Assembly (NCBI GenBank): GCA_009889515.1
Contig: WUQR01000139.1
Coordinates: 124,001-188,000 of the forward strand
Length of the DNA stretch: 64,000 nucleotides
Source: Nitrososphaerota archaeon
Lineage (GTDB): Archaea; Thermoproteota; Nitrososphaeria_A; Caldarchaeales; Calditenuaceae
Direction of reading: 5' to 3'
The notes below the pieces were generated by a model that was given only the letters and a program-made list of their open reading frames with translations, was not told where the DNA came from and did not search any database. The position numbers were made by a program, and so were the translations under genes. Shown piece after piece: positions 1-64,000 of this stretch (within the stretch, counting starts at the first letter, position 1; each line of letters starts with the position of its first letter).

Positions 1-1021
1 ACTAAGCCCAAGACAGCTTCTCCGAAGGATACAGCTAGGCCTCCCAGTAAACATCGACCCATACCTCTGCATGATGTGCAGGGCATGCGAATCAGTATGC
101 CCGCGAAATGTTAAAGTCACAAGAGTAATTCAAGAGTTGAGGAGAATCTGGTTCAGGAGCAACAGAACCCCCGCACAACTCACTCAAGCCCTCTGGAGGG
201 TCTATGAGGATGGAAACCCGTGGGGCTACCCCTCCCGGACAAGAGGCCAATGGCTCGACAAGCTGGGCTCAAACATAGCGAAGAAGAGAAGCGATACGCT
301 CCTCTACATCGGATGCATCTCATCTTACGATATACGACTCCAGAGAATAGCATCCGCGATAGTGAAGCTCCTTCTTAAGGCAGGAGTCGATTTCACAGTC
401 CTCGGAGACGAAGAGAGGTGTTGCGGCGACCCCGTCTTTCACGCCGGTGAGACAGACTTCCTTGAAGAACTGGTCAGCGAGAACATAGCCAAGTTCAACT
501 CTCTAGGTATCAGGAGGATAATAGCCCTCTCCCCCCACTGCTACATCATGTTCCGGGACATCTATCCCAAGTATGGAGGAGAGTATGAGGTCCACCACTA
601 CACAGAGTATCTCGCAGAGCTCATGGACGCGGGGAAACTATCACTCAATGCACAGCTAGATGCGAGAGTAACCTATCACGACCCATGCTATCTAGGTAGA
701 TACGCAAAGATATACGAACAGCCTCGAAGACTGATAGAGAGTGTCAAACAACTTTCATTCTCAGAAATGAGCCTCTCAAAAGAACTATCCCTCTGCTGCG
801 GAGGAGGAGGGGGGCGGATACTGTTGGAGTCAAAACCCGAGGAGAGACCATCAAACATGAGGGTAAAACAAGCAGTTGAAACAGGGTCAGAAATCTTGGT
901 AACCTCGTGCCCCTACTGCATAATAAACTTCGAAGACTCTGCAAAGGTTCAGAAAGCACCCCTTAGGGTAATGGATGTTGCGGAGCTTCTAGAAGCTGCG
1001 GTAGGTGGTCAAGATGGGTGA
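1..1021 (+). CDS. Fe-S oxidoreductase with CCG domains (5' end cut by window)
   Basis: The reading frame is open from base 2, so the gene begins before the window. Visible in order: a ferredoxin-type cluster (CMMCRACESVCP), then two cysteine-rich CCG modules, the first ending in ERCCGDP and the second in LCCGGGGG. This arrangement is typical of the HdrD/GlpC/LutA-like family, which passes electrons through 4Fe-4S and non-cubane clusters at the membrane. The stop codon overlaps the start of etfA, so the two are translationally linked. The context suggests it hands electrons from the electron-transfer flavoprotein to the quinone pool or a disulfide. The substrate dehydrogenase is not visible. 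An ATG at 71 lies inside the ferredoxin motif and is not the true start. Confidence 0.85.
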   Translation, partial: LSPRQLLRRIQLGLPVNIDPYLCMMCRACESVCPRNVKVTRVIQELRRIWFRSNRTPAQLTQALWRVYEDGNPWGYPSRTRGQWLDKLGSNIAKKRSDTLLYIGCISSYDIRLQRIASAIVKLLLKAGVDFTVLGDEERCCGDPVFHAGETDFLEELVSENIAKFNSLGIRRIIALSPHCYIMFRDIYPKYGGEYEVHHYTEYLAELMDAGKLSLNAQLDARVTYHDPCYLGRYAKIYEQPRRLIESVKQLSFSEMSLSKELSLCCGGGGGRILLESKPEERPSNMRVKQAVETGSEILVTSCPYCIINFEDSAKVQKAPLRVMDVAELLEAAVGGQDG

Positions 1022-1985
1022 GATATGGTCTTTCGTGGAAGTGGGGCCCGAAGGGATTGAGGATGTATCATTGGAGATAATCGGTAAAGCGGCTGAACTT
1101 GGGGCTCAGAGTAATACGAGAACTGCAGCCGTCCTAACAGGCTGGGGAATGGAAGAAATCGTCAAAGAAGTCTCAAGATACCCCGTCGACAAAGTGTACT
1201 ATGTTGAACACAGTGAACTGGCTGTCTATGACCCGGCGAAACACGCCATGGCCCTACACCAGCTGGTTGAGAGGGAGAAACCCGAGACAGTGCTTTTCGG
1301 AGCAACCTATAATGGGGTCGACATAGCCGCTAGGCTGGCCGTTAGGACTGGGGCAGGACTAATAGCCCATGTAACATACCTCGGCATAGACCCCTCAGAC
1401 GGGAGACTAATAGGACATGTACCGGGCTTTGGCGGGAGCATCGTAGCTGTCTGCAAATTCAGGCCAGGCGTCCTACAGATTGCGACGGTGAGGCCGGGAG
1501 TTTTCGAGAAGCCGAGCCCAACAGGGCGTGAGGCGGAGATCCAAAGGTTTAGCCCTGATCTCCATCCGACAGATGGGTGGAAAATAGTTGAGAGGCATGT
1601 GGCAAAGGTGGTGGACATTACGAGGGCTGAAAAAGTTGTTGTGGCAGGGATGGGGACCGGAGGAGACCTCACCCTCATCAAGACGCTCGCCGAGAAAATG
1701 GGTGCACAACTGGCGGTAACGAGGCCCCTAGCAGACCTAGGCCTTGCACCCAGAGACGTTCAAGTAGGCTCCACAGGCGTCAGCCTAAGATCTAAGATTG
1801 CTTTAATCCTAGGAGTTAGTGGAGCGTCACACTTCGTCTCAGGTATCCGCGATGTGAAGACAGTAATCTCGGTCAACATCGACAGAAACGCCCCGATATT
1901 CCAGTTCTCCGACTACTGCGTGGAAGCTGACCTATTCAAACTAGTTCCAAGGATTGTTGAGGAGCTTGAGAAGGAGGGTGGATGA
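1014..1985 (+). CDS. etfA: Electron transfer flavoprotein alpha subunit
   Basis: EtfA forms a heterodimer with EtfB and binds FAD. The C-terminal FAD-binding region is clear (VSGASHFVSGIRD, then NIDRNAPIFQFSD). The N-terminal half is the Rossmann-like ETF domain. I prefer the ATG at 1014, which has GGTGG about five bases upstream; a GTG at 1005 is the alternative. It overlaps the end of the Fe-S gene, and etfB starts right after its stop, so the three form one operon. ETF carries electrons from acyl-CoA or hydroxyacid dehydrogenases to the respiratory chain; which dehydrogenase uses it here is unknown. Confidence 0.93.
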   Translation: MGEIWSFVEVGPEGIEDVSLEIIGKAAELGAQSNTRTAAVLTGWGMEEIVKEVSRYPVDKVYYVEHSELAVYDPAKHAMALHQLVEREKPETVLFGATYNGVDIAARLAVRTGAGLIAHVTYLGIDPSDGRLIGHVPGFGGSIVAVCKFRPGVLQIATVRPGVFEKPSPTGREAEIQRFSPDLHPTDGWKIVERHVAKVVDITRAEKVVVAGMGTGGDLTLIKTLAEKMGAQLAVTRPLADLGLAPRDVQVGSTGVSLRSKIALILGVSGASHFVSGIRDVKTVISVNIDRNAPIFQFSDYCVEADLFKLVPRIVEELEKEGG

Positions 1986-1986
1986 A

Positions 1987-2769
1987 ATGGACATAGTGGT
2001 GTGTGTTAAGGTTGTTCCAAAGGTTGAGCAAGTTAGGTTTGACCCAATAACTAAGACAGTGGACAGGGCATCGGCTGAGAATGAGCTGAACGATGCAGAT
2101 AAAAACGCCGTCGAGGCAGCGCTGCAACTCAAGGACAGGCATGGTGGGAAGGTCACAGTGTTGTCTATGGGACCACCATTCTTTGAGCCCTTCCTAAAGC
2201 TGTGCGTAGCTATGGGCGCTGACGACGCGATACTCCTCTCCGACAAAGCCTTCGCGGGGGCAGACACATACGCCACATCATATGTCTTAGCCCAGGCCAT
2301 AAAAAGGCTAAAGCCAGACATAGTCCTCTGCGGCGAGAGTACCTCTGACTCAGGAACATCTCAGGTCCCTCCCCAGATAGCCGAGTGGCTCGGATACCAC
2401 AACATCTCCTATGTATCACAAATTAGCATAGAGGATAGAGCTGTAGTAGCTAAACGCACGGTAAGAGGCGGGTATGAAGTGGTGAAAGTACCGTTACCTG
2501 TAGTAGTGTCAGTAGAGCTAGGAAGCAACACGCCCAGATTTCCCGACTTTAAGAGAAAGAGATGGGCCGAACGAGAGTTCAAAATAACAGTGTGGACTGC
2601 TAACGACCTCGAGCTGGATTTAAACCTCACAGGCAAGACAGGGTCAAGGACAGACGTAATCGAGCTCCAGTCAATAGCGCCACCCCAGAGGCTGAGAAAG
2701 TTCCTCGAGGGCTCAGAAGAAGAAAAAGCGAAGACAATCGTAAAAATACTTAAAGAGTTAAAAACCTAA
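1987..2769 (+). CDS. etfB: Electron transfer flavoprotein beta subunit
   Basis: Partner of EtfA. It starts with the family-typical MDIVVCVKVVPKVEQVRFD and contains the AMP/FAD-side segment LCGESTSDSGTSQVPPQIAE. The start at 1987 is chosen over an in-frame ATG at 1954 because it matches the family N terminus, has GGAGGGTG upstream, and lies one base after the etfA stop. Length (260 aa) is normal. The operon appears to end here; the next gene is convergent. Confidence 0.94.
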   Translation: MDIVVCVKVVPKVEQVRFDPITKTVDRASAENELNDADKNAVEAALQLKDRHGGKVTVLSMGPPFFEPFLKLCVAMGADDAILLSDKAFAGADTYATSYVLAQAIKRLKPDIVLCGESTSDSGTSQVPPQIAEWLGYHNISYVSQISIEDRAVVAKRTVRGGYEVVKVPLPVVVSVELGSNTPRFPDFKRKRWAEREFKITVWTANDLELDLNLTGKTGSRTDVIELQSIAPPQRLRKFLEGSEEEKAKTIVKILKELKT

Positions 2770-2844
2770 ACTTGAAGCGCCACCACTCCTCTGCATAGGG
2801 AGAAGCTTAAACAACACCTGCATTTATACAAATATATTTAGTAA

Positions 2845-3924
2845 TTACATGTTTAGTATGGTGCAGCTGTCAAACCCAATAACAACCTCCTTGCCCTTAG
2901 AGTCCAAAAAGTTGAACCGTTCAGCGCCGTAAGTGTCAACCTTTAGAAGTAGCCCGTTAACGTTTATGTTCAGTCTCACGGTTGTTCCAATAAAGATGGC
3001 GTCTTCAACAGTGCCCTTAAAAGAATTTAGATAGCTTTTCTGGTCATCGGGATTAATCACTTTTATGTCTTCGGGTCTTATGCTGATGAAGTATCTCCTC
3101 CGCCTATCTAATAGGATGCTTGGATGCCTGACTCTTATCTCTAGTCCAGAGGCCTCAAGTGTCGCGATCCCACCCTTCTCGTCATAGTCCTTTAAACTCG
3201 TCTCTATGAAGTTAGTTGTCCCTATGAATGAGGCGATGAAAGGTGTTCTCGGGTTAGTGTATATCTCAAGTGGAGTTCCTTCTTGTTCTATTCTTCCATT
3301 GTTCATGACGTAAACTCTGTCTGATATAGCGAAAGCCTCAGCTTGGTCGTGGGTCACGTATATCAATGTCTTCCTAGTCTCTCTCTGAATCCTTCTAATC
3401 TCGTACTTCAGCTCGTCCTTGAGTTTCGCGTCTATATTGCTGAGAGGCTCGTCAAAGAGGAGGACTTCAGGATCGGTGGCTAGAACGCGTGCGATTTCCA
3501 CCCTTTGAGCTTGACCACCGCTTAGCTGGGAGGGCATTCTATCCTCATACCCCTCCATATGTACCAGCCGCAGAGCTTCTTTCACTCTTTCCTGAATCAC
3601 TCTTTTCGGCATTTTCCTCATTTCCAATCCAAACGCTACATTTTTGTATACATTCATGTGTGGAAATAGAGCTACTCGTTGAAATACGAATCCTATATTC
3701 CGCTTATCTGGAGGGAGAGAAGTGACGTCTCTCTCATCGAAGAATATTCGCCCCCCATCAGGCTGTATGAGACCCGCGAGCATACGCAGCGTTGTGGATT
3801 TGCCACAACCACTTGGACCGAGGATAGTTACTAACTCTCCTTCTCGCGCCCTGAGAGTAACTTTGTCTACAGCGACGAATGAGCCATATCTCTTGACGAG
3901 GTCTATAGCCTCCACTCTTGTCAT
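2845..3924 (-). CDS. ABC transporter ATP-binding protein (PotA/FbpC-like)
   Basis: ATPase of an importer. It shows Walker A (GPSGCGKST), the signature LSGGQAQRVEIARVLA, Walker B (VLLFDEPLSNIDAKL) and the switch histidine (YVTHDQAEAF). The last 120 residues form a TOBE-type regulatory domain, as in PotA, FbpC and MalK. The ATG at 3924 has an AGGTGG element just upstream and is preferred over a GTG at 3933. It is the last gene of a minus-strand operon (binding protein, two permeases, ATPase). Sequence alone does not separate polyamine, iron or thiamine specificity. Confidence 0.92.
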   Translation of the reverse strand: MTRVEAIDLVKRYGSFVAVDKVTLRAREGELVTILGPSGCGKSTTLRMLAGLIQPDGGRIFFDERDVTSLPPDKRNIGFVFQRVALFPHMNVYKNVAFGLEMRKMPKRVIQERVKEALRLVHMEGYEDRMPSQLSGGQAQRVEIARVLATDPEVLLFDEPLSNIDAKLKDELKYEIRRIQRETRKTLIYVTHDQAEAFAISDRVYVMNNGRIEQEGTPLEIYTNPRTPFIASFIGTTNFIETSLKDYDEKGGIATLEASGLEIRVRHPSILLDRRRRYFISIRPEDIKVINPDDQKSYLNSFKGTVEDAIFIGTTVRLNINVNGLLLKVDTYGAERFNFLDSKGKEVVIGFDSCTILNM

Positions 3925-3938
3925 CAGTTCCACCTAGA

Positions 3939-4751
3939 TTAGATCATTATGGCCCCCCTCAAATATTTTGTCCCAAAGAATTTTAGATAGAGAATCACGA
4001 TGGCAAGTGATACTAGTTGGAGAACGGTCGCCTCTGCGGCAACGAACGGTTGAATCCCCGCGTGTCTAATGTCGCTGAAAACCTGAAGCGGGGCCGTTTT
4101 AACCCTAGTGGGGCCGGACAATAACAGGGCTGTGATGAATTCATTCAGTGATAATACAAGAATTAGGACGACACCAGCTGTTATGCCGGGGCCAACAAGG
4201 GGTAGCGTTACTTTGAAGAAGGTTTTCAGCCTCCCAGCCCCAAGACACCTAGCCGCCTCTTCATAGACAGGGTCGAGGTTCCTGAAGGCCACTATCGCTG
4301 TTAAGAGTGCTAAAAGCATGAAGCCAGTGGAATATGCAACTACAAACCCCCAAAAACCTAAGAGGAACTTATAGACAAAATAGTAACTTAGTACAAGTGC
4401 GAGACCGTATGATATGCCAGGAACATACCAGACGCCGTTAAGATAAGTAAAGATTAATCTCTTGGCCTTTAGTTCATATTTTACAAGAGCATAGGCTGCC
4501 GGAACTGCTATAGCAACATCTATCGCCACAGTAAGCAGCGATATTGAAACGTTTACGAGCACTTTATCCCAAAATGCCTCGGATATCATTGTGTAGGATT
4601 GGAACGATATAGTTATGCTTCCGTCAGGATTATAGACGACAATAGCCCTGTATAGAGTTATTGAAAGGGGTAGGAGTATTGCCGTACAGACAAGGATGAG
4701 GTAAAGATAAGATAGGATGGATGAGAGCCTTTCATACATTCCTCTGCCCAT
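3939..4751 (-). CDS. ABC transporter permease (PotC-like)
   Basis: Integral membrane permease, 270 residues, with six predicted membrane segments. It carries the EAA loop that docks on the ATPase (YEEAARCLGAGRLKTFF). Its start overlaps the stop of the upstream permease by one base, and the ATPase gene follows closely, so the three are translated together. It belongs to the family that includes PotC and the second half of FbpB. Confidence 0.9.
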   Translation of the reverse strand: MGRGMYERLSSILSYLYLILVCTAILLPLSITLYRAIVVYNPDGSITISFQSYTMISEAFWDKVLVNVSISLLTVAIDVAIAVPAAYALVKYELKAKRLIFTYLNGVWYVPGISYGLALVLSYYFVYKFLLGFWGFVVAYSTGFMLLALLTAIVAFRNLDPVYEEAARCLGAGRLKTFFKVTLPLVGPGITAGVVLILVLSLNEFITALLLSGPTRVKTAPLQVFSDIRHAGIQPFVAAEATVLQLVSLAIVILYLKFFGTKYLRGAIMI

Positions 4752-5593
4752 CAGATTAGGACACCCCTGCTAAACTTAACTACAACATAGAAGACAACCA
4801 TAGTTATTGCTACGACCATGACGCCGATGGCAGCTCCCATTCCGAAGTCGGACGTAACTAGGCTGGTTGTCCATATTTGGTTGGATAAGACTCTGGTTCC
4901 AAGTATTGGTCCGCCGAGAAGTACAGGTATTGCAAGTGTTCCAAGGTTCCATCCAAAACTTGTCAGCCAGCCAGTTATTATTCCTGGAAGACTTAGCGGT
5001 AGAGTCACCCTCAGAAATGTCTTCAGCCTGCTAGCCCCTAAGCATCTTGCCGCCTCTTCATAAGAGCGGTCTATCCCCTGTAAAGATATGCCGATGTTGT
5101 ATACAACGAATGGCAGAGTATAAAGCGACATTCCAAATATCGCCATAGGGGCTGAGTATAAGACATCTAGAGGTGATATGCCGAGTGTGTCGAGGAGGCG
5201 TGAAACCGGTCCGCCTGGAAGGATCAGGTAAAGAAGACCATATGCTATGTAAAGCTCGCCGAAGAGGGGTATGATTAGTATCGCCCTGAATACATCTGCA
5301 AACCGTGTGACTTTGCGGAGAAGGATATAGGCGAATGGGTAGCCTATTATTATATCTATTAGACCGGCCATGCCTGCCAAGAAGAATGTGTTCTGAAAAT
5401 CTATCCTATATATTCGAAACATCTTGACATAATTATCAAGAGTATAAACCGGTGAAAAAAAGAATGTGTCCCTATATGTAAAGCTCACAATTAAGATCAT
5501 GATAAGTGGCAAAAAGAAAAAGAGTGATTGGAGGGCTATAGCGGGGGTTATCAGAGGGAGCGTTGCCCAGCGACGCCCCACCGATGTCGTCAC
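4751..5593 (-). CDS. ABC transporter permease (PotB-like)
   Basis: First of two permeases in the importer operon, 280 residues, hydrophobic throughout, with an EAA loop (YEEAARCLGASRLKTFL) nearly identical to that of its neighbour. It starts with GTG. It lies 12 bases after the binding-protein gene. Together with the PotC-like partner it would form the heterodimeric channel. Specificity is undetermined. Confidence 0.9.
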   Translation of the reverse strand: MTTSVGRRWATLPLITPAIALQSLFFFLPLIMILIVSFTYRDTFFFSPVYTLDNYVKMFRIYRIDFQNTFFLAGMAGLIDIIIGYPFAYILLRKVTRFADVFRAILIIPLFGELYIAYGLLYLILPGGPVSRLLDTLGISPLDVLYSAPMAIFGMSLYTLPFVVYNIGISLQGIDRSYEEAARCLGASRLKTFLRVTLPLSLPGIITGWLTSFGWNLGTLAIPVLLGGPILGTRVLSNQIWTTSLVTSDFGMGAAIGVMVVAITMVVFYVVVKFSRGVLI

Positions 5594-5605
5594 CTCAATG
5601 TATCT

Positions 5606-6919
5606 TTAGGCGCCTATCAATTCTTTATAGATATTGATCCATTCTGGGGCATGCTCATTCACATAGAGCCAATCGATCTTCGGGAACTTTCGTGCTTCCT
5701 CGATTGTTGGGTAGACTTCATATATGCCTTTGGGTCCAAGAGCGTTAACCCAATCGGGCACATATTGCTCATAATCGGGGCCCAGTGGTCCTTCCTCTGC
5801 CCTTAGCCAGAGTTCTTTAGTGTATTGTTTGTATTTGTTTATGTCGGGGAGTTGGTGGAGTGGGCTAATCAACCAGTCAGCAGCCACCTGTGCGAGGAGA
5901 GGATGCTCAACATCCTTCGGAATCCATAGGACGCCCGGCAGGTTCGGGTGCTGGCTGTTAAACTTCCAAGGTAAAACTTGGCTTCCCTTAAGCTCTGGTC
6001 TAGTTACAGAGTATCCCTCACCTAGGGCACACCAGTATGCAGAAGCCCAACTTATGTCCCTGCCAAGCAGCTCATCTAACTCGGCTTCATCACTGGTATA
6101 CTTTAATACGTTCGGATGGATGTTATCGGCTATCCACTTAAGCACCTCCCTCATCTCCTGGGGATTCTTGTAGTTCTTGCCCAGTTCCTGCGCCATTACG
6201 ACGAGCCATCCCCAGAAGCCGTTGTCCTCAAACACCCATAACGTTATTTTCCCCTCAAGCCTCTTGTCTGCCAGCGCACGCCAAGAATTAAACCAATCAC
6301 CTACCTGCTTCGTGTTCACAGTGAAATTCGCGAGGCCATGCTGCTGAAACTGTATTCCGTACGGCATTCTTAAGAAGTAATAGTCAACCATTGCTGTGTT
6401 AGGCACTAGGGGTGATGGTAGGAAGGGCACGGCTATTCCTTTTGCAACAGCCTCTTCGAAGAAATTCTCTTCGATGTGCATTATGTCGTATGGTGCTTTA
6501 AGACCTGCCGAATATGCTGAATAAAGCTGGAACATGAATCCACCCTTAGCCTCTTGGGTCCCAAGAATGTCAATATCGACATTCACATCGTACATCATAG
6601 CCACATAATCCTTAAACTCTTGGACGAAGGCCGTATCGACCAAGCCCCAGTATGTCCAATTAGCCATTATAAGCTTTCCTTCACTCGCTAACGTGTCCTG
6701 AACCTCTTTGAAGGTCATATACTTGTTAACGATTGGTATCCAGCGTCTGCCCTCCCAGCCCTTCTTAGCAACAGGCACCTCAACCTCCCGTGTTACTTCT
6801 TGGACGATCCGCTGTGGGAAAGCTAAAGATCCCAAGGCGGCGCCGACGACTAACCCGCCTACAGTCCCTGCGACGGTTCCTAGAAAGGCACGCCTATTCG
6901 ACTTTGGTTTTTCAGTCAT
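5606..6919 (-). CDS. Tat-exported ABC substrate-binding protein (PotD-like family)
   Basis: Extracellular solute-binding protein of the importer. The N terminus has a twin-arginine motif (SNRRAFLG) followed by a Gly/Ala-rich hydrophobic stretch, so export by Tat is likely, with membrane anchoring possible. I place the start at the ATG at 6919 because a TATA-like box at 6947-6954 is centred about 31 bases upstream. A longer frame to 6970 would run through that box. The mature part is a two-lobe type with aromatic-rich segments near DISWASAYWCALGEG. Family membership suggests polyamine-like or organic cation ligands, but the ligand cannot be read from sequence. Confidence 0.85.
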   Translation of the reverse strand: MTEKPKSNRRAFLGTVAGTVGGLVVGAALGSLAFPQRIVQEVTREVEVPVAKKGWEGRRWIPIVNKYMTFKEVQDTLASEGKLIMANWTYWGLVDTAFVQEFKDYVAMMYDVNVDIDILGTQEAKGGFMFQLYSAYSAGLKAPYDIMHIEENFFEEAVAKGIAVPFLPSPLVPNTAMVDYYFLRMPYGIQFQQHGLANFTVNTKQVGDWFNSWRALADKRLEGKITLWVFEDNGFWGWLVVMAQELGKNYKNPQEMREVLKWIADNIHPNVLKYTSDEAELDELLGRDISWASAYWCALGEGYSVTRPELKGSQVLPWKFNSQHPNLPGVLWIPKDVEHPLLAQVAADWLISPLHQLPDINKYKQYTKELWLRAEEGPLGPDYEQYVPDWVNALGPKGIYEVYPTIEEARKFPKIDWLYVNEHAPEWINIYKELIGA

Positions 6920-6946
6920 ATTCGGAGTTGTGAACAACGGTGGCGG

Positions 6947-6954
6947 CATATAAA
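6947..6954 (-). promoter_or_regulatory. TATA-like box of the ABC importer operon
   Basis: On the minus strand this reads TTTATATG, centred about 31 bases before the ATG at 6919, the usual archaeal distance for a transcript with almost no leader. Confidence 0.6.
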
Positions 6955-7095
6955 TTTTTACTACAGGCACTAGTTACTATACGCGATGCTGTTTTCGGCA
7001 GGTATTGGATGACTAACTTACTAACAATACATTTACAAGCCCTTCAGCCGTCACGCTCCCTAGCTGCTGAAAATAGTTTTCATGCGTGCTTACGG

Positions 7096-7569
7096 CTACC
7101 TATTGACTATCAAATGGATAAACCCTAGAACTATTGGAGTCAGTCCACACACTAGGCCTAAGGTGTACATCATGACTAGGTTGGGACTGAATAGCCACCT
7201 CCACATGATAAGCATGGTGAGTGTAGTCGTCATAACGCCTGAGAATATCAGGAGAATGCCTACATAGCGTTTTGAACCTACATTAGCCGGGAGGAGTAAT
7301 GCCGTTGAAACTGCCTGTGACAAAAACCCAGTAATCCAGAGAGCAAGGTATGGGTGGGGGAGGAGAAATGTCTGGAGTAAGGTGAAGTCGCCGAATAGGA
7401 CGGCTTGGCGCCCTCTTAAACCCATAAAAGAGAAGGGAAGATTAACCCAAATCCAGTTCACAGTCAGCGACGCGATAGAGCCACAAAATAGAATCAAATG
7501 AAGGGCTCTTCCCATCAAATCTAGAAACTGAATATATGCTAAAAACCTTTTACTAATGGACACCGACAT
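7096..7569 (-). CDS. Small polytopic membrane protein, unknown function
   Basis: About 157 residues with four hydrophobic segments suited to spanning the membrane. I do not recognise the family. The open frame extends upstream to 7776, but that part is polar, low in coding character and overlaps the divergent M20 gene, so I start at the methionine at 7569 (MSVSISKRFLAY). Another possible start is 7515 (MGRALHLILFCG), which has AT-rich sequence at a fitting distance. It stands alone, between the ABC importer and the M20 gene. Confidence 0.5.
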   Translation of the reverse strand: MSVSISKRFLAYIQFLDLMGRALHLILFCGSIASLTVNWIWVNLPFSFMGLRGRQAVLFGDFTLLQTFLLPHPYLALWITGFLSQAVSTALLLPANVGSKRYVGILLIFSGVMTTTLTMLIMWRWLFSPNLVMMYTLGLVCGLTPIVLGFIHLIVNR

Positions 7570-7694
7570 GGGACCCCGAAACGGACGTCTACCTAGACAG
7601 CAGATGCTTAGAACTAGCGAACAATCTATCTCGGCAATAGCAATCTCCTCTCTCATCTCTCTATTTTTATATTCGTCTAATGTGTGAAAACGTT

Positions 7695-8825
7695 GTGAAG
7701 GTTGAGGAATTAGCTGCCCTGTTGATATCGTTTCCCACGGAGATGCCGCCGGGGAATGAGGAGGAGTGCGCTGCATATCTTAAGGACTATTTCCACGACC
7801 TAGATATAGAGAAGTGCGAGATTGAGATGCACAGGTTTGCTGAAAAGAGGGCAAATCTTATTGTGCGTATAGGTCCTCTGGGCAGGGCTGGGCTCCTCTT
7901 CTCAGGACATATCGACGTCGTCCCAGCTGGTGATCCAAACATGTGGGACACACCAGCATTTGAGCCCAGAATCCGTGAAGGAAGACTCTATGGTAGAGGT
8001 GCAGCTGACATGAAGGGTGGGGTAGCTGCACTGGTAAAAGCTATCGAGACCTTTAAGGATAAAGAATTGAAGCGTGGAATAATCTTCATAGCAACAGCCG
8101 GTGAGGAAAAGGACTTCGACGGGCTCAAAGCACTAATTAGAGATGGAAAACTGAGAGATGGTGATGCACTTTACGGTGTTATAGGGGAGCCTACCGAGCT
8201 CCGCGTGGTCAGAGCTCACAAGGGAGGTGCAATATTCAAGATAACTTCTCGTGGCCGCAGCGCCCATTCAAGTAGGCCCGACTTGGGCATAAACGCCATA
8301 GAGAATGCGGCGCATTTCATAGTAGAGCTGATAGGCCTGAGGGAAAAACTAGGCGAGCTACAGGACCCGGATCTTGGATCGTCGGTACTCTCCACGACAA
8401 TTATCGAAGGTGGGATAAAGGAGAATGTAATACCGGAAAGCTGTCAGATGATAGTTGACTGCCGTATGATCCCAGCTCACAGTAGCGAGTATATTCGTTC
8501 GCGGCTCGAAGAGTTGGCATCAAGGCTCAGAGAAAAACTCCCCACTCTCCATCTAACTATAACCGAAATATTCAGCTACGATCCACTCAATACGCCGCGA
8601 GACCATCCCTTTGTAAAGCTATGTGAAGAGATCACTGGACAAGCATCCGAAACCGCTCCATACGGCACCGAAGGCCCATTATATCAGAAACTGGATATAC
8701 CCACAGTAATACTTGGGCCCGGAAACGTAAAGCAAGCCCACATTCCAAACGAATACGTAGAGATAAAACAGCTCCACCAGGCACAATCAATATACGAAGA
8801 ACTCATAAGACGTATTTGCCTCTAA
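7695..8825 (+). CDS. M20-family metallo-deacylase (ArgE/DapE-like)
   Basis: Zinc-dependent amidohydrolase of the ArgE/DapE/ACY1 group. Motifs: the metal ligand histidine in FSGHIDVVPAGD, the bridging aspartate in GRGAADMKGG, the catalytic glutamates in TAGEEKD, and the late histidine in KQAHIPNEYV. Family members remove acyl groups from acyl-amino acids or act as peptidases; the substrate is not evident. The GTG at 7695 sits about 26 bases after a TATA-like box (7666-7673), whereas the ATG at 7680 is only about 10 bases from it; 7680 remains the alternative start. Confidence 0.88.
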   Translation: MKVEELAALLISFPTEMPPGNEEECAAYLKDYFHDLDIEKCEIEMHRFAEKRANLIVRIGPLGRAGLLFSGHIDVVPAGDPNMWDTPAFEPRIREGRLYGRGAADMKGGVAALVKAIETFKDKELKRGIIFIATAGEEKDFDGLKALIRDGKLRDGDALYGVIGEPTELRVVRAHKGGAIFKITSRGRSAHSSRPDLGINAIENAAHFIVELIGLREKLGELQDPDLGSSVLSTTIIEGGIKENVIPESCQMIVDCRMIPAHSSEYIRSRLEELASRLREKLPTLHLTITEIFSYDPLNTPRDHPFVKLCEEITGQASETAPYGTEGPLYQKLDIPTVILGPGNVKQAHIPNEYVEIKQLHQAQSIYEELIRRICL

Positions 8826-8909
8826 CACGATGCTACATATTTCGTTAGATTATGTTGAATGTCGATTTTCATGCCTCGCTAATCAGCCACAAAAACAGAG
8901 CAAATCTCC

Positions 8910-8917
8910 TTAAATAC
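8910..8917 (+). promoter_or_regulatory. TATA-like box for the ACC deaminase-like gene
   Basis: TTAAATAC, centred about 29 bases before the TTG start at 8943. The spacing indicates a leaderless transcript and supports that start. Confidence 0.6.
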
Positions 8918-8942
8918 AACCTTAATACTGAACGTTATTGAT

Positions 8943-9947
8943 TTGAAGGTAAATCTTGGGTTTTATCCTACTCCCTTCCACCCTATGAATAACTTGTCCA
9001 GCCATCTCAAGGGACCGCGGATATATGTAAAGAGGGACGACTTGACTGGTCTTGCACTTGGGGGGAATAAGACTCGCATATTAGAATACGTGCTGGGGGA
9101 GATTCTGAGCAGGGGAGCCGATGTAGTGATTGCCACATCTGGGATTCAATCTAATTGGGCTAGACAAATCACAGCGGCTGCGAGAATGCTTGGAATCAAG
9201 CCGGTATTAGTCCTGAGGACTGCCCAGTTTAAAGGAGCGAATATTGACTATACTGGCAACCTGTTTCTAGACTATTTGATGGGGGCGGATGTGCGAATAG
9301 TAGAGGCCTCAATAAGAGATGATGTCACAAGTGTGATGCAAGAGGTCGCAGAAGAGTATAGAGCTAAGGGGCATAATCCTGCTATAATCACTGATGAGCC
9401 TGTGGTCGGTGTCTTGGGGTACTATGATTGTGCACGAGAAATAGTGGAGCAGTCGGCGCGGCTTGGCGTGGAGGTAGACTATGTAGTGCATGCCACTAGT
9501 GGTGGGCCGACGCAGCCTGGCCTAGTCCTCGGATTCGCAGCCGCGGGAAAAAGGGTTAAGGTTATAGGAGTAAATTCAGCAGCATATGATCGAGCCACAA
9601 CCATATCACGGATACGCAACTTTATAGAGAAAGGGGCCGAGCTTATCAACTTAGACAAAGAAAAACTACCTAGTACCGTAGAAGTACTAGATGGGTATGG
9701 CGATTATGGTGAAGCCACCAAGGAAGTCATCGACGCCATACTACTTACGGCAAGGCTCGAAGGAATAATTCTCGACCCCGTATACTCAGGGAAAGCCATG
9801 GCCGGTCTAATCTATATGATCCAACAGGGCATGATTGGCGCCCATGAGAACGTAGTTTTTATACATACGGGAGGCATACCTGCTATATTCGCTTATAGAG
9901 ACCTACTCTTCAAAAAGGCTCAAAGCCTACATTCATTGCGTCCCTGA
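8943..9947 (+). CDS. PLP enzyme, ACC deaminase/D-cysteine desulfhydrase family
   Basis: Fold-type II pyridoxal-phosphate enzyme, 334 residues. The PLP lysine is in LALGGNKTRILEY, the family signature region is ATSGIQSNWARQ, and the phosphate-binding stretch is HATSGGPTQPGL. The C-terminal HTGGIPAIFAY is characteristic of this family. Members split D-cysteine to pyruvate, ammonia and sulfide, or 1-aminocyclopropane-1-carboxylate to 2-oxobutyrate and ammonia; thermophilic archaeal members more often act on D-cysteine or related amino acids. It is a single-gene unit with a TTG start. Confidence 0.87.
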   Translation: MKVNLGFYPTPFHPMNNLSSHLKGPRIYVKRDDLTGLALGGNKTRILEYVLGEILSRGADVVIATSGIQSNWARQITAAARMLGIKPVLVLRTAQFKGANIDYTGNLFLDYLMGADVRIVEASIRDDVTSVMQEVAEEYRAKGHNPAIITDEPVVGVLGYYDCAREIVEQSARLGVEVDYVVHATSGGPTQPGLVLGFAAAGKRVKVIGVNSAAYDRATTISRIRNFIEKGAELINLDKEKLPSTVEVLDGYGDYGEATKEVIDAILLTARLEGIILDPVYSGKAMAGLIYMIQQGMIGAHENVVFIHTGGIPAIFAYRDLLFKKAQSLHSLRP

Positions 9948-10244
9948 TGATGAAAATTAAGGTTGAGTGATTGGGCTTGGATATATTCAGCATTGCGTAC
10001 GTTGTGAGTGTATGAAACCTATGGCGGTGTTTATAGTGGGCTGATTAAAGCATTCTAAATCAGTAGGTGACGGTCAATTCTGAACATTCTCGTCAATTTC
10101 AGAGATATCTTTTCCAAAGCTTTCCCAACTCAATCTGCATGTATCTGAGTATAAGTTTGTTGTACGCTAGTTCTTGAGGAGATATGATGCTTAAAGTCTG
10201 AAGGCTGCGTAATAATTAATAATTGCGAATCAATGGCAATTCCA

Positions 10245-10961
10245 ATGGTTGAAGCTGTTTATTTCGCCGTTGCGTTCATAGGCTTGCTGCACGGTTTGGA
10301 TCCGGGGCATGGCTGGCCTCTCGCTCTTCTATATGCGGCCAATCCTCGTTCAAGGGGGCCGGCGAGCCGCCCTCTAAGGGCATTTGTTGGCTCTGTAGTG
10401 ATTTCATATTTCCACTTGATCTCCTCTTTGGCGGTGGTTGCGGCGTACATGGTTCTGAAGGCGGCTATAGACTTTTCCTTACCATACCTGAACTACGTCG
10501 CGGGAGCTGCTCTTCTCATCCTAGGTATCAAGTATTTGTTAGAGAGGCCGGGAGATAATTCCAAGAAGGCTCATGGGCATCTTCACGGTGATTTCGAAGG
10601 AGGTGTGCATGGGCATGAACACGAGCATCCCGGCGGCATAAGACATACGCACCCTCACAGATGTGGGAATAGAGTTTTGACTGGTCTCTGGGGGATAGCC
10701 GTCTCTGCTTTCTTCTTAGGGTTTGCCCATGAGGAGGAGTTCGCTCTCTTAGCCCTTGCCGTCGGCGGGGTAGACCCGCTGGCTCTTATGCTGATCTACA
10801 GCTTGGCTGTGACGGCGGGTTTGGTTGGCGTGACTATGGCCGCTGTCATGGTATATGGCAGGGTTGAAGAGAGGCTCAAGAGGTATGAAAGCCTCATACC
10901 CAAGCTGAGTGGTGTGATCCTTCTGATAATGGCTGCGAGTTTCCTAATCGGTCTGAGATGA
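10245..10961 (+). CDS. NicO/RcnA-like nickel/cobalt transporter
   Basis: Membrane protein, about 238 residues, six hydrophobic segments. The first carries the metal motif HGLDPGHG typical of NiCoT/NicO/RcnA proteins. A cytoplasmic-looking loop is rich in histidine (HGHLHGD, HGHEHEHPGG, HTHPH) and a later helix has GFAHEEEF. RcnA-type members export Ni/Co; other relatives import nickel. I choose the methionine at 10245 because the AT-rich box around 10210-10223 fits it; 10233 is the other possible start. The neighbours do not hint at a specific metal enzyme. Confidence 0.82.
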   Translation: MVEAVYFAVAFIGLLHGLDPGHGWPLALLYAANPRSRGPASRPLRAFVGSVVISYFHLISSLAVVAAYMVLKAAIDFSLPYLNYVAGAALLILGIKYLLERPGDNSKKAHGHLHGDFEGGVHGHEHEHPGGIRHTHPHRCGNRVLTGLWGIAVSAFFLGFAHEEEFALLALAVGGVDPLALMLIYSLAVTAGLVGVTMAAVMVYGRVEERLKRYESLIPKLSGVILLIMAASFLIGLR

Positions 10962-11072
10962 TAGTCTAACCTTAATGCTCATTATGCATAAGCCCTGATA
11001 TGCCGCCCCATAGTTAGATATTTTAATGGTCGTCATAAATTAATTCGGTGTCCTTGGAATTAGAATAGAGTT

Positions 11073-12590
11073 CTAGATGTCGAAGTATAGGTAGAATTCG
11101 TAGGGGTGTGGTCGTGCGGAGACCTGCGTATGCTCTCTCACACCGTTCTCTATTATTGTGTCTATGAGCTCGCTCGGGAATATGGGTTTAAGAAAGTCGT
11201 GGTCTGACTCGAGCTCTTCGATCGCCTCTTTCAGGCTTCCTGGGAGTTGCTTGATTCCAAGCTGCCTCCTCTTCTCCGGGGTTAGCTTGTATATGTCCTC
11301 GTCGACAGGGTCTCCTATATCGATCTTTTTCTTGATTCCGTCAAGCCCTGCAGCCATTATTGCCGCGAAGCAGAGGTATGGGTTGCATGATGGGTCTGGT
11401 GTCCTGAACTCGATTCTCTTTTTGGCGCTCGCTGCGCGGCCTTTATGATATACCGGTACTCTCACGTTTGCTGACCTGTTGCTTCTGCTCCAGGCTATGA
11501 AGACTGGCGCCTCATATCCAGGCACGAGTCTCCTGTAGCTGTTGGTCGTGGGTGCCACTATTGCGCAGAGGGCTCTGCTATGCTCTAGCAGCCCTCCACC
11601 GAAGTATCTGCCGAGCTGGCTTAACTCGGCGTAGTCGTCATTCTCGTCGTAGAAGAGGTTCTCATGCCCGTCTAGTTGTAGGATGGCGTGGCCGGGGTTT
11701 GACTTGACCTTACCACTACTTCTCCATAGGCTAACATGGGTATGCATGCCTGATGCGTTATCGCCGAATATGGGCTTTGGCATAAATGTGGCTATCATTC
11801 CGTTCTGGGCGGCTAGGTTCTTGACAACGAATTTGTATGTTATGGAGTTGTCGGCCATGTTTGTGAGGGTGTCTCTATACATGTCTATCTCGCACTGTCC
11901 TGCAGTTGCTACTTCGTGGTGGTGGGCGTCGCAGGGTATGTGGAAATAGTCAGTGAGTATGTTGACGCACTCGGACCTGAAGACCATCAACGTGTCATGC
12001 GGTGGTGCGGGGTAGTAGCCCTCCTTAAACCTGATGGGGTAGTTGGTTCCGGCGCTGCTCCACGCCGCTTCTTTCGACTCTATGCTGTAGGACTGGCCTC
12101 TATAGGCGTCTAGGACATCCCAGTGGACTTTGTCGAAGACGAAGAACTCGATTTCGGGTCCCCAGAGGGAGAGGTCATATCCCTGCTCGGCCGCGTACAT
12201 CTCCGCCCTCTGAGCTATATATCGCGGGTCCTTCTCTAGCCTTCCGCGCGCCATCCCCCAGCCCACATTACATATCATCCTAGCCGTCTTTACGTGGTCG
12301 GGTATCCATGGTATGATGGCGTAGGTTGAGGGGTCTGGATAAAGTACTAGGTCGGACTCGTGTATATCTACGAATCCTCTGATTGATGAGCCGTCGAGCT
12401 TTGGGACACCTGAGGAGAATGCATCCTCGTCAAGGAATTTGGTCGGAATTGTTACGTGCTGGAGCCTGCCTGGAACATCAGTGAACTGGAGGTCGATGTA
12501 TTTTATGCCATTCCTTTTAATGTTCTCCAGTACTTGGTCTATGGTCATCCTCCACGGGATGAGTTCTCCGTTCTCAAAGATAAACGGCAT
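11073..12590 (-). CDS. glnA: Glutamine synthetase, type I
   Basis: Makes glutamine from glutamate, ammonia and ATP. Full length (505 aa). It has the N-terminal beta-grasp (QFTDVPGRLQHVTIP), a metal/ATP-site region (LWGPEIEFFVFD, then HHHEVATAGQCEID), the substrate loop (DNASGMHTHVSLW) and NRSANVRVP near the C-terminal third. GGGGGG lies about nine bases before the ATG, inside the end of the small ORF at 12595-12726, so the two appear translationally coupled. Confidence 0.96.
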   Translation of the reverse strand: MPFIFENGELIPWRMTIDQVLENIKRNGIKYIDLQFTDVPGRLQHVTIPTKFLDEDAFSSGVPKLDGSSIRGFVDIHESDLVLYPDPSTYAIIPWIPDHVKTARMICNVGWGMARGRLEKDPRYIAQRAEMYAAEQGYDLSLWGPEIEFFVFDKVHWDVLDAYRGQSYSIESKEAAWSSAGTNYPIRFKEGYYPAPPHDTLMVFRSECVNILTDYFHIPCDAHHHEVATAGQCEIDMYRDTLTNMADNSITYKFVVKNLAAQNGMIATFMPKPIFGDNASGMHTHVSLWRSSGKVKSNPGHAILQLDGHENLFYDENDDYAELSQLGRYFGGGLLEHSRALCAIVAPTTNSYRRLVPGYEAPVFIAWSRSNRSANVRVPVYHKGRAASAKKRIEFRTPDPSCNPYLCFAAIMAAGLDGIKKKIDIGDPVDEDIYKLTPEKRRQLGIKQLPGSLKEAIEELESDHDFLKPIFPSELIDTIIENGVREHTQVSARPHPYEFYLYFDI

Positions 12591-12594
12591 GCCT

Positions 12595-12726
12595 TCAACA
12601 CCCCCCGATTAAGGAAGTGGGCAGAGGAGCTTCCGCGAGCGCGTTGACTGTATAGCCGTAGATACAGGCTACTTCGTGTCCATCTGCTATAATTTCTCCG
12701 CACCCTACCGTTTTACGGACCATCAT
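12595..12726 (-). CDS. Leaderless 43-residue small protein upstream of glnA
   Basis: The frame starts with two ATG codons (12726 and 12723) and ends four bases before the glnA start. A TATA-like box at 12753-12760 is centred about 30 bases before the first ATG, the spacing of the leaderless genes elsewhere in the window, and no other promoter for glnA is evident. The peptide begins MMVRKTVGCGEIIADGHEV and has cysteines at 9, 21 and 43. I recognise no family. It may be a real small protein, perhaps a metal or redox peptide, or a translated leader controlling glnA. Only conservation would prove it. Confidence 0.55.
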   Translation of the reverse strand: MMVRKTVGCGEIIADGHEVACIYGYTVNALAEAPLPTSLIGGC

Positions 12727-12752
12727 TTTGCGAACATTGGATAATAAGTCAT

Positions 12753-12760
12753 ATTTAAAT
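12753..12760 (-). promoter_or_regulatory. TATA-like box for the small ORF-glnA unit
   Basis: ATTTAAAT, identical on both strands, centred 30 bases before the ATG at 12726. The rest of the 12727-12942 spacer shows only the second promoter at 12909-12917 for the plus-strand gene. Confidence 0.55.
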
Positions 12761-12908
12761 GTGTCATTGACAGGGGCGATAAATACAGGATAAAGTGAAC
12801 AATTTTACCTCAAATAAGGGTATTCGTTAAACATTATTCAAATCGTGCCAGCGCTTATAGGGGGCTTGTGGACTGAGGTATAGCTCCTTTCGCTCTGCCG
12901 TGGGAAGT

Positions 12909-12917
12909 AAATATTTA
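12909..12917 (+). promoter_or_regulatory. TATA-like box for the molybdenum hydroxylase gene
   Basis: AAATATTTA, centred 30 bases before the GTG at 12943; implies a leaderless transcript. Confidence 0.6.
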
Positions 12918-12942
12918 GGTGAGGTTCTAATAGTTTTCATCC

Positions 12943-15240
12943 GTGCAGTCAGCGACCTACGTTGGTAAGCCCATCCCGCGAAAGGAGGATCTGAGGTTTT
13001 TAACCGGGAGGGGAAGATACATAGATGATATAAGTATCCCGCGAATGCTTTATGCGGCCTTTCTTAGGAGCCCATTCGCCCACGCGAGAATAACTAGTAT
13101 CGATGTGTCTGGTGCACTTCAAAATGGCGCGGTGGCCGCCTTCACAGGCGAGGAGCTTAACAAGATGTGTGGTGGTATACATGTGGATGTACCGCGGGGG
13201 CGGAGGGGTTTTGTGGTTAAACCTCTCGCGGAGGGAAAGGTTAGGTATGTTGGCGAGCCTGTTGCAGTTGTAGTGGCTAACGACCCCTACACGGCGCGGG
13301 ACGCTCTAGAATACATCAGCGTGGATTACGAGAGGCTTGAGCCGGTTGTAGACCCACTTGAAGCTTCTAGGCCTGGCGCGCCTGTCATACATGATGACTT
13401 CCCAGACAATGTCTGCTTCACAAGGAAGCGTGTCTATGGTGATGCCGAGGCGGCCTTCAGGGAGGCCGACAGGGTCGTCGATGTCCAGCTGAGAATACAG
13501 AGGCTTGTCCCCGCTGCGATGGAGTGTCGCGGAGTGGTGGCGGTTTTTGACGAGGGGGTCGGTTACCTGAGGATCTGGGCCACTAAGCAGTTCCCACACG
13601 ACTTTCGCAGCTGGACTGCAGAGGCCCTTGGAATACCTGAGTCTAAGATTCAGGTTATAGCACCAGACATAGGCGGGGCCTTTGGCTCGAAACTTGAGCA
13701 CTATCCTGAAGATGTTGTGATCCCTCTCTTGGCCAAACTTCTTGGGCGGCCTATAAAGTGGATTGAGACGCGTAGTGAGAACTTCCACACTACAACTCAT
13801 GGGCGGGGTACTGCTGCTTGGGTCGAGGCGGCTGTGAAGAGTGATGGCCGGCTTCTCGGGGTTAGGGCTAGAATCTTGACGGATCTCGGCGCTTATCCAT
13901 ACTTCTCTACGATACAGGTTCCTGAGGGGATTGTCGGAATGCTGCCGGGTTGCTATAAGCTGAAGGGCTTGGAGGCCGAGGTCACCGGTGTCTTCACCAA
14001 TAAAGTTCCAACCGCGGCGTATAGGGGCGCGGGTAGGCCAGAGGCCTCATACATAATTGAGCGGACTATGGATAGGATTGCGAGGGAGCTGGGAATCGAT
14101 CCTGCGGAGGTTAGGAGAAGGAATTTCATCAGGCCGGATGAGTTCCCCTACGAGACTATAACCGGTCACAAGTATGACTCTGGGAACTATGAGCAGGCTC
14201 TTAACAAGGCGCTCGAGATTGTGGGCTATGAGGAGCTTAGGCGAAAACAGTCCGAGCTGAGGGCGGTGGGCAAGCTGTTGGGAATAGGAATCTCAAGCTA
14301 CATCGAGGTATGTAACTTTGCTCCCACTCCTGCTATAGTGAGTGTGGAGAAGGATGGCAGGGTTAAAGTGATTTCTGGAACGCTGCCACATGGTCAGGGT
14401 GAGGAGACCGCCTTCGCACAGATAGCCGCTGACGCACTGGGCGTGGACATAAAGGATGTCGACGTAATATTTGGTGATACTTCTCTGATCGGATGGGGAC
14501 CTGGGACGGCCGGTAGCTGGACGCTGGCTTCTGGCGGTAACGCGGTCCTACAAGCCTCTATGAAGGTGAGAGAAAAGATACTGAGGCTTGCGGCTCATAT
14601 GCTGGAGGCCAGGCCGGAGGACTTAGAGCTTGTTGATGGGAAGGCTCGCGTGAAGGGTGTCCCAGAGAAGTCCGTGACGATCAAGGAGGTCGCCGCCCTA
14701 GCGTATGACCCTTCGGCACTGCCTGCGGGTATGGAACCCGGGCTGTCAGCGGAGGCGGGCTACAGTCCGCAGCTGACGTATCCGTTTGGGACGCATGTGG
14801 CGGTGGTCGAGATAGATACGGAGACGGGTAGGGTGGAGGTGAAGAGGCTAGTGCTTGTCGATGACTGTGGAAGGGTTGTTAACCCGCTTCTGGTGGAGGG
14901 GCAGGTGATTGGTGGAGCAGTCCAAGCACTAGCCCAGGCCCTCTACGAGGAGGCCTTCTACGACAGCGACGGAAACCTCGTCAACTCCAACTTCGGAGAC
15001 TACCTCATCCCCACCGCTGTGGAGATACCTGAAATCCTGACGGAGAGGACCGAGACACCTGCTCCTAACCCGTTAGGGGCTAAAGGTGTCGGGGAGGCCG
15101 CGACAATTGGCTTGACGCAGGCGGTGGTAAACGCTGTCGAGGATGCGCTGGCGCCACTCGGCGTCAGGGTAGTGGATACGCCGCTAACACCCTACCAGAT
15201 TTGGCGAATAATACGAGAAAAACCCGTAAAGCCGGCTTGA
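12943..15240 (+). CDS. Molybdenum hydroxylase large subunit (xanthine dehydrogenase/CoxL family, form II-like)
   Basis: 765 residues covering the N-terminal a/b-hammerhead (from VGKPIPRKEDLRFLTGRGRY) and the molybdopterin-binding domains. Motifs: GGAFGSKLEH, the AYRGAGRPE loop near residue 363, and the catalytic glutamate (about 718) in GAKGVGEAA. True form I CO dehydrogenases have AYxCSFR at that loop; AYRGAGR marks form II/aldehyde-oxidase-like enzymes, so CO oxidation should not be assumed. Normally it pairs with an FAD subunit and a 2Fe-2S subunit; neither is adjacent. The likely role is hydroxylation of an aldehyde or N-heterocycle. Confidence 0.9.
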   Translation: MQSATYVGKPIPRKEDLRFLTGRGRYIDDISIPRMLYAAFLRSPFAHARITSIDVSGALQNGAVAAFTGEELNKMCGGIHVDVPRGRRGFVVKPLAEGKVRYVGEPVAVVVANDPYTARDALEYISVDYERLEPVVDPLEASRPGAPVIHDDFPDNVCFTRKRVYGDAEAAFREADRVVDVQLRIQRLVPAAMECRGVVAVFDEGVGYLRIWATKQFPHDFRSWTAEALGIPESKIQVIAPDIGGAFGSKLEHYPEDVVIPLLAKLLGRPIKWIETRSENFHTTTHGRGTAAWVEAAVKSDGRLLGVRARILTDLGAYPYFSTIQVPEGIVGMLPGCYKLKGLEAEVTGVFTNKVPTAAYRGAGRPEASYIIERTMDRIARELGIDPAEVRRRNFIRPDEFPYETITGHKYDSGNYEQALNKALEIVGYEELRRKQSELRAVGKLLGIGISSYIEVCNFAPTPAIVSVEKDGRVKVISGTLPHGQGEETAFAQIAADALGVDIKDVDVIFGDTSLIGWGPGTAGSWTLASGGNAVLQASMKVREKILRLAAHMLEARPEDLELVDGKARVKGVPEKSVTIKEVAALAYDPSALPAGMEPGLSAEAGYSPQLTYPFGTHVAVVEIDTETGRVEVKRLVLVDDCGRVVNPLLVEGQVIGGAVQALAQALYEEAFYDSDGNLVNSNFGDYLIPTAVEIPEILTERTETPAPNPLGAKGVGEAATIGLTQAVVNAVEDALAPLGVRVVDTPLTPYQIWRIIREKPVKPA

Positions 15241-15281
15241 AGTAATAATTGCGTATTATTCTAAATAAGTTGATGCAAACG

Positions 15282-15289
15282 TTTATATA
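15282..15289 (+). promoter_or_regulatory. TATA-like box of a structured RNA gene
   Basis: TTTATATA, the strongest TATA match in the window. Transcription would begin about 26 bases on, near 15312, right at the 5' arm of the closing helix of the RNA. Confidence 0.7.
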
Positions 15290-15311
15290 GGAGACCCTAG
15301 TTTCCTATGCA

Positions 15312-15497
15312 GCGGGGCGCCCGGGACAGGGGAGATCCAAGAGGCGTCAGGATAGCCTGGCGTCTCGAGGAATCTCCAGTCTCGTGGACCCATCGGGAAA
15401 CCGTGGGCAAAGAGATTGGGGATGGTGCTCACGGTGTGCGTGGGGCCTAGGGGTCTAACACGCACGTCGCGCGCCCTCCCCGAAAGGCGCCCCACCT
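15312..15497 (+). ncRNA. Structured non-coding RNA, family unassigned
   Basis: About 185 bases, GC-rich, with no credible protein. The ends pair perfectly: GGGGCGCC (15314-15321) with GGCGCCCC (15486-15493). A second helix, GGGGAG (15329-15334) with CTCCCC (15476-15481), lies inside it. Internal hairpins: GAGGCGTCAGG/CCTGGCGTCTC at 15341-15366 with a four-base loop (GU pairs allowed), and GTGCGTG/CACGCAC at about 15436-15465. A smaller stem with a GAAA loop sits near 15390-15405. The run after the first hairpin, GAGGAATCTC (15367-15376), fits the RNase P CR-I pattern GAGGAANNUC, but I find no CR-IV or CR-V match, so RNase P is not established. The SRP RNA core motifs are also absent. Strand is set by the TATA box. 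Confidence 0.65.
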
Positions 15498-15500
15498 ATT

Positions 15501-16199
15501 TTACGGAGCCAACACGTGTCTGAGGACTTTCTCGTAATACTGTTCCGGCGAATATTCTATCATCTCGAGATCGTCGATGTTGATGACTATTATGGAGTGT
15601 ATTCTGCAGTTGCGCAGCTCGTCTATCTGGATGGGTGGTCTGCTGTAGTAGATGTCGCAGAGCCTCTTCAGCGACTCTACTTCTCCAGCCTCTCTAAGCC
15701 TCGGCGGCTTTAATAGGGGCTCCGGGATCTCTAGCACGTTGTAGCGGGGTGTTGCTAGGCTGAACTTGTCTGCATATTTGCTATATCGCGCAACCTTGCT
15801 AACCACGCGTGCCCGTAGATACCTCTGGGGGTCGAGGGCGGCCTCGGGCGGGGCGAAGCCAGTTTCTATCTCGATGATCTGGGTGCTACCTCCCCTCTCG
15901 CCAAAGACGTCGCAGACGAGCGCATCGCCGAGATACCTCTCCACGTCCACCTCGTATCCCAGCCTCGCCAAGTGGCCCGCACAGATAACCTCCATTACGG
16001 AATGGTTGATCTTAACAAGCCCTCTCTGATGCATGTCTATGAGCTTAGCCCCAATCTTGGAGAGCTGGTCCCTGAGAGACTGGCCCAGTACCTCTGCTAG
16101 CCTCTCCACTAGCGCGTTAATGTCCCTCGCAAAATCACTCTCAGAAGGCCTATCAGCCTGCTTGGCTACCTCCCGCTCACCCGGCTGGTCTCTGCTCAC
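15501..16199 (-). CDS. PD-(D/E)XK nuclease-like conserved hypothetical protein
   Basis: 232 residues, GTG start. The N-terminal 65 residues are helical and charged. The middle region has a layout like restriction-endonuclease-fold enzymes: GYEVDVE, then LVCDVFGE, then QIIEIETG (the D...ExE core), followed by lysines in SKVARYSKYADK. No family name can be given. It lies 116 bases downstream of pcna on the same strand, with its own AT-rich promoter-like sequence near 16232. A DNA repair or processing role is plausible but inferred only from fold-like motifs and neighbourhood. Confidence 0.6.
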   Translation of the reverse strand: MSRDQPGEREVAKQADRPSESDFARDINALVERLAEVLGQSLRDQLSKIGAKLIDMHQRGLVKINHSVMEVICAGHLARLGYEVDVERYLGDALVCDVFGERGGSTQIIEIETGFAPPEAALDPQRYLRARVVSKVARYSKYADKFSLATPRYNVLEIPEPLLKPPRLREAGEVESLKRLCDIYYSRPPIQIDELRNCRIHSIIVINIDDLEMIEYSPEQYYEKVLRHVLAP

Positions 16200-16315
16200 T
16201 GATAAATATGTAGGTGTTGTCTTGTCATTAAAGCCTACCGCAGCTTGCGTAATCCACTTAAAAACATTTCACAGAAAGTGATTTCCTGCAGGGATGAAAG
16301 AAAGGGTATCCGGCC

Positions 16316-17071
16316 TCACTCCAGCCTAGGCGCTATGAGGTATTCAAGCCTGCCTGCGGGAAGAGTGAAGGTCAGCTTTATCGGCTTGTTGCTGCTAAGC
16401 TGTATGAGCGTCTCCTCGGATAAGTCCCGCCCCGGCTTGACTATCCGCTCTAGGTAGGCGAGGCTGAAGCTTGCTACAACCTCGTGGGGGGCCTCCACCT
16501 CATACACTAGCGCGCCATCCCTTGAGAGCTTGTTCTCAACCACTCCCATGTCGCCTTTAGCCATCAATATCACAGCGGAGGGCTGGATGATTATCTTGAC
16601 AGAGTCTGAGACTAGGCTTGCGTCCTCGACGGCCTCCCACAGTGCCTCAGAGTTTACCCTCGCCCTAGCCTCGAAGACTAGCTTGGGAGAGGCGCTAGTA
16701 CCGGCTACGGGCTCGAGGGTGTTGAGCTGGTACCTCCTCTCCCGCGACTTGGTCGGGTCTGTCAGTATTATGTTCAGCTTCCTCTTCTCCTCCTCGTAGA
16801 CGAGTGTCAGTGACTCGCCCTTCTTCGCCCTTTTGAGGAATTTGAGCAGCTCCTGAAGGTTGACTGTCAGCTCCGTCTCCTTGTCTGCCACGAACTCCTC
16901 TGCGGCCTCCTTCCTCAGCTCAAAGTCTACAAGACTCACATGCGCGGGATCCATAGACACGAGCCTTAACGAGTCCTGAGTAACCTTGAATGAGGCCTCG
17001 TCAACTACTGCGGCTACCGCCTTAAAGAGGTCTGCAGCGTAATCTGCGTTGGGAAGCCTCATAGTAAACAT
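16316..17071 (-). CDS. pcn: DNA polymerase sliding clamp (PCNA)
   Basis: Homotrimeric ring (or one of several clamp subunits) that tethers DNA polymerase and repair enzymes to DNA. The length (251 aa) and the two-domain repeat are as in archaeal PCNA. Recognisable parts are DSLRLVSMDPAHVSLVDFEL in the first domain, the interdomain region, and the C-terminal KLTFTLPAGRLEYLIAPRLE. Only one clamp gene is in the window. GGGGAG lies just before the ATG at 17071; a second methionine three codons on (17062) is also possible. Confidence 0.96.
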   Translation of the reverse strand: MFTMRLPNADYAADLFKAVAAVVDEASFKVTQDSLRLVSMDPAHVSLVDFELRKEAAEEFVADKETELTVNLQELLKFLKRAKKGESLTLVYEEEKRKLNIILTDPTKSRERRYQLNTLEPVAGTSASPKLVFEARARVNSEALWEAVEDASLVSDSVKIIIQPSAVILMAKGDMGVVENKLSRDGALVYEVEAPHEVVASFSLAYLERIVKPGRDLSEETLIQLSSNKPIKLTFTLPAGRLEYLIAPRLE

Positions 17072-17491
17072 GGTACTCCCCTTCCAGCTATAATTGTAAA
17101 CCTCCTCACTTAAAATATTTGGCTATAGTTGTGGGGGAAGCCTATGCTGGCTATACCTAGGAAATAGTAGTCATCAGGGGGACGGACTAGAATAGACAGG
17201 CTCAAAAGCCAACTTGGGGGAGAATACCGTCAAGCCATGGGTGTAGAAATTGGTGTGGGGATTGGGTTTCAGCTCGTATTTAAAAGGGAAAGGGGTGAGG
17301 GGTCGAAGCCCAAGACCATGACACGGAGCTTAGATGGCTAAGCAGCGGCTCGCAGCTTTTCTAATATTTCTCCCCTCACCCTTCCTGCCTAGTTTTGTAG
17401 GCGTCAACCATACCCGCTAGATAAAACGCAGCTCTGAACCCATAACCGACTTATATCCTAGTTTAAAGCCTAGGCGCCACAAAGGAGCATC
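17072..17491. other. Gene-free spacer between pcna and thi4, with a long inverted repeat
   Basis: No convincing gene in about 420 bases. It holds the pcna promoter side (AT-rich at 17111-17120 and 17091-17098), the thi4 promoter side (GTTTAAAG at 17461-17468), and an inverted repeat: GGGGTGAGGGG at 17292-17302 pairing with CCCCTCACCC at 17372-17381. Inside it is a small perfect hairpin, GCTTAG-ATGG-CTAAGC, at 17328-17343. A TATTTAAAA box at 17278-17286 precedes the repeat but is too close to put the whole repeat in its transcript. A 34-codon ATG frame (17237-17341) has no support. The region could hold a small RNA. Confidence 0.35.
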
Positions 17492-18289
17492 GTGCCAATC
17501 TTCAGCCCTGTTAAAGAGTCGGACATTACAAGGGCCATAGCCTCATCATTCATAGAAATGTTCAGCGAGTATGCGCGGAGTGACGTGATAGTGGTGGGTG
17601 CCGGTCCTGCGGGTCTGATGGCGGCTAGGGAACTGGCGAAGAATGGGGTGCGTGTCCTAGTGATTGAGCAGAACAACTACCTCGGCGGGGGGTTCTGGAT
17701 CGGCGGATACCTGATGAATCCTGTAACCTTCAGGGCCCCAGCTCAAGAGATACTAGACGAGCTCGGAGTCCCATATAAGAAATATGTCGAGGGACTGTAC
17801 GTCGCTCATGGACCCCATGCATGCTCCAAACTCATAGCCTCCGCCTGCGACGCCGGCGTCAAATTCCTCAACCTTACAAAGCTCGACGACGTGGTGGTGA
17901 GAGATAATGCAGTTAGGGGCGTCGTGGTTAACTGGACACCAGTCGAGGGCCTTCCAAGACAGATTACCTGTGTCGATCCGATAGCCTTGGAGGCTAGCCT
18001 TGTGATTGACGCCTCTGGGCATGACGCCGCTGCCGTGAAGAAGCTCGAGGCGCGGGGTCTTGTTAAGATTCGGGGTATGGGGGCGATGTGGGTGGAGAGG
18101 TCTGAGGACGCAGTGGTCGAGTATACCGGTGTCGTCTACCCGGGGCTGATAGTTGCGGGGATGGCCGTGGTGGAGACCTATGGTCTGCCGAGGATGGGGC
18201 CGACCTTCGGGGCGATGCTATTATCAGGAAAGAGGGCGGCAGAGATAGCTCTAGAAGAGCTCAAGAAGCTGGAGGCCGAGGCCGTCTAG
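17492..18289 (+). CDS. thi4: Thiazole synthase Thi4 (sulfide-dependent archaeal type)
   Basis: Builds the ADP-thiazole precursor of thiamine from NAD, glycine and sulfide. The FAD/NAD-binding fold is clear: [16 protein letters not shown], then EQNNYLGGG. The later segments [12 protein letters not shown] and [12 protein letters not shown] are family landmarks. After GHD the yeast-type protein has a sacrificial cysteine; here there is none, in line with archaeal enzymes that use free sulfide with iron instead of consuming themselves. GTG start with GTTTAAAG about 27 bases upstream. The next gene follows after 15 bases. Confidence 0.92.
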
Positions 18290-18304
18290 CGCGCTGGGAA
18301 CTGT

Positions 18305-19138
18305 TTGACCCTCAAGCCCTATAGAAGGCTCAAGCTATACATCTACAAAGACCCATCAACGCGTGTAATCAGATACTCCGAGCTGGCCGAGTACCTTCAG
18401 GGACAGATACCCCTCTGCAGCGTCGAGATAAGAGGCGAATTCCTGACACACGCTCGAGAGCACTGGGGCGCGGAGCCGAGGCGCCTCTCATCATCTATAG
18501 CCGCCGCGAGGGTTGTTGATGTTTTGATGTGTGAGCCTGTGGGTGAACCGCTGCCAGGTGAGGTTGCCTTCGAGGAGAGAATGTTGTTAAACCCTGCCAG
18601 GAGGGTTGGAGGCATCCTCTACGAGGGCTACATGCTACAAACCCTCTTCCGATCACTCATACCACCCGACGAGCTGAGATACGGTACGCTACACACTATA
18701 CTGACTCAGAGGATGCTAGTCACGAAGGAGCTGGGCGAGGGGAGAGGCCACGCTAGGACCATAATACTTGGCCAGCCCGTCCTCATATCGACGACGGGTC
18801 TCGTAGAGGCTCCAGCCCTCCCGAGGGACGTCTACGTCAAGCTCCAGCTCTTAAGGAGTCCAGATATGCAGCAGCTCATCCTCGAGGAGGAGAGGCGAAA
18901 GCTAGGGGAAGAGGTCCTCTCCCCAGATGATGAGAGGCTAACCGAGGTTGTTAAGGGCTACGCGCTTATGGGGGTCTTCTACTACCTCTTCGGCGAGGCA
19001 TTCTGTAGCGACATGAGGTGCAGACTATACAACGCCCACACTCATGAGGAACTAGTTGAGGCCCAGATCAGGAACGGGAGACTCTGCACCATCCACCAGA
19101 GGATGTTAGACTCTCTGAAAGCCCTTTCAGCCGCTTAG
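18305..19138 (+). CDS. Conserved archaeal protein, putative metallopeptidase (DUF6775-like)
   Basis: 277 residues, TTG start, 15 bases after thi4, so probably co-transcribed. The C terminus has a metal-site-like pattern, EAFCSDMRCRLYNAHTHEE followed by LCTIH, suggesting zinc bound by cysteines and histidines. This resembles an archaeal family labelled as putative metallopeptidase (DUF6775), an assignment from memory. No HExxH motif is present, so protease activity is unproven. The gene order hints at a link with thiamine or sulfur metabolism, but that is only positional. Confidence 0.6.
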   Translation: MTLKPYRRLKLYIYKDPSTRVIRYSELAEYLQGQIPLCSVEIRGEFLTHAREHWGAEPRRLSSSIAAARVVDVLMCEPVGEPLPGEVAFEERMLLNPARRVGGILYEGYMLQTLFRSLIPPDELRYGTLHTILTQRMLVTKELGEGRGHARTIILGQPVLISTTGLVEAPALPRDVYVKLQLLRSPDMQQLILEEERRKLGEEVLSPDDERLTEVVKGYALMGVFYYLFGEAFCSDMRCRLYNAHTHEELVEAQIRNGRLCTIHQRMLDSLKALSAA

Positions 19139-19148
19139 ACGCGATATC

Positions 19149-20120
19149 TCATTCCTCAATCATCGGGAATACCCGCTTTGCATTATCGTAGGTCATCTCT
19201 CTGAGAGTCTTCTCGGGTATATGATTCTCCATGAGCCATCTGACACACTTCGAGTAGCTCTCGAGGCTTCTTATCCCTGATAGGTATGGCGGCCCATACT
19301 TCTCCCACGGCGCGTGCGGTGCGTGGTCCGTCTCGAGGAAGTCAACCTCACCGTTCTTGACCCGTTCGAGAAGCTCCTTAGCAAGCCTCTTCTCCCTAAG
19401 CGGCGGATTCACCTTAAGTGCTACGCCGCCAGGCCCGGCCATATCCTCGACGCTCAGCATGAGGTGGTGAGGCGTTACTCCACAGACTACGCGGAGGCCC
19501 TGCTCCCTCCCCCTGTTTATGTGGTCTAGGGACACTGGGTTGCTTATGTGGACTAGGTAGAGAGTCCCGGAGAAACCTGTCTCAATTGCGAGCGATATCT
19601 GGTCCTTGACAGACTCGGCCTCCGCCTCCGGGGGTCTACAGAGATTCCATGTCCAAGGCTGTTTTGGGTCCCACAGGTCTTCGCGAAAGAGACTCACCTT
19701 CTCACAGTGAACCGCTATAACGCCCCTGTAGCCCAGCTCGCTCAGCTTTCGGTAGACGAGGCGTTGACTCTCTAGCTCCTTGGCCTCCAAGCCCTTCATC
19801 GGTGCTGTATACATTTTGAACCCGGCCACCCGTCTCAGCTTCTTGGCTGCATCCACGGCCCTCTCGAGCTGTCCTTCATCCGGAGTGGCCGCTAGGTATA
19901 GGTAGTAGCCCCTCTCTACGCCCTCTCGCCTCGCGGTCTCTAGCCGCCTCTCCGCAAGCTCCAAGCTAGTGATCGGTGGGTCAGTATTCGGCATGTCGAG
20001 GATAGCTACCACTCCCTGACTCCTAGCAAGTTCAGCGACCTCCCCGATTGTCGACTTGTAGGCCTCCTTCCAATCCCTGCAATGCACGTGTGGATCAATA
20101 CATCTCCATTCCGGGGCCAA
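19149..20120 (-). CDS. pyrC: Dihydroorotase
   Basis: Closes carbamoyl-aspartate to dihydroorotate in pyrimidine synthesis. Amidohydrolase metal site: DPHVHCRD at the N terminus, the lysine of GFKMYTAP (the carbamylated lysine in this family), HCE, the histidine of LVHISN, and DHAPH. TTG start. It follows pyrI by 10 bases and ends the pyrB-pyrI-pyrC operon. Length 323 aa, shorter than bacterial type-I enzymes but complete. Confidence 0.94.
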   Translation of the reverse strand: MAPEWRCIDPHVHCRDWKEAYKSTIGEVAELARSQGVVAILDMPNTDPPITSLELAERRLETARREGVERGYYLYLAATPDEGQLERAVDAAKKLRRVAGFKMYTAPMKGLEAKELESQRLVYRKLSELGYRGVIAVHCEKVSLFREDLWDPKQPWTWNLCRPPEAEAESVKDQISLAIETGFSGTLYLVHISNPVSLDHINRGREQGLRVVCGVTPHHLMLSVEDMAGPGGVALKVNPPLREKRLAKELLERVKNGEVDFLETDHAPHAPWEKYGPPYLSGIRSLESYSKCVRWLMENHIPEKTLREMTYDNAKRVFPMIEE

Positions 20121-20130
20121 ACGGGACTCA

Positions 20131-20607
20131 CTAGCCGACCAGAAAATCTGGAATCCGCTCTATCTCTAGCAGGGTGTCGCAGTACTCGCAGGCTATAACG
20201 CCATGCTCCTTCATAACAATGTAGCGTGGAGTCGCAGGCTCCCTCTCCACGTTTGTAATGCAAGTAGTCTCAGGACAGCGTATCTTCCCCACAATCTTCT
20301 CAGGCAGACCTGGACTATGCTTCTCGACCTTCCAGTCCCTGATGTAGTTGATAGTTATCTGGGGGAGGACTAGTGCGAGTATCTCGGCCTCATCCTCACT
20401 GACCATATAGTGGTATAGCTTCACAATGTCTTTCCTGCCTAGCTTTTTGCTTGGGACGTTGTGGAGCACTATGACTGAGACGTCGGGGTTTTGTTTAAGA
20501 GACTCTAAGTTCAGGAGTTTTATCACTTGGTCTGCCTTCCAGGCCGGTATGTGGTCGAGTACGGTGCCCCAGTCAATCTTTCTCACTAGGAGCGACTCGC
20601 CGCTCAT
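20131..20607 (-). CDS. pyrI: Aspartate carbamoyltransferase regulatory chain
   Basis: Nucleotide-binding regulatory subunit that pairs with PyrB. The C-terminal zinc domain keeps all four cysteines (CPETTC and CEYC). The N-terminal part (VRKIDWGTVLDHIPAWKADQ) is the allosteric domain. Its ATG overlaps the pyrB stop (ATGA), so the chains are made together. Its presence implies feedback control of pyrimidine synthesis by nucleotides. Confidence 0.96.
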   Translation of the reverse strand: MSGESLLVRKIDWGTVLDHIPAWKADQVIKLLNLESLKQNPDVSVIVLHNVPSKKLGRKDIVKLYHYMVSEDEAEILALVLPQITINYIRDWKVEKHSPGLPEKIVGKIRCPETTCITNVEREPATPRYIVMKEHGVIACEYCDTLLEIERIPDFLVG

Positions 20608-21596
20608 CCCGCCCCACCGAGCACCAGGTGTAGGAGTGCCTTCCTAATAGGAAGGCCATTCCTAGCCTGCTCGAAATACCACGCGTTGGGGAGCTTATCC
20701 ACTTCAGGGGATAGCTCATCAACCCTAGGGAGCGGATGCATGACCCCCAAATCCCTCCTGCCATAAGCTAGGAGTTTGGCGTCGACGACGTATGACCCCC
20801 TCACACGCTCATACTCTGTCGGGTCGGGAAACCTCTCCTTCTGGATGCGTGTCACATACAAGACATCCAGCTCAGGCATCATTTCTTTAATCTCATCAGC
20901 CTCTACGGCCTTCCTATAAGTCACACCCTTCTCGGCGAGGTAGAGTTCTACCTCTCTTCTGACTTGGAGAAGAGGTGGTGCCATGAAGAATATCTTGACC
21001 CCGTTATATTTTGCTAGGAGATAGCAGAGCGAGGGGATGGTCCTCGAGTATCTGAGATCTCCCAACATGCCTATCTTGACCCCGTCGACCTGGCCAAGCC
21101 TAGACTTGATTGTGAATACATCAAGTAGGGCCTGTGTTGGGTGCTCTTGGCTACCGCTGCCCGCGTTGATGACAGGCACGGCGGCTGCCTCCGCCGCAAA
21201 CCTTGCCGACCCGCGTGCAGGATGTCTCAAAACGATACAGTCCGCCCCATAACCCTCAATCATCTTCACAGTATCATAGAGTGTCTCTCCCTTCGCAATA
21301 GAGGATACCGCGGGGTCGTGTATCGAGAGGACCTCTGCGCCGAGCGACCTCGCAGCCACGTAGAAGCTCTGGAAAGTCCTTGTTGAAGGCTCGACAAAGA
21401 TTAACGCAACTTTCTTACCGGCGAGCGTATCTTCTAAATGAATGGTGCCCGAATTGACTTCCTCCGCTAGGCTGAAGACTAGCTCTGCATCCTCGCGGCT
21501 TAGGTCTCTGCAGCTAATAATGTCCCGGCCGGCGAGAGTGTTTTTGAGTCCCAGCGGGGATTCACCACCTCGACCCCCACTTATCGATGAGGGCAA
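20604..21596 (-). CDS. pyrB: Aspartate carbamoyltransferase catalytic chain
   Basis: First committed step of pyrimidine synthesis. Carbamoyl-phosphate site EPSTRTFQSF, then HPTQALLD, and the aspartate-binding region HPLPRVDELSPEVD. 330 residues from the TTG at 21596, slightly longer at the N terminus than usual, but that start fits the TATA-like box at 21628-21635 with a short leader. First gene of the pyrBIC operon. Confidence 0.96.
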   Translation of the reverse strand: MPSSISGGRGGESPLGLKNTLAGRDIISCRDLSREDAELVFSLAEEVNSGTIHLEDTLAGKKVALIFVEPSTRTFQSFYVAARSLGAEVLSIHDPAVSSIAKGETLYDTVKMIEGYGADCIVLRHPARGSARFAAEAAAVPVINAGSGSQEHPTQALLDVFTIKSRLGQVDGVKIGMLGDLRYSRTIPSLCYLLAKYNGVKIFFMAPPLLQVRREVELYLAEKGVTYRKAVEADEIKEMMPELDVLYVTRIQKERFPDPTEYERVRGSYVVDAKLLAYGRRDLGVMHPLPRVDELSPEVDKLPNAWYFEQARNGLPIRKALLHLVLGGAG

Positions 21597-21627
21597 AACT
21601 AACCCACCAACTCGTACAGTTGGCGCG

Positions 21628-21635
21628 GATTTAAG
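21628..21635 (-). promoter_or_regulatory. TATA-like box of the pyrBIC operon
   Basis: CTTAAATC on the minus strand, centred about 35 bases before the TTG at 21596; a leader of roughly nine bases. Confidence 0.5.
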
Positions 21636-21676
21636 CCTATACCAGAAAAAATTTCCATAGCAGCCCAGTGAAGGAA

Positions 21677-22009
21677 TTATGGTTTTATCCCAAAGGCTCG
21701 GGCAAGGGCCTCGAAACGCCTAAACTCTTCTATAAACTTGGCCCCGCTCGCCGTTAGGGTATAGACGGGTTGGCCACCATCCCGTCTCTCGAGGAGGCCG
21801 CGGCTCACAAGTTCGTCCAAATACTTAACAAGCCTGTCATACGGTAGATTCGCATCCCTCATGATAGTGGTTACTCGGGCTGCGCCCTCATTGGAGACAG
21901 ACTCTAAGATATCTACGTAGATTCTAAGCCGAGACCTGTATTCTTTCCCTCCACGTGGACGGCCCCCCTCAACTGGCGCCATACCCGAGCCAGCACCCAG
22001 CCTCCGCAT
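21677..22009 (-). CDS. Winged-helix DNA-binding protein (ArnR1-like)
   Basis: 110 residues. After a basic, Gly-rich N-terminal tail comes a winged helix: helices around IYVDILESVSNEGAARVTTI and LPYDRLVKYLDELVSRGLL, then the wing ending YTLTASGAKFIEEF. This is the archaeal HTH_45/ArnR1-like family, usually transcription regulators. It starts 18 bases after the PIN-ATPase gene, so the two are probably one transcript. Target genes are unknown. Confidence 0.75.
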   Translation of the reverse strand: MRRLGAGSGMAPVEGGRPRGGKEYRSRLRIYVDILESVSNEGAARVTTIMRDANLPYDRLVKYLDELVSRGLLERRDGGQPVYTLTASGAKFIEEFRRFEALARAFGIKP

Positions 22010-22027
22010 CTCTCAAAGCCGTCTCAT

Positions 22028-23875
22028 CTAGCTTTTCTGCAATTTAGACGCGTTCGGTCTCTCCCTACCGCTTATGCTGAATACACGTACTCTCTCCCCC
22101 TTCATGAGATTCTTCATGATCTCCGCTCCTGCGTCTCCCTTCTTTGAGAGCCTGATTCTCCCTCCCTTACCGACTGTAGCCAGAGTTACGAACTTGTCCC
22201 CAACATATACCGCGACCCTCTCACCCTCCCTCTCCTCCGGTAGCCTGAGCTCAACCGAGGCGCCACCCTCGCTCACAGTACACTCTATCTCCTCCCCCAT
22301 GGTCAGGAGCTTAGGGACCAGTTCGATCTCGACCCCAAGCCTCTTTTCAAGCCTCCTAATGCTCTTGGCATGGTATTTGAGGAGCCTCGCCAAGTCCTCC
22401 CGCTCGCACCTGACCACAACCTTTCCATCTTCTAGGGAGACTTGAAAATCTCTGAGGAGGCGTCCCAAGGCCCTTGAAACCATGTTCACAGCTCTGTCAA
22501 CGTCAACTGTCTTTACTTCTCGGTCTGCCAGCTTAACCACTGTAACCTGCTCTCCGAAGACGTAGATTTCATACTCAAGCCTCGAGGTTTCTAGGTCGAC
22601 TACCTCGACTATTGGTCTCGCCAAGTCTCTGTCAGACATGCCCGTTGGAACACGAACGGTTTGCCTTAGCTCGTAGACCCTTTCAACCCGGCCATTCCTG
22701 ATGAAGATGACTGTGTCGACTATGTAGGGGAGGAGTCCTAGGTCTACCTTGGAGATGAAGCGCTGAATCGCGTCTATGGGGTCGCTCGCATGTATTACGC
22801 CGACCATCCCCACACCGGCAAGCCTCATGTCGACGTAGACTTGGAAGTCCCTCTGCTTCCTCATCTCGTCGAATATGGTGAAGTCAGGCCTGATTAGGAG
22901 GAGGATCTCGGCGCTCTTCTCGAAGTCGCCCTCCAGCGGTCCGAACTGTGTTATCTCCGGGCCGACCTGAAGGTCTCGCGGCGACTCAAATGTCTTGACA
23001 ATCTTTCCGAGGCTCCAGTAGTACTCGGCGAGGCTTGAGGCGAAAGTTGTCTTGCCCGAGCCGGGAGGCCCGGCTATGAGTATTCCCTCCGCCTTGGTGG
23101 ACAAGCGTTGGAAAAGCTTCTCCGACAGGTTGTAGTCGTATATTGTGAGCTTGGTTATTGGTCTGACAACAGTTATCTCGATATCGTCGCTGAACGGAGG
23201 CCTAGTCATTGAGATGCGGTACTGGCCCATCTGGATGACTGATGCCCCACTCCGGGAGATCTCTATTGATGAGTCTTCGCTGTGCTGTACCAGCCACATG
23301 ATATCGTTTATCATGGCTTCCGCCTCTTCGCGGGTGAAGGGCTCTTCTCTGAGTTTGACGAGTGTGAAGTTCCCGGGCCTACCCCTCTTCGCCATTGGCG
23401 GCGCACCAACCTTCAGGTGGAGGCTCATAGTGTCTTCCGTAAAGTATTGCTGGAAGGGAGGCTCCCTCCTCGGCTCCGTAACTTTAAAATGTCTAGCCGC
23501 TACACCCTCAGCCTCCGCCACAAGATACTGTACATAGTCTGAGGTGTAGAGAGTTCCGCCCTCCATACGGGCTACATCCCGGATAAGAGCGTCTATCCTC
23601 CCACCCCGCGCTAACCGGATATCCTCGAGGCTCGGCCTCTCACCTGCAAACCTAACCTCAACCCCATGAGCCGCGGCAAGCTCCCTAATCCGCTTCACCT
23701 CATTAATCCCGACAAACCCTTCAGCCCTCCCCCTCGAAGCCTGCGCCTGAAGCTCATCAAGCGCGGCCATCGGAATAACAATCTCAGCATCCCTCAGTTC
23801 TCCGCGCTCCAACATGGAGGAGAGGATCCGGTTAATCAGCACACTAGTGTCCGGGACTATCTTCTCCCTGCCCAA
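22028..23875 (-). CDS. PIN domain-ATPase-KH protein (PINA family)
   Basis: 615 residues. Residues 1-130 are a PIN nuclease domain with its acidic residues (VPDTSVLINR, LDEL, TSDYVQ). About 240-420 is a type II/IV secretion-like ATPase with Walker A (GPPGSGKTT), an aspartate box (PDFTIFDEMR) and VIHASDPIDAI. About 470-530 is KH-like, followed by a TRAM-like C-terminal basic region. Sulfolobus PINA has this core layout and promotes Holliday-junction branch migration with Hjm and Hjc. A replication-restart or recombination role is therefore likely here. TTG start. Confidence 0.85.
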   Translation of the reverse strand: MGREKIVPDTSVLINRILSSMLERGELRDAEIVIPMAALDELQAQASRGRAEGFVGINEVKRIRELAAAHGVEVRFAGERPSLEDIRLARGGRIDALIRDVARMEGGTLYTSDYVQYLVAEAEGVAARHFKVTEPRREPPFQQYFTEDTMSLHLKVGAPPMAKRGRPGNFTLVKLREEPFTREEAEAMINDIMWLVQHSEDSSIEISRSGASVIQMGQYRISMTRPPFSDDIEITVVRPITKLTIYDYNLSEKLFQRLSTKAEGILIAGPPGSGKTTFASSLAEYYWSLGKIVKTFESPRDLQVGPEITQFGPLEGDFEKSAEILLLIRPDFTIFDEMRKQRDFQVYVDMRLAGVGMVGVIHASDPIDAIQRFISKVDLGLLPYIVDTVIFIRNGRVERVYELRQTVRVPTGMSDRDLARPIVEVVDLETSRLEYEIYVFGEQVTVVKLADREVKTVDVDRAVNMVSRALGRLLRDFQVSLEDGKVVVRCEREDLARLLKYHAKSIRRLEKRLGVEIELVPKLLTMGEEIECTVSEGGASVELRLPEEREGERVAVYVGDKFVTLATVGKGGRIRLSKKGDAGAEIMKNLMKGERVRVFSISGRERPNASKLQKS

Positions 23876-23974
23876 TCCGTCAAGTAATAGATTGACAGGG
23901 ACTATTTATCAGGTGAGAGGAGTGCGTTTTGAGGGGGATAAGGATAAGAGGAGAGGCGGCTCTCCAATAGATGG

Positions 23975-24550
23975 ATGCTTAATAGGCGGCATCCAAGGCT
24001 AGACCCCTTCGTCCCAACAGGCTGGGACATGGTCGGCAAGATCATCGACTTCGCGGGACCCGGCGAAGACTCTATAATCGTTGACCTAGGATCAGGAGAT
24101 GGAAGGCTCGTCATCGAGGCGGCCAAGAGATGCGGCTCTCTCTCGATGGGTATTGAACTCAACCCCCAGCTCGTAGAGATAGCTAACAGAAGGGCTAGGG
24201 CGCTTGGACTAGAGAATGTAGCCTTCCTAAACACCGACGTGAGGACGGTCAGCTTGGAGGGGGTCACACACATTGTAGCCTATCTTACAAGCAGAGCGTT
24301 AAAGGAGATTGAGCACGTGCTATTAACTGCGCCAAAGGACGCAGTAATCGTGACGCATAACTATCCTATCCTAGGTTGGAGACCTGTCGAGGTTTTGGAG
24401 GCTTGGTCGAGCAGTGACGGAAAACTGCATAGGCTCTACAAATATACTCCGCGGCTTAGTGCACCAGCTTCTACTCCAGCTAGGCCTCTAGAGACAAGGG
24501 CTAGGCGGCTGGACACGGTTGTAAACTCCCTGAAGGCCAGATACCTCTGA
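23975..24550 (+). CDS. Class I SAM-dependent methyltransferase
   Basis: 191 residues. SAM-binding motif I is VDLGSGDGRL, the acidic end of strand 2 is GIELNP, and motif II-like sequence is NTDVRTVSL. The N terminus (FVPTGWDMVGKII) resembles protein-lysine or small-molecule methyltransferases of the FAM173 type. The C-terminal 40 residues are basic and proline-rich. The substrate is unknown. ACTATTTATC at 23900-23909 is a plausible promoter. Confidence 0.75.
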   Translation: MLNRRHPRLDPFVPTGWDMVGKIIDFAGPGEDSIIVDLGSGDGRLVIEAAKRCGSLSMGIELNPQLVEIANRRARALGLENVAFLNTDVRTVSLEGVTHIVAYLTSRALKEIEHVLLTAPKDAVIVTHNYPILGWRPVEVLEAWSSSDGKLHRLYKYTPRLSAPASTPARPLETRARRLDTVVNSLKARYL

Positions 24551-24583
24551 GGCTGCGGCTCGACACTCTAATAGAGAGGGTCT

Positions 24584-25609
24584 TCAAACACTCTTCGCAT
24601 CTCGAGAGCTTTTAATACCCTCTCTCAGCCTCTTCAACACATAGTAGATAAGAATCGCGCCACTCACTATTAGCGTCAAGTAATATGTGAGTATCCGCCA
24701 TAGAACTACTGCAATCCACGAGTAAACCCCCAAGACTCTGCTGGAGAAGAGGTAAACTCCTGCCTCAGTCAGGCCTGCACCCCCAACAGTTACCGGAAGG
24801 ACGCCCAGCGTATTCCCTGCGTGGAAAGCAAAAATTGCCTCTATGAAGCCTATTGCCGTATAGCTTGAGAAGACTGCATAGAGCGTGATGGCTGGTATAA
24901 GCATCACGGCCACCGTAGCGGCTAGGAGGCCTGCGGAGATGGTTTTGATCCGGCTAAAACTCAGCGTCTTGAGAAGGCTCGCTTGGTTCGGGCCCGGCTG
25001 TTTAAGCGTGTTTAACACTCTTCTAAATACTGGTAGCCGTCCCTCTAGTCGGCTCGTCAGTCTGCGGAGGCTTTCTAACCCCTGATGCCTAGACTGCTTG
25101 AGGAGGGTGGTGACCAGTATGAGCTGTAGAGCAGGTATGATGATCAGCATCAGTGCCACGCTTATCGCGCCGCGGGACAAGGCAGCTGCACCTGCTAGGA
25201 GGGCTATCGGGGCTGATACTAGCACGTCTAGGATTAGCTCGATGAATGCTATCCAGATGGCTACGACAGGGTTCTCTCCCTTCTCGATCAGTATCCAGGC
25301 CCTGACCGCCTCGTCTGCTATGAAGGGGATGGTTGTGAGTGCGAAGAACTCGCTCACGCTCCTAATCATAAACGCCTCACCCATACTCATAGGCGTGGCT
25401 GAGAGGTGCTGCACTAGGAGATGGAATCTGACCCCCTGTGCCAATAGCCTCGCTAGGCACAGGCCCAAGGACAGAAGTAGAAGGGAGGGCGGGATAGAGA
25501 GTAGTGTGGCCAGCGGTATATTGAACAGCGTGGCTATGAGGAGTGTTATGCCTATGCTGACTATGAGGCCGGCTAGGGATCTCTTGAGGAGCTGTCTAAT
25601 CCTACTCAT
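24584..25609 (-). CDS. Flippase-like membrane protein (LPG synthase TM family)
   Basis: 341 residues with about eight hydrophobic segments. It has family landmarks such as RFHLLVQHLSATPMSMGEAF and, near the C terminus, LPVTVGGAGLTEAGVYLFSS. This UPF0104/AglD-like family is linked to lipid or glycolipid translocation. Its start overlaps the stop of the upstream methyltransferase by four bases, so both probably serve envelope lipid or glycan modification. Confidence 0.78.
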   Translation of the reverse strand: MSRIRQLLKRSLAGLIVSIGITLLIATLFNIPLATLLSIPPSLLLLSLGLCLARLLAQGVRFHLLVQHLSATPMSMGEAFMIRSVSEFFALTTIPFIADEAVRAWILIEKGENPVVAIWIAFIELILDVLVSAPIALLAGAAALSRGAISVALMLIIIPALQLILVTTLLKQSRHQGLESLRRLTSRLEGRLPVFRRVLNTLKQPGPNQASLLKTLSFSRIKTISAGLLAATVAVMLIPAITLYAVFSSYTAIGFIEAIFAFHAGNTLGVLPVTVGGAGLTEAGVYLFSSRVLGVYSWIAVVLWRILTYYLTLIVSGAILIYYVLKRLREGIKSSRDAKSV

Positions 25610-26157
25610 CTCCTAGCCACCACGCAGATTGACTGTTGCAGTGGGACTAGTAGCCGGGAGCGTAGGAGACGTAGGGGCCAGTATATGTGTAGGTGGAGTG
25701 GTACCCGTTTCTCCACCTTAAGCCCATTTCTCCTAAGCACCTTTTCTAGGCTAGACCAGTTGAAGTGGTGTATGTGTGTCCTGTCGGCGAAGCTGTCGTA
25801 AAACCCAAACCCGCGGGTGTTGGGTGTCGTGATTAGTAGCCTGCCACCGTCCTTGAGGACCCGTACACACTCCCTCACGGCGGCATCCGCATCTGCCACA
25901 TGCTCGAGGGAATCCAGCATAATGATTATTTCGAAACAAGAGTCGCGGAATGGCAGCTTCACGGCGTCGGCGAGAATATTCGGCCTTACCGACGCGTCTA
26001 CATCCACCCCAACATACTCAAGACCCCTACAGTAGCTCTCATACAGCCGTAGCCCGCACCCGATCTCCAGAACTCTGCCTACATGTCTTGTAAAAGCCTC
26101 GACCAGCTCCGCCTTGTAGTGCCTAAACCTGTGCGGCTCGATCCGCAGAAGAGGCAT
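25606..26157 (-). CDS. Class I SAM-dependent methyltransferase (Methyltransf_11-like)
   Basis: 183 residues. Motif I is VLEIGCGLRL, followed by GVDVDAS, AVKLPF, MLDSLEHV and LKDGGRLLITTPN, the order seen in UbiE/COQ5-like small-molecule methyltransferases. The C terminus (YWPLRLLRSRLLVPLQQS) is amphipathic and may touch the membrane, fitting its overlap with the flippase-like gene. The substrate is not known; a lipid or sugar lipid is an inference. Confidence 0.78.
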   Translation of the reverse strand: MPLLRIEPHRFRHYKAELVEAFTRHVGRVLEIGCGLRLYESYCRGLEYVGVDVDASVRPNILADAVKLPFRDSCFEIIIMLDSLEHVADADAAVRECVRVLKDGGRLLITTPNTRGFGFYDSFADRTHIHHFNWSSLEKVLRRNGLKVEKRVPLHLHIYWPLRLLRSRLLVPLQQSICVVARR

Positions 26158-26217
26158 CCACCCCTCCCTGCCACTCGATGACGGACTAGTCTATGTCGGG
26201 GTTTGCCGGGCTAAATC

Positions 26218-26225
26218 CTTTAAAG
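26218..26225 (+). promoter_or_regulatory. TATA-like box for rpiB
   Basis: CTTTAAAG, centred about 28 bases before the GTG at 26250. It decides for the short start; the longer frame from 26193 would include the promoter. Confidence 0.55.
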
Positions 26226-26249
26226 CCTAGGAGGGGAGATAGAGTATCT

Positions 26250-26696
26250 GTGCGGAAGCGAGTGGCTGTCGGCTCTGATGACCGATATGCCGCGGCTGTA
26301 GAGGCGGCTAAGTATCTTGCAGAGAAGGGGTTTGAGGTGGTCGAGGTGGGCTCCCTGAAGAGCGGGAAGGTTGAACCATGGCCCGAAGTTGGCTTCGAGG
26401 TTGGGCGACTGGTTGCGGAAGGTAAAGTGGATTTCGGAATAATAGTGTGCTACACCGGTACAGGCGTCTCTATCGCAGCGAACAAGGTCAAGGGTGTGCG
26501 GGCTGCCCTCTGCTTCGACGCCCAAACCGCGAGAGGGGCCCGCCTCTGGAACGACGCCAATGTCCTCGCACTGAGTGGGAGGCTAACAACCCCTGAGGTT
26601 GCGCGGGAGATAATAGACGCTTGGCTTGCAGTAGAGAGGATCGATGAAAGCGAGAGGTCGAATATTGAGAAGCTAAAGAAAATGGACGGGTCTTAA
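26250..26696 (+). CDS. rpiB: Ribose-5-phosphate isomerase B family protein
   Basis: Interconverts ribose-5-phosphate and ribulose-5-phosphate. About 148 residues from the GTG at 26250. Landmarks: AVGSDDRYAAA at the N terminus, the active-site cysteine stretch CYTGTGVSIAANKVKGVRA, and WNDANVLALSGR. The canonical GSDHAG N-terminal motif is GSDDRY here, so substrate preference may differ (RpiB/LacAB superfamily). GAGGGGAG at 26230-26237 also lies upstream. Single-gene unit. Confidence 0.85.
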   Translation: MRKRVAVGSDDRYAAAVEAAKYLAEKGFEVVEVGSLKSGKVEPWPEVGFEVGRLVAEGKVDFGIIVCYTGTGVSIAANKVKGVRAALCFDAQTARGARLWNDANVLALSGRLTTPEVAREIIDAWLAVERIDESERSNIEKLKKMDGS

Positions 26697-26790
26697 TAAG
26701 TATATTTCAGTTTAAGTTGCAATAATTCAATGAACCTTAATACATCCCATTTGGTGGTGAGCGTGAAAGCTGGTGTGGCTATGGTAGCTG

Positions 26791-28728
26791 GTGAGCCAGT
26801 TGGGGAATCCCCCTACATCTCCTATATCCAGACCATTTAGAGGCAGGTGTGCGGGGACTCCGCTGGAGCAGCTGCTAGACCCTGAGTGGTGGTCAAAGAT
26901 CTTCAACGAATTCTATCTAAAGACAGACTCAAGCATCGTGATGAATGAGGGGCTCACGAAGAGAGAGGTAGACCTCATAGTCCAGATGCTAGACCTCGAG
27001 CCCTCTGAGAAAATACTGGACCTATGCTGTGGACAGGGGAGGCACTCCATAGAGCTGGCTAAAAGAGGCTTCAGAAACGTCGAGGGGCTCGACCTATCGG
27101 AATACCTAATCAGGCTGGCCCAGAAAGCGGCCCGACAACAGGGCGTTAAAGCCACATTCAGGGTGGGAGACGCGCGGAGTACACCATACCCAAACAACAC
27201 ATTCGACGCAGTATTACTAATGGGAAACAGCTTCGGCTACTTTACAGACAAGAATGACGACATCAAGCTGCTCAAAGAGGTCCACAGAGTCCTGAGGCCT
27301 CACGGGAGGCTGCTCTTAGACATAGCAGCCGGCGACGCAATAAGGCGAAGTTATGAGAAGAGGAGCTGGGAATGGGTGGACGACAGGACTATCGTGGTGA
27401 GGGAGAGGGAGATGTCGTTGGATGGTGAAAGAATCATAACAAGAGAGATTGTAATAGACGTGGAGGGCGGGGTCCGCGCCGACAATATCTACGCCGTTAG
27501 GCTTTACTCTTTTGCTGAACTCAAGAATCTCCTCGAGTCGGTGGGATTCGTCAACGTGACCCTTAGAATGCTTATGGATTCTGAGGACTCGAGTAGCGAC
27601 CCTGGATTGATGGCTACGCGTATGATGGTGACGGCTCTAGCGGGCAAGGAAGATGGGGGGCAGGAGGGGGGCAAGGAGGTGTATGTTCTGCTGGGTGACC
27701 CGCGCATCCCCAATCCCGTGAAGCCCGGCTCAGTATTCGATGAGGATGACCAGTATGCGGTGAATGAGCTCAAGTCTGCCCTCTATGGCATAAAAGGCTA
27801 CAAGTTCAGGCTCATAGACAACCACTCCGAGATGCTTAGAATCTTAGAGCAAAATCGCGACAGAATACACCTAGTACTGAATCTCTGCGACGATGGGTTC
27901 TGCAACGACCCATTCAAAGAGCCGCACATACCCGCAATACTCGATATGCTCGGCCTATCATATACCGGTGCGGGCCAGCGCTGTCTCACACTGTGTTACG
28001 ATAAGAACTTGGTGAAACTGGTGGCCCACCAGATGGGGATACCTACACCACGGTCTGTATTGCTGGAGCCGGGAGAGGCTCCATTCCGCGTTAAGGGCCT
28101 GAGGTATCCTCTCGTAGTCAAGCCCAACTTCGGAGACAATAGCTGGGGCATAACTGAGAAGAGTATAGCTAGGAGCGCGGAGGATCTTGTAGCAGCCATC
28201 GAGAACCTGCGTAGAGGATGGGGCTACAGCGGCCCTATCCTCGTGGAGGAGTATATCGAGGGTGAGGACTTAACCGTCTCCATCATAGGCAACCCACCAC
28301 ACGACTATGTTGTAGCCCCAATACTGAGGGAGGACTACAGTGGAGTCCCAGCCAGCCTGCCTAGGATATGCACCTATCAAGCAAAATGGATACCTGCGAG
28401 CAGCTATGGCGCAGTGAGATCCGTGCCTGCTCGCCTACCACCAAGCATAAAATCCATGATGACGAAATGGTCCATCCAACTGTTTAGGAGGCTGGAGTGT
28501 AGGGACTATGCGCGGTTTGACTGGAGGCTGGGCAGCGACGGGGTGCCCTACTTTTTAGAGGCAAATCCCAACCCGGGGTGGGTGTGGGATGGCCACCTCC
28601 GCAAGGCGTGCAGCTACATGGGGTGGACATACAGGCGCATGCTCCTAGAGATTATCAAGAGGGCCGAGAGGAGGATTATGCTTCAGCAGGGCGAAGCACT
28701 TGCACAGGCAGTCAAGCGGTCACGCTAG
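26791..28728 (+). CDS. Methyltransferase/ATP-grasp (D-Ala-D-Ala ligase-like) fusion protein
   Basis: 645 residues. Residues about 30-290 are a class I methyltransferase (LDLCCGQGRHS, GLDLSE, LLMGNSFGYF, LKEVHRVLRPHGRLLLD). After a short Gly/Glu-rich linker, about 300-620 is an ATP-grasp ligase of the D-Ala-D-Ala ligase type: VYVLLGDPRIPN, a central domain (GPILVEEYIEGEDLTVS) and the Mg site (YFLEANPNPGW). Ligases of this group join an amino acid or carboxylate to an amine through an acyl phosphate. Archaea do not make peptidoglycan, so the product is something else. GTG start at 26791; starts further in are possible. Confidence 0.83.
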   Translation: MSQLGNPPTSPISRPFRGRCAGTPLEQLLDPEWWSKIFNEFYLKTDSSIVMNEGLTKREVDLIVQMLDLEPSEKILDLCCGQGRHSIELAKRGFRNVEGLDLSEYLIRLAQKAARQQGVKATFRVGDARSTPYPNNTFDAVLLMGNSFGYFTDKNDDIKLLKEVHRVLRPHGRLLLDIAAGDAIRRSYEKRSWEWVDDRTIVVREREMSLDGERIITREIVIDVEGGVRADNIYAVRLYSFAELKNLLESVGFVNVTLRMLMDSEDSSSDPGLMATRMMVTALAGKEDGGQEGGKEVYVLLGDPRIPNPVKPGSVFDEDDQYAVNELKSALYGIKGYKFRLIDNHSEMLRILEQNRDRIHLVLNLCDDGFCNDPFKEPHIPAILDMLGLSYTGAGQRCLTLCYDKNLVKLVAHQMGIPTPRSVLLEPGEAPFRVKGLRYPLVVKPNFGDNSWGITEKSIARSAEDLVAAIENLRRGWGYSGPILVEEYIEGEDLTVSIIGNPPHDYVVAPILREDYSGVPASLPRICTYQAKWIPASSYGAVRSVPARLPPSIKSMMTKWSIQLFRRLECRDYARFDWRLGSDGVPYFLEANPNPGWVWDGHLRKACSYMGWTYRRMLLEIIKRAERRIMLQQGEALAQAVKRSR

Positions 28729-28806
28729 GATTGCAGTGGCCGTAAAAAACGTGTTAGAGATGTAAAGGGATTAGCCTAGCTGTATATTGCTATCGCGGTT
28801 ATCCAG

Positions 28807-29283
28807 CTATATCCCTAGGAAAGCGTCTATAGAGAGCGCGCCAGCACCAGTTGTTAGCAGCAGGAGAGCCATCGCCAGTATCAGCAAGTCTAGCTCCCAT
28901 CCACTAACACCAGCTATGAATCCGCGCATAACCCTTCTAGAGTTGGCTACCATCTGGCTCAGCACCTCGGGCGGTGGAACCAGCCTCCCCAGAACTGAGA
29001 GGTAGAGGGCTATTGTGCCAACCATCTGCAGGGCGAAGAGTATTGCGACTATCCTAGTTAGGAATCCCGCTATCAGGAATATTCCTCCGAGAAGCTCCAG
29101 TAGCCCGACTAAGTCGAAGAGGAGCGGCGGAATCCCCAACTGGGCCATGCCAGACCTCATATGAGGCCTCGCAGGTCCGACCAGCTTCGGGAATCCGTGG
29201 ACAACCATCGTGAAGCCCAGCGCTATCCTGACTATCAGTAGCGCGGCGTCGTCGTATTGGGCGAGGAAATAGGGCAATACCAT
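28807..29283 (-). CDS. DoxX-family membrane protein
   Basis: 158 residues with four membrane segments. It begins with family-typical VRIALGFTMVVHGFPKL and has LGIPPLLFDLVGLLELLGGI. DoxX-like proteins occur with terminal oxidases and in redox-stress complexes; DoxD/DoxX also forms the thiosulfate:quinone oxidoreductase of Acidianus. It is divergent from the HxlR-type regulator across a short AT-rich region, suggesting control by that regulator. Confidence 0.82.
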   Translation of the reverse strand: MVLPYFLAQYDDAALLIVRIALGFTMVVHGFPKLVGPARPHMRSGMAQLGIPPLLFDLVGLLELLGGIFLIAGFLTRIVAILFALQMVGTIALYLSVLGRLVPPPEVLSQMVANSRRVMRGFIAGVSGWELDLLILAMALLLLTTGAGALSIDAFLGI

Positions 29284-29326
29284 CCCTACTACTCACCTAG
29301 CGCTACTAGATGGCGAGATGCTATTA

Positions 29327-29334
29327 TTTTAAAT
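29327..29334. promoter_or_regulatory. TATA-like box between doxX and the HxlR regulator
   Basis: TTTTAAAT inside the dyad CTATT-ATTTTA-AATAG. It is centred about 28 bases before the regulator's ATG (29359) and 47 before the DoxX start (29283), so it could serve both genes. Confidence 0.5.
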
Positions 29335-29341
29335 AGTAGGC

Positions 29342-29353
29342 GGCATATATGCC
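29342..29353. promoter_or_regulatory. Perfect 12-bp palindrome, candidate HxlR operator
   Basis: GGCATATATGCC, just downstream of the TATA box and immediately before the regulator's first codon, at the expected transcription start. A dimeric winged-helix regulator bound here would block its own transcription. Assignment as operator is inference. Confidence 0.45.
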
Positions 29354-29358
29354 ACCAG

Positions 29359-29808
29359 ATGGCTAAGCCGCGATGCGGGTGGGTTCTCAGAAAAGACGGG
29401 GAGAGGATCTGCCCTGTCCTAGCCGCCTCCAAACTATTGAGGAGCATGTGGTCCCTCGTAATTATCAGCTACCTCCTAGATGGTCCGAAAAGCTTTAACG
29501 AGCTGTTGAGGACAGTACCCGGAATAAATTCAAAAACCCTCTCAAGAACGCTGAAATCGCTGCAACAGACAGGGCTAGTGTCTAGGGAAATTGTGAGCAC
29601 CCAGCCCTTCACCGTAAGGTACTCGTTGACGGAGATAGCGATGGACCTCAGACCGCTCTTGGAGTATCTTAGAGACTGGGGTGAGAAGTGGGCTATACGC
29701 AGAGAGAACAATATGAGCCCCAATCTTATAACTGGAGAAGAGAAAGTCGGTGAGAGCGACATAGCCAGCATGTGGGCAAAAAGGAGCGATGGAAAAAATT
29801 TAGATTAA
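29359..29808 (+). CDS. HxlR-family winged-helix transcription regulator
   Basis: About 149 residues from the ATG at 29359 (MAKPRCGWVLRKDGERICP). HxlR hallmark order: CPVLAASKLLRSMWSLVIIS, LDGPKSFNELLRTVPGIN, the recognition helix SKTLSRTLKSLQQTGLVSRE, then the wing (FTVRYSLTEIAMDLRPLLEYL). Two cysteines near the N terminus could sense redox or electrophiles, as in some relatives. The open frame reaches back to 29257, but that part overlaps doxX and the promoter. Confidence 0.85.
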   Translation: MAKPRCGWVLRKDGERICPVLAASKLLRSMWSLVIISYLLDGPKSFNELLRTVPGINSKTLSRTLKSLQQTGLVSREIVSTQPFTVRYSLTEIAMDLRPLLEYLRDWGEKWAIRRENNMSPNLITGEEKVGESDIASMWAKRSDGKNLD

Positions 29809-29949
29809 AGGGTTTGCGCCTATTTGGTTTCGATGCTCATCGTTAAGAGTGGAACTGGCATGGCGCATCACTAGACTCTGAGCTTGCACACCTAGCTATA
29901 ATAAACTGTAAAACTCTAGAAAAGCTACTAGTGGGAGCGGAAATATTTT

Positions 29950-32604
29950 CTATATTGTGATGGGCGCCTTCTCTTTTACCGCTATCGCCGCCTGGGCTGC
30001 AGCTATCCGCGCTATTGGTATCCTGTAGGGTGAGCAGCTTACATAGTCGAGCCCAGCCGAGTGGAAGAATTTCACGCTGTTAGGCTCTCCGCCGTGCTCG
30101 CCGCAGATTCCAACCTCCAAGTGTGGATTAGCTCTCTTCCCCTCCTCTGTCGCGAGCTTCACAAGCCTTCCAACACCATCGGTGTCGAGCACCTCGAACG
30201 GATTCTCCTTCAATATCTTCTTCTCAAGATAATCAGCCATGAACTTAGCCTCCACGTCATCCCTGCTAAACCCGAAAGTCGTCTGTGTCAGGTCGTTTGT
30301 CCCGAATGAGAAGAAGTCTGCCACCTGAGCTATCTTTGCGGCTGTCAGCGCGGCTCTCGGAGTCTCTATCATGGTGCCCACCTTGTACGGTATCCTGATC
30401 CCCTGCTCCTGGAAGACCTTCTCAGCCGTCTTATCGATTATCTCCCTGAGGTATGCTAGCTCAGAGGCCTCCGAGACGAGTGGAATCATTATCTGGACAT
30501 GAACAGTCTCTCCCTCAGACTTTAACACCTTTATCGCCGCTGTGAGTATCGCCCTGACCTGCATCTCGTATATCTCGGGGTATCTTATGGCTAGTCTGCA
30601 GCCCCTATGCCCGATCATGGGGTTGTGCTCTTGGAGCTGGCGGACCTTCTGGAGTATCTTCATCTTCTCGTCTATCTCCTTCTGGGGCGCGCCCTTGGAC
30701 CTTAGCTCATAGATCTCTGTGAGTAGCTGTGCTTCGGATGGTAGGAACTCGTGGAGCGGGAGGTCGAGGAGCCTAACAGTCACTGGCAGGCCCTTCATTA
30801 TCTTGAATATCTCGATGAAGTCGCCCAGCTGGAGTGGGAAGAGCTTCTCAAGTGCCCTCCTCCTCTCCTCTTCTGTCTCAGCCATGATCATCTCCCTCAC
30901 AATCGGGAGCCTGTCTGGAGCGTTGAACATCCTCTCCGTCCTGCAGAGGCCAATACCCTCAGCGCCGAATTCGCGAGCCTTTGCAGCCGCCTCAGGTGTG
31001 TCAGCGTTAGCCCTAACACCCAGCCTCTTGACCTCGTTAGCCCATGAGAGCAGGAGCCTGAACTCTTCTGTCAGCTCAGGCTCGATTGTCGGAGCCTCTC
31101 CGAGGATAACGTAGCCGGAGGTTCCGTCTATCGTTATTATGTCGCCCTTGTTGACGCGGACTCCCTTATCTGTTACGAAGTAGCCCTCCTCCATGTTTAT
31201 CTTAATGCTCTCACAGCCGACAACCGCGGGCTTCCCCATACCCCTCGCGACGACAGCCGCATGACTGGTCATACCGCCCCTGCTAGTGAGAACCCCCTGA
31301 GCAGCGATAACACCCTTAATGTCCTCCGGCGTCGTCTCAGGCCTGACGAGTATTATCTTCTCACCCTTCCCGCCGAGTTCAGCGGCCTCGTCCGTGTCGA
31401 AGATTACCTTTCCAGTGGCTACTCCGGGGGACGCATTCAGCCCCTTCGCTATCGGGTCAACCTTGGCCTTCGGGTCAAGCCTGCGGTGTAGCAGCTGGTT
31501 TAGATCGTTGGGCTCAATCCTGGACAACGCCTCCTCCTTGGTTATGAGCCCCTCCCTCACCATGTCTACAGCAATCTTCACAGCCGCCTGGGCTGTGCGC
31601 TTACCATTCCTCGTCTGGAGCATGTAGAGCTTCCCGCGCTCCACCGTAAACTCGAAATCCTGCATATCCTTGAAGTATCTTTCAAGCTTCCCCGCAATCT
31701 CGACCAGCTGCTTATAGATTACTGGATCAACCTTGTCAATTGGGATGGGGGTCCTTATCCCCGCAACTACGTCCTCACCCTGAGAGTTGGGGAGGTATTC
31801 GCCGTAGAGCTTCGCCTCGCCAGTCGATGGGTTCCTAGTGAATCCGACGCCCGAGCCCGAGTCCATGCCCATGTTGCCGAAAACCATCATCTGTACGTTG
31901 ACGGCAGTGCCGAGGTCGTCCGGAATCTTATAGTAGCGTCTATACTCTATTGCGCGTGGATTATTCCAGGACTTGAAGACGGCCTCGATAGCCATGACGA
32001 GCTGGTCCCAGGGGTCCTGTGGGAAATCCCTCCCCGTCTCCCTCCTCACAATTTCCTTAAACTCGCTCACAAGCTTCTCAAGCTCTGAGGCTGGGATCTC
32101 ATAGTCGTGTTTCACGCCCAGCCTGTGTTTCGTTCTCTCTAGAGCCTGCTCGAATAGCTCGCCCTTAACACCCATAGCTATCCTTGCAAACATCTGGATG
32201 AATCGGCGGTAAGCGTCGTATGCGAATCGGCGGTCTCCCGTCAGCTTCGCAAGCCCCTCCACAACCCTGTCGTTCAGTCCGAGGTTGAGTATCGTGTCCA
32301 TCATTCCGGGCATAGAGTAGGGTGCACCAGATCTCACAGAGACGAGCAAAGGCCTCTCAGGGTCGTTAAACCTCTTCCCAGTCATCTCCTCCAGCTTCTT
32401 CAGCTTCTCGCGGACCTCATCCAGCAGCCCGCTGGGAATCTTCCCTCCATTCGAGTAGTATTCCTTACACGCTGATGTAAGTATCGTGAATCCCGGAGGT
32501 ACTGGTAAACCCGCAGCAGTCATTTCAACGAGGCCGTAGCCCTTGCCTCCTAGCTCGAACCGCGTCAAACCTTTGGCCTCGTGGAAGAGATAAACCCTGC
32601 TCAA
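29950..32604 (-). CDS. ppdK: Pyruvate, phosphate dikinase
   Basis: Reversibly converts pyruvate, ATP and phosphate to PEP, AMP and pyrophosphate. Full length (884 aa). Order: ATP-grasp domain (GGKGYGLVEMTAAGLPVPPG), the phosphohistidine domain (GGMTSHAAVVARGMGKPA), and the PEP-binding barrel (LCRTERMF, FSFGTNDLTQTTFGFSRDD, GICGEHGG). It can drive PEP synthesis for gluconeogenesis or act in glycolysis in thermophiles. TTG start with ATATATAT at 32638-32645 upstream. Confidence 0.97.
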   Translation of the reverse strand: MSRVYLFHEAKGLTRFELGGKGYGLVEMTAAGLPVPPGFTILTSACKEYYSNGGKIPSGLLDEVREKLKKLEEMTGKRFNDPERPLLVSVRSGAPYSMPGMMDTILNLGLNDRVVEGLAKLTGDRRFAYDAYRRFIQMFARIAMGVKGELFEQALERTKHRLGVKHDYEIPASELEKLVSEFKEIVRRETGRDFPQDPWDQLVMAIEAVFKSWNNPRAIEYRRYYKIPDDLGTAVNVQMMVFGNMGMDSGSGVGFTRNPSTGEAKLYGEYLPNSQGEDVVAGIRTPIPIDKVDPVIYKQLVEIAGKLERYFKDMQDFEFTVERGKLYMLQTRNGKRTAQAAVKIAVDMVREGLITKEEALSRIEPNDLNQLLHRRLDPKAKVDPIAKGLNASPGVATGKVIFDTDEAAELGGKGEKIILVRPETTPEDIKGVIAAQGVLTSRGGMTSHAAVVARGMGKPAVVGCESIKINMEEGYFVTDKGVRVNKGDIITIDGTSGYVILGEAPTIEPELTEEFRLLLSWANEVKRLGVRANADTPEAAAKAREFGAEGIGLCRTERMFNAPDRLPIVREMIMAETEEERRRALEKLFPLQLGDFIEIFKIMKGLPVTVRLLDLPLHEFLPSEAQLLTEIYELRSKGAPQKEIDEKMKILQKVRQLQEHNPMIGHRGCRLAIRYPEIYEMQVRAILTAAIKVLKSEGETVHVQIMIPLVSEASELAYLREIIDKTAEKVFQEQGIRIPYKVGTMIETPRAALTAAKIAQVADFFSFGTNDLTQTTFGFSRDDVEAKFMADYLEKKILKENPFEVLDTDGVGRLVKLATEEGKRANPHLEVGICGEHGGEPNSVKFFHSAGLDYVSCSPYRIPIARIAAAQAAIAVKEKAPITI

Positions 32605-32637
32605 TCCTGTCCTCGTGGTTTAGGCAGACCAGCCACG

Positions 32638-32645
32638 ATATATAT
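32638..32645 (-). promoter_or_regulatory. TATA-like box of ppdK
   Basis: ATATATAT, centred about 37 bases before the TTG at 32604, predicting a leader of roughly ten bases; AGGACAGG lies within that leader. Confidence 0.5.
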
Positions 32646-32715
32646 GTGAAGATGACGCGTCGTCTCGGCTTAGTAATCTAAACATTTAACGTAACTTGAA
32701 TTAAACATTATACAG

Positions 32716-33804
32716 TCAAACATGGTAAGTAGTCATCTTTTCTTTCAAATTCTCGATATATACATAGTCCAGCACCGTCCCCCCCGACTCCCTGATCCTC
32801 AGTCGCTCGACTAACTCTTTTGCGAAGCCGCCCGCCAATCCATTTGCTATTAGTGCAGCGCCCTGTGCAGCCTCTTTTGACCTAGCCCCGAAGCCACTAA
32901 CCCTCTCGACTGGGGCTATACGTTTCAGGCGTCTCGATAACTCACTGTATATTGGCTCGACTCTACTCAGCCTCCCAGAGACTAGTACCGCGTCAACCTT
33001 GCTGAGAACAGGAGTTAGGGACCAGGCCGTCTTCTCTATACCCTCGATGAAAGCATCCCACGCGATCTTCACAGACCTGCTCCTTTGGGCCAGCCCATAG
33101 AAGTTTTCGGGCTCTACGTCTATACCCGCTATACTCTTTACACCACCCTTGAAGAGCATCTCCTTCCTCAGAGTGCCTAAGAGATATGCGACCTCGCCGT
33201 CGAGCCCGCCCGCCGTAAGAAATCCTGGACCCGCCTTCGTACCCCCAACCCCATCAACTACCACTCCACCGTCAACCGCCATTACGGCGTTGTAGCCATA
33301 ACCAACCTCCACAACCAGTATAGACACGTCTCCTAGCGGCACACCATGCCTTCTAGAGTAGTCGTAAACTGCGAGGGCCGCAACACAGAGTTTGTCAGCA
33401 GTCCCGAGGTCTATGGAGTTAACCTTTCTGTGGGGTGGGACTGTGGGGAGATGTATCACCCCCGGTATGAAGTAGATGTTGAAGGCATGTTTCTTCAGCT
33501 CTTGTACGACCTTGCTCAGCCCGACTAGAACCGGTATGTCTTTATCATCTGGTCTGACAAGTGTCATGAAGAAGAGGTCCTCGCTACTAATCTCCGAGAT
33601 GTGTTTGAGTGGGACCCCATAGCCTGAGGGACCAACCACTAGGTCAAGGGGCTCCAGTCCGTGGAGCAGGTCTACGAGGATCTTCGGATTTAAAGCAACC
33701 TCTCCAGATGGAATGGAGACATCAACAATCACATGCTCATCTTCCAGTCCAAAGACATCAAAACTCTTGGTACCGGGATCTATTCCGACAACTCGGAGAG
33801 GCAT
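32716..33804 (-). CDS. DUF1464 protein (predicted acetate/butyrate-kinase-like ASKHA fold)
   Basis: 362 residues. The N terminus is the phosphate-1 loop of the actin/hexokinase/acetate-kinase fold (VVGIDPGTKSFDVFGLE), with later ASKHA elements VEVGYGYNAVMAVDGG and LVSGRLSRVEPIYSEL. Archaeal DUF1464 proteins (COG2441) have been listed as predicted butyrate kinases; activity is unproven. GTTAAAAT at about 33829-33836 is centred 28 bases before the start. It is not in an operon with an acyl-CoA gene here. Confidence 0.75.
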   Translation of the reverse strand: MPLRVVGIDPGTKSFDVFGLEDEHVIVDVSIPSGEVALNPKILVDLLHGLEPLDLVVGPSGYGVPLKHISEISSEDLFFMTLVRPDDKDIPVLVGLSKVVQELKKHAFNIYFIPGVIHLPTVPPHRKVNSIDLGTADKLCVAALAVYDYSRRHGVPLGDVSILVVEVGYGYNAVMAVDGGVVVDGVGGTKAGPGFLTAGGLDGEVAYLLGTLRKEMLFKGGVKSIAGIDVEPENFYGLAQRSRSVKIAWDAFIEGIEKTAWSLTPVLSKVDAVLVSGRLSRVEPIYSELSRRLKRIAPVERVSGFGARSKEAAQGAALIANGLAGGFAKELVERLRIRESGGTVLDYVYIENLKEKMTTYHV

Positions 33805-33913
33805 TCTAACCGATACTATATGAATAGCATTTTAACATGTTTGTGGAACCCGTTTGTCGTGAAGTGTAGAATGCTTTTAAACTGGAGGGGTTATTATTGC
33901 GGGCTGGGAAGCT

Positions 33914-34447
33914 TTGGCTGATTTATCCCGTGGCAACAAGCTTGGCCGCGTGGATGGTCTCCAGAGGATGTGGCTGGTATCTGTCTCTGTAGTGATTGTT
34001 GCGGCTGTGGTGGTTGGCGCCTTTCTCCTACTCTCATCCCAGAGTGGTGAGAGTGTTGAAGTGCATGGGGCCTTCTTTAGAAGGGGGGCGATGGGTGGGG
34101 GAGTGTTCTTTATAGCGTATAACCATGGTTTGGTGGAGGCGTGCATTGTTGGCGTCGAGGCTCTTGAGCCGTCAGGAATTAGGGCTGAGCTGCACCGCAC
34201 GGTCATCGAGAATGGCGTTGCTAAGATGCAGGGGGTTGAGAAGATATGTATTCCGCCGGGGGGAGAGGTTCGGGCCCTTGGCGTCGAGGGTGATGGGTAT
34301 CATGTCATGCTGATAGGGAAGATACCTGAGGATGTACAATATGTTAGGGTTAGACTGATACTGGGCAGCGGGGCTGAAATAGATTTCGAGGCGAGGGAGC
34401 AGCACTTAGAGACCCCGGCAGAGGAATCGCATATGGGGCACGATTAG
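33914..34447 (+). CDS. Membrane-anchored copper chaperone of the PCu(A)C family
   Basis: 177 residues with one N-terminal membrane segment (VSVVIVAAVVVGAFLLL), then a PCu(A)C beta-barrel: HGAFFRRGAMGGGVFFIAYN, AELHRTVIENG, AKMQGVEKICIPPGG, DGYHVMLIG. The conserved H, M, M and H-x-M copper ligands are all identifiable, and the tail adds ESHMGHD. Such proteins deliver copper to the CuA/CuB sites of terminal oxidases on the outer face of the membrane. TTG start; GCTTTTAAAC around 33871-33880 is the likely promoter. Confidence 0.78.
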   Translation: MADLSRGNKLGRVDGLQRMWLVSVSVVIVAAVVVGAFLLLSSQSGESVEVHGAFFRRGAMGGGVFFIAYNHGLVEACIVGVEALEPSGIRAELHRTVIENGVAKMQGVEKICIPPGGEVRALGVEGDGYHVMLIGKIPEDVQYVRVRLILGSGAEIDFEAREQHLETPAEESHMGHD

Positions 34448-34525
34448 GGTTGCCGTCGGCCGGGGCTAATAATCTAGGCGGCCGGTCATAAAATCATTTT
34501 ATGCAGGCTAAACCTCCAAAAATGT

Positions 34526-35158
34526 ATGCAAGGGGAGGAGTTGGACGCCCTTTTAGCCGAGCTTAAACAGCGCCCACCCGAGCAGGTTGTAAAACTCTGC
34601 CACGTCGTCCACCTCCCTCCAAGAGAGGGGAAAGGGGACAGGTTCCTAGTAAACGTCCTTAACGGCTCATTTGTCCTAGACCTGGCTTCTGGAGTAGTCA
34701 CGGATGCTGTAACTCACAAGCCATCACAGCCCAAGCTGGCGCATCTACTCATAAAATATCTGGCCAAGTATATGGGGGCCAAGCCGGGAGAGTGGATCCC
34801 ACTGGAGAAGTTCCCAAACGGCCAATCATACGCCGGGAATATGATGAGGCGGGTCTATAGACCCCTAATCGACCATTTTGGCTACGATCCGGTGGGATTC
34901 GATGCTGCCTGTCGGGCCATTGACGGTGAAAAGGAAAAGTTCGGCGGCCTAAGCTACTCCTTCAACCTATTCCCCATGGTGAAGCTCCTACTCCAGCTCT
35001 GGGTCGGTGATGAGAGAATATACAGGTCCCCAACTGCAAACATTATGTTCAGCTCTTCATACCTCGGCATCTTCACCGCAGAGGAGGCGGTCGACTCGGC
35101 CGAGTACCTAGTCTCCGAGCTTGTCAAGGCGAAGAAGAAGGGCTCGAAGCCAACATAA
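34526..35158 (+). CDS. DUF3786-domain protein
   Basis: 210 residues. The C-terminal half matches the DUF3786 pattern: GFDAACRAIDGEKEKFGGLS, then LFPMVKLLLQLWVGDERIY, then PTANIMFSSS and a late FTAEEAVDSAEYL. This domain is often found in cobalamin- or corrinoid-related proteins of anaerobes. It is convergent with a cobalamin adenosyltransferase gene, which is suggestive only. Function unknown. Confidence 0.65.
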   Translation: MQGEELDALLAELKQRPPEQVVKLCHVVHLPPREGKGDRFLVNVLNGSFVLDLASGVVTDAVTHKPSQPKLAHLLIKYLAKYMGAKPGEWIPLEKFPNGQSYAGNMMRRVYRPLIDHFGYDPVGFDAACRAIDGEKEKFGGLSYSFNLFPMVKLLLQLWVGDERIYRSPTANIMFSSSYLGIFTAEEAVDSAEYLVSELVKAKKKGSKPT

Positions 35159-35163
35159 TGCAG

Positions 35164-35688
35164 CTATTCTATTCCTCTTCCAGGCCAAGTATCCTCTGAG
35201 ACACCCTCCATCATGTTCACATATCTGGCCAATGCGAAGAAAAGCGTGGATAGCCTGTTGAGATAGCTGAGGATATAGGGGTTAATACCCTCCCTATTGT
35301 TTAATGCTACAGCTCTCCGCTCAACCCGCCTCGCGACGGCCCTAGCAACGTGGAGCATACTGGCAGGAAGGGATCCGCCCGGATAGATGAAGTGTCTCAG
35401 AGGTGGAAGCCTAGACTCTATCCTCTCCACGTGCTCATCGAGGACAGCTACATCACGCTCCCCTATCAACTCCAGCCCAAGCTTTCCCGAATCCCCGCTC
35501 GCCAGCTCAGCCGCCATCCTAAACAAGGCAGTCTGGACATCTTGCAGCATCTTGCTAATCTCGGGATACTTTTCACCCAGCAACGATCTACAGAGGCCTA
35601 TGATCGACGATAGCTCGTCGACCTCGCCATAACACTCAACCCTCAGGTCGCTCTTAGAAACCCTTCCCCCGCCGAATAGGTCTGTCAT
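35164..35688 (-). CDS. Cob(I)alamin adenosyltransferase, PduO type; N terminus interrupted
   Basis: Transfers adenosyl from ATP to cobalamin. Recognised by LFGGGRVSKSD, CYGEVDELSSIIGL, and late VARAVARRVERRAV and NPYILSYLNRLS. With the ATG at 35688 it lacks the ATP-binding N terminus of the family. That segment is encoded just upstream in the same frame (KKYGRGDSG, 35689-35715) but without an ATG, GTG or TTG; the frame is closed by TGA at 35728-35730. A GTG at 35731 in another frame would give a normal N terminus if one base (a T in the run GGTGTCTGG) were removed. Either the sequence has a one-base error, or a CTG start or frameshift is used. Confidence 0.85.
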   Translation of the reverse strand: MTDLFGGGRVSKSDLRVECYGEVDELSSIIGLCRSLLGEKYPEISKMLQDVQTALFRMAAELASGDSGKLGLELIGERDVAVLDEHVERIESRLPPLRHFIYPGGSLPASMLHVARAVARRVERRAVALNNREGINPYILSYLNRLSTLFFALARYVNMMEGVSEDTWPGRGIE

Positions 35689-35879
35689 GCCGCTGTCTCC
35701 GCGCCCGTACTTCTTGCCCAGACACCTTCACCCCCGGCTCCGAGGATAAGGCAGGCCGCACTAGGTATAAGAGCCTTAAATCTGAGCTGTGGGCAGCATC
35801 TACAGCATAAACTCGAAGATTGTAAAGAGTCTGAATTTATAATAGTGTTATAAGTGCCAATCCATAAAGATGAGAAGGA

Positions 35880-36905
35880 ATGGGCGTTGTCTCAGCGCGT
35901 GTAGAAGTTGGAATAGACGCTAACACGGCATTCAGGTTCATAGCAAATCCAAAAAATATAGAACTCGTATATCCTGAGACTCTTAGGTTCAGAGTACTTG
36001 AAGCACCTGAGAAGATATCTAATGGATCTAAGATAAGGATGGAGGCTAGGCTTCTAGGCCAGAGGTTTGAATGGTACTCCATAGTTAAGGATTACGAAGA
36101 GGGTAGGGGGTTCACCGATGAGGCCATTGGCTTGCCTTTCCTTCTCTGGAGACATGCACATAGTGTAAGGGAGGCGGGTGGTGAATATGAGGGCGGGCAT
36201 AGATGCGTTATAGAGGATAGGATAGAGTTCAGGGCAGTCCTCGGGCCTATAGGGGATAGATTCGCTGGGAGGATAATCGCGAGCATACTGAAATACAGAA
36301 ACCAGATGATCCGGAAGCTGTTGGAGGCGGATAGCAGCCTTACGGTGAGATATGACGACCCCACCGTTATAGGCCTCGGTAAAGGAATAGCATTAAGCCT
36401 GGTAATGACAATACTAGGTCTACTTATTCCCATATACGCTCTGTATCTTAATCTCGGCCAGCTCTTGCTGTTCATAGCAAGTGGAGTTTCATGGCTCCTA
36501 CTATGGTTCTTTACACACGATCTATCCCATCTCATAGTTGGTGCGCTAGTGGGTGTAAGATTCTCCAACTTCTACATCGGCATATCAAACTTGGTTAGAG
36601 CGTTGAAGATAAGCCCGCAGTACAGGATACTGTTTATTGCCTTAGGGCTTCGGATAGATAGGGAGAGGAGTAGCGCGTCTGCGTCAGGCTTTGCCGTAAT
36701 GTACTTTGCGGGCCCGTTGGCAAGCATGTTATTCCCGTTCTACGTGCCGCTGCAGATATTGCTGCTTGGCAGCGTCAATGCGGCAGGCATTGTAATACTG
36801 TTCTTCCTTACAATATCAGTCTCTAACCTAGTTATTAGCAGTATTATGAGCTTCAAGTATGGCTGTATAAGGAAGGGGATAAGGGCATTAGCGAGGCATA
36901 GATAG
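35880..36905 (+). CDS. SRPBCC domain fused to M50-like membrane domain
   Basis: 341 residues. Residues 1-150 are a START/SRPBCC-like ligand-binding domain (ARVEVGIDANTAFRFIANP, EDRIEFRAVLGPIGDRFAGR). Residues about 160-330 are a membrane domain with about five segments containing HDLSH near residue 215 and YFAGPLAS further on. Site-2 proteases (M50) have HExxH and a downstream GPxxN; here the catalytic glutamate is aspartate, so activity is uncertain. TATA-like ATTTATAATA is at about 35834-35843. I know of no named family with this fusion. Confidence 0.65.
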   Translation: MGVVSARVEVGIDANTAFRFIANPKNIELVYPETLRFRVLEAPEKISNGSKIRMEARLLGQRFEWYSIVKDYEEGRGFTDEAIGLPFLLWRHAHSVREAGGEYEGGHRCVIEDRIEFRAVLGPIGDRFAGRIIASILKYRNQMIRKLLEADSSLTVRYDDPTVIGLGKGIALSLVMTILGLLIPIYALYLNLGQLLLFIASGVSWLLLWFFTHDLSHLIVGALVGVRFSNFYIGISNLVRALKISPQYRILFIALGLRIDRERSSASASGFAVMYFAGPLASMLFPFYVPLQILLLGSVNAAGIVILFFLTISVSNLVISSIMSFKYGCIRKGIRALARHR

Positions 36906-36966
36906 GGTCTCTAGGCTGAGGATGCCAAGAGCCGGTGGTCCGAACAGGGTTATGTGGCTCTGAACC

Positions 36967-36974
36967 CTTAAATA
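36967..36974 (+). promoter_or_regulatory. TATA-like box for glyA
   Basis: CTTAAATA, centred about 36 bases before the GTG at 37007; leader of about nine bases. Confidence 0.5.
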
Positions 36975-37006
36975 AGAGGTTTTGACTCGCCACTTCGTGA
37001 GACGGA

Positions 37007-38341
37007 GTGGAGCTGCAGTTTAAGGAGAATTACGAGTTAGGATACAGGTACTTCAGGAGGGTCTTAGAGTGTTTGAGGGCGCATCACGAGTTTTTCAGGA
37101 GCGCTATCCCTCTGGTCGCAAGCGAGAATGTCCCCAGCCCGGCTGTGAGGGAGGCTCTCGCCAGCGATTTTGGTAACCGGTATGCGGAGGGGTATCCGGG
37201 CGAGAGGCTCTACGCCGGTTGTAGGTGGATTGACGAGGTGGAACTTATGGGTGTTGAGCTTGCGAAGAAAGTTTTCGATGCGCCTTTTGCAGACCTGAGG
37301 CCTATATCGGGAGTTGTAGCTAATCTTGCGGCCTATACCGCTCTCGCGGAGCCGGGGGACGTGATGGTTGCCCTCGCTGTGCCACATGGAGGCCACATAA
37401 GCCATGGTAAGCGTTCGTGGAATGGGACTGCTGGAAGGGTCAGGGGGTTAGAGGTGGTTAGATACGAGTTTGACTACGAGAGGTTCAATATCGACGTGGA
37501 TGGGACTAGGAGGCGTCTCGAGAAGGAGGGCGGGTTGAGGCCCAAAATCTTCATGCTCGGCGCAAGCGTATTCCTCTTCCCACACCCTGTAAGGGAGGTT
37601 GCTGAGCTTGCCTCAGAGTATGGGGCTGCCGTGGTCTATGACGCAGCCCACGTGGCTGGGCTAATCGCGGGTGGAGTCTTTCAGAAGCCGCTGGCTGAGG
37701 GGGCTGATGTGATGACTATGAGTACGCACAAGACGCTGGCTGGCCCGCAGCATGGGATGGTTGTCAGCAATGAAAAGTATGCGGAGCCGCTCAAGAATGT
37801 AATGTTCCCGCCACTGCACAGCAACCACCACCTCCACGCAGTAGCCGGAGTCACGATAGCCCTCGCAGAGGCGCTGGCCTTCTACCACCAGTATGCCCGC
37901 GACATCGTAAGAAATGCAAAAGCCATCGCAGAGGCCCTGCACGAGGAGGGTCTATCCCCACTGTACGAGGAGCTGGGATACACAGAGTCGCACATAGTCT
38001 TGATAGATGTGAGCAAGTTCATGGGTGGTAGGGATGCGGAGGTAAAGCTGGAGGAGGCGGGGATTGTGTTGAACAGAAACCTCATACCAAAGGACTATGA
38101 GTTGAAGACGGATTATAGGAATCCGAGCGGTATCAGGATAGGTGTGCAGGAGGTCACGAGGCTGGGGATGGGGCCGAGCGAGATGAAGGAGATAGCCCGG
38201 TTCATAGCTAGGGTAGTCGTCCGGGGTGAGGATCCTAAGAGGATTAGGCAGGAGGTCGCCGAGTTCAGGAAAGACTACAACAAGGTCCACTACGCATTCA
38301 GCAACCTGACCGAGGCTTACCAGTATATCGAGATAAGATAG
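37007..38341 (+). CDS. glyA: Serine hydroxymethyltransferase
   Basis: Interconverts serine and glycine with a folate or tetrahydromethanopterin-type C1 carrier. 444 residues. PLP lysine in MSTHKTLAGPQHG; other landmarks are LVASENVPSPAVREAL, NRYAEGYPGERLYAG and AAHVAGLIAGG. The C-terminal domain (NPSGIRIGVQEVTRLGM) is intact. GTG start. Glycine made or used here would connect with the 2-hydroxy acid/glyoxylate genes elsewhere in the window, but there is no operon link. Confidence 0.96.
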   Translation: MELQFKENYELGYRYFRRVLECLRAHHEFFRSAIPLVASENVPSPAVREALASDFGNRYAEGYPGERLYAGCRWIDEVELMGVELAKKVFDAPFADLRPISGVVANLAAYTALAEPGDVMVALAVPHGGHISHGKRSWNGTAGRVRGLEVVRYEFDYERFNIDVDGTRRRLEKEGGLRPKIFMLGASVFLFPHPVREVAELASEYGAAVVYDAAHVAGLIAGGVFQKPLAEGADVMTMSTHKTLAGPQHGMVVSNEKYAEPLKNVMFPPLHSNHHLHAVAGVTIALAEALAFYHQYARDIVRNAKAIAEALHEEGLSPLYEELGYTESHIVLIDVSKFMGGRDAEVKLEEAGIVLNRNLIPKDYELKTDYRNPSGIRIGVQEVTRLGMGPSEMKEIARFIARVVVRGEDPKRIRQEVAEFRKDYNKVHYAFSNLTEAYQYIEIR

Positions 38342-38349
38342 GCTATCTC

Positions 38350-39042
38350 CTACCTTTTAGACGCCAGAACTTCTATCCAGGGATTGTCTTGGAGGTAGGA
38401 TGGGAGCCTGTCCTCTGAGCGGCTCCGACTACTTGTAGCGTGTGTTGTCGTGGTTTGGTATTGTATTGTGGCTGGCGCGACTTGTGGTGAGGGCTTATGA
38501 TATGCTTTCTCTCTGTTTTCAGCCCTGCTTTCCAACGCCTCGACCCTAGCCATCAGCAATTCCAGCTCCTCGAGCCTAGCAATCTCCCTCTCAAGCCTTT
38601 CGACTCGTCTAAGCAACTCCTCAAGCAACGCGTTATCTAGGCGACCACTCTCCTCATCTGTCTTGATATCTCTCTGTTCAGAATAGGTGGTGATGGACTG
38701 TTCTCTGGGCTCGGCTCTTGGGCGTGGCTGGAGTATCTCCTTAACCGTCTCCTCGTCGTAGACGACTAGTCCGATGCCATAGGTCCAGAAGTGGCTCTCG
38801 TCTATTCGTTTGGCGAGGTTTACGGGTAGGGCGACATACGAATTTCCAAACTTGTTAGCGTACTCTGTCGCGCCCATTACGGCCCAGAGAATCTCGTCTA
38901 GCCCCCCGCCGATCGGTACGACCCATACCGCGCCCTTGAAGCCGTCCCTGCTCAGCCAGACAATCCCGTCTCCCACCGAGACTGAATACCCCTCACCACA
39001 GAAGTGGCCTACTATCTTGTCTAGCGGCCCAAGATACCGCAT
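38350..39042 (-). CDS. Hypothetical protein with coiled coil
   Basis: 230 residues, no family recognised. Residues 1-112 form a compact alpha/beta-looking domain (SVSVGDGIVWLSRDGFKGAV, YGIGLVVYDEE). About 140-175 is a strong coiled coil (LLEELLRRVERLEREIARLE). The Ser/Thr-rich stretch 180-215 looks disordered, and the protein ends in a short conserved-looking motif, LPSYLQDNPWIEVLASKR. Convergent with glyA and divergent from priL. The terminal motif after a disordered linker suggests a protein-interaction tail. Function unknown. Confidence 0.6.
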   Translation of the reverse strand: MRYLGPLDKIVGHFCGEGYSVSVGDGIVWLSRDGFKGAVWVVPIGGGLDEILWAVMGATEYANKFGNSYVALPVNLAKRIDESHFWTYGIGLVVYDEETVKEILQPRPRAEPREQSITTYSEQRDIKTDEESGRLDNALLEELLRRVERLEREIARLEELELLMARVEALESRAENREKAYHKPSPQVAPATIQYQTTTTHATSSRSRSEDRLPSYLQDNPWIEVLASKR

Positions 39043-39204
39043 CCCGCCGGGCTACCCTTTCTGGGGCCCAAGTCGCGGTATGTGGTCTAAAAACGTTTAC
39101 CCACACCTCGCCGAAAGATAATCCCATGAGGAGGTTGTCGAGGTGTAGCCTATTTAAGCAGTGCCTACACACTCACGATGGCTGGGTGGTAGCCCCTCTT
39201 GTCT

Positions 39205-40308
39205 ATGCTACGCTCTGAGAGGATGCTGGCCAAGTACCCATTCATAGCCGCAGCTAGGGACTACTTGGCGAGAAGGGGAATCTCCATTGACGAGCTGGGC
39301 TCAGAGAGGTTTGGGCGCGACGTAGAGAGGGCTCTAAGCAGGATAGCTGAGGCGCTGGAGAGAGGGGAGGAAGCCGTGATCGGGCTACATCAGGACGAGG
39401 AGGTCGAGGTTCTCAGCTTCGCCATAGCACTACTGCTCGTGGCCTCCATCGGTGATAACTGGCTAGCTCGGCGGTGGGCCTTGGCCGAGTCCCTCAGATG
39501 CGGTAGATTCTTAGAGGAGGAGGTCCCCGAGGTCGTGGCGGAACTCCTCAAATCAGAGCTAGGCATCAAGGTTGAGCCCTCACCGCCCACTGAGTCTGAG
39601 CTCGGAGCATACAAGGTCTGGGTCCCCCACTATCTAGCCCTGACCGCGCGGATAGACTCTCTTGAGTGGAAGCTGGTGAATAGGGTTGTGAGGAAGGGCT
39701 GGGTCTATGTAACCCCGAAGGAGCTTGCAAGGGTTGCCGTCGAGGCGATCCAGAAGCGGATTATGAGCCGCTATGAGGATGCCCGAGGAACCCCGCTTCC
39801 TGACTCACTCTCAACTGTTGCGAAGAGGATCAGGGAGATGCTTGCGGTGAAGAGGAGTTATGAGGCTGAGGTGGGGCAGGTAAGCGAAGAATACTGGCCC
39901 CCCTGCATGGCTAAGATAAAGAAAGAACTCCTCGCAGGGCTTGGTGTAGGCCACTTCGCCAACTTTGCCCTAGCCGCCTTCATGCTCACGGCAGGATACA
40001 CCCAAGAGCAGGTCCTAGCCATGTACTCTCAGAGAAGCGACTTCAACGAAAAAATCGCGCGCTACCAGACAGAGCATATAGCGGGGCAGAGGGGTAGCAG
40101 GGTCAAATACACACCCCCCTCATGCAGCACAATGAAGACACACGGCCTCTGCGTCGAGGATGGAAGACTTTGTCCAGGCATCAAGAACCCTATACAATAC
40201 TATCGCCGGGAGGCTAGGCGGGCGGCCCTTAGAAAAAAGAGAGAACAGAAGAGTGGTGGAGAGGAGGGGCGTGAGGGCGGAGGAGGTTTTTTAGCCACAT
40301 CAACCTAG
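39205..40308 (+). CDS. priL: DNA primase large subunit
   Basis: Regulatory subunit of the archaeal/eukaryotic primase, partner of PriS. The C-terminal half has the four cysteines of its 4Fe-4S cluster: WPPCMAK, PPSCSTM, HGLCVED and LCPGIKN, with YQTEHIAGQRG between. The N-terminal half is the helical PriS-binding domain. I prefer the ATG at 39205 over TTG at 39199; TATTTAAG at 39151-39158 implies a leader of about 24 bases with GGTGG in it. The C-terminal tail is basic and Gly-rich. Confidence 0.93.
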   Translation: MLRSERMLAKYPFIAAARDYLARRGISIDELGSERFGRDVERALSRIAEALERGEEAVIGLHQDEEVEVLSFAIALLLVASIGDNWLARRWALAESLRCGRFLEEEVPEVVAELLKSELGIKVEPSPPTESELGAYKVWVPHYLALTARIDSLEWKLVNRVVRKGWVYVTPKELARVAVEAIQKRIMSRYEDARGTPLPDSLSTVAKRIREMLAVKRSYEAEVGQVSEEYWPPCMAKIKKELLAGLGVGHFANFALAAFMLTAGYTQEQVLAMYSQRSDFNEKIARYQTEHIAGQRGSRVKYTPPSCSTMKTHGLCVEDGRLCPGIKNPIQYYRREARRAALRKKREQKSGGEEGREGGGGFLATST

Positions 40309-40314
40309 AGGGCG

Positions 40315-40722
40315 ATGGATTTGGAGGACGAAGACATCAGCCTCAAACTCATAAAAATGAAGAAGATGAGAAGCCTAATGGCCCAGTTAGCCAAGTCGAG
40401 GGAAACACCCGCCCCTGAGGAGAAACAGGTGGCGGAGCCTGACCCGGTAGAGGAGCTGAAAAAACACGTCTCAGAGAGGGGCGACGAGGTCTTAGCCGCA
40501 GCGCTCTCCGAGAATCCGGACCTAGTACGGAAGGTCTCCGCCGCTCTCCTCAAAGCCCTAAAAGAGGGCAAGATTGAAGCTCCTATAGACGCTGGAGACC
40601 TATTGATTCTGTTCAGGAGACTGGGTCTCAAGGTCCAAGTGGAGTCGAGGGTAATGGTCCACAGGAAGGGTGAGACGAAAGACCTTAGAAAAGCTCTCGA
40701 GGAAAGGTGGGAATCCAGTTAG
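40315..40722 (+). CDS. Small conserved-looking protein downstream of priL
   Basis: 135 residues, six bases after the priL stop, so co-transcribed. It has a basic N-terminal helix (LKLIKMKKMRSLMAQLAKSR), an acidic/proline linker (PAPEEKQVAEPDPVEE) and a C-terminal helical plus beta-like domain ending HRKGETKDLRKALEE. I do not recognise the family; it is not an obvious GINS, PriS or PDCD5 protein. Its position suggests a replication-associated factor, but that is inference from linkage only. Confidence 0.6.
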   Translation: MDLEDEDISLKLIKMKKMRSLMAQLAKSRETPAPEEKQVAEPDPVEELKKHVSERGDEVLAAALSENPDLVRKVSAALLKALKEGKIEAPIDAGDLLILFRRLGLKVQVESRVMVHRKGETKDLRKALEERWESS

Positions 40723-40768
40723 CTCAGATGCGTATCAGTTTTTAACAAGTCATACCATGATAGGGCGG

Positions 40769-42154
40769 ATGGAGTATAACAGGGTTAGACCTGAAGACCT
40801 TGCGGCGCTCGCCTCCATCGTAGGCGCCTCAGACGTCTCCAACGAGGACTACGACCTAGTTACCAACGCTTTGGACGCTTTCGCCGGTGAGTCGGTGCTG
40901 CCCGAGGCAGTTGTCTGGCCCGAGAACAGCTCAGAGGTCTTGGAGGTCCTCAAGTATGCTTCGAGGCGGCGGATACCAGTGACTGTTAGGGGTGGAGGGA
41001 CAGGGCTCACTGGCGCATCAACACCCAGGTTTGGGGGCATAGTCATGAACATGATGAAGATGAACAGGATCTTGGAGGTCAGGCAGTATGACATGCAGGT
41101 CGACGTGGAGCCCGGAGTAATCTACGACCAGCTCAACAAGGAGCTGGAACCCTACGGCCTCTTCTTCCCACCCGACCCGGCCAGCGGCAAATCATGTACC
41201 ATTGGTGGAATGATCGCTAACAATGCCTCAGGGCTCAAAGCTGTGAGATACGGGGCGACGAGAGACTATGTTCTGGCCCTGAGGGTCGTCTTCCCAGTGG
41301 GCCTCGACCTCCGTCTAGGCTCTCGCGTCTTCAAATACTCTATAGGGTATGACTTGGCGAGAATGCTTGTCGGGTCCGAGGGGACGTTGGGGGTGATAAC
41401 CGAGGCCACGCTAAGGCTCCGCCCCCTCCCAAGACACCGTAAGACAATAGCGGCCTACTTTGACTCGATCGAAGATGGAGTAAGGTGTATAGGGAGGGTC
41501 AGGCTCTCTGGGTTAGAGCCGGGCGCCATCGAGTTTCTTGACAGGACGCATCTGAAGCTCATATCTGAGTGGTCGGGTCTAAGCCTCCCAGACCACGAGT
41601 GCATGATCATTCTCGAGTTCCATAGCTACTCGAGGGCTGGGCTGGAGGAGGAGGTTGCAGACGCGACTAGCCTGCTGAGGGAGGGCGGGGCGGTCAGCAT
41701 TATAGTCCCTAAAGACGAGGCGGAGGCTGAGAGGATATGGGAGGCTAGGCGAGGAGCTTATCCCTCAATCCTGAAGGCCTGCAGGTCCCCAATCATAGGC
41801 GACATAATAGTTCCACTCTCACGCCTCCTCGACGCCGTAAACAAGGCCTACGAACTCGCGAAAAAATATGGAGTGAGGGTAGGGGTAATGGGCCACTTGG
41901 GTGATGGGAACATCCACGCCAACTGGCTGACGGACAGGCGTAATAGGGATGAGTGGGAGAGGGCGCTGCGGGCTAATGCGGAGCTGACCAGATACGCCAT
42001 AGAGGTTGGCGGAGCTCTCTCGGCGGAGCACGGAGTAGGCGTGGAGAAGAAGGAATTCATGTTGGAGCAGCACCGCGAAGTGCTAGACCTCATGAAGAGG
42101 CTTAAAGAACTCTTCGACCCCAACAATATCCTGAACCCTGGTATTATGCTGTAA
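40769..42154 (+). CDS. FAD-linked glycolate/D-lactate dehydrogenase (GlcD family)
   Basis: About 461 residues. The N-terminal PCMH-type FAD domain has VTVRGGGTGLTGASTP and the motif SCTIGGMIANNASGLKAVRYG; the C-terminal FAD-oxidase domain has GHLGDGNIHANW and SAEHGVGVEK. It oxidises D-2-hydroxy acids such as D-lactate or glycolate to 2-oxo acids. I choose the ATG at 40769 because TTTTTAAC at 40739-40746 is about 26 bases upstream; the open frame reaches back to 40670, overlapping the previous gene. Electron acceptor unknown; ETF or Fe-S partners are plausible. Confidence 0.9.
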   Translation: MEYNRVRPEDLAALASIVGASDVSNEDYDLVTNALDAFAGESVLPEAVVWPENSSEVLEVLKYASRRRIPVTVRGGGTGLTGASTPRFGGIVMNMMKMNRILEVRQYDMQVDVEPGVIYDQLNKELEPYGLFFPPDPASGKSCTIGGMIANNASGLKAVRYGATRDYVLALRVVFPVGLDLRLGSRVFKYSIGYDLARMLVGSEGTLGVITEATLRLRPLPRHRKTIAAYFDSIEDGVRCIGRVRLSGLEPGAIEFLDRTHLKLISEWSGLSLPDHECMIILEFHSYSRAGLEEEVADATSLLREGGAVSIIVPKDEAEAERIWEARRGAYPSILKACRSPIIGDIIVPLSRLLDAVNKAYELAKKYGVRVGVMGHLGDGNIHANWLTDRRNRDEWERALRANAELTRYAIEVGGALSAEHGVGVEKKEFMLEQHREVLDLMKRLKELFDPNNILNPGIML

Positions 42155-42156
42155 TA

Positions 42157-43140
42157 TTACCTGTGCCCGAAGACAGGCTTAGGTCTGTAGGGCTCCTCCA
42201 GATACTTGACCTCATCGTCGCTGAGATTTATCTTGAGAGCCTCAACAGCCTCCTCCACATGGGCCGGATTATTCGTCCCTATGATGGGCGCTGTCACACC
42301 CTTCTTAAACAACCAAGCCAAGGCTATCTGGGATGGCTTCACACCCTTATTCTGCGCCACCTCAATCACCCTCCTTACAATCTCGGCATTCTCAGGTGGC
42401 GCGATGTACGCGTTATAGTCATTCGTGCCGGGCCTTATACGCTCAAAATCCTTCTCCGTCACTACCAGCCTGCCGTTCACATAGTATTTCCCGCTTAGGA
42501 CTCCTACCGCTAGGGGGCTCCATGGGATTATCGCTATGCCCTCACTCTTACAGAATGGGATCATCTCCCTCTCCTCCTCCCTGTATAACAGGTTGTAGAC
42601 GTTCTGCATGCTGACGAACTCGGCGTAGCCCTTCATCCTGCTGATGTATATTGCCTTGGTGAACTGCCAAGCCCACATGCTCGAGGCGCCGATGTAGTGG
42701 ACCTTACCTGCCCTGACTAAGTCGTTAAGTGTCGCTAACGTCTCTTCAATCGGCGTCTCATAGTCCCATCTATGTATCTGGTATAGGTCTATGTAGTCTG
42801 TCCTAAGCCTCCTAAGAGACTCGCGGACCTGCCACATGATATGCTTTCTTGACAATCCTGCCTGGTTCGGGCCCTCACCCATTCTGCCAAACACCTTAGT
42901 GGCCACCACGGCGTCATCCCTCCTCCCCTCCAGCAGCATCCCGAGAATCTCCTCAGACCTTCCCCGCGAATAGACATTAGCGGTATCGAAGAAGTTGATG
43001 CCCAAATCCCACGCCTTCTCAAAGACCTTCTTCGCGCCATCATACTCAACCATCCATTCACGGGCATTGCCAAAGTTGAGGCATCCTAGACAGATTCTAG
43101 AGACCTTGACCCCTGCCCTGCCCAGATTAACGTACTCCAT
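42157..43140 (-). CDS. Aldo/keto reductase
   Basis: NAD(P)H-dependent reductase with a TIM barrel, 327 residues. Catalytic residues are identifiable: aspartate and tyrosine in NFFDTANVYSRGRSEEILG, lysine in VVATKVFG, and histidine in DLYQIHRWD. The cofactor loop is WLFKKGVTAPIIGTNNPAHVEEA. It follows the Gfo/Idh/MocA gene by 23 bases, so both may act on a sugar or sugar-derived aldehyde. The exact substrate is unknown. Confidence 0.9.
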   Translation of the reverse strand: MEYVNLGRAGVKVSRICLGCLNFGNAREWMVEYDGAKKVFEKAWDLGINFFDTANVYSRGRSEEILGMLLEGRRDDAVVATKVFGRMGEGPNQAGLSRKHIMWQVRESLRRLRTDYIDLYQIHRWDYETPIEETLATLNDLVRAGKVHYIGASSMWAWQFTKAIYISRMKGYAEFVSMQNVYNLLYREEEREMIPFCKSEGIAIIPWSPLAVGVLSGKYYVNGRLVVTEKDFERIRPGTNDYNAYIAPPENAEIVRRVIEVAQNKGVKPSQIALAWLFKKGVTAPIIGTNNPAHVEEAVEALKINLSDDEVKYLEEPYRPKPVFGHR

Positions 43141-43163
43141 ACGGGGGCACCTCCGCCACGAGG

Positions 43164-44240
43164 CTATAGGGGTATGTGTACTGGCTCGACCTTGCCCGTC
43201 TCAGTCGACCTATAGATGGCGTCGATGACGCTCTGCACAACCACTCCCTCCTCGCCCGGCGCGTAGAGAGGCTTCCCAACCTCAATCGACTCGATAAATT
43301 TCTTTATCTTAATGTAGGACTGCTCCCTCCAATCCGGCTTAGTGTTAATAACAGGTGTCATATCAAAGGCAACTCCATTCCTATCCATATATATTTCTGG
43401 AGGGTCAAGCTGTGCACCACCCCTCGTCCCTCGGAGATAGACGTTGAAGAGGCCCTGCGACTTGATGTGGCTGGCCCAAGAAGTCTCAAGTACTAGGAAT
43501 GAGCCATCCTCCATGGTCACTACAGCGAATGCGTTATCGTCTACCTCAAACTTCTCAGTATCCCATGCGCCCCAAATATTTGCTTCAGCAGCCTCCCTGT
43601 CCTTTCCGAAGAGGGTGTAGGCTCTGCCCAGCACGCTAACAGGCTTTTTGAACCCCTGAAGATACATCGCTAGGTCAAGGGCGTGGACGCCGATATCTAT
43701 CAGGGCTCCACCTCCCTGCAGCTCCCTGTTCAGGAAGGCTCCCCAAGTCGGCACTCCCCTCCTCCTCAGATAAACTGCCCTGTTATAGTAAACCCACCCC
43801 AAGTCCCCACGCTCCACAAATTTCTTAACCACCATCCCGTAAGGGTTGAAGCGCTCCTGAAAGCCAACAATCAGTATCCTACCAGCCTTCCTAGCGGCAC
43901 GAACCATCGCGGCCCCATCCTCTGCACTCGTGGCAATGGGCTTCTCTACTAGGACATGTACGCCGCGCTCAAGTGCCATTATTGTCGGCTCCTTATGGAG
44001 GGCGTTAGGTGTGCAGACACTGACGGCATCCAACTCCACACTCTTAAGCATCTTTTCATAGTCAGTAAAGTAACGCGGAATACTGAACTTCTCAGCAACC
44101 GTCCTTGCGACAGACTCCACAACATCACAGCAAGCCACGACCTTCACATTCGCGAGACGCTGATAGCCCGGAATGTGAGCATTTTGCGCAATACCCCCAC
44201 AACCTATAATCCCGACCTTAATTTCCCCCAACTCCCTCAC
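43164..44240 (-). CDS. Gfo/Idh/MocA family oxidoreductase
   Basis: 358 residues. Rossmann domain with VGIIGCGGIAQNAHIPGY at the N terminus and the family signature VEKPIATS; the substrate domain contains GGALIDIGVHALDLAMYL with the catalytic-type D and H. Members oxidise or reduce sugars, inositols or related compounds with NAD(P). First gene of a two-gene unit with the aldo/keto reductase. TATA-like TTTAATAA at 44267-44274 is centred about 30 bases upstream. Confidence 0.9.
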   Translation of the reverse strand: MRELGEIKVGIIGCGGIAQNAHIPGYQRLANVKVVACCDVVESVARTVAEKFSIPRYFTDYEKMLKSVELDAVSVCTPNALHKEPTIMALERGVHVLVEKPIATSAEDGAAMVRAARKAGRILIVGFQERFNPYGMVVKKFVERGDLGWVYYNRAVYLRRRGVPTWGAFLNRELQGGGALIDIGVHALDLAMYLQGFKKPVSVLGRAYTLFGKDREAAEANIWGAWDTEKFEVDDNAFAVVTMEDGSFLVLETSWASHIKSQGLFNVYLRGTRGGAQLDPPEIYMDRNGVAFDMTPVINTKPDWREQSYIKIKKFIESIEVGKPLYAPGEEGVVVQSVIDAIYRSTETGKVEPVHIPL

Positions 44241-44360
44241 CAGGCGCGAATATAGCCATCTAAATGTTATTAAAAAATCTTCAACCTGTGCGAGCCAAAG
44301 AGAGTGTAGATGCTGTTAAATAGCTTTTGATGGAAAGGTTGATAAACACGTTTAGCGTGA

Positions 44361-47300
44361 ATGTACCCGAAAGAAATGCTTTCCTGCACTCGTCCGAGGC
44401 ACCTCAGACACAGCATCACAATAGCTCTAACCCTATTGCTACTTGTGTCAACATTCTCTCTTACCCACGTCCCAATAGCAGAGGCCCAGGAAACACCTCT
44501 AAAGAAAGTCTCGCCTAACGACATAAACACTTCCCTAATGGCCCAGCATATAGAGTATCTAAGTAGCCTTGGAAGCCGCGTGACGGGTTATCCCGGACAC
44601 TACAAGGCCGCACAATATATCGCTGACAGGCTTAGGGAGATGGGCCTCAAAGTGATTATTCAGAATTACAGTGTTGTAGTACCGATCGACGAGGGCTCAT
44701 ACATCGAGCTTGAATCAAGAGGAGAGAGGACGAGGCTTGAAGCATATGCCGTCTGGCCAAACGGGCCCCACACCTCCATGACAAGGAAAGAGGGGGTACG
44801 TGGACACTTAATATATGTGGGGCGTGGAGAGCTGGAGGATTTTGACGGGAAAGATGTTGTCGGAAGCATTGTTCTCATGGATTATACTAGCGGCTCCAAC
44901 TGGCTAAACGCTGCGAAGCTTGGAGCACGCGCTGTAATCTTTATCGAGCCACCAGCAGTCCCACACTACCTAGACTCTCTAAAAAAGTTCATCGACGCCC
45001 CACTTAACTTTCCCCGACTCTACGTCACAAGTGAAACAGGAGAAAGACTGAAAGAAGCTGCTGAAAAAGGTGCGAGGGTAACTGTCTTCGTTAGAATGAG
45101 ATACATCGAGACCACGGCCTATAATGTGATCGGCGCGCTAAACGGCACGAATAGTGCCGATCCGACAACCATGATCTTCACCGCGCGGTTTGATAGCTGG
45201 TCAGCCGTCCCCGCACTCTCCCCGGCAGCAATGGAGGCAGTTCCCCCAGCATTCCTCCTAGAGCTTGCAAGATACTATTCAGAGAATAAGCCGTACTGGA
45301 ATGCCTGGTTCGTCTTCTTTAGCGGGCATTGGCAGGGGCTAGCCGGTCCGAGGAACTTCGTGGATAATTTCTACTTCTCCCGGGAGGTTGCGGAGGGCAG
45401 GTTCAGACCGATCCTCATGATAGGAATCGGAGAACTAGACCCCTATGGAATAGGGCTTGACCTGCTGAGAGGGAGCGCGCTTAACCTTTACGCGACGACA
45501 GGCAACGCTGGAGGAATAACTGTGAGATACTCTTGGATAAGGAGACAGATATTCACCAGCTATATTCATGATGAAGACTTTGTCTCGAATCTTCAAAAGA
45601 TGACTGGTATAAAATCCGACTCTTTTGTAAAGGAGTTCTTCACCAACACGATGTACTGGGGTTCTCAGCAGTATCCAAGCATGCTTGATACAGAGCCTGC
45701 AGAGCAGACGAGGGGCATAGCCTTCACAATACAATCCTCCCAGACATCACTGTCTTGGATAGGAACTCCTGTTAGCGACCTCTCTCTAGTGGATTTGGAG
45801 CGCCTCCGTCCCCAGCTCTACACAATAGCCCACATCATCGACTCATTCCTGAATGAGAAAAGCCTTGGAATTAGCTGGCAGAGCGTCTCACCCTCTCGCC
45901 TATTCATACAGCCCGGAGGCTTTGCAGAATATGCAGGCTTCATCGAGCTTAGGGGGAAGGTTATCACCTATAACGCATCGGTTGGATGGTATAGGCCGGT
46001 TCCCAAGCTCCTAGTCAGGGTCTATGTAGGCTTCACACCCACCGCCTCAGTTGTCTATGGACCTGGAGGTGGGACGGCGGTGGGAGGCGGCCTCAGCGCA
46101 GGCTACTGGCCACTACCATATCCCTTCAACAAGATGATGACCTTCGCCGATGAGAATGGAATGTTCACTATTAAGGGTCTTGTGCCTTATCCATTCGTCC
46201 CGGGCAGCAGATATTTCGTCGAGGCATGGGGATTCGATGATGAGACTGGGGAGATAATATACGCCCCCGACCTCGGCATCTATGGTGCTAGGTCAATTCC
46301 GCCGACAATTTCTCCCCTCTCACCCTATGACGAGGTCTCAGTAGTCGTCTTCAGGGCTGTGCCAACCTACATCTTCGACGTCATAGACCTCACCAACTTC
46401 AGGCCGGCACTAATGCCTGACCCGCACCTGGCGGGGTGGGCAGCGCCGACGACAGGCGGGCAAGCTGGGCTCGGAGGTGGGTGGTATCATACAGCCGGCG
46501 CCCAGATAGTCCCCCTCAACTTCCGAATCAGAGGCGATCTGCTCTTCTATGGAGTTTACTTTAACATGTATGAGCCTGTGGGTGTAGTCTTCACTCAGCC
46601 CGGCGAAGTCTTCATGGTTCTTGGCAGGCTTGGTGGGGCTGGAGTAGCCCTCTCCCGTGTGCCATACATAGCCCTCGTAAACTCGACTGAGAGGGAGACG
46701 GAGGGTGTAGGCTTCAAGTCTGAACACGAGCTGGTGGTTCACAACACAGCCTACAGAATTGCGCTCGATATGTACAGAATAACCAAGGGCAGGTATGATG
46801 CGCTGAGCTCCAAGAATGTTAAGACCATTAGCATCGAGCAGAAGCTGGAGCAGGTTGAGAAGTATCTACGTCTGGCCGAGGAGGCCTACTCCAATAGAAA
46901 GTACTCCCTCTTCCAGTCCTACTCAATGCTTGCGTGGGGCTGGGCATACAGGGCGTACAACGAGGTTATGGGTCTTATAAACGACTCCTCAAACACAAGC
47001 CTATTCTTTATAGGCTTAATAGTCTTGAGCAGCGTCTTCGTAGAGCGTCTGGTCATACATGCTGAAGGGAAGAAGAGGCTTCTATCGATAATATCTGTGG
47101 GCGCTGTCCTCTTCCTAATCTTCACCGAGGTTCACCCCGCATTCAGTGTTATGAGCACAGCTCTAATGGCAGTCTTCGGCCTCCTCACAATAGTGCTGTA
47201 CATGATTGTTCTCTCGGTCTTGGGTAACGAAGTTGAGCGCGTAAGGCGTAGCATATCCTACAGGATGCTTGGGTCTCACGTTCTTGAGATTGGCCGCGTG

Positions 47301-49106
47301 GGGATAATGGCTGTCGCATATAACACAGCCGTAGAAAACATGAGGAGAAGGAGGTTGAGGACTACGCTGATAATCGGCTCAATCATAGGTGTGACACTCG
47401 GACTCTCAATCTTCACCTCAGTCGCTCCCTCGGTTGATGTTGCATTCCCGTCGCTACCACAGAGTGCACCAACAGATGGGGTCTCGGTGAGGATTGGCTA
47501 TGGTATCCCAGTTGGAGGCGTCATGGGTGATGAGGGGCGTGAGGTGCTGAAGGCTTACGAGGCGCAGGGCATGGTGGTGGCACCTAGGGCATGGTACTAC
47601 CCAGTCTCAATCTACCCTGCGGTGGGCCCAATACTCCAGCTCAGCAAGGACCCGCTCTCAGGAAATTTCTACAACATCCATGCAATACTAGGCCTCACAG
47701 GACCTGACCTTGAGCGAACAGTTGCGCAGCTAGTAGGGAATGAGAATAGCTCAGTCGTACAACTAGGAGCCTGCTGCATAATTCAATCAAAGGGCCCCAG
47801 CAGCATCTTCAGTAGTGAATACGCCTACGAGATACTTGTCCCTGATACGTTGGCAGAGATGCTTGGAGTTCAGGTCGGTGACAGGCTCTATGCCATGGGC
47901 CTCCCCTTAAAAGTAGTAGGCATATACTCTGCTGCCGAAGCTGAAAAACTGTTCGAGATCAGCGGCTTCTCAATGGCGCCTATAAATCCATACTATGTAG
48001 GATCCATAGCCTTTGGCGCAACTGTGCCCGCACAGCAGATTCCGCCTCCCCTCTCGTGGGACAGGCTGATTATCGCTCCATACGGACTAGTTACCAGCCT
48101 CGGCGGATACACGGCGTCCTACAACATTTATCCCGCGGAAGGTGGGGCCGGCGAGAGTATGCGCCAGCTCGCCAGAGACTTGAGCATGGTTACAGACCTC
48201 GCGGTATACGTGGGTGAGGGCGGCTCGACATATAGGGGCTCCCGTGTCACGAGCTTTAAGACCGTTGGGTGGGAGATTGTGCCGGCGCTGATTGTCATCG
48301 GCGCACTAAATACGGTAATTAACCTCATGGGCAGTGTGGAGGAGAGGAGGCGGGAGATATCGGTCTACTCTGTGTTAGGCTTGCCGCCTCTAGGCTCCAG
48401 CTTCCTCTTCTTCGTAGAATCTGCCGTCTACGCCTCGCTAGGCGCTCTCATCGGGTATCTAAATGGATTCGTGTTGAACAGGGCCTTCATAGAATTCGGG
48501 CTCCTGCCAAGAGTCTACACTCTCAACTATGCCTCCATCTTCATAATGCTCTCCCTCGGCATCGTGATATTAGCCGCCATGCTTGCCTCAGTATACCCAT
48601 CAAGAATTGCCGCCATGCTGGTCACACCCTCCCTCGAGAGGAAGTGGAAGCCACCCACAAAGCCCAAGCAGGGGGTATGGCGCCTCCCACTCCCACTAAG
48701 CATCGACAACAGGGACGAGGCAGCGGCATTCATGGCCTTCCTATACGAGTATTATGTCGGAGCTGGTGCGCAGAAGCCCAGCTACACCGTGAGAGAGGTC
48801 ATGCCACCAGTATTAAACAATAGGGGCGAAATGAGGCTGCGGCTGGATGTCTCGCTGGCCCCCTACGAACAGGGCATAAACCAGCACGTAGAGATAGCCT
48901 CCATCTACGAGGAGTCTGCCAAGAGATACTCGTTCGAGCTAATCATGACAAAGATCAGCGGAGCAGACGCGATGTGGGCTACCCAGGCATACTTCTTTGC
49001 AGACGACCTCAGAAAGCAGGTCCTAATCTGGAGGGCAATAACCGTCGAGGAGAGGAACAGGTACTTAGAGTTCTCGAAAGGACTTATCAAGGAGCAGATA
49101 GATTAA
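44361..49106 (+). CDS. Giant membrane protein: M28 peptidase-like ectodomain fused to FtsX-type permease
   Basis: 1581 residues. Order: signal-like segment (about 19-42); an M28 aminopeptidase-like fold with inserted PA domain (about 50-440); beta-rich regions (about 520-800); three hydrophobic segments (about 870-950); then a MacB/FtsX unit, with one segment (LRTTLIIGSIIGVTLGLSIF), a periplasmic-core-like domain and three more segments in the FtsX domain (SVEERRREISVYSVLGLPP). The M28 zinc ligands look lost: the His-x-Asp site reads ARFDSW and the glutamate pair reads GHWQG. It is therefore probably a non-enzymatic binding module coupled to an ABC-type mechanotransmitter. No ATPase gene is adjacent. 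Confidence 0.8.
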   Translation: MYPKEMLSCTRPRHLRHSITIALTLLLLVSTFSLTHVPIAEAQETPLKKVSPNDINTSLMAQHIEYLSSLGSRVTGYPGHYKAAQYIADRLREMGLKVIIQNYSVVVPIDEGSYIELESRGERTRLEAYAVWPNGPHTSMTRKEGVRGHLIYVGRGELEDFDGKDVVGSIVLMDYTSGSNWLNAAKLGARAVIFIEPPAVPHYLDSLKKFIDAPLNFPRLYVTSETGERLKEAAEKGARVTVFVRMRYIETTAYNVIGALNGTNSADPTTMIFTARFDSWSAVPALSPAAMEAVPPAFLLELARYYSENKPYWNAWFVFFSGHWQGLAGPRNFVDNFYFSREVAEGRFRPILMIGIGELDPYGIGLDLLRGSALNLYATTGNAGGITVRYSWIRRQIFTSYIHDEDFVSNLQKMTGIKSDSFVKEFFTNTMYWGSQQYPSMLDTEPAEQTRGIAFTIQSSQTSLSWIGTPVSDLSLVDLERLRPQLYTIAHIIDSFLNEKSLGISWQSVSPSRLFIQPGGFAEYAGFIELRGKVITYNASVGWYRPVPKLLVRVYVGFTPTASVVYGPGGGTAVGGGLSAGYWPLPYPFNKMMTFADENGMFTIKGLVPYPFVPGSRYFVEAWGFDDETGEIIYAPDLGIYGARSIPPTISPLSPYDEVSVVVFRAVPTYIFDVIDLTNFRPALMPDPHLAGWAAPTTGGQAGLGGGWYHTAGAQIVPLNFRIRGDLLFYGVYFNMYEPVGVVFTQPGEVFMVLGRLGGAGVALSRVPYIALVNSTERETEGVGFKSEHELVVHNTAYRIALDMYRITKGRYDALSSKNVKTISIEQKLEQVEKYLRLAEEAYSNRKYSLFQSYSMLAWGWAYRAYNEVMGLINDSSNTSLFFIGLIVLSSVFVERLVIHAEGKKRLLSIISVGAVLFLIFTEVHPAFSVMSTALMAVFGLLTIVLYMIVLSVLGNEVERVRRSISYRMLGSHVLEIGRVGIMAVAYNTAVENMRRRRLRTTLIIGSIIGVTLGLSIFTSVAPSVDVAFPSLPQSAPTDGVSVRIGYGIPVGGVMGDEGREVLKAYEAQGMVVAPRAWYYPVSIYPAVGPILQLSKDPLSGNFYNIHAILGLTGPDLERTVAQLVGNENSSVVQLGACCIIQSKGPSSIFSSEYAYEILVPDTLAEMLGVQVGDRLYAMGLPLKVVGIYSAAEAEKLFEISGFSMAPINPYYVGSIAFGATVPAQQIPPPLSWDRLIIAPYGLVTSLGGYTASYNIYPAEGGAGESMRQLARDLSMVTDLAVYVGEGGSTYRGSRVTSFKTVGWEIVPALIVIGALNTVINLMGSVEERRREISVYSVLGLPPLGSSFLFFVESAVYASLGALIGYLNGFVLNRAFIEFGLLPRVYTLNYASIFIMLSLGIVILAAMLASVYPSRIAAMLVTPSLERKWKPPTKPKQGVWRLPLPLSIDNRDEAAAFMAFLYEYYVGAGAQKPSYTVREVMPPVLNNRGEMRLRLDVSLAPYEQGINQHVEIASIYEESAKRYSFELIMTKISGADAMWATQAYFFADDLRKQVLIWRAITVEERNRYLEFSKGLIKEQID

Positions 49107-49119
49107 GTGTAACGCTGCC

Positions 49120-50139
49120 ATGTCTTTCACATCCCTGCTCACACGCCCCATCAGGATAATACACAGCCCGGGAAAGGTGATTTCAGAGATCTCTGAGAGA
49201 CCAGGTACTGGAGTAGCAATGCTCATCTTCTTCCTCGTAGTGGCATCCAGCATCACCTTAGATACGTTAGTGTCCTTGCCTAGGCTCGAGATAATCAATG
49301 TTTTTGATGAGAAGATTCCGACACCCACCGTAGACATAAGGTTTGTCATTGCTCGGCAGATTGCCTACTTCTTCCTAGCCATAGGAGTGTTGTTCGGAGT
49401 ACTGTGGGTCTTCTCGTTCTTCCTCAAAAAGAAGAATGGAAACCTGTTATCTATCCTTTCATCCATACTGAACGGATTCCTGATACTCTTCATCTTCATT
49501 GCCGTCGGCTCACTAATTAGCCTCCTTCTCCCACCATCCACCATCATCGTTTATGGATATGAGGCAAATGGTGTTGGTTTTCGCGACCTTTCAGTCACTG
49601 GGATCTATGAGGGTGTCGAAGTCCCGGCGGGTGTTAGAGAGGACATATTGTCCAACGGCTCAGCTATTTATGCTCCTCTGGCGCGTGCCTTGACTCTGAA
49701 GGCGGAGGTCTTAGACTCCTCGGGGTTAAGGGTAAACCTCACAGGTTTGAGCGATGCTGAAAAAAGGAGGGCCTTGGAGGGAGGTCGTCAAAGGATAACC
49801 ATTGAAGGGCTGATGCTCAGTGAGGCAGTAGTTAATGGTGTGGACAGAATAGCTGTCCCCTTCAACATTTCTCAAGTTACTCCGCTATATTTGAACTGGA
49901 GTTCCGCCGAGGTTGAGACGTACAGATATATTGATGCGACGATAATGGGGCTGTCAGAGATGTCAAGCGATGAGCTCGCCTTGACCTATATTAGAAGGGC
50001 GCTCTCCCCGGTTGCTTGGCTCTGGATTTCGGGCCTAGGGGCATATGCACTTAACGTGGTGTATGGGTTGGGGAGGTTTAGGGCTGGCGCTGCGTGGGCC
50101 GCAGCCTTCTCGCTAATGACATTGATGGGTCTTGTCTAA
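49120..50139 (+). CDS. Polytopic membrane protein with extracytoplasmic domain (Yip1-like)
   Basis: 339 residues, 13 bases after the giant FtsX fusion. Three hydrophobic segments lie in the N-terminal half (VAMLIFFLVVASSITLDTLV; IAYFFLAIGVLFGVLWVFSF; ILNGFLILFIFIAVGSLISL), then a soluble loop of about 130 residues with N-x-S/T sites, then two C-terminal segments. The N-terminal opening (LLTRPIRIIHSPGKVISEIS) resembles Yip1-domain proteins. Spacing says it works with the upstream protein. Function unknown. Confidence 0.6.
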   Translation: MSFTSLLTRPIRIIHSPGKVISEISERPGTGVAMLIFFLVVASSITLDTLVSLPRLEIINVFDEKIPTPTVDIRFVIARQIAYFFLAIGVLFGVLWVFSFFLKKKNGNLLSILSSILNGFLILFIFIAVGSLISLLLPPSTIIVYGYEANGVGFRDLSVTGIYEGVEVPAGVREDILSNGSAIYAPLARALTLKAEVLDSSGLRVNLTGLSDAEKRRALEGGRQRITIEGLMLSEAVVNGVDRIAVPFNISQVTPLYLNWSSAEVETYRYIDATIMGLSEMSSDELALTYIRRALSPVAWLWISGLGAYALNVVYGLGRFRAGAAWAAAFSLMTLMGLV

Positions 50140-51022
50140 CACATCGGATATAGCTAATCAGACACTCATCGGTTGGCGTGGCATAGAGTTTCTCGCACCC
50201 GAGACATTAAGGCTAGCCGCGGAGAGGATAGGGCCGCACAGCTCCTACTCAGTATTCTCTGACAAAGGTTATCCTAGAGTGGAGATTATAGTTGACAGGT
50301 CTAAGAACTACGATGCCGTAGGGCTCGCCCAGTGGGTTGAGAGGCTCATCAAGAGTAGACAGGCTGAGAAGTGGGCAGATGTCGAAAAATACGAGGGCGA
50401 GATATTTGGGCACAGGGCTCTGAAGATTACTGGCCGCGTAGAGGCAGGTCGTTTTATAGCCTATGCGTGGGCGTGCTCGGGGGTGTTGAAATTTTTCAAG
50501 CTGAACCTCCAGCAGGAAAGTGAAGACTGGGCAGCCATCTTCAGAAGTCTTAAATGCCACCGGAGCGATGGCATGATGCTCCTAAGTCTCTACGAGTTCC
50601 AAATACTCGCCCCCTCCACGCTCTGGATAAGCGCCATAAACTCTACTACAGGCATGTTCTCCCTGGTCCTAGAAGATGAGAATAATGTGGTGGTGATAGA
50701 AAGGGCGGGGCCCGCAGCCGCCCTCGGACTCGAGATGACACAGTGGCTCAAGAAATTCCACTCAAAGCTACTCGAAAAATATAAGGTGTTTATAGGCCGT
50801 GAGCCGCTCGCCGCCCGTGAAGAGGGTGCTCACCAAGCCGTAGCCTACCCCATCCATCCAAAGGGTCTTGCGGTTAGGAGGAAAACAATAGGGCTGTCTC
50901 AGGTTTGGCTTTGCGATGTGAATGATAGGTTCTGGGCCCTCTCAGAAATCAGCTACGCAAGGAAGACAAGCCTCACACAACTGCCCAAAATTAGGATAGA
51001 CTGCCACGCCAAGACGCTTTAA
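50132..51022 (+). CDS. Hypothetical protein with internal duplication
   Basis: 296 residues, TTG start overlapping the previous stop by eight bases, so the third gene of the FtsX-fusion unit. It has two similar halves: about 12-150 opens GWRGIEFLAPETLRLAA and about 155-290 opens LYEFQILAPSTLWISAI, each followed by a beta-rich stretch and a tryptophan-containing helix (AQWVERL; TQWLKKF). No membrane segment or signal. Probably a soluble cytoplasmic partner of the two membrane proteins; family not recognised. Confidence 0.6.
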   Translation: MSNTSDIANQTLIGWRGIEFLAPETLRLAAERIGPHSSYSVFSDKGYPRVEIIVDRSKNYDAVGLAQWVERLIKSRQAEKWADVEKYEGEIFGHRALKITGRVEAGRFIAYAWACSGVLKFFKLNLQQESEDWAAIFRSLKCHRSDGMMLLSLYEFQILAPSTLWISAINSTTGMFSLVLEDENNVVVIERAGPAAALGLEMTQWLKKFHSKLLEKYKVFIGREPLAAREEGAHQAVAYPIHPKGLAVRRKTIGLSQVWLCDVNDRFWALSEISYARKTSLTQLPKIRIDCHAKTL

Positions 51023-51089
51023 CAAGTTTACCCCCCGCAGAAAAGCAAAAGACTAAAAATAAAGAGTGCTGAATCGGTCTGATGCAGTT

Positions 51090-51161
51090 GGGGCCGTGGT
51101 CTAGCGGTATGACGCCGCCCTGACGCGGCGGAGGTCGTGGGTTCGATTCCCACCGGCCCCA
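51090..51161 (+). tRNA. tRNA-Val (anticodon GAC)
   Basis: Complete cloverleaf without intron. Acceptor GGGGCCG pairs with CGGCCCC (51154-51160), discriminator A at 51161. D stem GTC/GAC, anticodon stem CCGCC/GGCGG with loop CTGACGC giving anticodon GAC, T stem GTGGG/CCCAC with loop TTCGATT. CCA is not encoded. It lies alone, between the hypothetical gene and the convergent phnE. Confidence 0.97.
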
Positions 51162-51304
51162 AGTATCAGTGGTTCAGGGATGTAAAAGAGCGTGGAGACG
51201 CTTAGCAGGGATGGGAGTGTTGTCGGGGTGTGAGCCTGTAAGGCGTGTCATACAGGGTCCAGAGGAAGGTCATGCCTAGAACTATGTCTCACGGCTTAGA
51301 TCGC

Positions 51305-52066
51305 TCAGGTGAAGTATCTCGACCTAACCTTCGAGCTGATAAAATCTATCGCGAGTACAAATGCTAGCAGTATCAGTATGGTTGTTAGGAGGCCGCTGTA
51401 TCTCAGCGACTGGACTAGGGCTAGTATCAGGTATCCTACCCCTCCTGCACCTACTAGGCCGACGATAGTGGAGGCTCTGACATTGTATTCGAAGATGAAG
51501 AGTAGCTGGCTAAGGATGTAGTTCGCTGACTCCGGGAGGATTGCGAATCTTAGCTGCTGGAGTCTCGAGGCTCCAACCCCCCTAACCGCCTCCAAGACTT
51601 CACTACTCACAGAGTCGAAGGCTTCGTAGAAGAGTTTTCCAAGATAGCCCGTAGTGTAGAATGTTATGGCTAGCACTCCAGCGAAAGGGCCGAAGCCAGC
51701 TATGACTACGAATATCAAGGCCCATAGTATCGCTGGTATAGTCCTTATCAGGGCGAGTATTGTCCGGAAAAGAGCCATGATAGGCGGGGGAAATAGAAGC
51801 CTCGTACTGAATATTGCTAGGGCCAGGGCAAGCGCGCCACCCATTAGTGTTCCAGCGAAAGCCATGACGACTGTCTCGTAAACTGCGGAGAGGACTTGTG
51901 GGATAATCGTGAGGTCTGGTGGAAGCATTCCAGCTAAGAATGGCCCAATATTCTGTATCCTCGCGACGCGGTCTGGGTCGAAAAATCCTGTCTGCCACAG
52001 CGAGAAAAAGAATAGCACTAGTATGATTATTCGCCCGCTATATTTGATTTTCAAGAAGAGCCTCAC
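51305..52066 (-). CDS. phnE: Phosphonate/phosphite-type ABC permease
   Basis: 253 residues, about six membrane segments. The PhnE-type EAA loop is clear (EAVRGVGASRLQQLRFAILP) and the N terminus resembles PhnE (GTLMGGALALALAIFSTRLL). Its start overlaps the phnC stop by four bases. Together with PhnC and PhnD it forms an importer for phosphonates, phosphite or a related anion. No C-P lyase or phosphite dehydrogenase gene is in the window. Confidence 0.88.
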   Translation of the reverse strand: MRLFLKIKYSGRIIILVLFFFSLWQTGFFDPDRVARIQNIGPFLAGMLPPDLTIIPQVLSAVYETVVMAFAGTLMGGALALALAIFSTRLLFPPPIMALFRTILALIRTIPAILWALIFVVIAGFGPFAGVLAITFYTTGYLGKLFYEAFDSVSSEVLEAVRGVGASRLQQLRFAILPESANYILSQLLFIFEYNVRASTIVGLVGAGGVGYLILALVQSLRYSGLLTTILILLAFVLAIDFISSKVRSRYFT

Positions 52067-52797
52067 CTCATGGCTGCGATTAAGTCTGACTCGGAGACGC
52101 TTCGCCCATCCTTACAGAGCTTAAATTGACCATCCCTCAGGACCAATACTTTGTCCGCATACCTTGAGGCGAGGTGGATGTCGTGGCTTGTTATGACTGT
52201 GGCTATTCCCCTCTTGTCAGCGAGTTCGCGGAAAACGTCTAGCACCTCTAGGGCAGTCAGTGGGTCAAGCTGGCTCACAAACTCGTCAGCCAGTATGACC
52301 TGGGGCTTCTGCATCAAAGCTCTCGCAATAGCTACTCGCTGCCTCTGACCCCCGCTCAGCTGGGAGACTTTCTGGTACTTAAACTGGGCGAGCCCCATCA
52401 TTTCCAATATCTCCTCAGCCCTATCTCTCTCTTCCTTGGGGAATTGCCCTAAGATGGAGTGGAGTAGAGGAACCCTGGCGAGAGCACCTACTAAGACGTT
52501 GTCAAGCACGGAGATGTTGGAGACTATGCCGAATCCCTGGGGAATATATCCTATGACGCTATATGCTCTCTTGGCTGTATCGATTGAAGTTGTGGGCCGC
52601 CCCATAAAGAGTACTTCACCGCGTGATGGTTTGAGTATTCCTTTCAGTATCTTTAGGAGTGTTGACTTACCTGCACCGCTTCTACCAAACACCATGTATA
52701 TTTTACCAGCCTCGATGGATAGCGAAATATCCTTGAGTGTATAGTTTCTAGAATCGTACGTGAACCATACATTCTTCGCTTCTAAGATGCTACTCAA
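52063..52797 (-). CDS. phnC: Phosphonate/phosphite-type ABC ATPase
   Basis: 244 residues. Walker A GRSGAGKST, signature LSGGQRQRVAIARALM, Walker B VILADEFVSQLD, switch histidine in ITSHDIHLA. The pattern of Q-loop and spacing matches PhnC. It overlaps both neighbours by four bases, so PhnD, PhnC and PhnE are translationally coupled. Confidence 0.9.
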   Translation of the reverse strand: MSSILEAKNVWFTYDSRNYTLKDISLSIEAGKIYMVFGRSGAGKSTLLKILKGILKPSRGEVLFMGRPTTSIDTAKRAYSVIGYIPQGFGIVSNISVLDNVLVGALARVPLLHSILGQFPKEERDRAEEILEMMGLAQFKYQKVSQLSGGQRQRVAIARALMQKPQVILADEFVSQLDPLTALEVLDVFRELADKRGIATVITSHDIHLASRYADKVLVLRDGQFKLCKDGRSVSESDLIAAMR

Positions 52798-53732
52798 GTA
52801 TACTGTAACCCCGTCTCCTCAATGTATTTCTCAAGAGTGCCGAGGTGGTCGCTGGTGGTCTTAGGCTCAAATCCTACAAACAGGGCCGAGACTAGCCGTT
52901 TCATCAAATCCCTGTACTCGGGCTTTGAAAGCTCTAGGAACGCCTCCTTTATCCTCTGTTTGAGGCTGTCGGGCAGGTCCGATGAGACTACTACACCATG
53001 TGAAGGCAGGGGGCCTTGAGTCTCTAGAACTCTTGACGAGCCCATGGCCTTGGTGTAGAGCTCGTATGACACGTCGCCCGCCATTACTGTTACGTCAACC
53101 TGCCCCGCGCGAAGTGCCTCCCAACACTGGCCATACCCTCCACCGAAGATGACTTCGCCGAAGAATTCGCGCGGGTTTACAGGCTCTCCGCTTCCACGCT
53201 TGAGAAGGCCAAGCTCAACCAGCCGCGCCATAGGGGCTAGGAAGCCTGAAGAGGATATGGGGCTGGGGAAGCAGGCGCGCTTCCCTTTTAGCTCCTCGAT
53301 CGACTTGTATGGGCTATCCTTTAGAACAATCCAGTACGAGTAATAGTAGGTCGCGTTGACTTTTTGATCCCCCACCGCGACAGTCCTAACCTCTGCGAGT
53401 AGGAGCTCGGCGCCCGCATTCTTGACTGCTAGGTATGCGGGCCAGGACCCCATAAGGGCGACGTGGACATTTTTGAACCTAAGCCCCTCTATGACGCCTG
53501 CATAGTCGGTCGGTATATACACTTCTACCCGGAGTCCCAGCCTCTTCTCGAGAAACTCCTTAAGATTCTTGGACGACTCGGCTATGTCTAGGGGGTTTTG
53601 TGTCGGCTGTATAGCCAGTATTATCTTTGTAATTCCAGGTCTCGGTGTGAGGGTTTGAAGGCTTAGAAGAGCAGCCGCGACGAATATTACAGCTGCTGCG
53701 ATAGTTAGAGCAATTACCTTCTTTTTCTCCAT
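52794..53732 (-). CDS. phnD: Phosphonate/phosphite-type substrate-binding protein
   Basis: 312 residues. An N-terminal hydrophobic segment (VIALTIAAAVIFVAAALLSL) anchors or exports it. The binding fold follows PhnD: LAIQPTQNPLDIAESSKNL, FKNVHVALMGSWPAYL, then FPSPISSSGFLAP and the late SHGVVVSSDLPD. First gene of the operon, ATG at 53732. The ligand cannot be decided between phosphonate, phosphite and similar compounds. Confidence 0.87.
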   Translation of the reverse strand: MEKKKVIALTIAAAVIFVAAALLSLQTLTPRPGITKIILAIQPTQNPLDIAESSKNLKEFLEKRLGLRVEVYIPTDYAGVIEGLRFKNVHVALMGSWPAYLAVKNAGAELLLAEVRTVAVGDQKVNATYYYSYWIVLKDSPYKSIEELKGKRACFPSPISSSGFLAPMARLVELGLLKRGSGEPVNPREFFGEVIFGGGYGQCWEALRAGQVDVTVMAGDVSYELYTKAMGSSRVLETQGPLPSHGVVVSSDLPDSLKQRIKEAFLELSKPEYRDLMKRLVSALFVGFEPKTTSDHLGTLEKYIEETGLQYT

Positions 53733-53756
53733 CGCATGGCTTCTGATAACGCCGTT

Positions 53757-53764
53757 ATATTTAA
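53757..53764 (-). promoter_or_regulatory. TATA-like box of the phnDCE operon
   Basis: TTAAATAT on the minus strand, centred 28 bases before the ATG at 53732. Confidence 0.6.
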
Positions 53765-53819
53765 CTTTACGCCTTTAACAATAATTTTACAGCATAAAAG
53801 ACAAAATTTCAACCACCAG

Positions 53820-53827
53820 TATAAATT
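53820..53827 (+). promoter_or_regulatory. TATA-like box for the secreted protein gene
   Basis: TATAAATT, centred 28 bases before the TTG at 53852; it supports this unusual start over the out-of-frame ATG at 53848. Confidence 0.6.
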
Positions 53828-53851
53828 CGGCATAACACGTTCACCAGATGC

Positions 53852-55241
<1,390 letters not shown>

Positions 55242-55296
55242 CTATGCGTCGCGGATTGTTCGTGTGTCTCAGCCACACTGGGTCATCGATTAAAGA

Positions 55297-55304
55297 CATA
55301 TTTT
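55297..55304 (+). promoter_or_regulatory. TATA-like box for the GH127 gene
   Basis: CATATTTT, centred about 29 bases before the ATG at 55330. Confidence 0.5.
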
Positions 55305-55329
55305 GGAGTAGGGTTCAAGGAATTTTCGA

Positions 55330-57276
55330 ATGCCAGTCAACGTGGTTAATGTTTCGAGGAGCCCTCACGCCTGTTTAAGGCCTGTACCTATAGACAATGT
55401 CGATATTGTTGGTGGGTTCTGGGGGAGATGGGTGGGAGAGACTGCCAGAGAAGCGATCTGGCACCAGTATAGGATGCTGGAGGAGAGTGACAGGCTTAAG
55501 AGGTTTAGGTGGGCGGCTGGAAGGACTTCTGAGAGGCCTCTACGCTCACTCTTCGTCTTCGATGACTCGGACGTTTACAAGTGGTTGGAGGCGTGCGGCT
55601 ACTACCTCGCCAAAAGAAAGGAGGACGAGCTAAAAGGGGTTGTAGAGAGTGTTATAGACGACATCGTAGCCGCACAGGAGGAGGATGGCTACCTCTTCAC
55701 CGAGCACCACGGCGCGCCTGAGCGTCGCTGGCAGAACCTGACATTTGACCATGAGCTTTACTGTGCAGGCCACCTGATTCAGGGGGCAATAGCGCTTCAC
55801 AGGTCTGTCGGTGAGGAGAAGCTCTTCTGGGCTGCAGTCAAGTTTGCCAACCTGATAGCCGAGACCTTCAACCCTGATGGGATAAGGGGTGTGTGCGGAC
55901 ACCCAGAGATTGAGATGGCGCTAATAGAGCTCTACAGAGAGACGGGCGAGAAAAGATACCTCGAGACGGCCGAGTTCTTCATAAACGAGAGGGGTAGAGA
56001 CAGTCTGAGGCCTCCGCCGGAGGACCGGTTAAGCAACGCCCTCTACAGGATATTTGGTGGCGCGTCATATTTTGTCGACCACGCTCCCGTCCGCGAACTC
56101 AGCGAGATCGTCGGCCACGCCGTTAGGGCACTCTACCTAAACTGTGGAGTCACTGACCTCTACATGGAGACGGGCGAGAGGAGTCTCTTAGATGCGATGG
56201 AGCGGCTCTGGCGCAACTTCGTAGAGAGAAAGATGTACATCACGGGGGCGGCTGGGTCCAGATATGTCTCAGAGGCATTCGGCGATGATTATGAACTCCC
56301 GAATGAGAGGGCCTATGCCGAGACATGCGCCTCCATAGCGAGCTTCATGTGGAACTGGCGGATGCTTCTCGCGATGGGCGAGGCTAGGTTTGCGGACATA
56401 ATGGAGCTAGCTCTCTACAACTCTATCCTATCCGGCATATCCTTGGACGGAACAAGGTACTTCTACATGAACCCCTTGGCCTCGAGCGGAGGATACTCTA
56501 GGTCGCCTTGGTTCCCATGTGCTTGCTGCCCTCCAAACATCGCGAGGCTGCTTACCTCTCTTCCAGGCTACTTCTACTCAACCTCTGAGAGGGGTTTATG
56601 GGTACACCTCTATGGCTCGAGCAAAGCCACCGTGAATCTGGATGGCGTTGGGGTGGTGTTTAGGCAGGAGACCGACTATCCTTGGCGGGGTGAGGTTAAG
56701 ATGACGGTCGAGTGTGAAGAGCCTGCAACCTTCTCACTCCTCCTCAGGGTTCCGGGCTGGTGTGATGAGCCGCGTGTAAATGTGGATGGCCGGGTCTACC
56801 GGCCGAGGCCTTCGACATACTTCGAGCTTAGGAGGAAGTGGAGGGGTAGGACTACAGTCAAAGCCAGCTTCCCTATGAAGGTTAGAAAGATTGCCTCACA
56901 CCCCTACGTGCGGAATAATGTAGGACATGTAGCGCTGGCGCGGGGCCCTACTGTCTACTGCCTTGAGAGTGTTGACAATAGGGTAGACCCGAGGCTGGTG
57001 GCGTTGGAGAGGGGCACAGTCTTCCGGGAGAGGTTTCGGAGAGAGTTGCTCGGAGGGGTAGCCACGCTCTCCTTTGATGCTTGGGTGGCAGACTCTGCGG
57101 GCTGGTCTGGGCGGCTCTACAGGAGCGTCGAAGCCCCTATGCTGGGTAGGAGAAAGACTAGGGTGAACGCTATCCCCTACTATGCGTGGGCGAATAGGGG
57201 TGACTCGGTTATGACCGTCTGGCTCCCCCTCATAGACTACTGGAAGCGAGCGCCACCTAAGAAATCCGGTAGATAG
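55330..57276 (+). CDS. Glycoside hydrolase family 127 (beta-L-arabinofuranosidase-like)
   Basis: 648 residues. The (alpha/alpha) barrel opens with DNVDIVGGFWGRWVGE and ITGAAGSRYVSEAFGDDYEL. The unusual zinc-thiolate active site of GH127 is present: the glutamate and cysteine of AETCAS and the twin cysteines of CACCPPNIARLL. A beta-domain follows from about residue 420. Characterised relatives release L-arabinofuranose from plant or glycoprotein glycans. No signal peptide, so it should act on imported oligosaccharides. Confidence 0.9.
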   Translation: MPVNVVNVSRSPHACLRPVPIDNVDIVGGFWGRWVGETAREAIWHQYRMLEESDRLKRFRWAAGRTSERPLRSLFVFDDSDVYKWLEACGYYLAKRKEDELKGVVESVIDDIVAAQEEDGYLFTEHHGAPERRWQNLTFDHELYCAGHLIQGAIALHRSVGEEKLFWAAVKFANLIAETFNPDGIRGVCGHPEIEMALIELYRETGEKRYLETAEFFINERGRDSLRPPPEDRLSNALYRIFGGASYFVDHAPVRELSEIVGHAVRALYLNCGVTDLYMETGERSLLDAMERLWRNFVERKMYITGAAGSRYVSEAFGDDYELPNERAYAETCASIASFMWNWRMLLAMGEARFADIMELALYNSILSGISLDGTRYFYMNPLASSGGYSRSPWFPCACCPPNIARLLTSLPGYFYSTSERGLWVHLYGSSKATVNLDGVGVVFRQETDYPWRGEVKMTVECEEPATFSLLLRVPGWCDEPRVNVDGRVYRPRPSTYFELRRKWRGRTTVKASFPMKVRKIASHPYVRNNVGHVALARGPTVYCLESVDNRVDPRLVALERGTVFRERFRRELLGGVATLSFDAWVADSAGWSGRLYRSVEAPMLGRRKTRVNAIPYYAWANRGDSVMTVWLPLIDYWKRAPPKKSGR

Positions 57277-59826
57277 TTAGACTCCAATCGGCCTGTAGTC
57301 GTAGATGTAGTCGTGTAACTCGAGGTATCTCTTATCGAGCAGGCCGCGCCTAACCTTATCAACGACTTCGCTTCTCGATGGAGCGAAGACCGCCTCGAGG
57401 AGGTGCTTTCCCTCTTCATCACTCATGCTGGCCATGGTGAAGAGGAGTCTGGCGCTGTGCTGTATATAGCGGGGCGAGGTTAGCTGCCTCCTGAGAACCT
57501 CCATTATGATGGGCGCCTTAGACCTGTCGAAGCGGGGTGCGTTAAGCTCAACTTCTCTCTGAGCAGTGCGGGAATCGACGTTGAGCATCGCGGCTACCGC
57601 CTTCGCAGCCTCTTCCAGTGATAGGTCTCTGAAGGGGCCTACCCCATAGGCCCGCCTAATAACCGGGAGTATCAGCTCCACAAGCTCGCTACGCACTGCT
57701 CCCGCCCCAAGAACCCCAGACACAATCCTAGTGGCGGCCAACCTGTCTTGCTCCTCGTAGAAGGCCTTAACCCACTCGTTGTGAAGCTCCCAGAGAGTGT
57801 TGAAGAGCTCTTCAGAAAAGACAGTCCCATCCTCGACCCTAACCTTATCAATCGCGGGTATGACGCCAATCTCCGTGAGGCTAGGGGCCTTAAGACTCCC
57901 TGGCTTGGTGATCTTTGCGCGGTGGCGTATCAGAGTCCAGAGCCAAGAGACGAAGATTCTGTAGGTTGCGAGGTCGTTCATGAATCTCTGCCTGAGCTCG
58001 TAGTCGTCGATGGCTGCTGCGAGGTTTCCGTTTAGGACTTGGAAGCCGTAGTTGGCTGCCATGTAGAATGCGTGCTGGATATGCTCGACTGTTATGTCTC
58101 CGCTTGGTGGGTCGTATAGGCCGTGCCACAGGTCCTTATCTCCCCAGATACGGCTTGAGAAGAGCTTCTCAGGCGTCTCCACCTCCTCCCTAGGAATGAC
58201 CCATGGCATAATCCTTCCATCAGAGTCCAGCAGTCCAAGCATCTGAAACCTCTTCCTCTCACCCTCTGTCAGCCCGCTGTCCACCGTGGGTAGCACCATC
58301 CCCTCAACATTCTCAAGCCTGACCTCGGCGTCTATTATCCGCTGGAGCATAGACACGTCTGCTCGCAGCGGCTCATTTCCCGCGGCGACGTAGGACTCCT
58401 CCTTAGTTGCAACCCAGCTCTGCCTGAACACGTCGTAGAGCTTTCCCCTGACCCTGCCTGAGAGGACGTCCTCGAGGGTGACTTTGCGGCCCTCAAGCAA
58501 CGGCTCCTCTGGGACAAATATCAGGCCGAGTAGGCGCTCGCGGAGTTTGTCGAGCTTTATGTCCCTGAGGGCTTTGAGGTTGTATTTGTTGCGGCGGTAG
58601 GGGTCTGTGGCTGGGTAGAGCATGACTGCCGCCATACCGCCCACAGGAGCCGAATCTGCCTCGCCGTTCCTCAGACCAGCCATTAGCATCATGAGCGCAT
58701 TATACCTCTGGTATACTATCATGTTCGGCGAGCTCATCGTAATGTTCTGCGGATCAGGGAAGACCCTCTCCTCCTTCCACATCTCTATCAGGCTGCCGAG
58801 GTAGTCCCACCTACCATTACTCGACTTGATGAGCCTCTCCCTCCAGACCCAGAGTATTGCTGGAAGATACCGGCCTGCCTGCCCCTCCTCATAGAGCATG
58901 GCGATCTTGATGGTGCCATACTGGACACCTATTGCGCCCTCTATCATCCTCAGGAGCTTCTCTACAACCAGTGCCTCACTTGGCGTCTGAATCTTGGGGA
59001 TGTAGAAGTAGACACCGGAGCCCGCTCTCTTCAGAGACTCGTAGTTGTTCAGAGTGTAGATGACCGCCGAGGTAATAATGGATGGTATAGGCTTCCCGTC
59101 CAAGAGGACGTCAAAGTCCAGCAGATGTATTCCCGGCAGCCTGTGGAAGACTGTCGGCCACCTATGCCGCGGCTTCTCCACCCTGTATATTTTCCCACGC
59201 TCAACATACTCGGAGGGCAGCTCACCCGCTAGAACCCTCTTAACATTCCTCCTAGCCTCCCAGACAGCAGCACACTTATCCTTGGAGCCGTAGGGAATAT
59301 ACATGGCGGGAGAAGCGTCCTCCTCATCCTCGAAAGCCACCGCGACGTCAGAATTGATCTGGTTTATCGCCCTGCTAAGCGGATGCCAAGGCCCAGTGAT
59401 CTCCAGGCCAGGATTCTTGAGCGGATGCGCATCGTCAGGTATCGGGACGTTCTCGTTGAGCCTCCACCTAAGCGACGTGTCTCGTCCGAGAAAGTTGTCG
59501 ATCATTCCTTGGACTATCTCTCGGAAGGTTCTCCTGTTCCCATCCGCATCCATGAACACTTCTCCCCAGTCGGGGAATGCACCCTTCGCCGAGAGGGGCC
59601 GATCATCCTCAAGCCACCTTCTCCTCTCCTCAAGAACCCTGTCAATCTCGGGCCCAAGCTCGAGAGCGATCTTCTCAATCAACTCCTCCACAGAGACCCT
59701 CCGACCATTAACCTCCTTTACGCCGAAGAGTTCGGGATAGTCCTCCAAAACCTTGATGAACAGGCGCACACCAGATATCTGCACTTTGAGGCGTTTTAAA
59801 GGTTCTCTCACACAGTTTAGATGCAT
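57277..59826 (-). CDS. aceB: Malate synthase (large archaeal type)
   Basis: Condenses glyoxylate and acetyl-CoA to malate. 849 residues, similar in size to the Sulfolobus enzyme and much longer than bacterial form A. Family landmarks: GPWHPLSRAINQINSDVAVA, VAFEDEEDASPAMYIPY, and NGRWDYLGSLIEM with the following VFPDPQNITMSS. No isocitrate lyase is in the window, so glyoxylate may come from glycolate. ATG start, sharing a TATA box with the divergent lutC. Confidence 0.9.
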   Translation of the reverse strand: MHLNCVREPLKRLKVQISGVRLFIKVLEDYPELFGVKEVNGRRVSVEELIEKIALELGPEIDRVLEERRRWLEDDRPLSAKGAFPDWGEVFMDADGNRRTFREIVQGMIDNFLGRDTSLRWRLNENVPIPDDAHPLKNPGLEITGPWHPLSRAINQINSDVAVAFEDEEDASPAMYIPYGSKDKCAAVWEARRNVKRVLAGELPSEYVERGKIYRVEKPRHRWPTVFHRLPGIHLLDFDVLLDGKPIPSIITSAVIYTLNNYESLKRAGSGVYFYIPKIQTPSEALVVEKLLRMIEGAIGVQYGTIKIAMLYEEGQAGRYLPAILWVWRERLIKSSNGRWDYLGSLIEMWKEERVFPDPQNITMSSPNMIVYQRYNALMMLMAGLRNGEADSAPVGGMAAVMLYPATDPYRRNKYNLKALRDIKLDKLRERLLGLIFVPEEPLLEGRKVTLEDVLSGRVRGKLYDVFRQSWVATKEESYVAAGNEPLRADVSMLQRIIDAEVRLENVEGMVLPTVDSGLTEGERKRFQMLGLLDSDGRIMPWVIPREEVETPEKLFSSRIWGDKDLWHGLYDPPSGDITVEHIQHAFYMAANYGFQVLNGNLAAAIDDYELRQRFMNDLATYRIFVSWLWTLIRHRAKITKPGSLKAPSLTEIGVIPAIDKVRVEDGTVFSEELFNTLWELHNEWVKAFYEEQDRLAATRIVSGVLGAGAVRSELVELILPVIRRAYGVGPFRDLSLEEAAKAVAAMLNVDSRTAQREVELNAPRFDRSKAPIIMEVLRRQLTSPRYIQHSARLLFTMASMSDEEGKHLLEAVFAPSRSEVVDKVRRGLLDKRYLELHDYIYDYRPIGV

Positions 59827-59858
59827 GGTCTGCTAGAGTTCCGTGAGATGGTAACGCT

Positions 59859-59866
59859 CATATATA
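59859..59866. promoter_or_regulatory. Shared TATA-like box for lutC and malate synthase
   Basis: CATATATA, centred 29 bases before the lutC start (59892) and about 36 before the malate synthase start (59826). The 65-base intergenic region leaves no room for two separate boxes, so this is probably a bidirectional promoter. Confidence 0.5.
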
Positions 59867-59891
59867 GAGGAATTTTAGCCTTGATGGTCAT

Positions 59892-60434
59892 ATGCGCATA
59901 AGCGAGAGAGTGGGCCTCTTCATCGAGAGGTTTAGGGAGCAGGGGGGTGTGGTGGAGCTTGTGCAGAGCTGGGACGAGGTCCTAGACTTCATCGTGAGGG
60001 AGGCGAGGGCCTCTTCCGGCCCAGAAGCAATAGCCACATGCGATGAAAAACGTCTCGAAAGCATCAGGAATAGTCTGGACGGGGTATCTAGGCTTGTTGG
60101 ACCCCATGCCCAACCCACCGAGATAGCTAACTGCAGCCTAGGCATATCCTTCCCAGAGGCTGGAATAGCCGAGACAGGCTCAATCCTGGAGATCTGCTAC
60201 GACGACTCCGACAGACTGGTCTCAACCCTGCCCCCAACCCACATCGCATACCTAGAGTCTTCAAAAATCTTGGAAGGACTGCTGGATGCTGCCCCACTCA
60301 TAAGACGGGCATCTAAGCAAAAAGCCTTCGCAGCCACAATAATATCAGGGCCAAGTAGGACCGCCGATATCGAGCTAAGACAGGTTATAGGAGTCCATGG
60401 ACCGCACATCGTCAAGGTCATACTCGAGGTGTAG
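59892..60434 (+). CDS. lutC: LUD-domain protein LutC
   Basis: 180 residues of the LUD (lactate utilisation, DUF162) family. Landmarks: ISFPEAGIAETGSILEIC and LVSTLPPTHIAYLESSKI, with a late GPSRTADIELRQVIGVHGP. LutC works with LutA and LutB in the iron-sulfur system that oxidises L-lactate. The LutB-LutA fusion begins six bases after its stop. Confidence 0.9.
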   Translation: MRISERVGLFIERFREQGGVVELVQSWDEVLDFIVREARASSGPEAIATCDEKRLESIRNSLDGVSRLVGPHAQPTEIANCSLGISFPEAGIAETGSILEICYDDSDRLVSTLPPTHIAYLESSKILEGLLDAAPLIRRASKQKAFAATIISGPSRTADIELRQVIGVHGPHIVKVILEV

Positions 60435-60440
60435 GCTGAG

Positions 60441-62546
60441 TTGACACCTTACGGTGCTCTGGAGGAGAGGGTGAGGCGGAGGCTCAGGCAGGGGCCAGTA
60501 AGAGGCCTGTACGCCGCGATGCTTAGAGGCCTCAGGGGCAGGGCGAAAGCCATTGCCGAGATGGGGGACTATGAGGCCTTCAGGAGTGAGGCGAGGAGGA
60601 TAAAGGAGAGAAGTATCGAGAGGCTCTCCGAGCTGGTAGACGTCTTTTCCAGAAATGCTGAGGAGCGGGGGGTGAGGGTCTATTTCGCCCGCGACGGAGA
60701 TGAGGCGGTCAAAATAATAGCGGGGATAGCAAGGGATGCCCGCGCAAGACTAGTAGCCAAGTCTAAATCTCTGACCAGTGAGGAGATTCTACTCAACGAG
60801 GGGCTTGAGGCCCAAGGCCTCAATGTCGTCGAGACAGACTTGGGCGAGAGGATAATACAGCTTGCCCGCGAGAAGCCAAGCCACCTAGTCTTCCCAGCGA
60901 TACACAAGACCATCGAGGATGTGAGCCAGCTCTTCTCAGAAGAAGCTCGCGGAGAAGTGAGCAGCGACATTCAAGAGATTATGAGGTATGTCCGCCAGAG
61001 ACTCCGCGAAGTCTTTCTCACGGCCGATATAGGCCTCAACGGAGCCAACGTGGCCATTGCCGAGATGGGTGCGGTGGTCCTAGAAACGAACGAGGGTAAC
61101 GGTAGGCTAACCTCCAGCCTCCCCCGTGTCCAGATAGTCCTAGTCGGCATGGAGAAGATAGTTGAGACGGTCGAAGAAGCTCTCATACTTGCTAGGGCGC
61201 ATGCCGTCGCTGCGACGGGGCAGAGACTCACTACATATGTCTCCATCATGGCTGGGAGGTCTCCTATGGCTGGTAACGGCTCCCGCGAGATGCACATAGT
61301 CATACTAGACAATGGAAGAAGCAGGATGGTGGGTGACGACGTCTTCAGGGAGGCTCTATACTGCATAAGGTGCGGCGCCTGTATGAACGTATGCGCACCC
61401 TACAGCGTTACAGGCGGCCACATCTTCGGCCACATATATCCTGGGCCTATCGGCATACCTTGGACCGCCAACATCCACGGGCTGGGGGAGGCATCCTTCG
61501 CCCATCTCTGCATATCATGCGGGCTCTGCAAAGAGGTCTGCCCCATCTCCATCAACATACCGCTCATGATCTCGAGGGTTAAGAATCTCTTGGCATCGAG
61601 GTATGGCTATCCCAAGGCTGACAGGTCGATGATGAGGTACGAGGCCCTCGGAAAGCTTGCATCCCAGCTTGCCCCAGTGAGCAACTGGGTCTTAAAATCC
61701 CGCGCCTCGCGCTTCCTGCTCGAAAAGCTGGTCGGCCTCGACCGCACAGCACCACTCCCAGAGTTTAGGAGAGAGACATTTGTCAAGAGATTCAACCGTA
61801 TTAGGCAGGAGGTTCCTATCCCACGGGCCCGCGTTGCACTTTTCTTGGACTTTTTCCCGAACTATTGTAGGCCGGAGATTGCTGAGAGCCTTGTCATAGC
61901 TCTCCAGCTCGCCGGAGTGAAGGTTGAGCTACCCCCTCAGCTCACCTCAGGGTATCCACTAATAGCCTACGGGGACTGGGATGGCGCCAAGAAATACGCG
62001 GTCAAGAATGTGGAGCTTCTCTCAAGCTATGTCGAGCAGGGGTACAGTATCGTCTCGATCGAGCCCACCGCGACCTACACACTGAAACACATATACCCCT
62101 ACCTGCTGAAGGGTGATGAGAGGGCTGAGGCCCTTTCGAGAAACACTGTAGAGGCCCTCCAAGTCCTTAGGAGACTGGTTGGTGAGGGTGTGTTGGCGGT
62201 GAAAGCCCGCTCCGAGAAGCGCTACGGCATCCATGTGCCGTGCCACCAGAGGCCTCTATCAGGCGCTGAGAATATTGTGGCCCTCATGCGCGCTGCAGGA
62301 TTGGAGGCAGAGGTCATCGAGGATGGCATGTGCTGTGGTATGGCTGGGACGTTTGGAATGAAGCACGGCCCAATCGGAAGAGGGCTCTCCAAGACCATGG
62401 GTGTTAGGCTCTTCGAACTCTTCGCCTCAAGAGGTGTCGAGGCCATAGTCACCGAGAGCAGTGTCTGCGCAATCCACATAGAGGATGGTGCACATATGAA
62501 GGTATTTCACCCGCTTGACATATTATACTTTGAAAAACCAAGCTAA
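60441..62546 (+). CDS. LutB-LutA fusion: LUD domain, ferredoxin clusters and CCG domain
   Basis: 701 residues, TTG start. About 50-290 is the LutB LUD domain (GLNGANVAIAEMGAVVLETN, SSLPRVQIVLVGMEKI). Two 4Fe-4S motifs follow: CIRCGACMNVC and CISCGLCKEVC. The last 220 residues match LutA: a degenerate first CCG half (LFLDFFPNYCRPEIAESL) and a good second one (HVPCHQRPLSGAEN, DGMCCGMAGTFGMKHG). In most bacteria these are separate proteins. It should pass electrons from lactate to a quinone or another carrier. The first CCG cluster may be missing. Confidence 0.88.
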   Translation: MTPYGALEERVRRRLRQGPVRGLYAAMLRGLRGRAKAIAEMGDYEAFRSEARRIKERSIERLSELVDVFSRNAEERGVRVYFARDGDEAVKIIAGIARDARARLVAKSKSLTSEEILLNEGLEAQGLNVVETDLGERIIQLAREKPSHLVFPAIHKTIEDVSQLFSEEARGEVSSDIQEIMRYVRQRLREVFLTADIGLNGANVAIAEMGAVVLETNEGNGRLTSSLPRVQIVLVGMEKIVETVEEALILARAHAVAATGQRLTTYVSIMAGRSPMAGNGSREMHIVILDNGRSRMVGDDVFREALYCIRCGACMNVCAPYSVTGGHIFGHIYPGPIGIPWTANIHGLGEASFAHLCISCGLCKEVCPISINIPLMISRVKNLLASRYGYPKADRSMMRYEALGKLASQLAPVSNWVLKSRASRFLLEKLVGLDRTAPLPEFRRETFVKRFNRIRQEVPIPRARVALFLDFFPNYCRPEIAESLVIALQLAGVKVELPPQLTSGYPLIAYGDWDGAKKYAVKNVELLSSYVEQGYSIVSIEPTATYTLKHIYPYLLKGDERAEALSRNTVEALQVLRRLVGEGVLAVKARSEKRYGIHVPCHQRPLSGAENIVALMRAAGLEAEVIEDGMCCGMAGTFGMKHGPIGRGLSKTMGVRLFELFASRGVEAIVTESSVCAIHIEDGAHMKVFHPLDILYFEKPS

Positions 62547-62574
62547 AAAAAGGAGTGGTGTGCTAGTATACCTA

Positions 62575-62979
62575 CTATGCTTTTCCAAACCACGCCTTTA
62601 CATGCGGCCTAGTCAAATAGTATATTATCAAGACGTTTATTATTATGCCTACTATGCTAGCGGGGTTACCGATAATAGAGGCCAGACCAATTATTATCCC
62701 GATTATCGAGAATATTATTCCAAGAATCCACGCCCAACCCTTCCCCGTCCAGAAACCATAGGCAAGCACAAACCCTATTAGGGCCAAGATTAAAAGCAGC
62801 CCGCCAAAGGCGACCCCGATCACCGCGAATAAGCCGCCCAAAGGACCTGCCGCTGGGGCCACTCCTGCTAATGCTCCAATAGTAAAGAAAAACACGGCAC
62901 CCAGCAGAGACAATATCGCACCTATTATCTCCAGAATCGCTAGAATTGTTACACCTGTAGGCCTAGTTCTGACTGCCAC
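62575..62979 (-). CDS. Small membrane protein with four hydrophobic segments
   Basis: 134 residues, GTG start. Segments: GVTILAILEIIGAILSLLGA; a Gly/Ala-rich stretch with LFAVIGVAFGGLLLILALIG; YGFWTGKGWAWILGIIFSII; IVGIIINVLIIYYL. The pattern of short repeats and the FWTGKGWAW turn is common in archaeal and actinobacterial small membrane proteins of unknown role. No functional residues seen. It lies convergent with the Lut fusion. Confidence 0.65.
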   Translation of the reverse strand: MAVRTRPTGVTILAILEIIGAILSLLGAVFFFTIGALAGVAPAAGPLGGLFAVIGVAFGGLLLILALIGFVLAYGFWTGKGWAWILGIIFSIIGIIIGLASIIGNPASIVGIIINVLIIYYLTRPHVKAWFGKA

Positions 62980-63077
62980 GTACCTTTTTAATTGTACATG
63001 ATTATATGCTTTTCTATTCTAGGGGACCGTGCGGTCATCGATTCCTTAGCCCCTACATCGAGACATGGGTCTTCAGG

Positions 63078-63085
63078 GTATAAAT
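63078..63085 (+). promoter_or_regulatory. TATA-like box for the RPA-like gene
   Basis: GTATAAAT, centred about 29 bases before the ATG at 63111; leaderless spacing. Confidence 0.6.
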
Positions 63086-63110
63086 GCCGGGTTCGGGACT
63101 GGTATGTGGG

Positions 63111-64000
63111 ATGAGTGATTATGAGGCGCTTTTGAGGCGTGTTCTGAGCCTCGTGGGGGAGGATAAGCGGGAGGAGATCGAGGTGGAGGTTGAGAGGAGG
63201 GTTTCTGAGGACCCGAGGCTGACTCGCCTCGGAGCCCTCTATATTGTGGCCGGCGAGCTTGGGTTGTTTGAGGGCCTTAGGCAGGGCTCTTCTACCGTTG
63301 CTTTGTCTAAGCTTGTGGGCGGGCTTGGGTCGGTGAATATTGAGGCCAGAGTGATAGGGGTGTCTAGGCCTAGGCGCGAGCCCCCAGTCGTTTACCTCAG
63401 GCTCGGAGACGACTCGGGGGTTGTAGACGCCGTTGCGTGGGGTGATGCGGTAAGTAGGCTTGAGGCTGCTAACGTGGCCATTGGTAAGAGCATCTTGGTG
63501 AGAGGAGCTTATACCCGTGAGAGGCCCGATGGCGCGGTTGAGGTACATCTCGGCGAGCATGCCGAGATATCCGAGGCTGGGCCGGGTCTTCCTCCCCTTG
63601 AGCATTTCTTCGCCGAGTTGCCCGAGGTTTTTGAGGCGCGTGGGACCGTAGACTTTAAGGCCGTTATTCTCGGGTTCTCTGAGGCGAGGAGTGTCTCTGT
63701 GAAGGGTGAGGCTGTGGGTGTTAGAGACTTGCTCATTGGATGGCGTGGCGTTAAGGCTGAACTCAGTCTGTGGAGGGATCATGTGGGCCTCCTAGACGAA
63801 TCTAGTATCGGTAAGATAGCATATGTCGCCGGGGCAAAATGGTCTCCAGGCGGAACTCTATCAACAACATCGCGCTCCAGCATATTCATACCACCTCTAC
63901 CCCCACAGGAGCCGGTGCTACTCAAAATCGAACGCAGGCTCCCACAACAGGGAATGCTACTAGGCATAACCCAAGACGGGGTTGAGAGGGTTTATTCAGA
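63111..64000 (+). CDS. RPA-like single-stranded DNA-binding protein (3' end cut by window)
   Basis: The frame is open from the ATG at 63111 to the last base, at least 296 residues. Residues 1-60 are helical (SDYEALLRRVLSLVGEDKRE; LGALYIVAGELGLFEG), as in archaeal RPA proteins. About 60-160 is an OB fold: KLVGGLGSVNIEARVIGVSR, VYLRLGDDSGVVDAVAWGD, IGKSILVRGAYT, and EVHLGEHAEI. A second, more divergent domain follows. RPA coats single-stranded DNA in replication and repair. An opposite-strand frame over the same bases (62988-63782) is a shadow. Confidence 0.82.
   Translation, partial: MSDYEALLRRVLSLVGEDKREEIEVEVERRVSEDPRLTRLGALYIVAGELGLFEGLRQGSSTVALSKLVGGLGSVNIEARVIGVSRPRREPPVVYLRLGDDSGVVDAVAWGDAVSRLEAANVAIGKSILVRGAYTRERPDGAVEVHLGEHAEISEAGPGLPPLEHFFAELPEVFEARGTVDFKAVILGFSEARSVSVKGEAVGVRDLLIGWRGVKAELSLWRDHVGLLDESSIGKIAYVAGAKWSPGGTLSTTSRSSIFIPPLPPQEPVLLKIERRLPQQGMLLGITQDGVERVYS

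Follow-up and report, generated by a model that had tools for sequence, protein, structure and literature searches.

What is the GC-rich element that lies, in the 64,000-nucleotide stretch of archaeal DNA analysed here (hereafter the window), between a molybdopterin-dependent dehydrogenase large-subunit gene (12943–15240, + strand) and a convergently oriented gene that encodes a 232-aa protein (about 15501–16199, - strand)? The window comes from the family Calditenuaceae, placed by NCBI taxonomy in Caldarchaeales, Nitrososphaerota. The first-pass annotation had read it as an unassigned structured RNA gene, resembling a stable RNA in layout and preceded by a strong TATA box, and had offered two options, a shortened RNase P RNA or a new RNA family. 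We consider it very probable that the element represents a new and genuine family of structured ncRNA in archaea. The analysis shows that it is conserved and structured, that its promoter keeps its position, that it occupies a single locus, that Rfam lacks it and that it co-occurs with the neighbouring protein. The features of the locus are as follows.

15275–15289, + strand: putative promoter, recognized from the sequence as an A-rich BRE-like stretch followed by the TATA box TTTATATA (15282–15289)
15309–15498, + strand: predicted RNA gene, with a predicted start at about 15309–15312 and a mature core at 15314–15493 (fold, covariation, covariance-model match)
15314–15321, + strand: 5' arm of P1, GGGGCGCC, paired with 15486–15493, GGCGCCCC (MFE; helix 1, two-sided changes in 8/10 pairs)
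15322–15328, + strand: internal loop A, CGGGACA, consensus [CA]GGRANA (kept in 23/25 homologues)
15329–15334, + strand: 5' arm of P1b, GGGGAG, paired with 15476–15481, CTCCCC (fold, covariation)
15336–15371, + strand: P2, with a 3-bp base, a 2x2 internal loop and an 11-bp hairpin (15341–15351/15356–15366) with loop ATAG (MFE, homologues)
15372–15423, + strand: P3, with a 12-bp stem, an internal loop and the hairpin CCCA-U-CGG GAAA CCG UGGG (helix 5, two-sided changes in 12/12 pairs)
15424–15475, + strand: P4, with a 5-bp base GGTGC/GCGCC, an internal loop and a long arm ending in GGGCC-TAGG-GGTCT (fold; helices 8–11)
15482–15485, + strand: internal loop B, GAAA, consensus GAA[AU] (kept across homologues)
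15497–15502, + strand: U-rich tract TATTTT directly 3' of P1, probably an archaeal terminator (function judged from the sequence)
about 15501–16199, - strand: gene convergent with the RNA; its conserved 232-aa product, the candidate partner, has a predicted fold resembling PD-(D/E)XK nucleases

The + strand of 15309–15498 folds with a minimum free energy of -114.7 kcal/mol, compared with -80.3 +/- 4.2 for 200 dinucleotide shuffles (z -8.1), and ranks first of 3,192 GC-corrected 190-base segments sampled from both strands of the window, while the - strand of the element folds much worse. The second strongest folding place of the window (10690–10930, + strand; z -5.4) is coding sequence of a membrane-transporter-like ORF (10233–10961), whose mRNA folds unusually well. 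In the predicted architecture, P1 closes the molecule and is followed by an internal loop, by P1b and by a four-way junction bearing P2, P3 and P4. The pairings proposed by the first-pass annotation are all present: the ends pair over 8 bp (15314–15321/15486–15493), the inner 6-bp helix is P1b (15329–15334/15476–15481), the 11-bp hairpin with a four-base loop spans 15341–15366, and the GTGCGTG/CACGCAC pairing lies inside an 11-bp helix of P4 (15432–15442/15459–15469). Nearly all copies keep the purine internal loop [CA]GGRANA//GAA[AU]. In the other four copies from the same genus the P2 loop is GAAA (three copies) or GCAA (one copy), and in most families outside the window's own the P2 apex is of the GGGAAGCC type. 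The P3 hairpin hardly differs between Caldarchaeum and the genus of the window. The internal loops of P1/P1b and P3 were inspected by eye for K-turns, and none is claimed because the second sheared G-A pair is missing.

The TATA box TTTATATA is present where the first-pass annotation placed it and is the only copy of this sequence on the window's + strand. In 24 homologues a TATA-like box stands at constant spacing to the RNA (none of 300 shuffles was as good), about 42 nt 5' of the GG of the internal loop and roughly 31 nt 5' of P1 across families. Runs of 3–6 T occur within 25 nt after P1 in most homologues, although these tracts are weaker in Nitrosocaldus, JZ1_63 and Calditenuis G006. The RNA of the window, about 185 bases long (175–235 nt in relatives), is single-copy in its genome, and only 7 bases separate P1 from the stop codon of the convergent gene. 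In the Calditenuis-like genomes (loci L141 and L142) the molybdopterin dehydrogenase gene runs towards the RNA and ends next to it in convergent orientation, while in the window the same gene lies upstream of the RNA on the same strand, which suggests local rearrangement around the RNA.

Homologues were found in at least 27 of the 44 genomes of the order Caldarchaeales ("Aigarchaeota") and, beyond this order, in Nitrosocaldus, in Nitrososphaeria archaeon JZ1_bin.63 (JZ1_63, a MAG) and in a genome of another class (G060). A DNA search of relatives returned four copies from the same genus and one, at 75% identity, from Caldarchaeum SKYG24 (G027), which belongs to a different family of the order. 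Further copies were reached by following the convergent gene through the order, and then by folding and motif scans; the same architecture was found beside this gene in Terraquivivens, Geocrenenecus, Wolframiiraptor and relatives, JZ1_bin.63 and Nitrosocaldus. When folded singly by MFE, relatives yield the same closed four-way junction. The gene context is not uniform: the Nitrosocaldus copy shares a strand with the protein gene and follows about 100 nt downstream of it, with its own TATA box, in the Calditenuis-like G006 and G011 the RNA adjoins a molybdopterin gene and not that of the 232-aa protein, and in G060 it sits between a phosphate-permease gene and another protein gene. One genome (G038) carries a second copy, with deletions in P2 and P3, beside a degenerate partner gene with internal stop codons (L143:1501-1710 (+); L044, G038:C26); this is a duplicated locus in decay or else a contaminant that stems from a related strain. 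Viral contigs carrying the 16-base P2 apex gave partial matches at E 0.009 or worse and were rejected as homologues.

The compensatory changes by which the first-pass annotation had proposed to check the element were found in three alignments of homologues. Because MAFFT, when run on all families together, placed P2 of the window's family wrongly, each group received its own model. In A9, 28 sequences fitted to the model and hence leaning towards it, two-sided changes occur in 73 of 83 pairs, including 18 of the 21 pairs of P2 helices 3 and 4, and the covariation score is 0.584, compared with 0.199 for shuffled and at most 0.154 for slid controls. A7 and A3 are plain MAFFT alignments, their structures nonetheless derived from the same sequences: A7 (17 sequences) has two-sided changes in 53/83 pairs vs. 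42 +/- 3 when shuffled and a covariation score of 0.393 vs. 0.206, and A3 (6 sequences) has them in 15/67 pairs vs. 4.5 +/- 1.7. In all three, no shuffle and no slid control reaches the number of two-sided changes observed.

Covariance-model searches point in the same direction. Model R2 contains only Geocrenenecus/Wolframiiraptor-type and Nitrosocaldus sequences and none from the window's family; searched against the window and the viral contigs, its sole full-length match is the window element (15310–15497, E 2.3e-9). Over 406 kb of loci it scores this element at 43.8 bits and also recovers the same-genus G001 and G003, Terraquivivens (E 1e-16 to 1e-20) and JZ1_63 (1.5e-13). R2 further found the unlinked copies of G006, G011 and G060 (1e-9 for the last). 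Large-sample genome searches with R2 scored 5–57 candidates per genome and missed true copies, including the window's own, so absence from them is weak evidence. Two R1 matches at E about 0.01 fell inside 16S rRNA genes and are false, and R1 matches at this level were therefore left uncounted.

Could the element belong to a family that is already known? In a cmscan of the element and homologous loci, the check named by the first-pass annotation, no family of Rfam 15 reaches its gathering score; the best sub-threshold match of the element is to an unrelated ribosomal-protein leader, at 22 bits vs. a gathering score of 47.4. Two points favour a truncated or diverged form of RNase P RNA or SRP RNA: the size and layout recall type-T RNase P RNA, and the run GAGGAATCTC at 15367 resembles CR-I, as which the first-pass annotation had taken it. 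Yet this run falls on the 3' side of P2 and its sequence is not kept (GAGGAGCCTC in G004, AAGAAGACCTTC in G001), neither CR-I nor a CR-V-like element was found in any of 25 homologues, and with the threshold relaxed to E<=10 the element still matched neither the RNase P nor the SRP families. Moreover, the same genome carries a complete RNaseP_arch gene (C139:308752-309050, 156 bits) and an Archaea_SRP gene (C139:1152810-1153124, 132 bits) and, since both score fully elsewhere in the genome, the element is neither of these RNAs. G027 and JZ1_63 likewise have RNase P or SRP RNA besides the new RNA, and we regard this reading, including the shortened RNase P RNA of the first-pass annotation, as already refuted. 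In G027, the RNase P RNA gene (L020:1369-1659 (-)) lies within about 750 bases of the new RNA, beyond the candidate partner gene. A C/D or H/ACA guide RNA for RNA modification would fit the many such small RNAs of archaea and the A-rich internal loops of P4, but is highly improbable: the C box RUGAUGA occurs in only 2/25 homologues and is thus not conserved, ACA stands within 4 nt of the closed 3' end in 3/25, no Rfam guide family matches, and the RNA is too large and too tightly closed. The first-pass annotation's view of the element as a stable structured RNA with a TATA box of its own is supported, and so is its other option, a new RNA family; we found no such RNA in the literature on Aigarchaeota or Nitrosocaldus.

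Coding and riboswitch explanations were rejected as well. The first-pass annotation had named a protein frame conserved over the interval as a reason to abandon the RNA; no frame stays open across the homologues, and a - strand frame that is open in the window meets stops in G004, G003 (JZ-3) and nearly all more distant relatives. Nor does the element lie consistently upstream of a same-strand gene, as a riboswitch or 5' leader would: in the window, 2.0 kb separate it from the nearest 3' ORF of >=100 aa on its strand, and in the other 14 homologues such an ORF is 0.3–3 kb away or missing. No downstream gene is regulated by position and, as the TATA-like box stands at a fixed distance, the element is best described as a stand-alone, probably trans-acting RNA.

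The candidate partner is the 232-aa protein, whose gene adjoins the RNA in the window's genus, Caldarchaeum SKYG24, Terraquivivens, Geocrenenecus, Wolframiiraptor, Nitrosocaldus and JZ1_63. It is conserved in many archaeal lineages, including Thaumarchaeota, Bathyarchaeota and Brockarchaeota, and we found no Pfam, NCBIfam or PADLOC family and no solved relative by sequence. Its AF2 model (pLDDT 90) has weak best PDB matches in Foldseek (none at E<=0.001), mostly to PD-(D/E)XK-type nucleases (CdiA-CT, Can2, HindIII, Hjc), and the invariant D97, E110, E112 and K135 fit this fold. Among the 44 Caldarchaeales genomes, 26 hold both RNA and protein and 14 neither, the RNA occurs alone in one (76% complete) and the protein without detected RNA in three (G009, G012 and G015). 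The association gives Fisher p 8e-8 by genome and, with genus counts of 7/0/1/6, p 0.002 by genus, tests that ignore shared ancestry. In G006, G011 (269 kb apart) and G060 both are present yet unlinked. Co-occurrence, even unlinked, thus suggests, but does not prove, a functional link between RNA and protein. The case is weakened by shared ancestry, by linkage, as co-loss could be one deletion where the two are adjacent, which they are in most genomes, and by the protein being widespread in Nitrosopumilales, Nitrososphaeraceae and Bathyarchaeota with no RNA detected; for this reason the protein does not generally need the RNA, unless the latter diverged beyond detection. A specific partnership of the RNA with this protein is accordingly held as a tentative possibility.

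Taken as a whole, the locus is probably best explained as a stand-alone stable RNA gene whose product would be a trans-acting RNP RNA, with the 232-aa protein as candidate partner; transcription, RNP assembly, partnership and biochemical role are what we infer from sequence. A single-copy gene would be transcribed from its own TATA promoter and end near the U-rich tract. P1 closes the molecule and is set apart from P1b by the conserved purine-rich loop, and P1b leads into a compact four-way junction with three arms. The RNA would most likely act in trans within a ribonucleoprotein, the conserved internal loop and the P2 apex being possible contact sites and the PD-(D/E)XK-like protein, which tracks the RNA even when far apart, the best candidate to touch them. 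A bolder version, which we find rather doubtful, is a hitherto undescribed archaeal ribonucleoprotein in which the four-way-junction RNA would be an obligate scaffold or activity switch of the PD-(D/E)XK-fold protein; the RNA would go back to the common ancestor of at least three archaeal classes, and RNA and protein would have been lost jointly on repeated occasions.

Two readings tie the RNA to its neighbour differently. The short gap to the stop codon in the window and the convergent arrangement in several families would suit a cis element of the protein gene, i.e., a 3'-UTR structure, an antisense RNA or a bidirectional terminator. This is very unlikely in view of the same-strand Nitrosocaldus copy past the gene, the unrelated loci of Calditenuis and G060, the promoter upstream of the RNA, and a four-armed fold far beyond what a terminator needs. 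An inhibitory RNA directed against the nuclease-like protein, on the pattern of type III toxin-antitoxin systems, would account for the linkage and co-occurrence of the two, but we judge it unlikely too, since the protein is widespread without detectable RNA, unlike a toxin in need of restraint, the RNA is one large unit with no tandem repeat, it is convergent and not ahead of the gene in one operon, and PADLOC gives no match. The trans-acting RNP RNA remains the preferred reading.

Archaea have, to our knowledge, few large structured RNAs that are deeply conserved yet belong to no known family, and most of the known ones proved to be central machines (RNase P, SRP). The RNA described here spans thermophilic Aigarchaeota and the ammonia oxidiser Nitrosocaldus, and has a closed architecture backed by covariation in dozens of pairs, as well as a concrete candidate for its protein partner; as Nitrosocaldus has a clear copy, cultures may allow tests of its expression, its structure and the partnership.

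Like archaeal RNase P RNA (RNaseP_arch RF00373) and its type-T variant, the new RNA appears stable, promoter-driven and closed by a terminal helix, but it has no CR elements and no match to that family; with archaeal SRP RNA (RF01857), which it likewise does not match, it shares a terminal helix and the high GC content of a thermophile RNA. The candidates of Weinberg et al. 2010 (PMC2864571), which include trans-acting ones from bacteria and archaea, were supported by the same kind of evidence, comparative covariation, and no Rfam family from that set matches, a comparison that covers families with an Rfam model. The raiA motif/ModT RNA of bacteria (PMC11706538) belongs to a different domain of life, and the new RNA has no Rfam match to it. 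The analogy is one of kind only: like it, the new RNA stands alone, is strongly structured, occupies a single locus, is conserved across a broad clade and probably acts in trans.

Follow-up and report, generated by a model that had tools for sequence, protein, structure and literature searches.

What does a protein do that joins the fold of an aminopeptidase, apparently stripped of its zinc site, to a membrane unit of the kind that ABC ATPases drive? This question is raised by a gene at positions 44361-49106 (forward strand) of the window, the whole 64,000-nucleotide stretch of DNA that was analysed, which comes from a Calditenuaceae archaeon, a heat-loving organism. The gene has an ATG start and zero internal stops, and its translation gives a protein of 1581 aa, which we annotated with Pfam and with profile searches of the PDB. 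From the N- to the C-terminus this large protein consists of a pseudo-M28/PA ectodomain, a beta-rich and helical stalk, three extra transmembrane (TM) helices, a single MacB/FtsX unit and a cytosolic C-terminal domain. It is followed in an apparent operon by a gene for a 339-aa membrane protein with at least 3 hydrophobic helices (49120-50139, forward strand) and a third gene encoding 296 aa (50132-51022, forward strand), neither of which matched a Pfam family above cut-off. Both genes lie behind the large gene in all 6 genomes of the genus (the window, L086, and L031-L035), and among the loci examined this gene pair was seen behind a pseudo-M28 gene only in this genus.

Homologues of the window protein in Archaeon HR02 (L031) and in a Candidatus Calditenuaceae MAG (L033) are 92% and 82% identical to it, and each of the six genomes of the genus encodes just one copy of the long protein. 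Some match at E <=0.001 was present in 23 of 61 close and less close genomes, several of these being to the FtsX part alone. We then surveyed 397 Thermoproteota genomes (>=80% complete) with a profile of 28 homologous N-terminal parts (profile A1), which matched 54 genomes at E <=1e-25, or 45 after dropping those with short frames of 148-471 aa (G058, G074, G134, G153, G169, G198, G219, G330 and G349). Several of the 61 genomes carry multiple full-length copies: six in G053, five in G057, three in G049, and five in G007 together with one 849-aa frame. The survey of 397 genomes scored no more than three candidates in each, and its copy numbers are therefore minima. An earlier note on this DNA had presented the arrangement as new, and no description of a pseudo-M28-FtsX fusion was found in the open-licence literature. 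Judged by sequence, it is a phylum-wide, multi-paralogue family of Thermoproteota, not a single oddity.

Profile searches and modelling agree that an M28 fold is present in the window protein, though likeness of fold alone says nothing on function. The N-terminus begins with a hydrophobic stretch at residues 19-37 (44415-44471; a helix at 14-35 in the model), which may be a signal sequence or a membrane anchor. The pseudo-M28 domain follows at residues 46-500 (44496-45860), including a PA insert at residues of about 146-245 (44796-45095). Pfam did not report M28 for the single window sequence and matched the PA domain below threshold (residues 157-230, 19.8 bits vs a cut-off of 23.9). Searched against the PDB, profile A1 matched the M28 aminopeptidase 2ek8 at E 4.6e-37, in a match that covers the M28 core as well as the PA insert, and further BSAP (2e-25) and, more weakly, transferrin receptor 1 (TfR1; 2e-14), nicalin (1e-10) and nicastrin (7e-5), the last three being M28-like non-enzymes that act as receptors or scaffolds. 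An AlphaFold2 model of residues 1-899, built from 11 sequences (mean pLDDT 69.6, pTM 0.74), aligned with M28 aminopeptidases at Z 17.5-18.9 (VIA-align), its residues 48-499 superposing on BSAP at Z 18.9 (rmsd 6.3 over 371 residues) and the model on a Streptomyces aminopeptidase at Z 17.9 (rmsd 3.0 over 241).

To locate the zinc ligands we aligned 31 non-redundant family members from the loci collected (phmmer E <1e-30, length >1100 aa, duplicates by C-terminus removed); the numbering of the M28 site follows the Aeromonas enzyme. The motifs ARFDSW (residues 275-280) and GHWQG (residues 322-326) fall on the columns of the M28 HxD motif and Glu pair. At the first of these (TARFDSW, 45180-45200), the His is replaced by Arg276 and is retained in 8 of the 31 members, while Asp278 is invariant (31/31). 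The column of the bridging Asp, Glu292 in the window protein, holds Glu in 22 and Asp in 7 members. At the Glu pair (FFSGHWQGL, 45315-45341), the first, catalytic Glu has become His323, with His in 26 members, Thr in 3 and Arg and Tyr in 1 each, and the second, a zinc ligand, has become Trp324; neither column contains Glu in any of the 31. The third Asp, present in 19 members, is Gly357 here. The last zinc His, kept in 2 members, corresponds to Thr444 (MLDTEPAE, 45681-45704), in a column aligned less surely, since the adjacent Glu445, a Glu or Asp in 26 of 31, lies beside and not on the zinc His of 2ek8 in the hmmsearch alignment. In sum, the window protein and its five relatives in the genus keep none of 6 M28 catalytic or metal positions, the window protein none of 5 zinc ligands, the best members 3 of 6, and no member the full set. 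Outside the family, 2ek8 and the protein L042:14865-16142 (GGHFDSW, TDN, GEEQG, NLD) retain their ligands in the same columns.

The idea that the His in place of the first Glu is by itself enough to show inactivity had to be discarded. PDB entry 2anp is, by its title, a functional Glu151-to-His mutant of the Aeromonas enzyme, and two M28-like archaeal proteins of ~600 aa (L075:6418-8256 and L076:6894-8672), which keep several zinc ligands (GGH, TDN and NID), carry DGHE where the Glu pair would be and have Asn instead of the last His; they are possibly a natural counterpart of that mutant. Inactivity is argued more strongly by the fact that the window protein lacks the second Glu together with the other ligands; its zinc site appears to be lost. 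Because Asp278 occurs in 31 and His323 in 26 of 31 members, the pocket looks conserved, which argues against plain decay of the domain. The earlier note had claimed from the letters an M28-like fold with its PA insert and an apparent replacement of the zinc ligands at both motifs, and had proposed superposition on M28 structures and a ligand survey of homologues as checks; the model and the family alignment bear out both claims.

Between the ectodomain and the membrane, the model predicts a beta-rich region (residues 510-795, 45888-46745) and a helical stalk (796-880), which is followed by about three extra hydrophobic helices (881-968 by hydropathy; stalk and helices together at 46746-47264). 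The FtsX unit then comprises TM1 (residues 998-1025, 47352-47435), an extracytoplasmic domain of MacB type matching the periplasmic domains of MacB, LolC and LolE (1030-1300, 47448-48260) and TM2-TM4 (1302-1417, 48264-48611). Pfam recognised FtsX (PF02687) at residues 1310-1417 (E 2e-9, 38 bits vs a cut-off of 25.5), and a profile of 26 sequences of the membrane part (profile A2) found MacB 5lil as its best PDB match (E 3.7e-23), with LolF, YtrF, LolC and LolE also matched; the single MacB/FtsX unit that had been proposed for the C-terminal part is therefore confirmed. The model of this part is weak (pLDDT 65.8, pTM 0.49; Z 14.3 to MacB); within it, the range 266-710 aligns with MacB, LolC and LolE and, together with hydropathy, gives the order TM1, extracytoplasmic domain, three TM helices. 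If the first hydrophobic stretch is a cleaved signal, the N-terminus would lie outside and the C-terminus inside. The last 160 residues (1420-1581, 48618-49103) form a conserved, presumably cytosolic domain with PSLERKW and EERxKY motifs and a predicted beta-alpha fold, according to the A2 alignment and the weak model; a KA1- or PRELI-like identity for it was dropped, the scores (Z 8-9) being too weak for use.

Bacterial envelopes contain type VII ABC machines of this kind as homodimers or as two paired halves, served by dedicated ATPases. No ATPase gene adjoins the large gene. The ABC ATPase at 52063-52797, about 35% identical to the candidate described below, was rejected as partner; it is grouped on the other strand with a permease and a binding-protein-like gene. 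These form a three-gene ABC uptake operon (51305-53732, reverse strand) of permease, ATPase and a binding protein that is extracytoplasmic and, by eye, of the phosphonate type. A candidate motor emerged instead from a bacterial contig, L040, assigned by its depositors to a Desulfomicrobium bin (G+C 0.69), in which three consecutive genes share a strand: the first encodes a short, 228-aa FtsX protein that has no ectodomain, the second an ATPase of the LolD/MacB type and the third a pseudo-M28-FtsX protein truncated by the contig edge. Among the stretches of the host genome examined, the ATPase C139:1017044-1017817 is closest to that of L040 (64% identical); among solved structures it is most closely related to MJ0796 and to ATPases of the LolD/MacB type. 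The next match in the host genome, at the MacB-like locus of a 416-aa FtsX protein, is 50% identical to it; this ATPase and those beside the 379/406-aa FtsX proteins were set aside as belonging to their own loci. The host genome also encodes a short half of 198 aa (C139:1034094-1034687, reverse strand), whose gene neighbours a PqqD-like gene and lies 1.9 kb away from that of a 1072-aa paralogue in which the FtsX part is present and M28 is absent. The other three of its six FtsX matches sit with ATPases of their own. On sequence grounds, C139:1017044-1017817 is probably the partner ATPase of the large protein, in line with the earlier note, which had placed the ATPase elsewhere and proposed a search for an orphan LolD/MacB-type gene.

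The surveyed genomes show that these components travel together. The ATPase (E <=1e-85) was present in 57 of the 397 genomes, and the short half (E <=1e-19) in 57, or 52 after removal of five genomes whose frames of 400-445 aa were taken as ordinary permeases. The ATPase occurred in 41 of the 45 genomes with the large protein vs 16 of the remaining 352; for the short half the figures were 38 of 45 vs 14 of 352, and all 52 genomes with the short half also had the ATPase (Fisher p <1e-33 for co-occurrence, a value that overstates the evidence because the genomes share ancestry). At the thresholds used, neither component was found in G007, G193, G234 and G329, nor the short half in G088, G271 and G309, some of these genomes being only 80-85% complete. 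Short half and ATPase lie within 260 bp of each other in 34 of 52 genomes, and in 32 of these 34 they share a strand with the short half first, two of the 32 pairs overlapping by 5-8 bases. Most genomes outside the genus that have these genes encode two such ATPases, which stand in tandem behind the short half in G082, G171 and G319. Copy numbers differ: each genome has one short-half match vs 6, 5 and 3 full-length large proteins in G053, G057 and G049. The presence of the ATPase in 16 genomes without a counted full-length pseudo-M28 protein suggests that the motor also serves other clients, such as the 1072-aa type.

Several further observations concern these genes. The 1072-aa paralogue (L068:7027-10245) has a different N-terminus and a longer C-terminus than the window protein, and proteins resembling it, 959-1794 aa long, occur in other genomes and may likewise be clients of the same motor. 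At L068:12092-13141 (host contig C139, reverse strand) the short half lies directly behind the PqqD-like gene (PF05402, E 3e-11), and a PqqD-like gene is also found near the pseudo-M28 locus in L188 and in L053. In the complete single-contig genomes of L176 and L177, the motor, consisting of a short half and two tandem ATPases, is about 7.5 kb from the pseudo-M28 gene, in surroundings that include OPT, DUF6785, two GH57 genes and a gene resembling the YidC periplasmic domain.

Outside the window's genus, the most regular neighbours of the large gene are transporters. Counting loci with full flanks, and leaving out L040 (contig end), short-flank loci, duplicates and the window's genus, an OPT/DUF6785-superfamily gene directly adjoins the large gene in 24 of 24 loci, and two such genes lie within three genes of it in 21 of 24. 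In Pfam these neighbours are labelled OPT (PF03169) or DUF6785 with DUF6784; the OPT-type gene L044:5107-7005 had no Pfam match at E <=0.01, and a phmmer search of OPT against the PDB gave no match at E <=1. An attempt to treat OPT and DUF6785 as separate profiles failed, as each reached 78 genes on iteration and labelled the same neighbours interchangeably; because the iterated profiles merged, we counted the two as one superfamily. DUF6785 was detected in 48 of the 397 genomes, namely 43 of the 45 with the large protein vs 5 of the remaining 352; 14 control genomes had none. No paper on DUF6785/DUF6784 was found in the open-licence literature. Glycosyltransferase, GH57 and PMT genes also occur near some loci, sporadically and with few loci annotated, and would be compatible with a role in glycan rather than peptide handling.

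Evolutionary distances of the linked genes match closely. The distance matrix of the large protein correlates with that of OPT at r 0.91 (n=24 cassettes, the host's unlinked pair included) and with that of DUF6785 at r 0.96 (n=21), against within-genome permutation means of 0.31 and 0.36 with 0 of 5000 permutations reaching the observed r. Since r is raised by near-identical cassettes and linked genes have a common history, these values support co-inheritance and not contact. In the six genomes of the window's genus, no OPT neighbour of the large gene was found, and the only OPT and DUF6785 pair found in the host genome lies about 850 kb from it. This pair correlates with the window protein at r 0.82 (OPT) and 0.77 (DUF6785), values that fall to 0.09 and 0.14 without the four nearest relatives; the four nearest relatives of the host large protein (L054, L057, L041 and L044) are also the four nearest of the host OPT protein. 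The two genes at 49120-51022 may occupy the position that the OPT pair holds in relatives.

Taking together the observed fold, ligand loss, gene linkage, co-occurrence and matching distance trees, the architecture is well supported, and from it we infer physical pairing of the halves, motor sharing, a peptide ligand and a direction of transport. The reading that we favour, at somewhat less than an even chance, gives the window protein the role of receptor half in a heterodimeric type VII ABC machine that has a shared, LolD-type motor; it would bind a peptide-like ligand and work with the OPT/DUF6785 pair. The large half would be the ligand receptor of a heterodimeric machine of the MacB/LolCDE/FtsEX type, its outer part being a former M28/PA aminopeptidase that has lost the zinc site and kept the fold and a conserved pocket, so that a peptide-like ligand would be bound and left uncut. 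In the membrane it would pair with the short FtsX half that has no ectodomain, both halves being driven by the LolD-type ATPase encoded elsewhere. In genomes rich in large halves, a single motor would serve several of them. According to PMC5985334, MacB-type proteins carry no substrate through their own membrane domain and instead convert ATP hydrolysis into movement outside. By mechanotransmission of this kind, ATP binding and hydrolysis would move the stalk and ectodomain of the large half, which in turn would hand over the ligand or gate the OPT and DUF6785 transporters. By analogy with such machines, the pseudo-M28 domain would hold the ligand that suits its fold, a peptide N-terminus, which ATP-driven closure would pass to the OPT pair. 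If the pairing is right, the window's genus encodes both the OPT pair and the motor away from the large gene.

Among the alternatives, a release or export machine of the LolCDE, MacAB or YbbAP-TesA kind fares best and is still unlikely. ATP would here power the removal of a molecule that is lipid-anchored or embedded in the membrane, or of a glycoprotein, from the membrane's outer face, with the dead M28 domain as adaptor and OPT/DUF6785 handling the same molecule. The closest characterised FtsX relatives work in this way, YbbAP-TesA combines a type VII ABC with a hydrolase to which it is proposed to present molecules (PMC12646458), and glycosyltransferase, PMT-type and GH57 genes are close to some loci. 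Against this, the neighbour that recurs in 24 of 24 loci is an OPT-superfamily transporter, whereas the glycan genes are scattered over the few annotated loci.

We consider it improbable that the ectodomain is purely a sensor, which would detect a peptide and, much as BceAB does, pass the signal through the FtsX unit to the ATPase and the C-terminal cytosolic domain. BceAB-type modules sense antimicrobial peptides (PMC5985334), the C-terminal domain of the large protein is conserved and the membrane-part model does match BceAB, weakly (Z 10.4); however, among the neighbours annotated, those that recur are transporter genes and not a common regulator. A dead peptidase sensing a ligand or peptide on an ABC mechanotransmitter was what the earlier note had suggested. 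Its architectural part stands, while the partners, an OPT-superfamily pair and a short half, speak for a protein that acts on a peptide-like ligand, or transports it, more than for one that only senses.

Similarly doubtful is an ordinary homodimer, in which two large halves would pair and borrow any LolD-like ATPase, the short half serving only the 1072-aa paralogue. MacB, a homodimer, offers a precedent, and the host short half is indeed about 2 kb from the 1072-aa paralogue and not near the window gene; on the other side stand the L040 gene order of short half, ATPase and pseudo-M28 protein and the co-occurrence of short half and ATPase with the large-protein family. Least probable is that the domain is still an enzyme of changed reaction, using Asp278, Glu/Asp292, His323 and Glu/Asp445 as a rebuilt metal or acid-base site, for although these positions are conserved in 31, 29, 26 and 26 of 31 members and a His at the first Glu can function (the 2anp title, the two DGHE proteins), five of five zinc-ligand positions of the window protein differ from M28 and the second Glu is absent from all 31.

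The receptor reading lends itself to a bolder and quite tentative extension, namely that Thermoproteota have a modular type VII ABC system built around a shared motor. In it, one short FtsX half and one or two LolD-type ATPases would energise interchangeable pseudo-peptidase receptor halves, each with its own OPT/DUF6785 pair, and the mechanotransmitter would drive or gate an OPT-type peptide channel. Going by the open-licence literature, what is new is the type VII ABC half with a dead-peptidase receptor; a shared motor and OPT coupling, if proven, would make the finding larger. If true, the reading would add a new route by which ATP is coupled to extracellular peptide handling, through a phylum-wide archaeal type VII ABC whose receptor is a dead peptidase, whose short half is separate and to which OPT-superfamily transporters are linked. 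It would also supply the first functional context for DUF6785/DUF6784 and a prokaryotic counterpart of the eukaryotic pseudo-M28 receptors.

Comparison with known systems shows where the proposed machine is conventional and where it departs. With the M28 aminopeptidases (2ek8, BSAP and the Aeromonas enzyme), the window protein shares the fold with its PA insert and the Asp of HxD, but its zinc ligands and Glu pair are replaced and it is fused to a membrane part. Transferrin receptor 1, nicalin and nicastrin likewise have an M28-like fold, matched by the same profile as the window family, yet they are eukaryotic and lack a fused ATP-driven membrane partner. ECF transporters of group II resemble the system by logic only, as one motor serves several substrate-binding membrane subunits; the sharing is putative here, and we claim no family relationship. 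The type VII ABC machines MacB, LolCDE and YbbAP have an FtsX unit with the same order of TM1, extracytoplasmic domain and TM2-4, and our ATPase candidate is likewise of the LolD/MJ0796 type. Unlike in these, the large half has in addition a pseudo-M28/PA ectodomain and three further TM helices, its proposed partner is a short half without ectodomain, the ATPase is unlinked in the host genome, and relatives of the window protein have OPT/DUF6785 neighbours. In YbbAP-TesA, too, a type VII ABC is coupled to a hydrolase-like ectoprotein, but there the hydrolase is separate and active, while in the window protein it is fused and apparently inactive.
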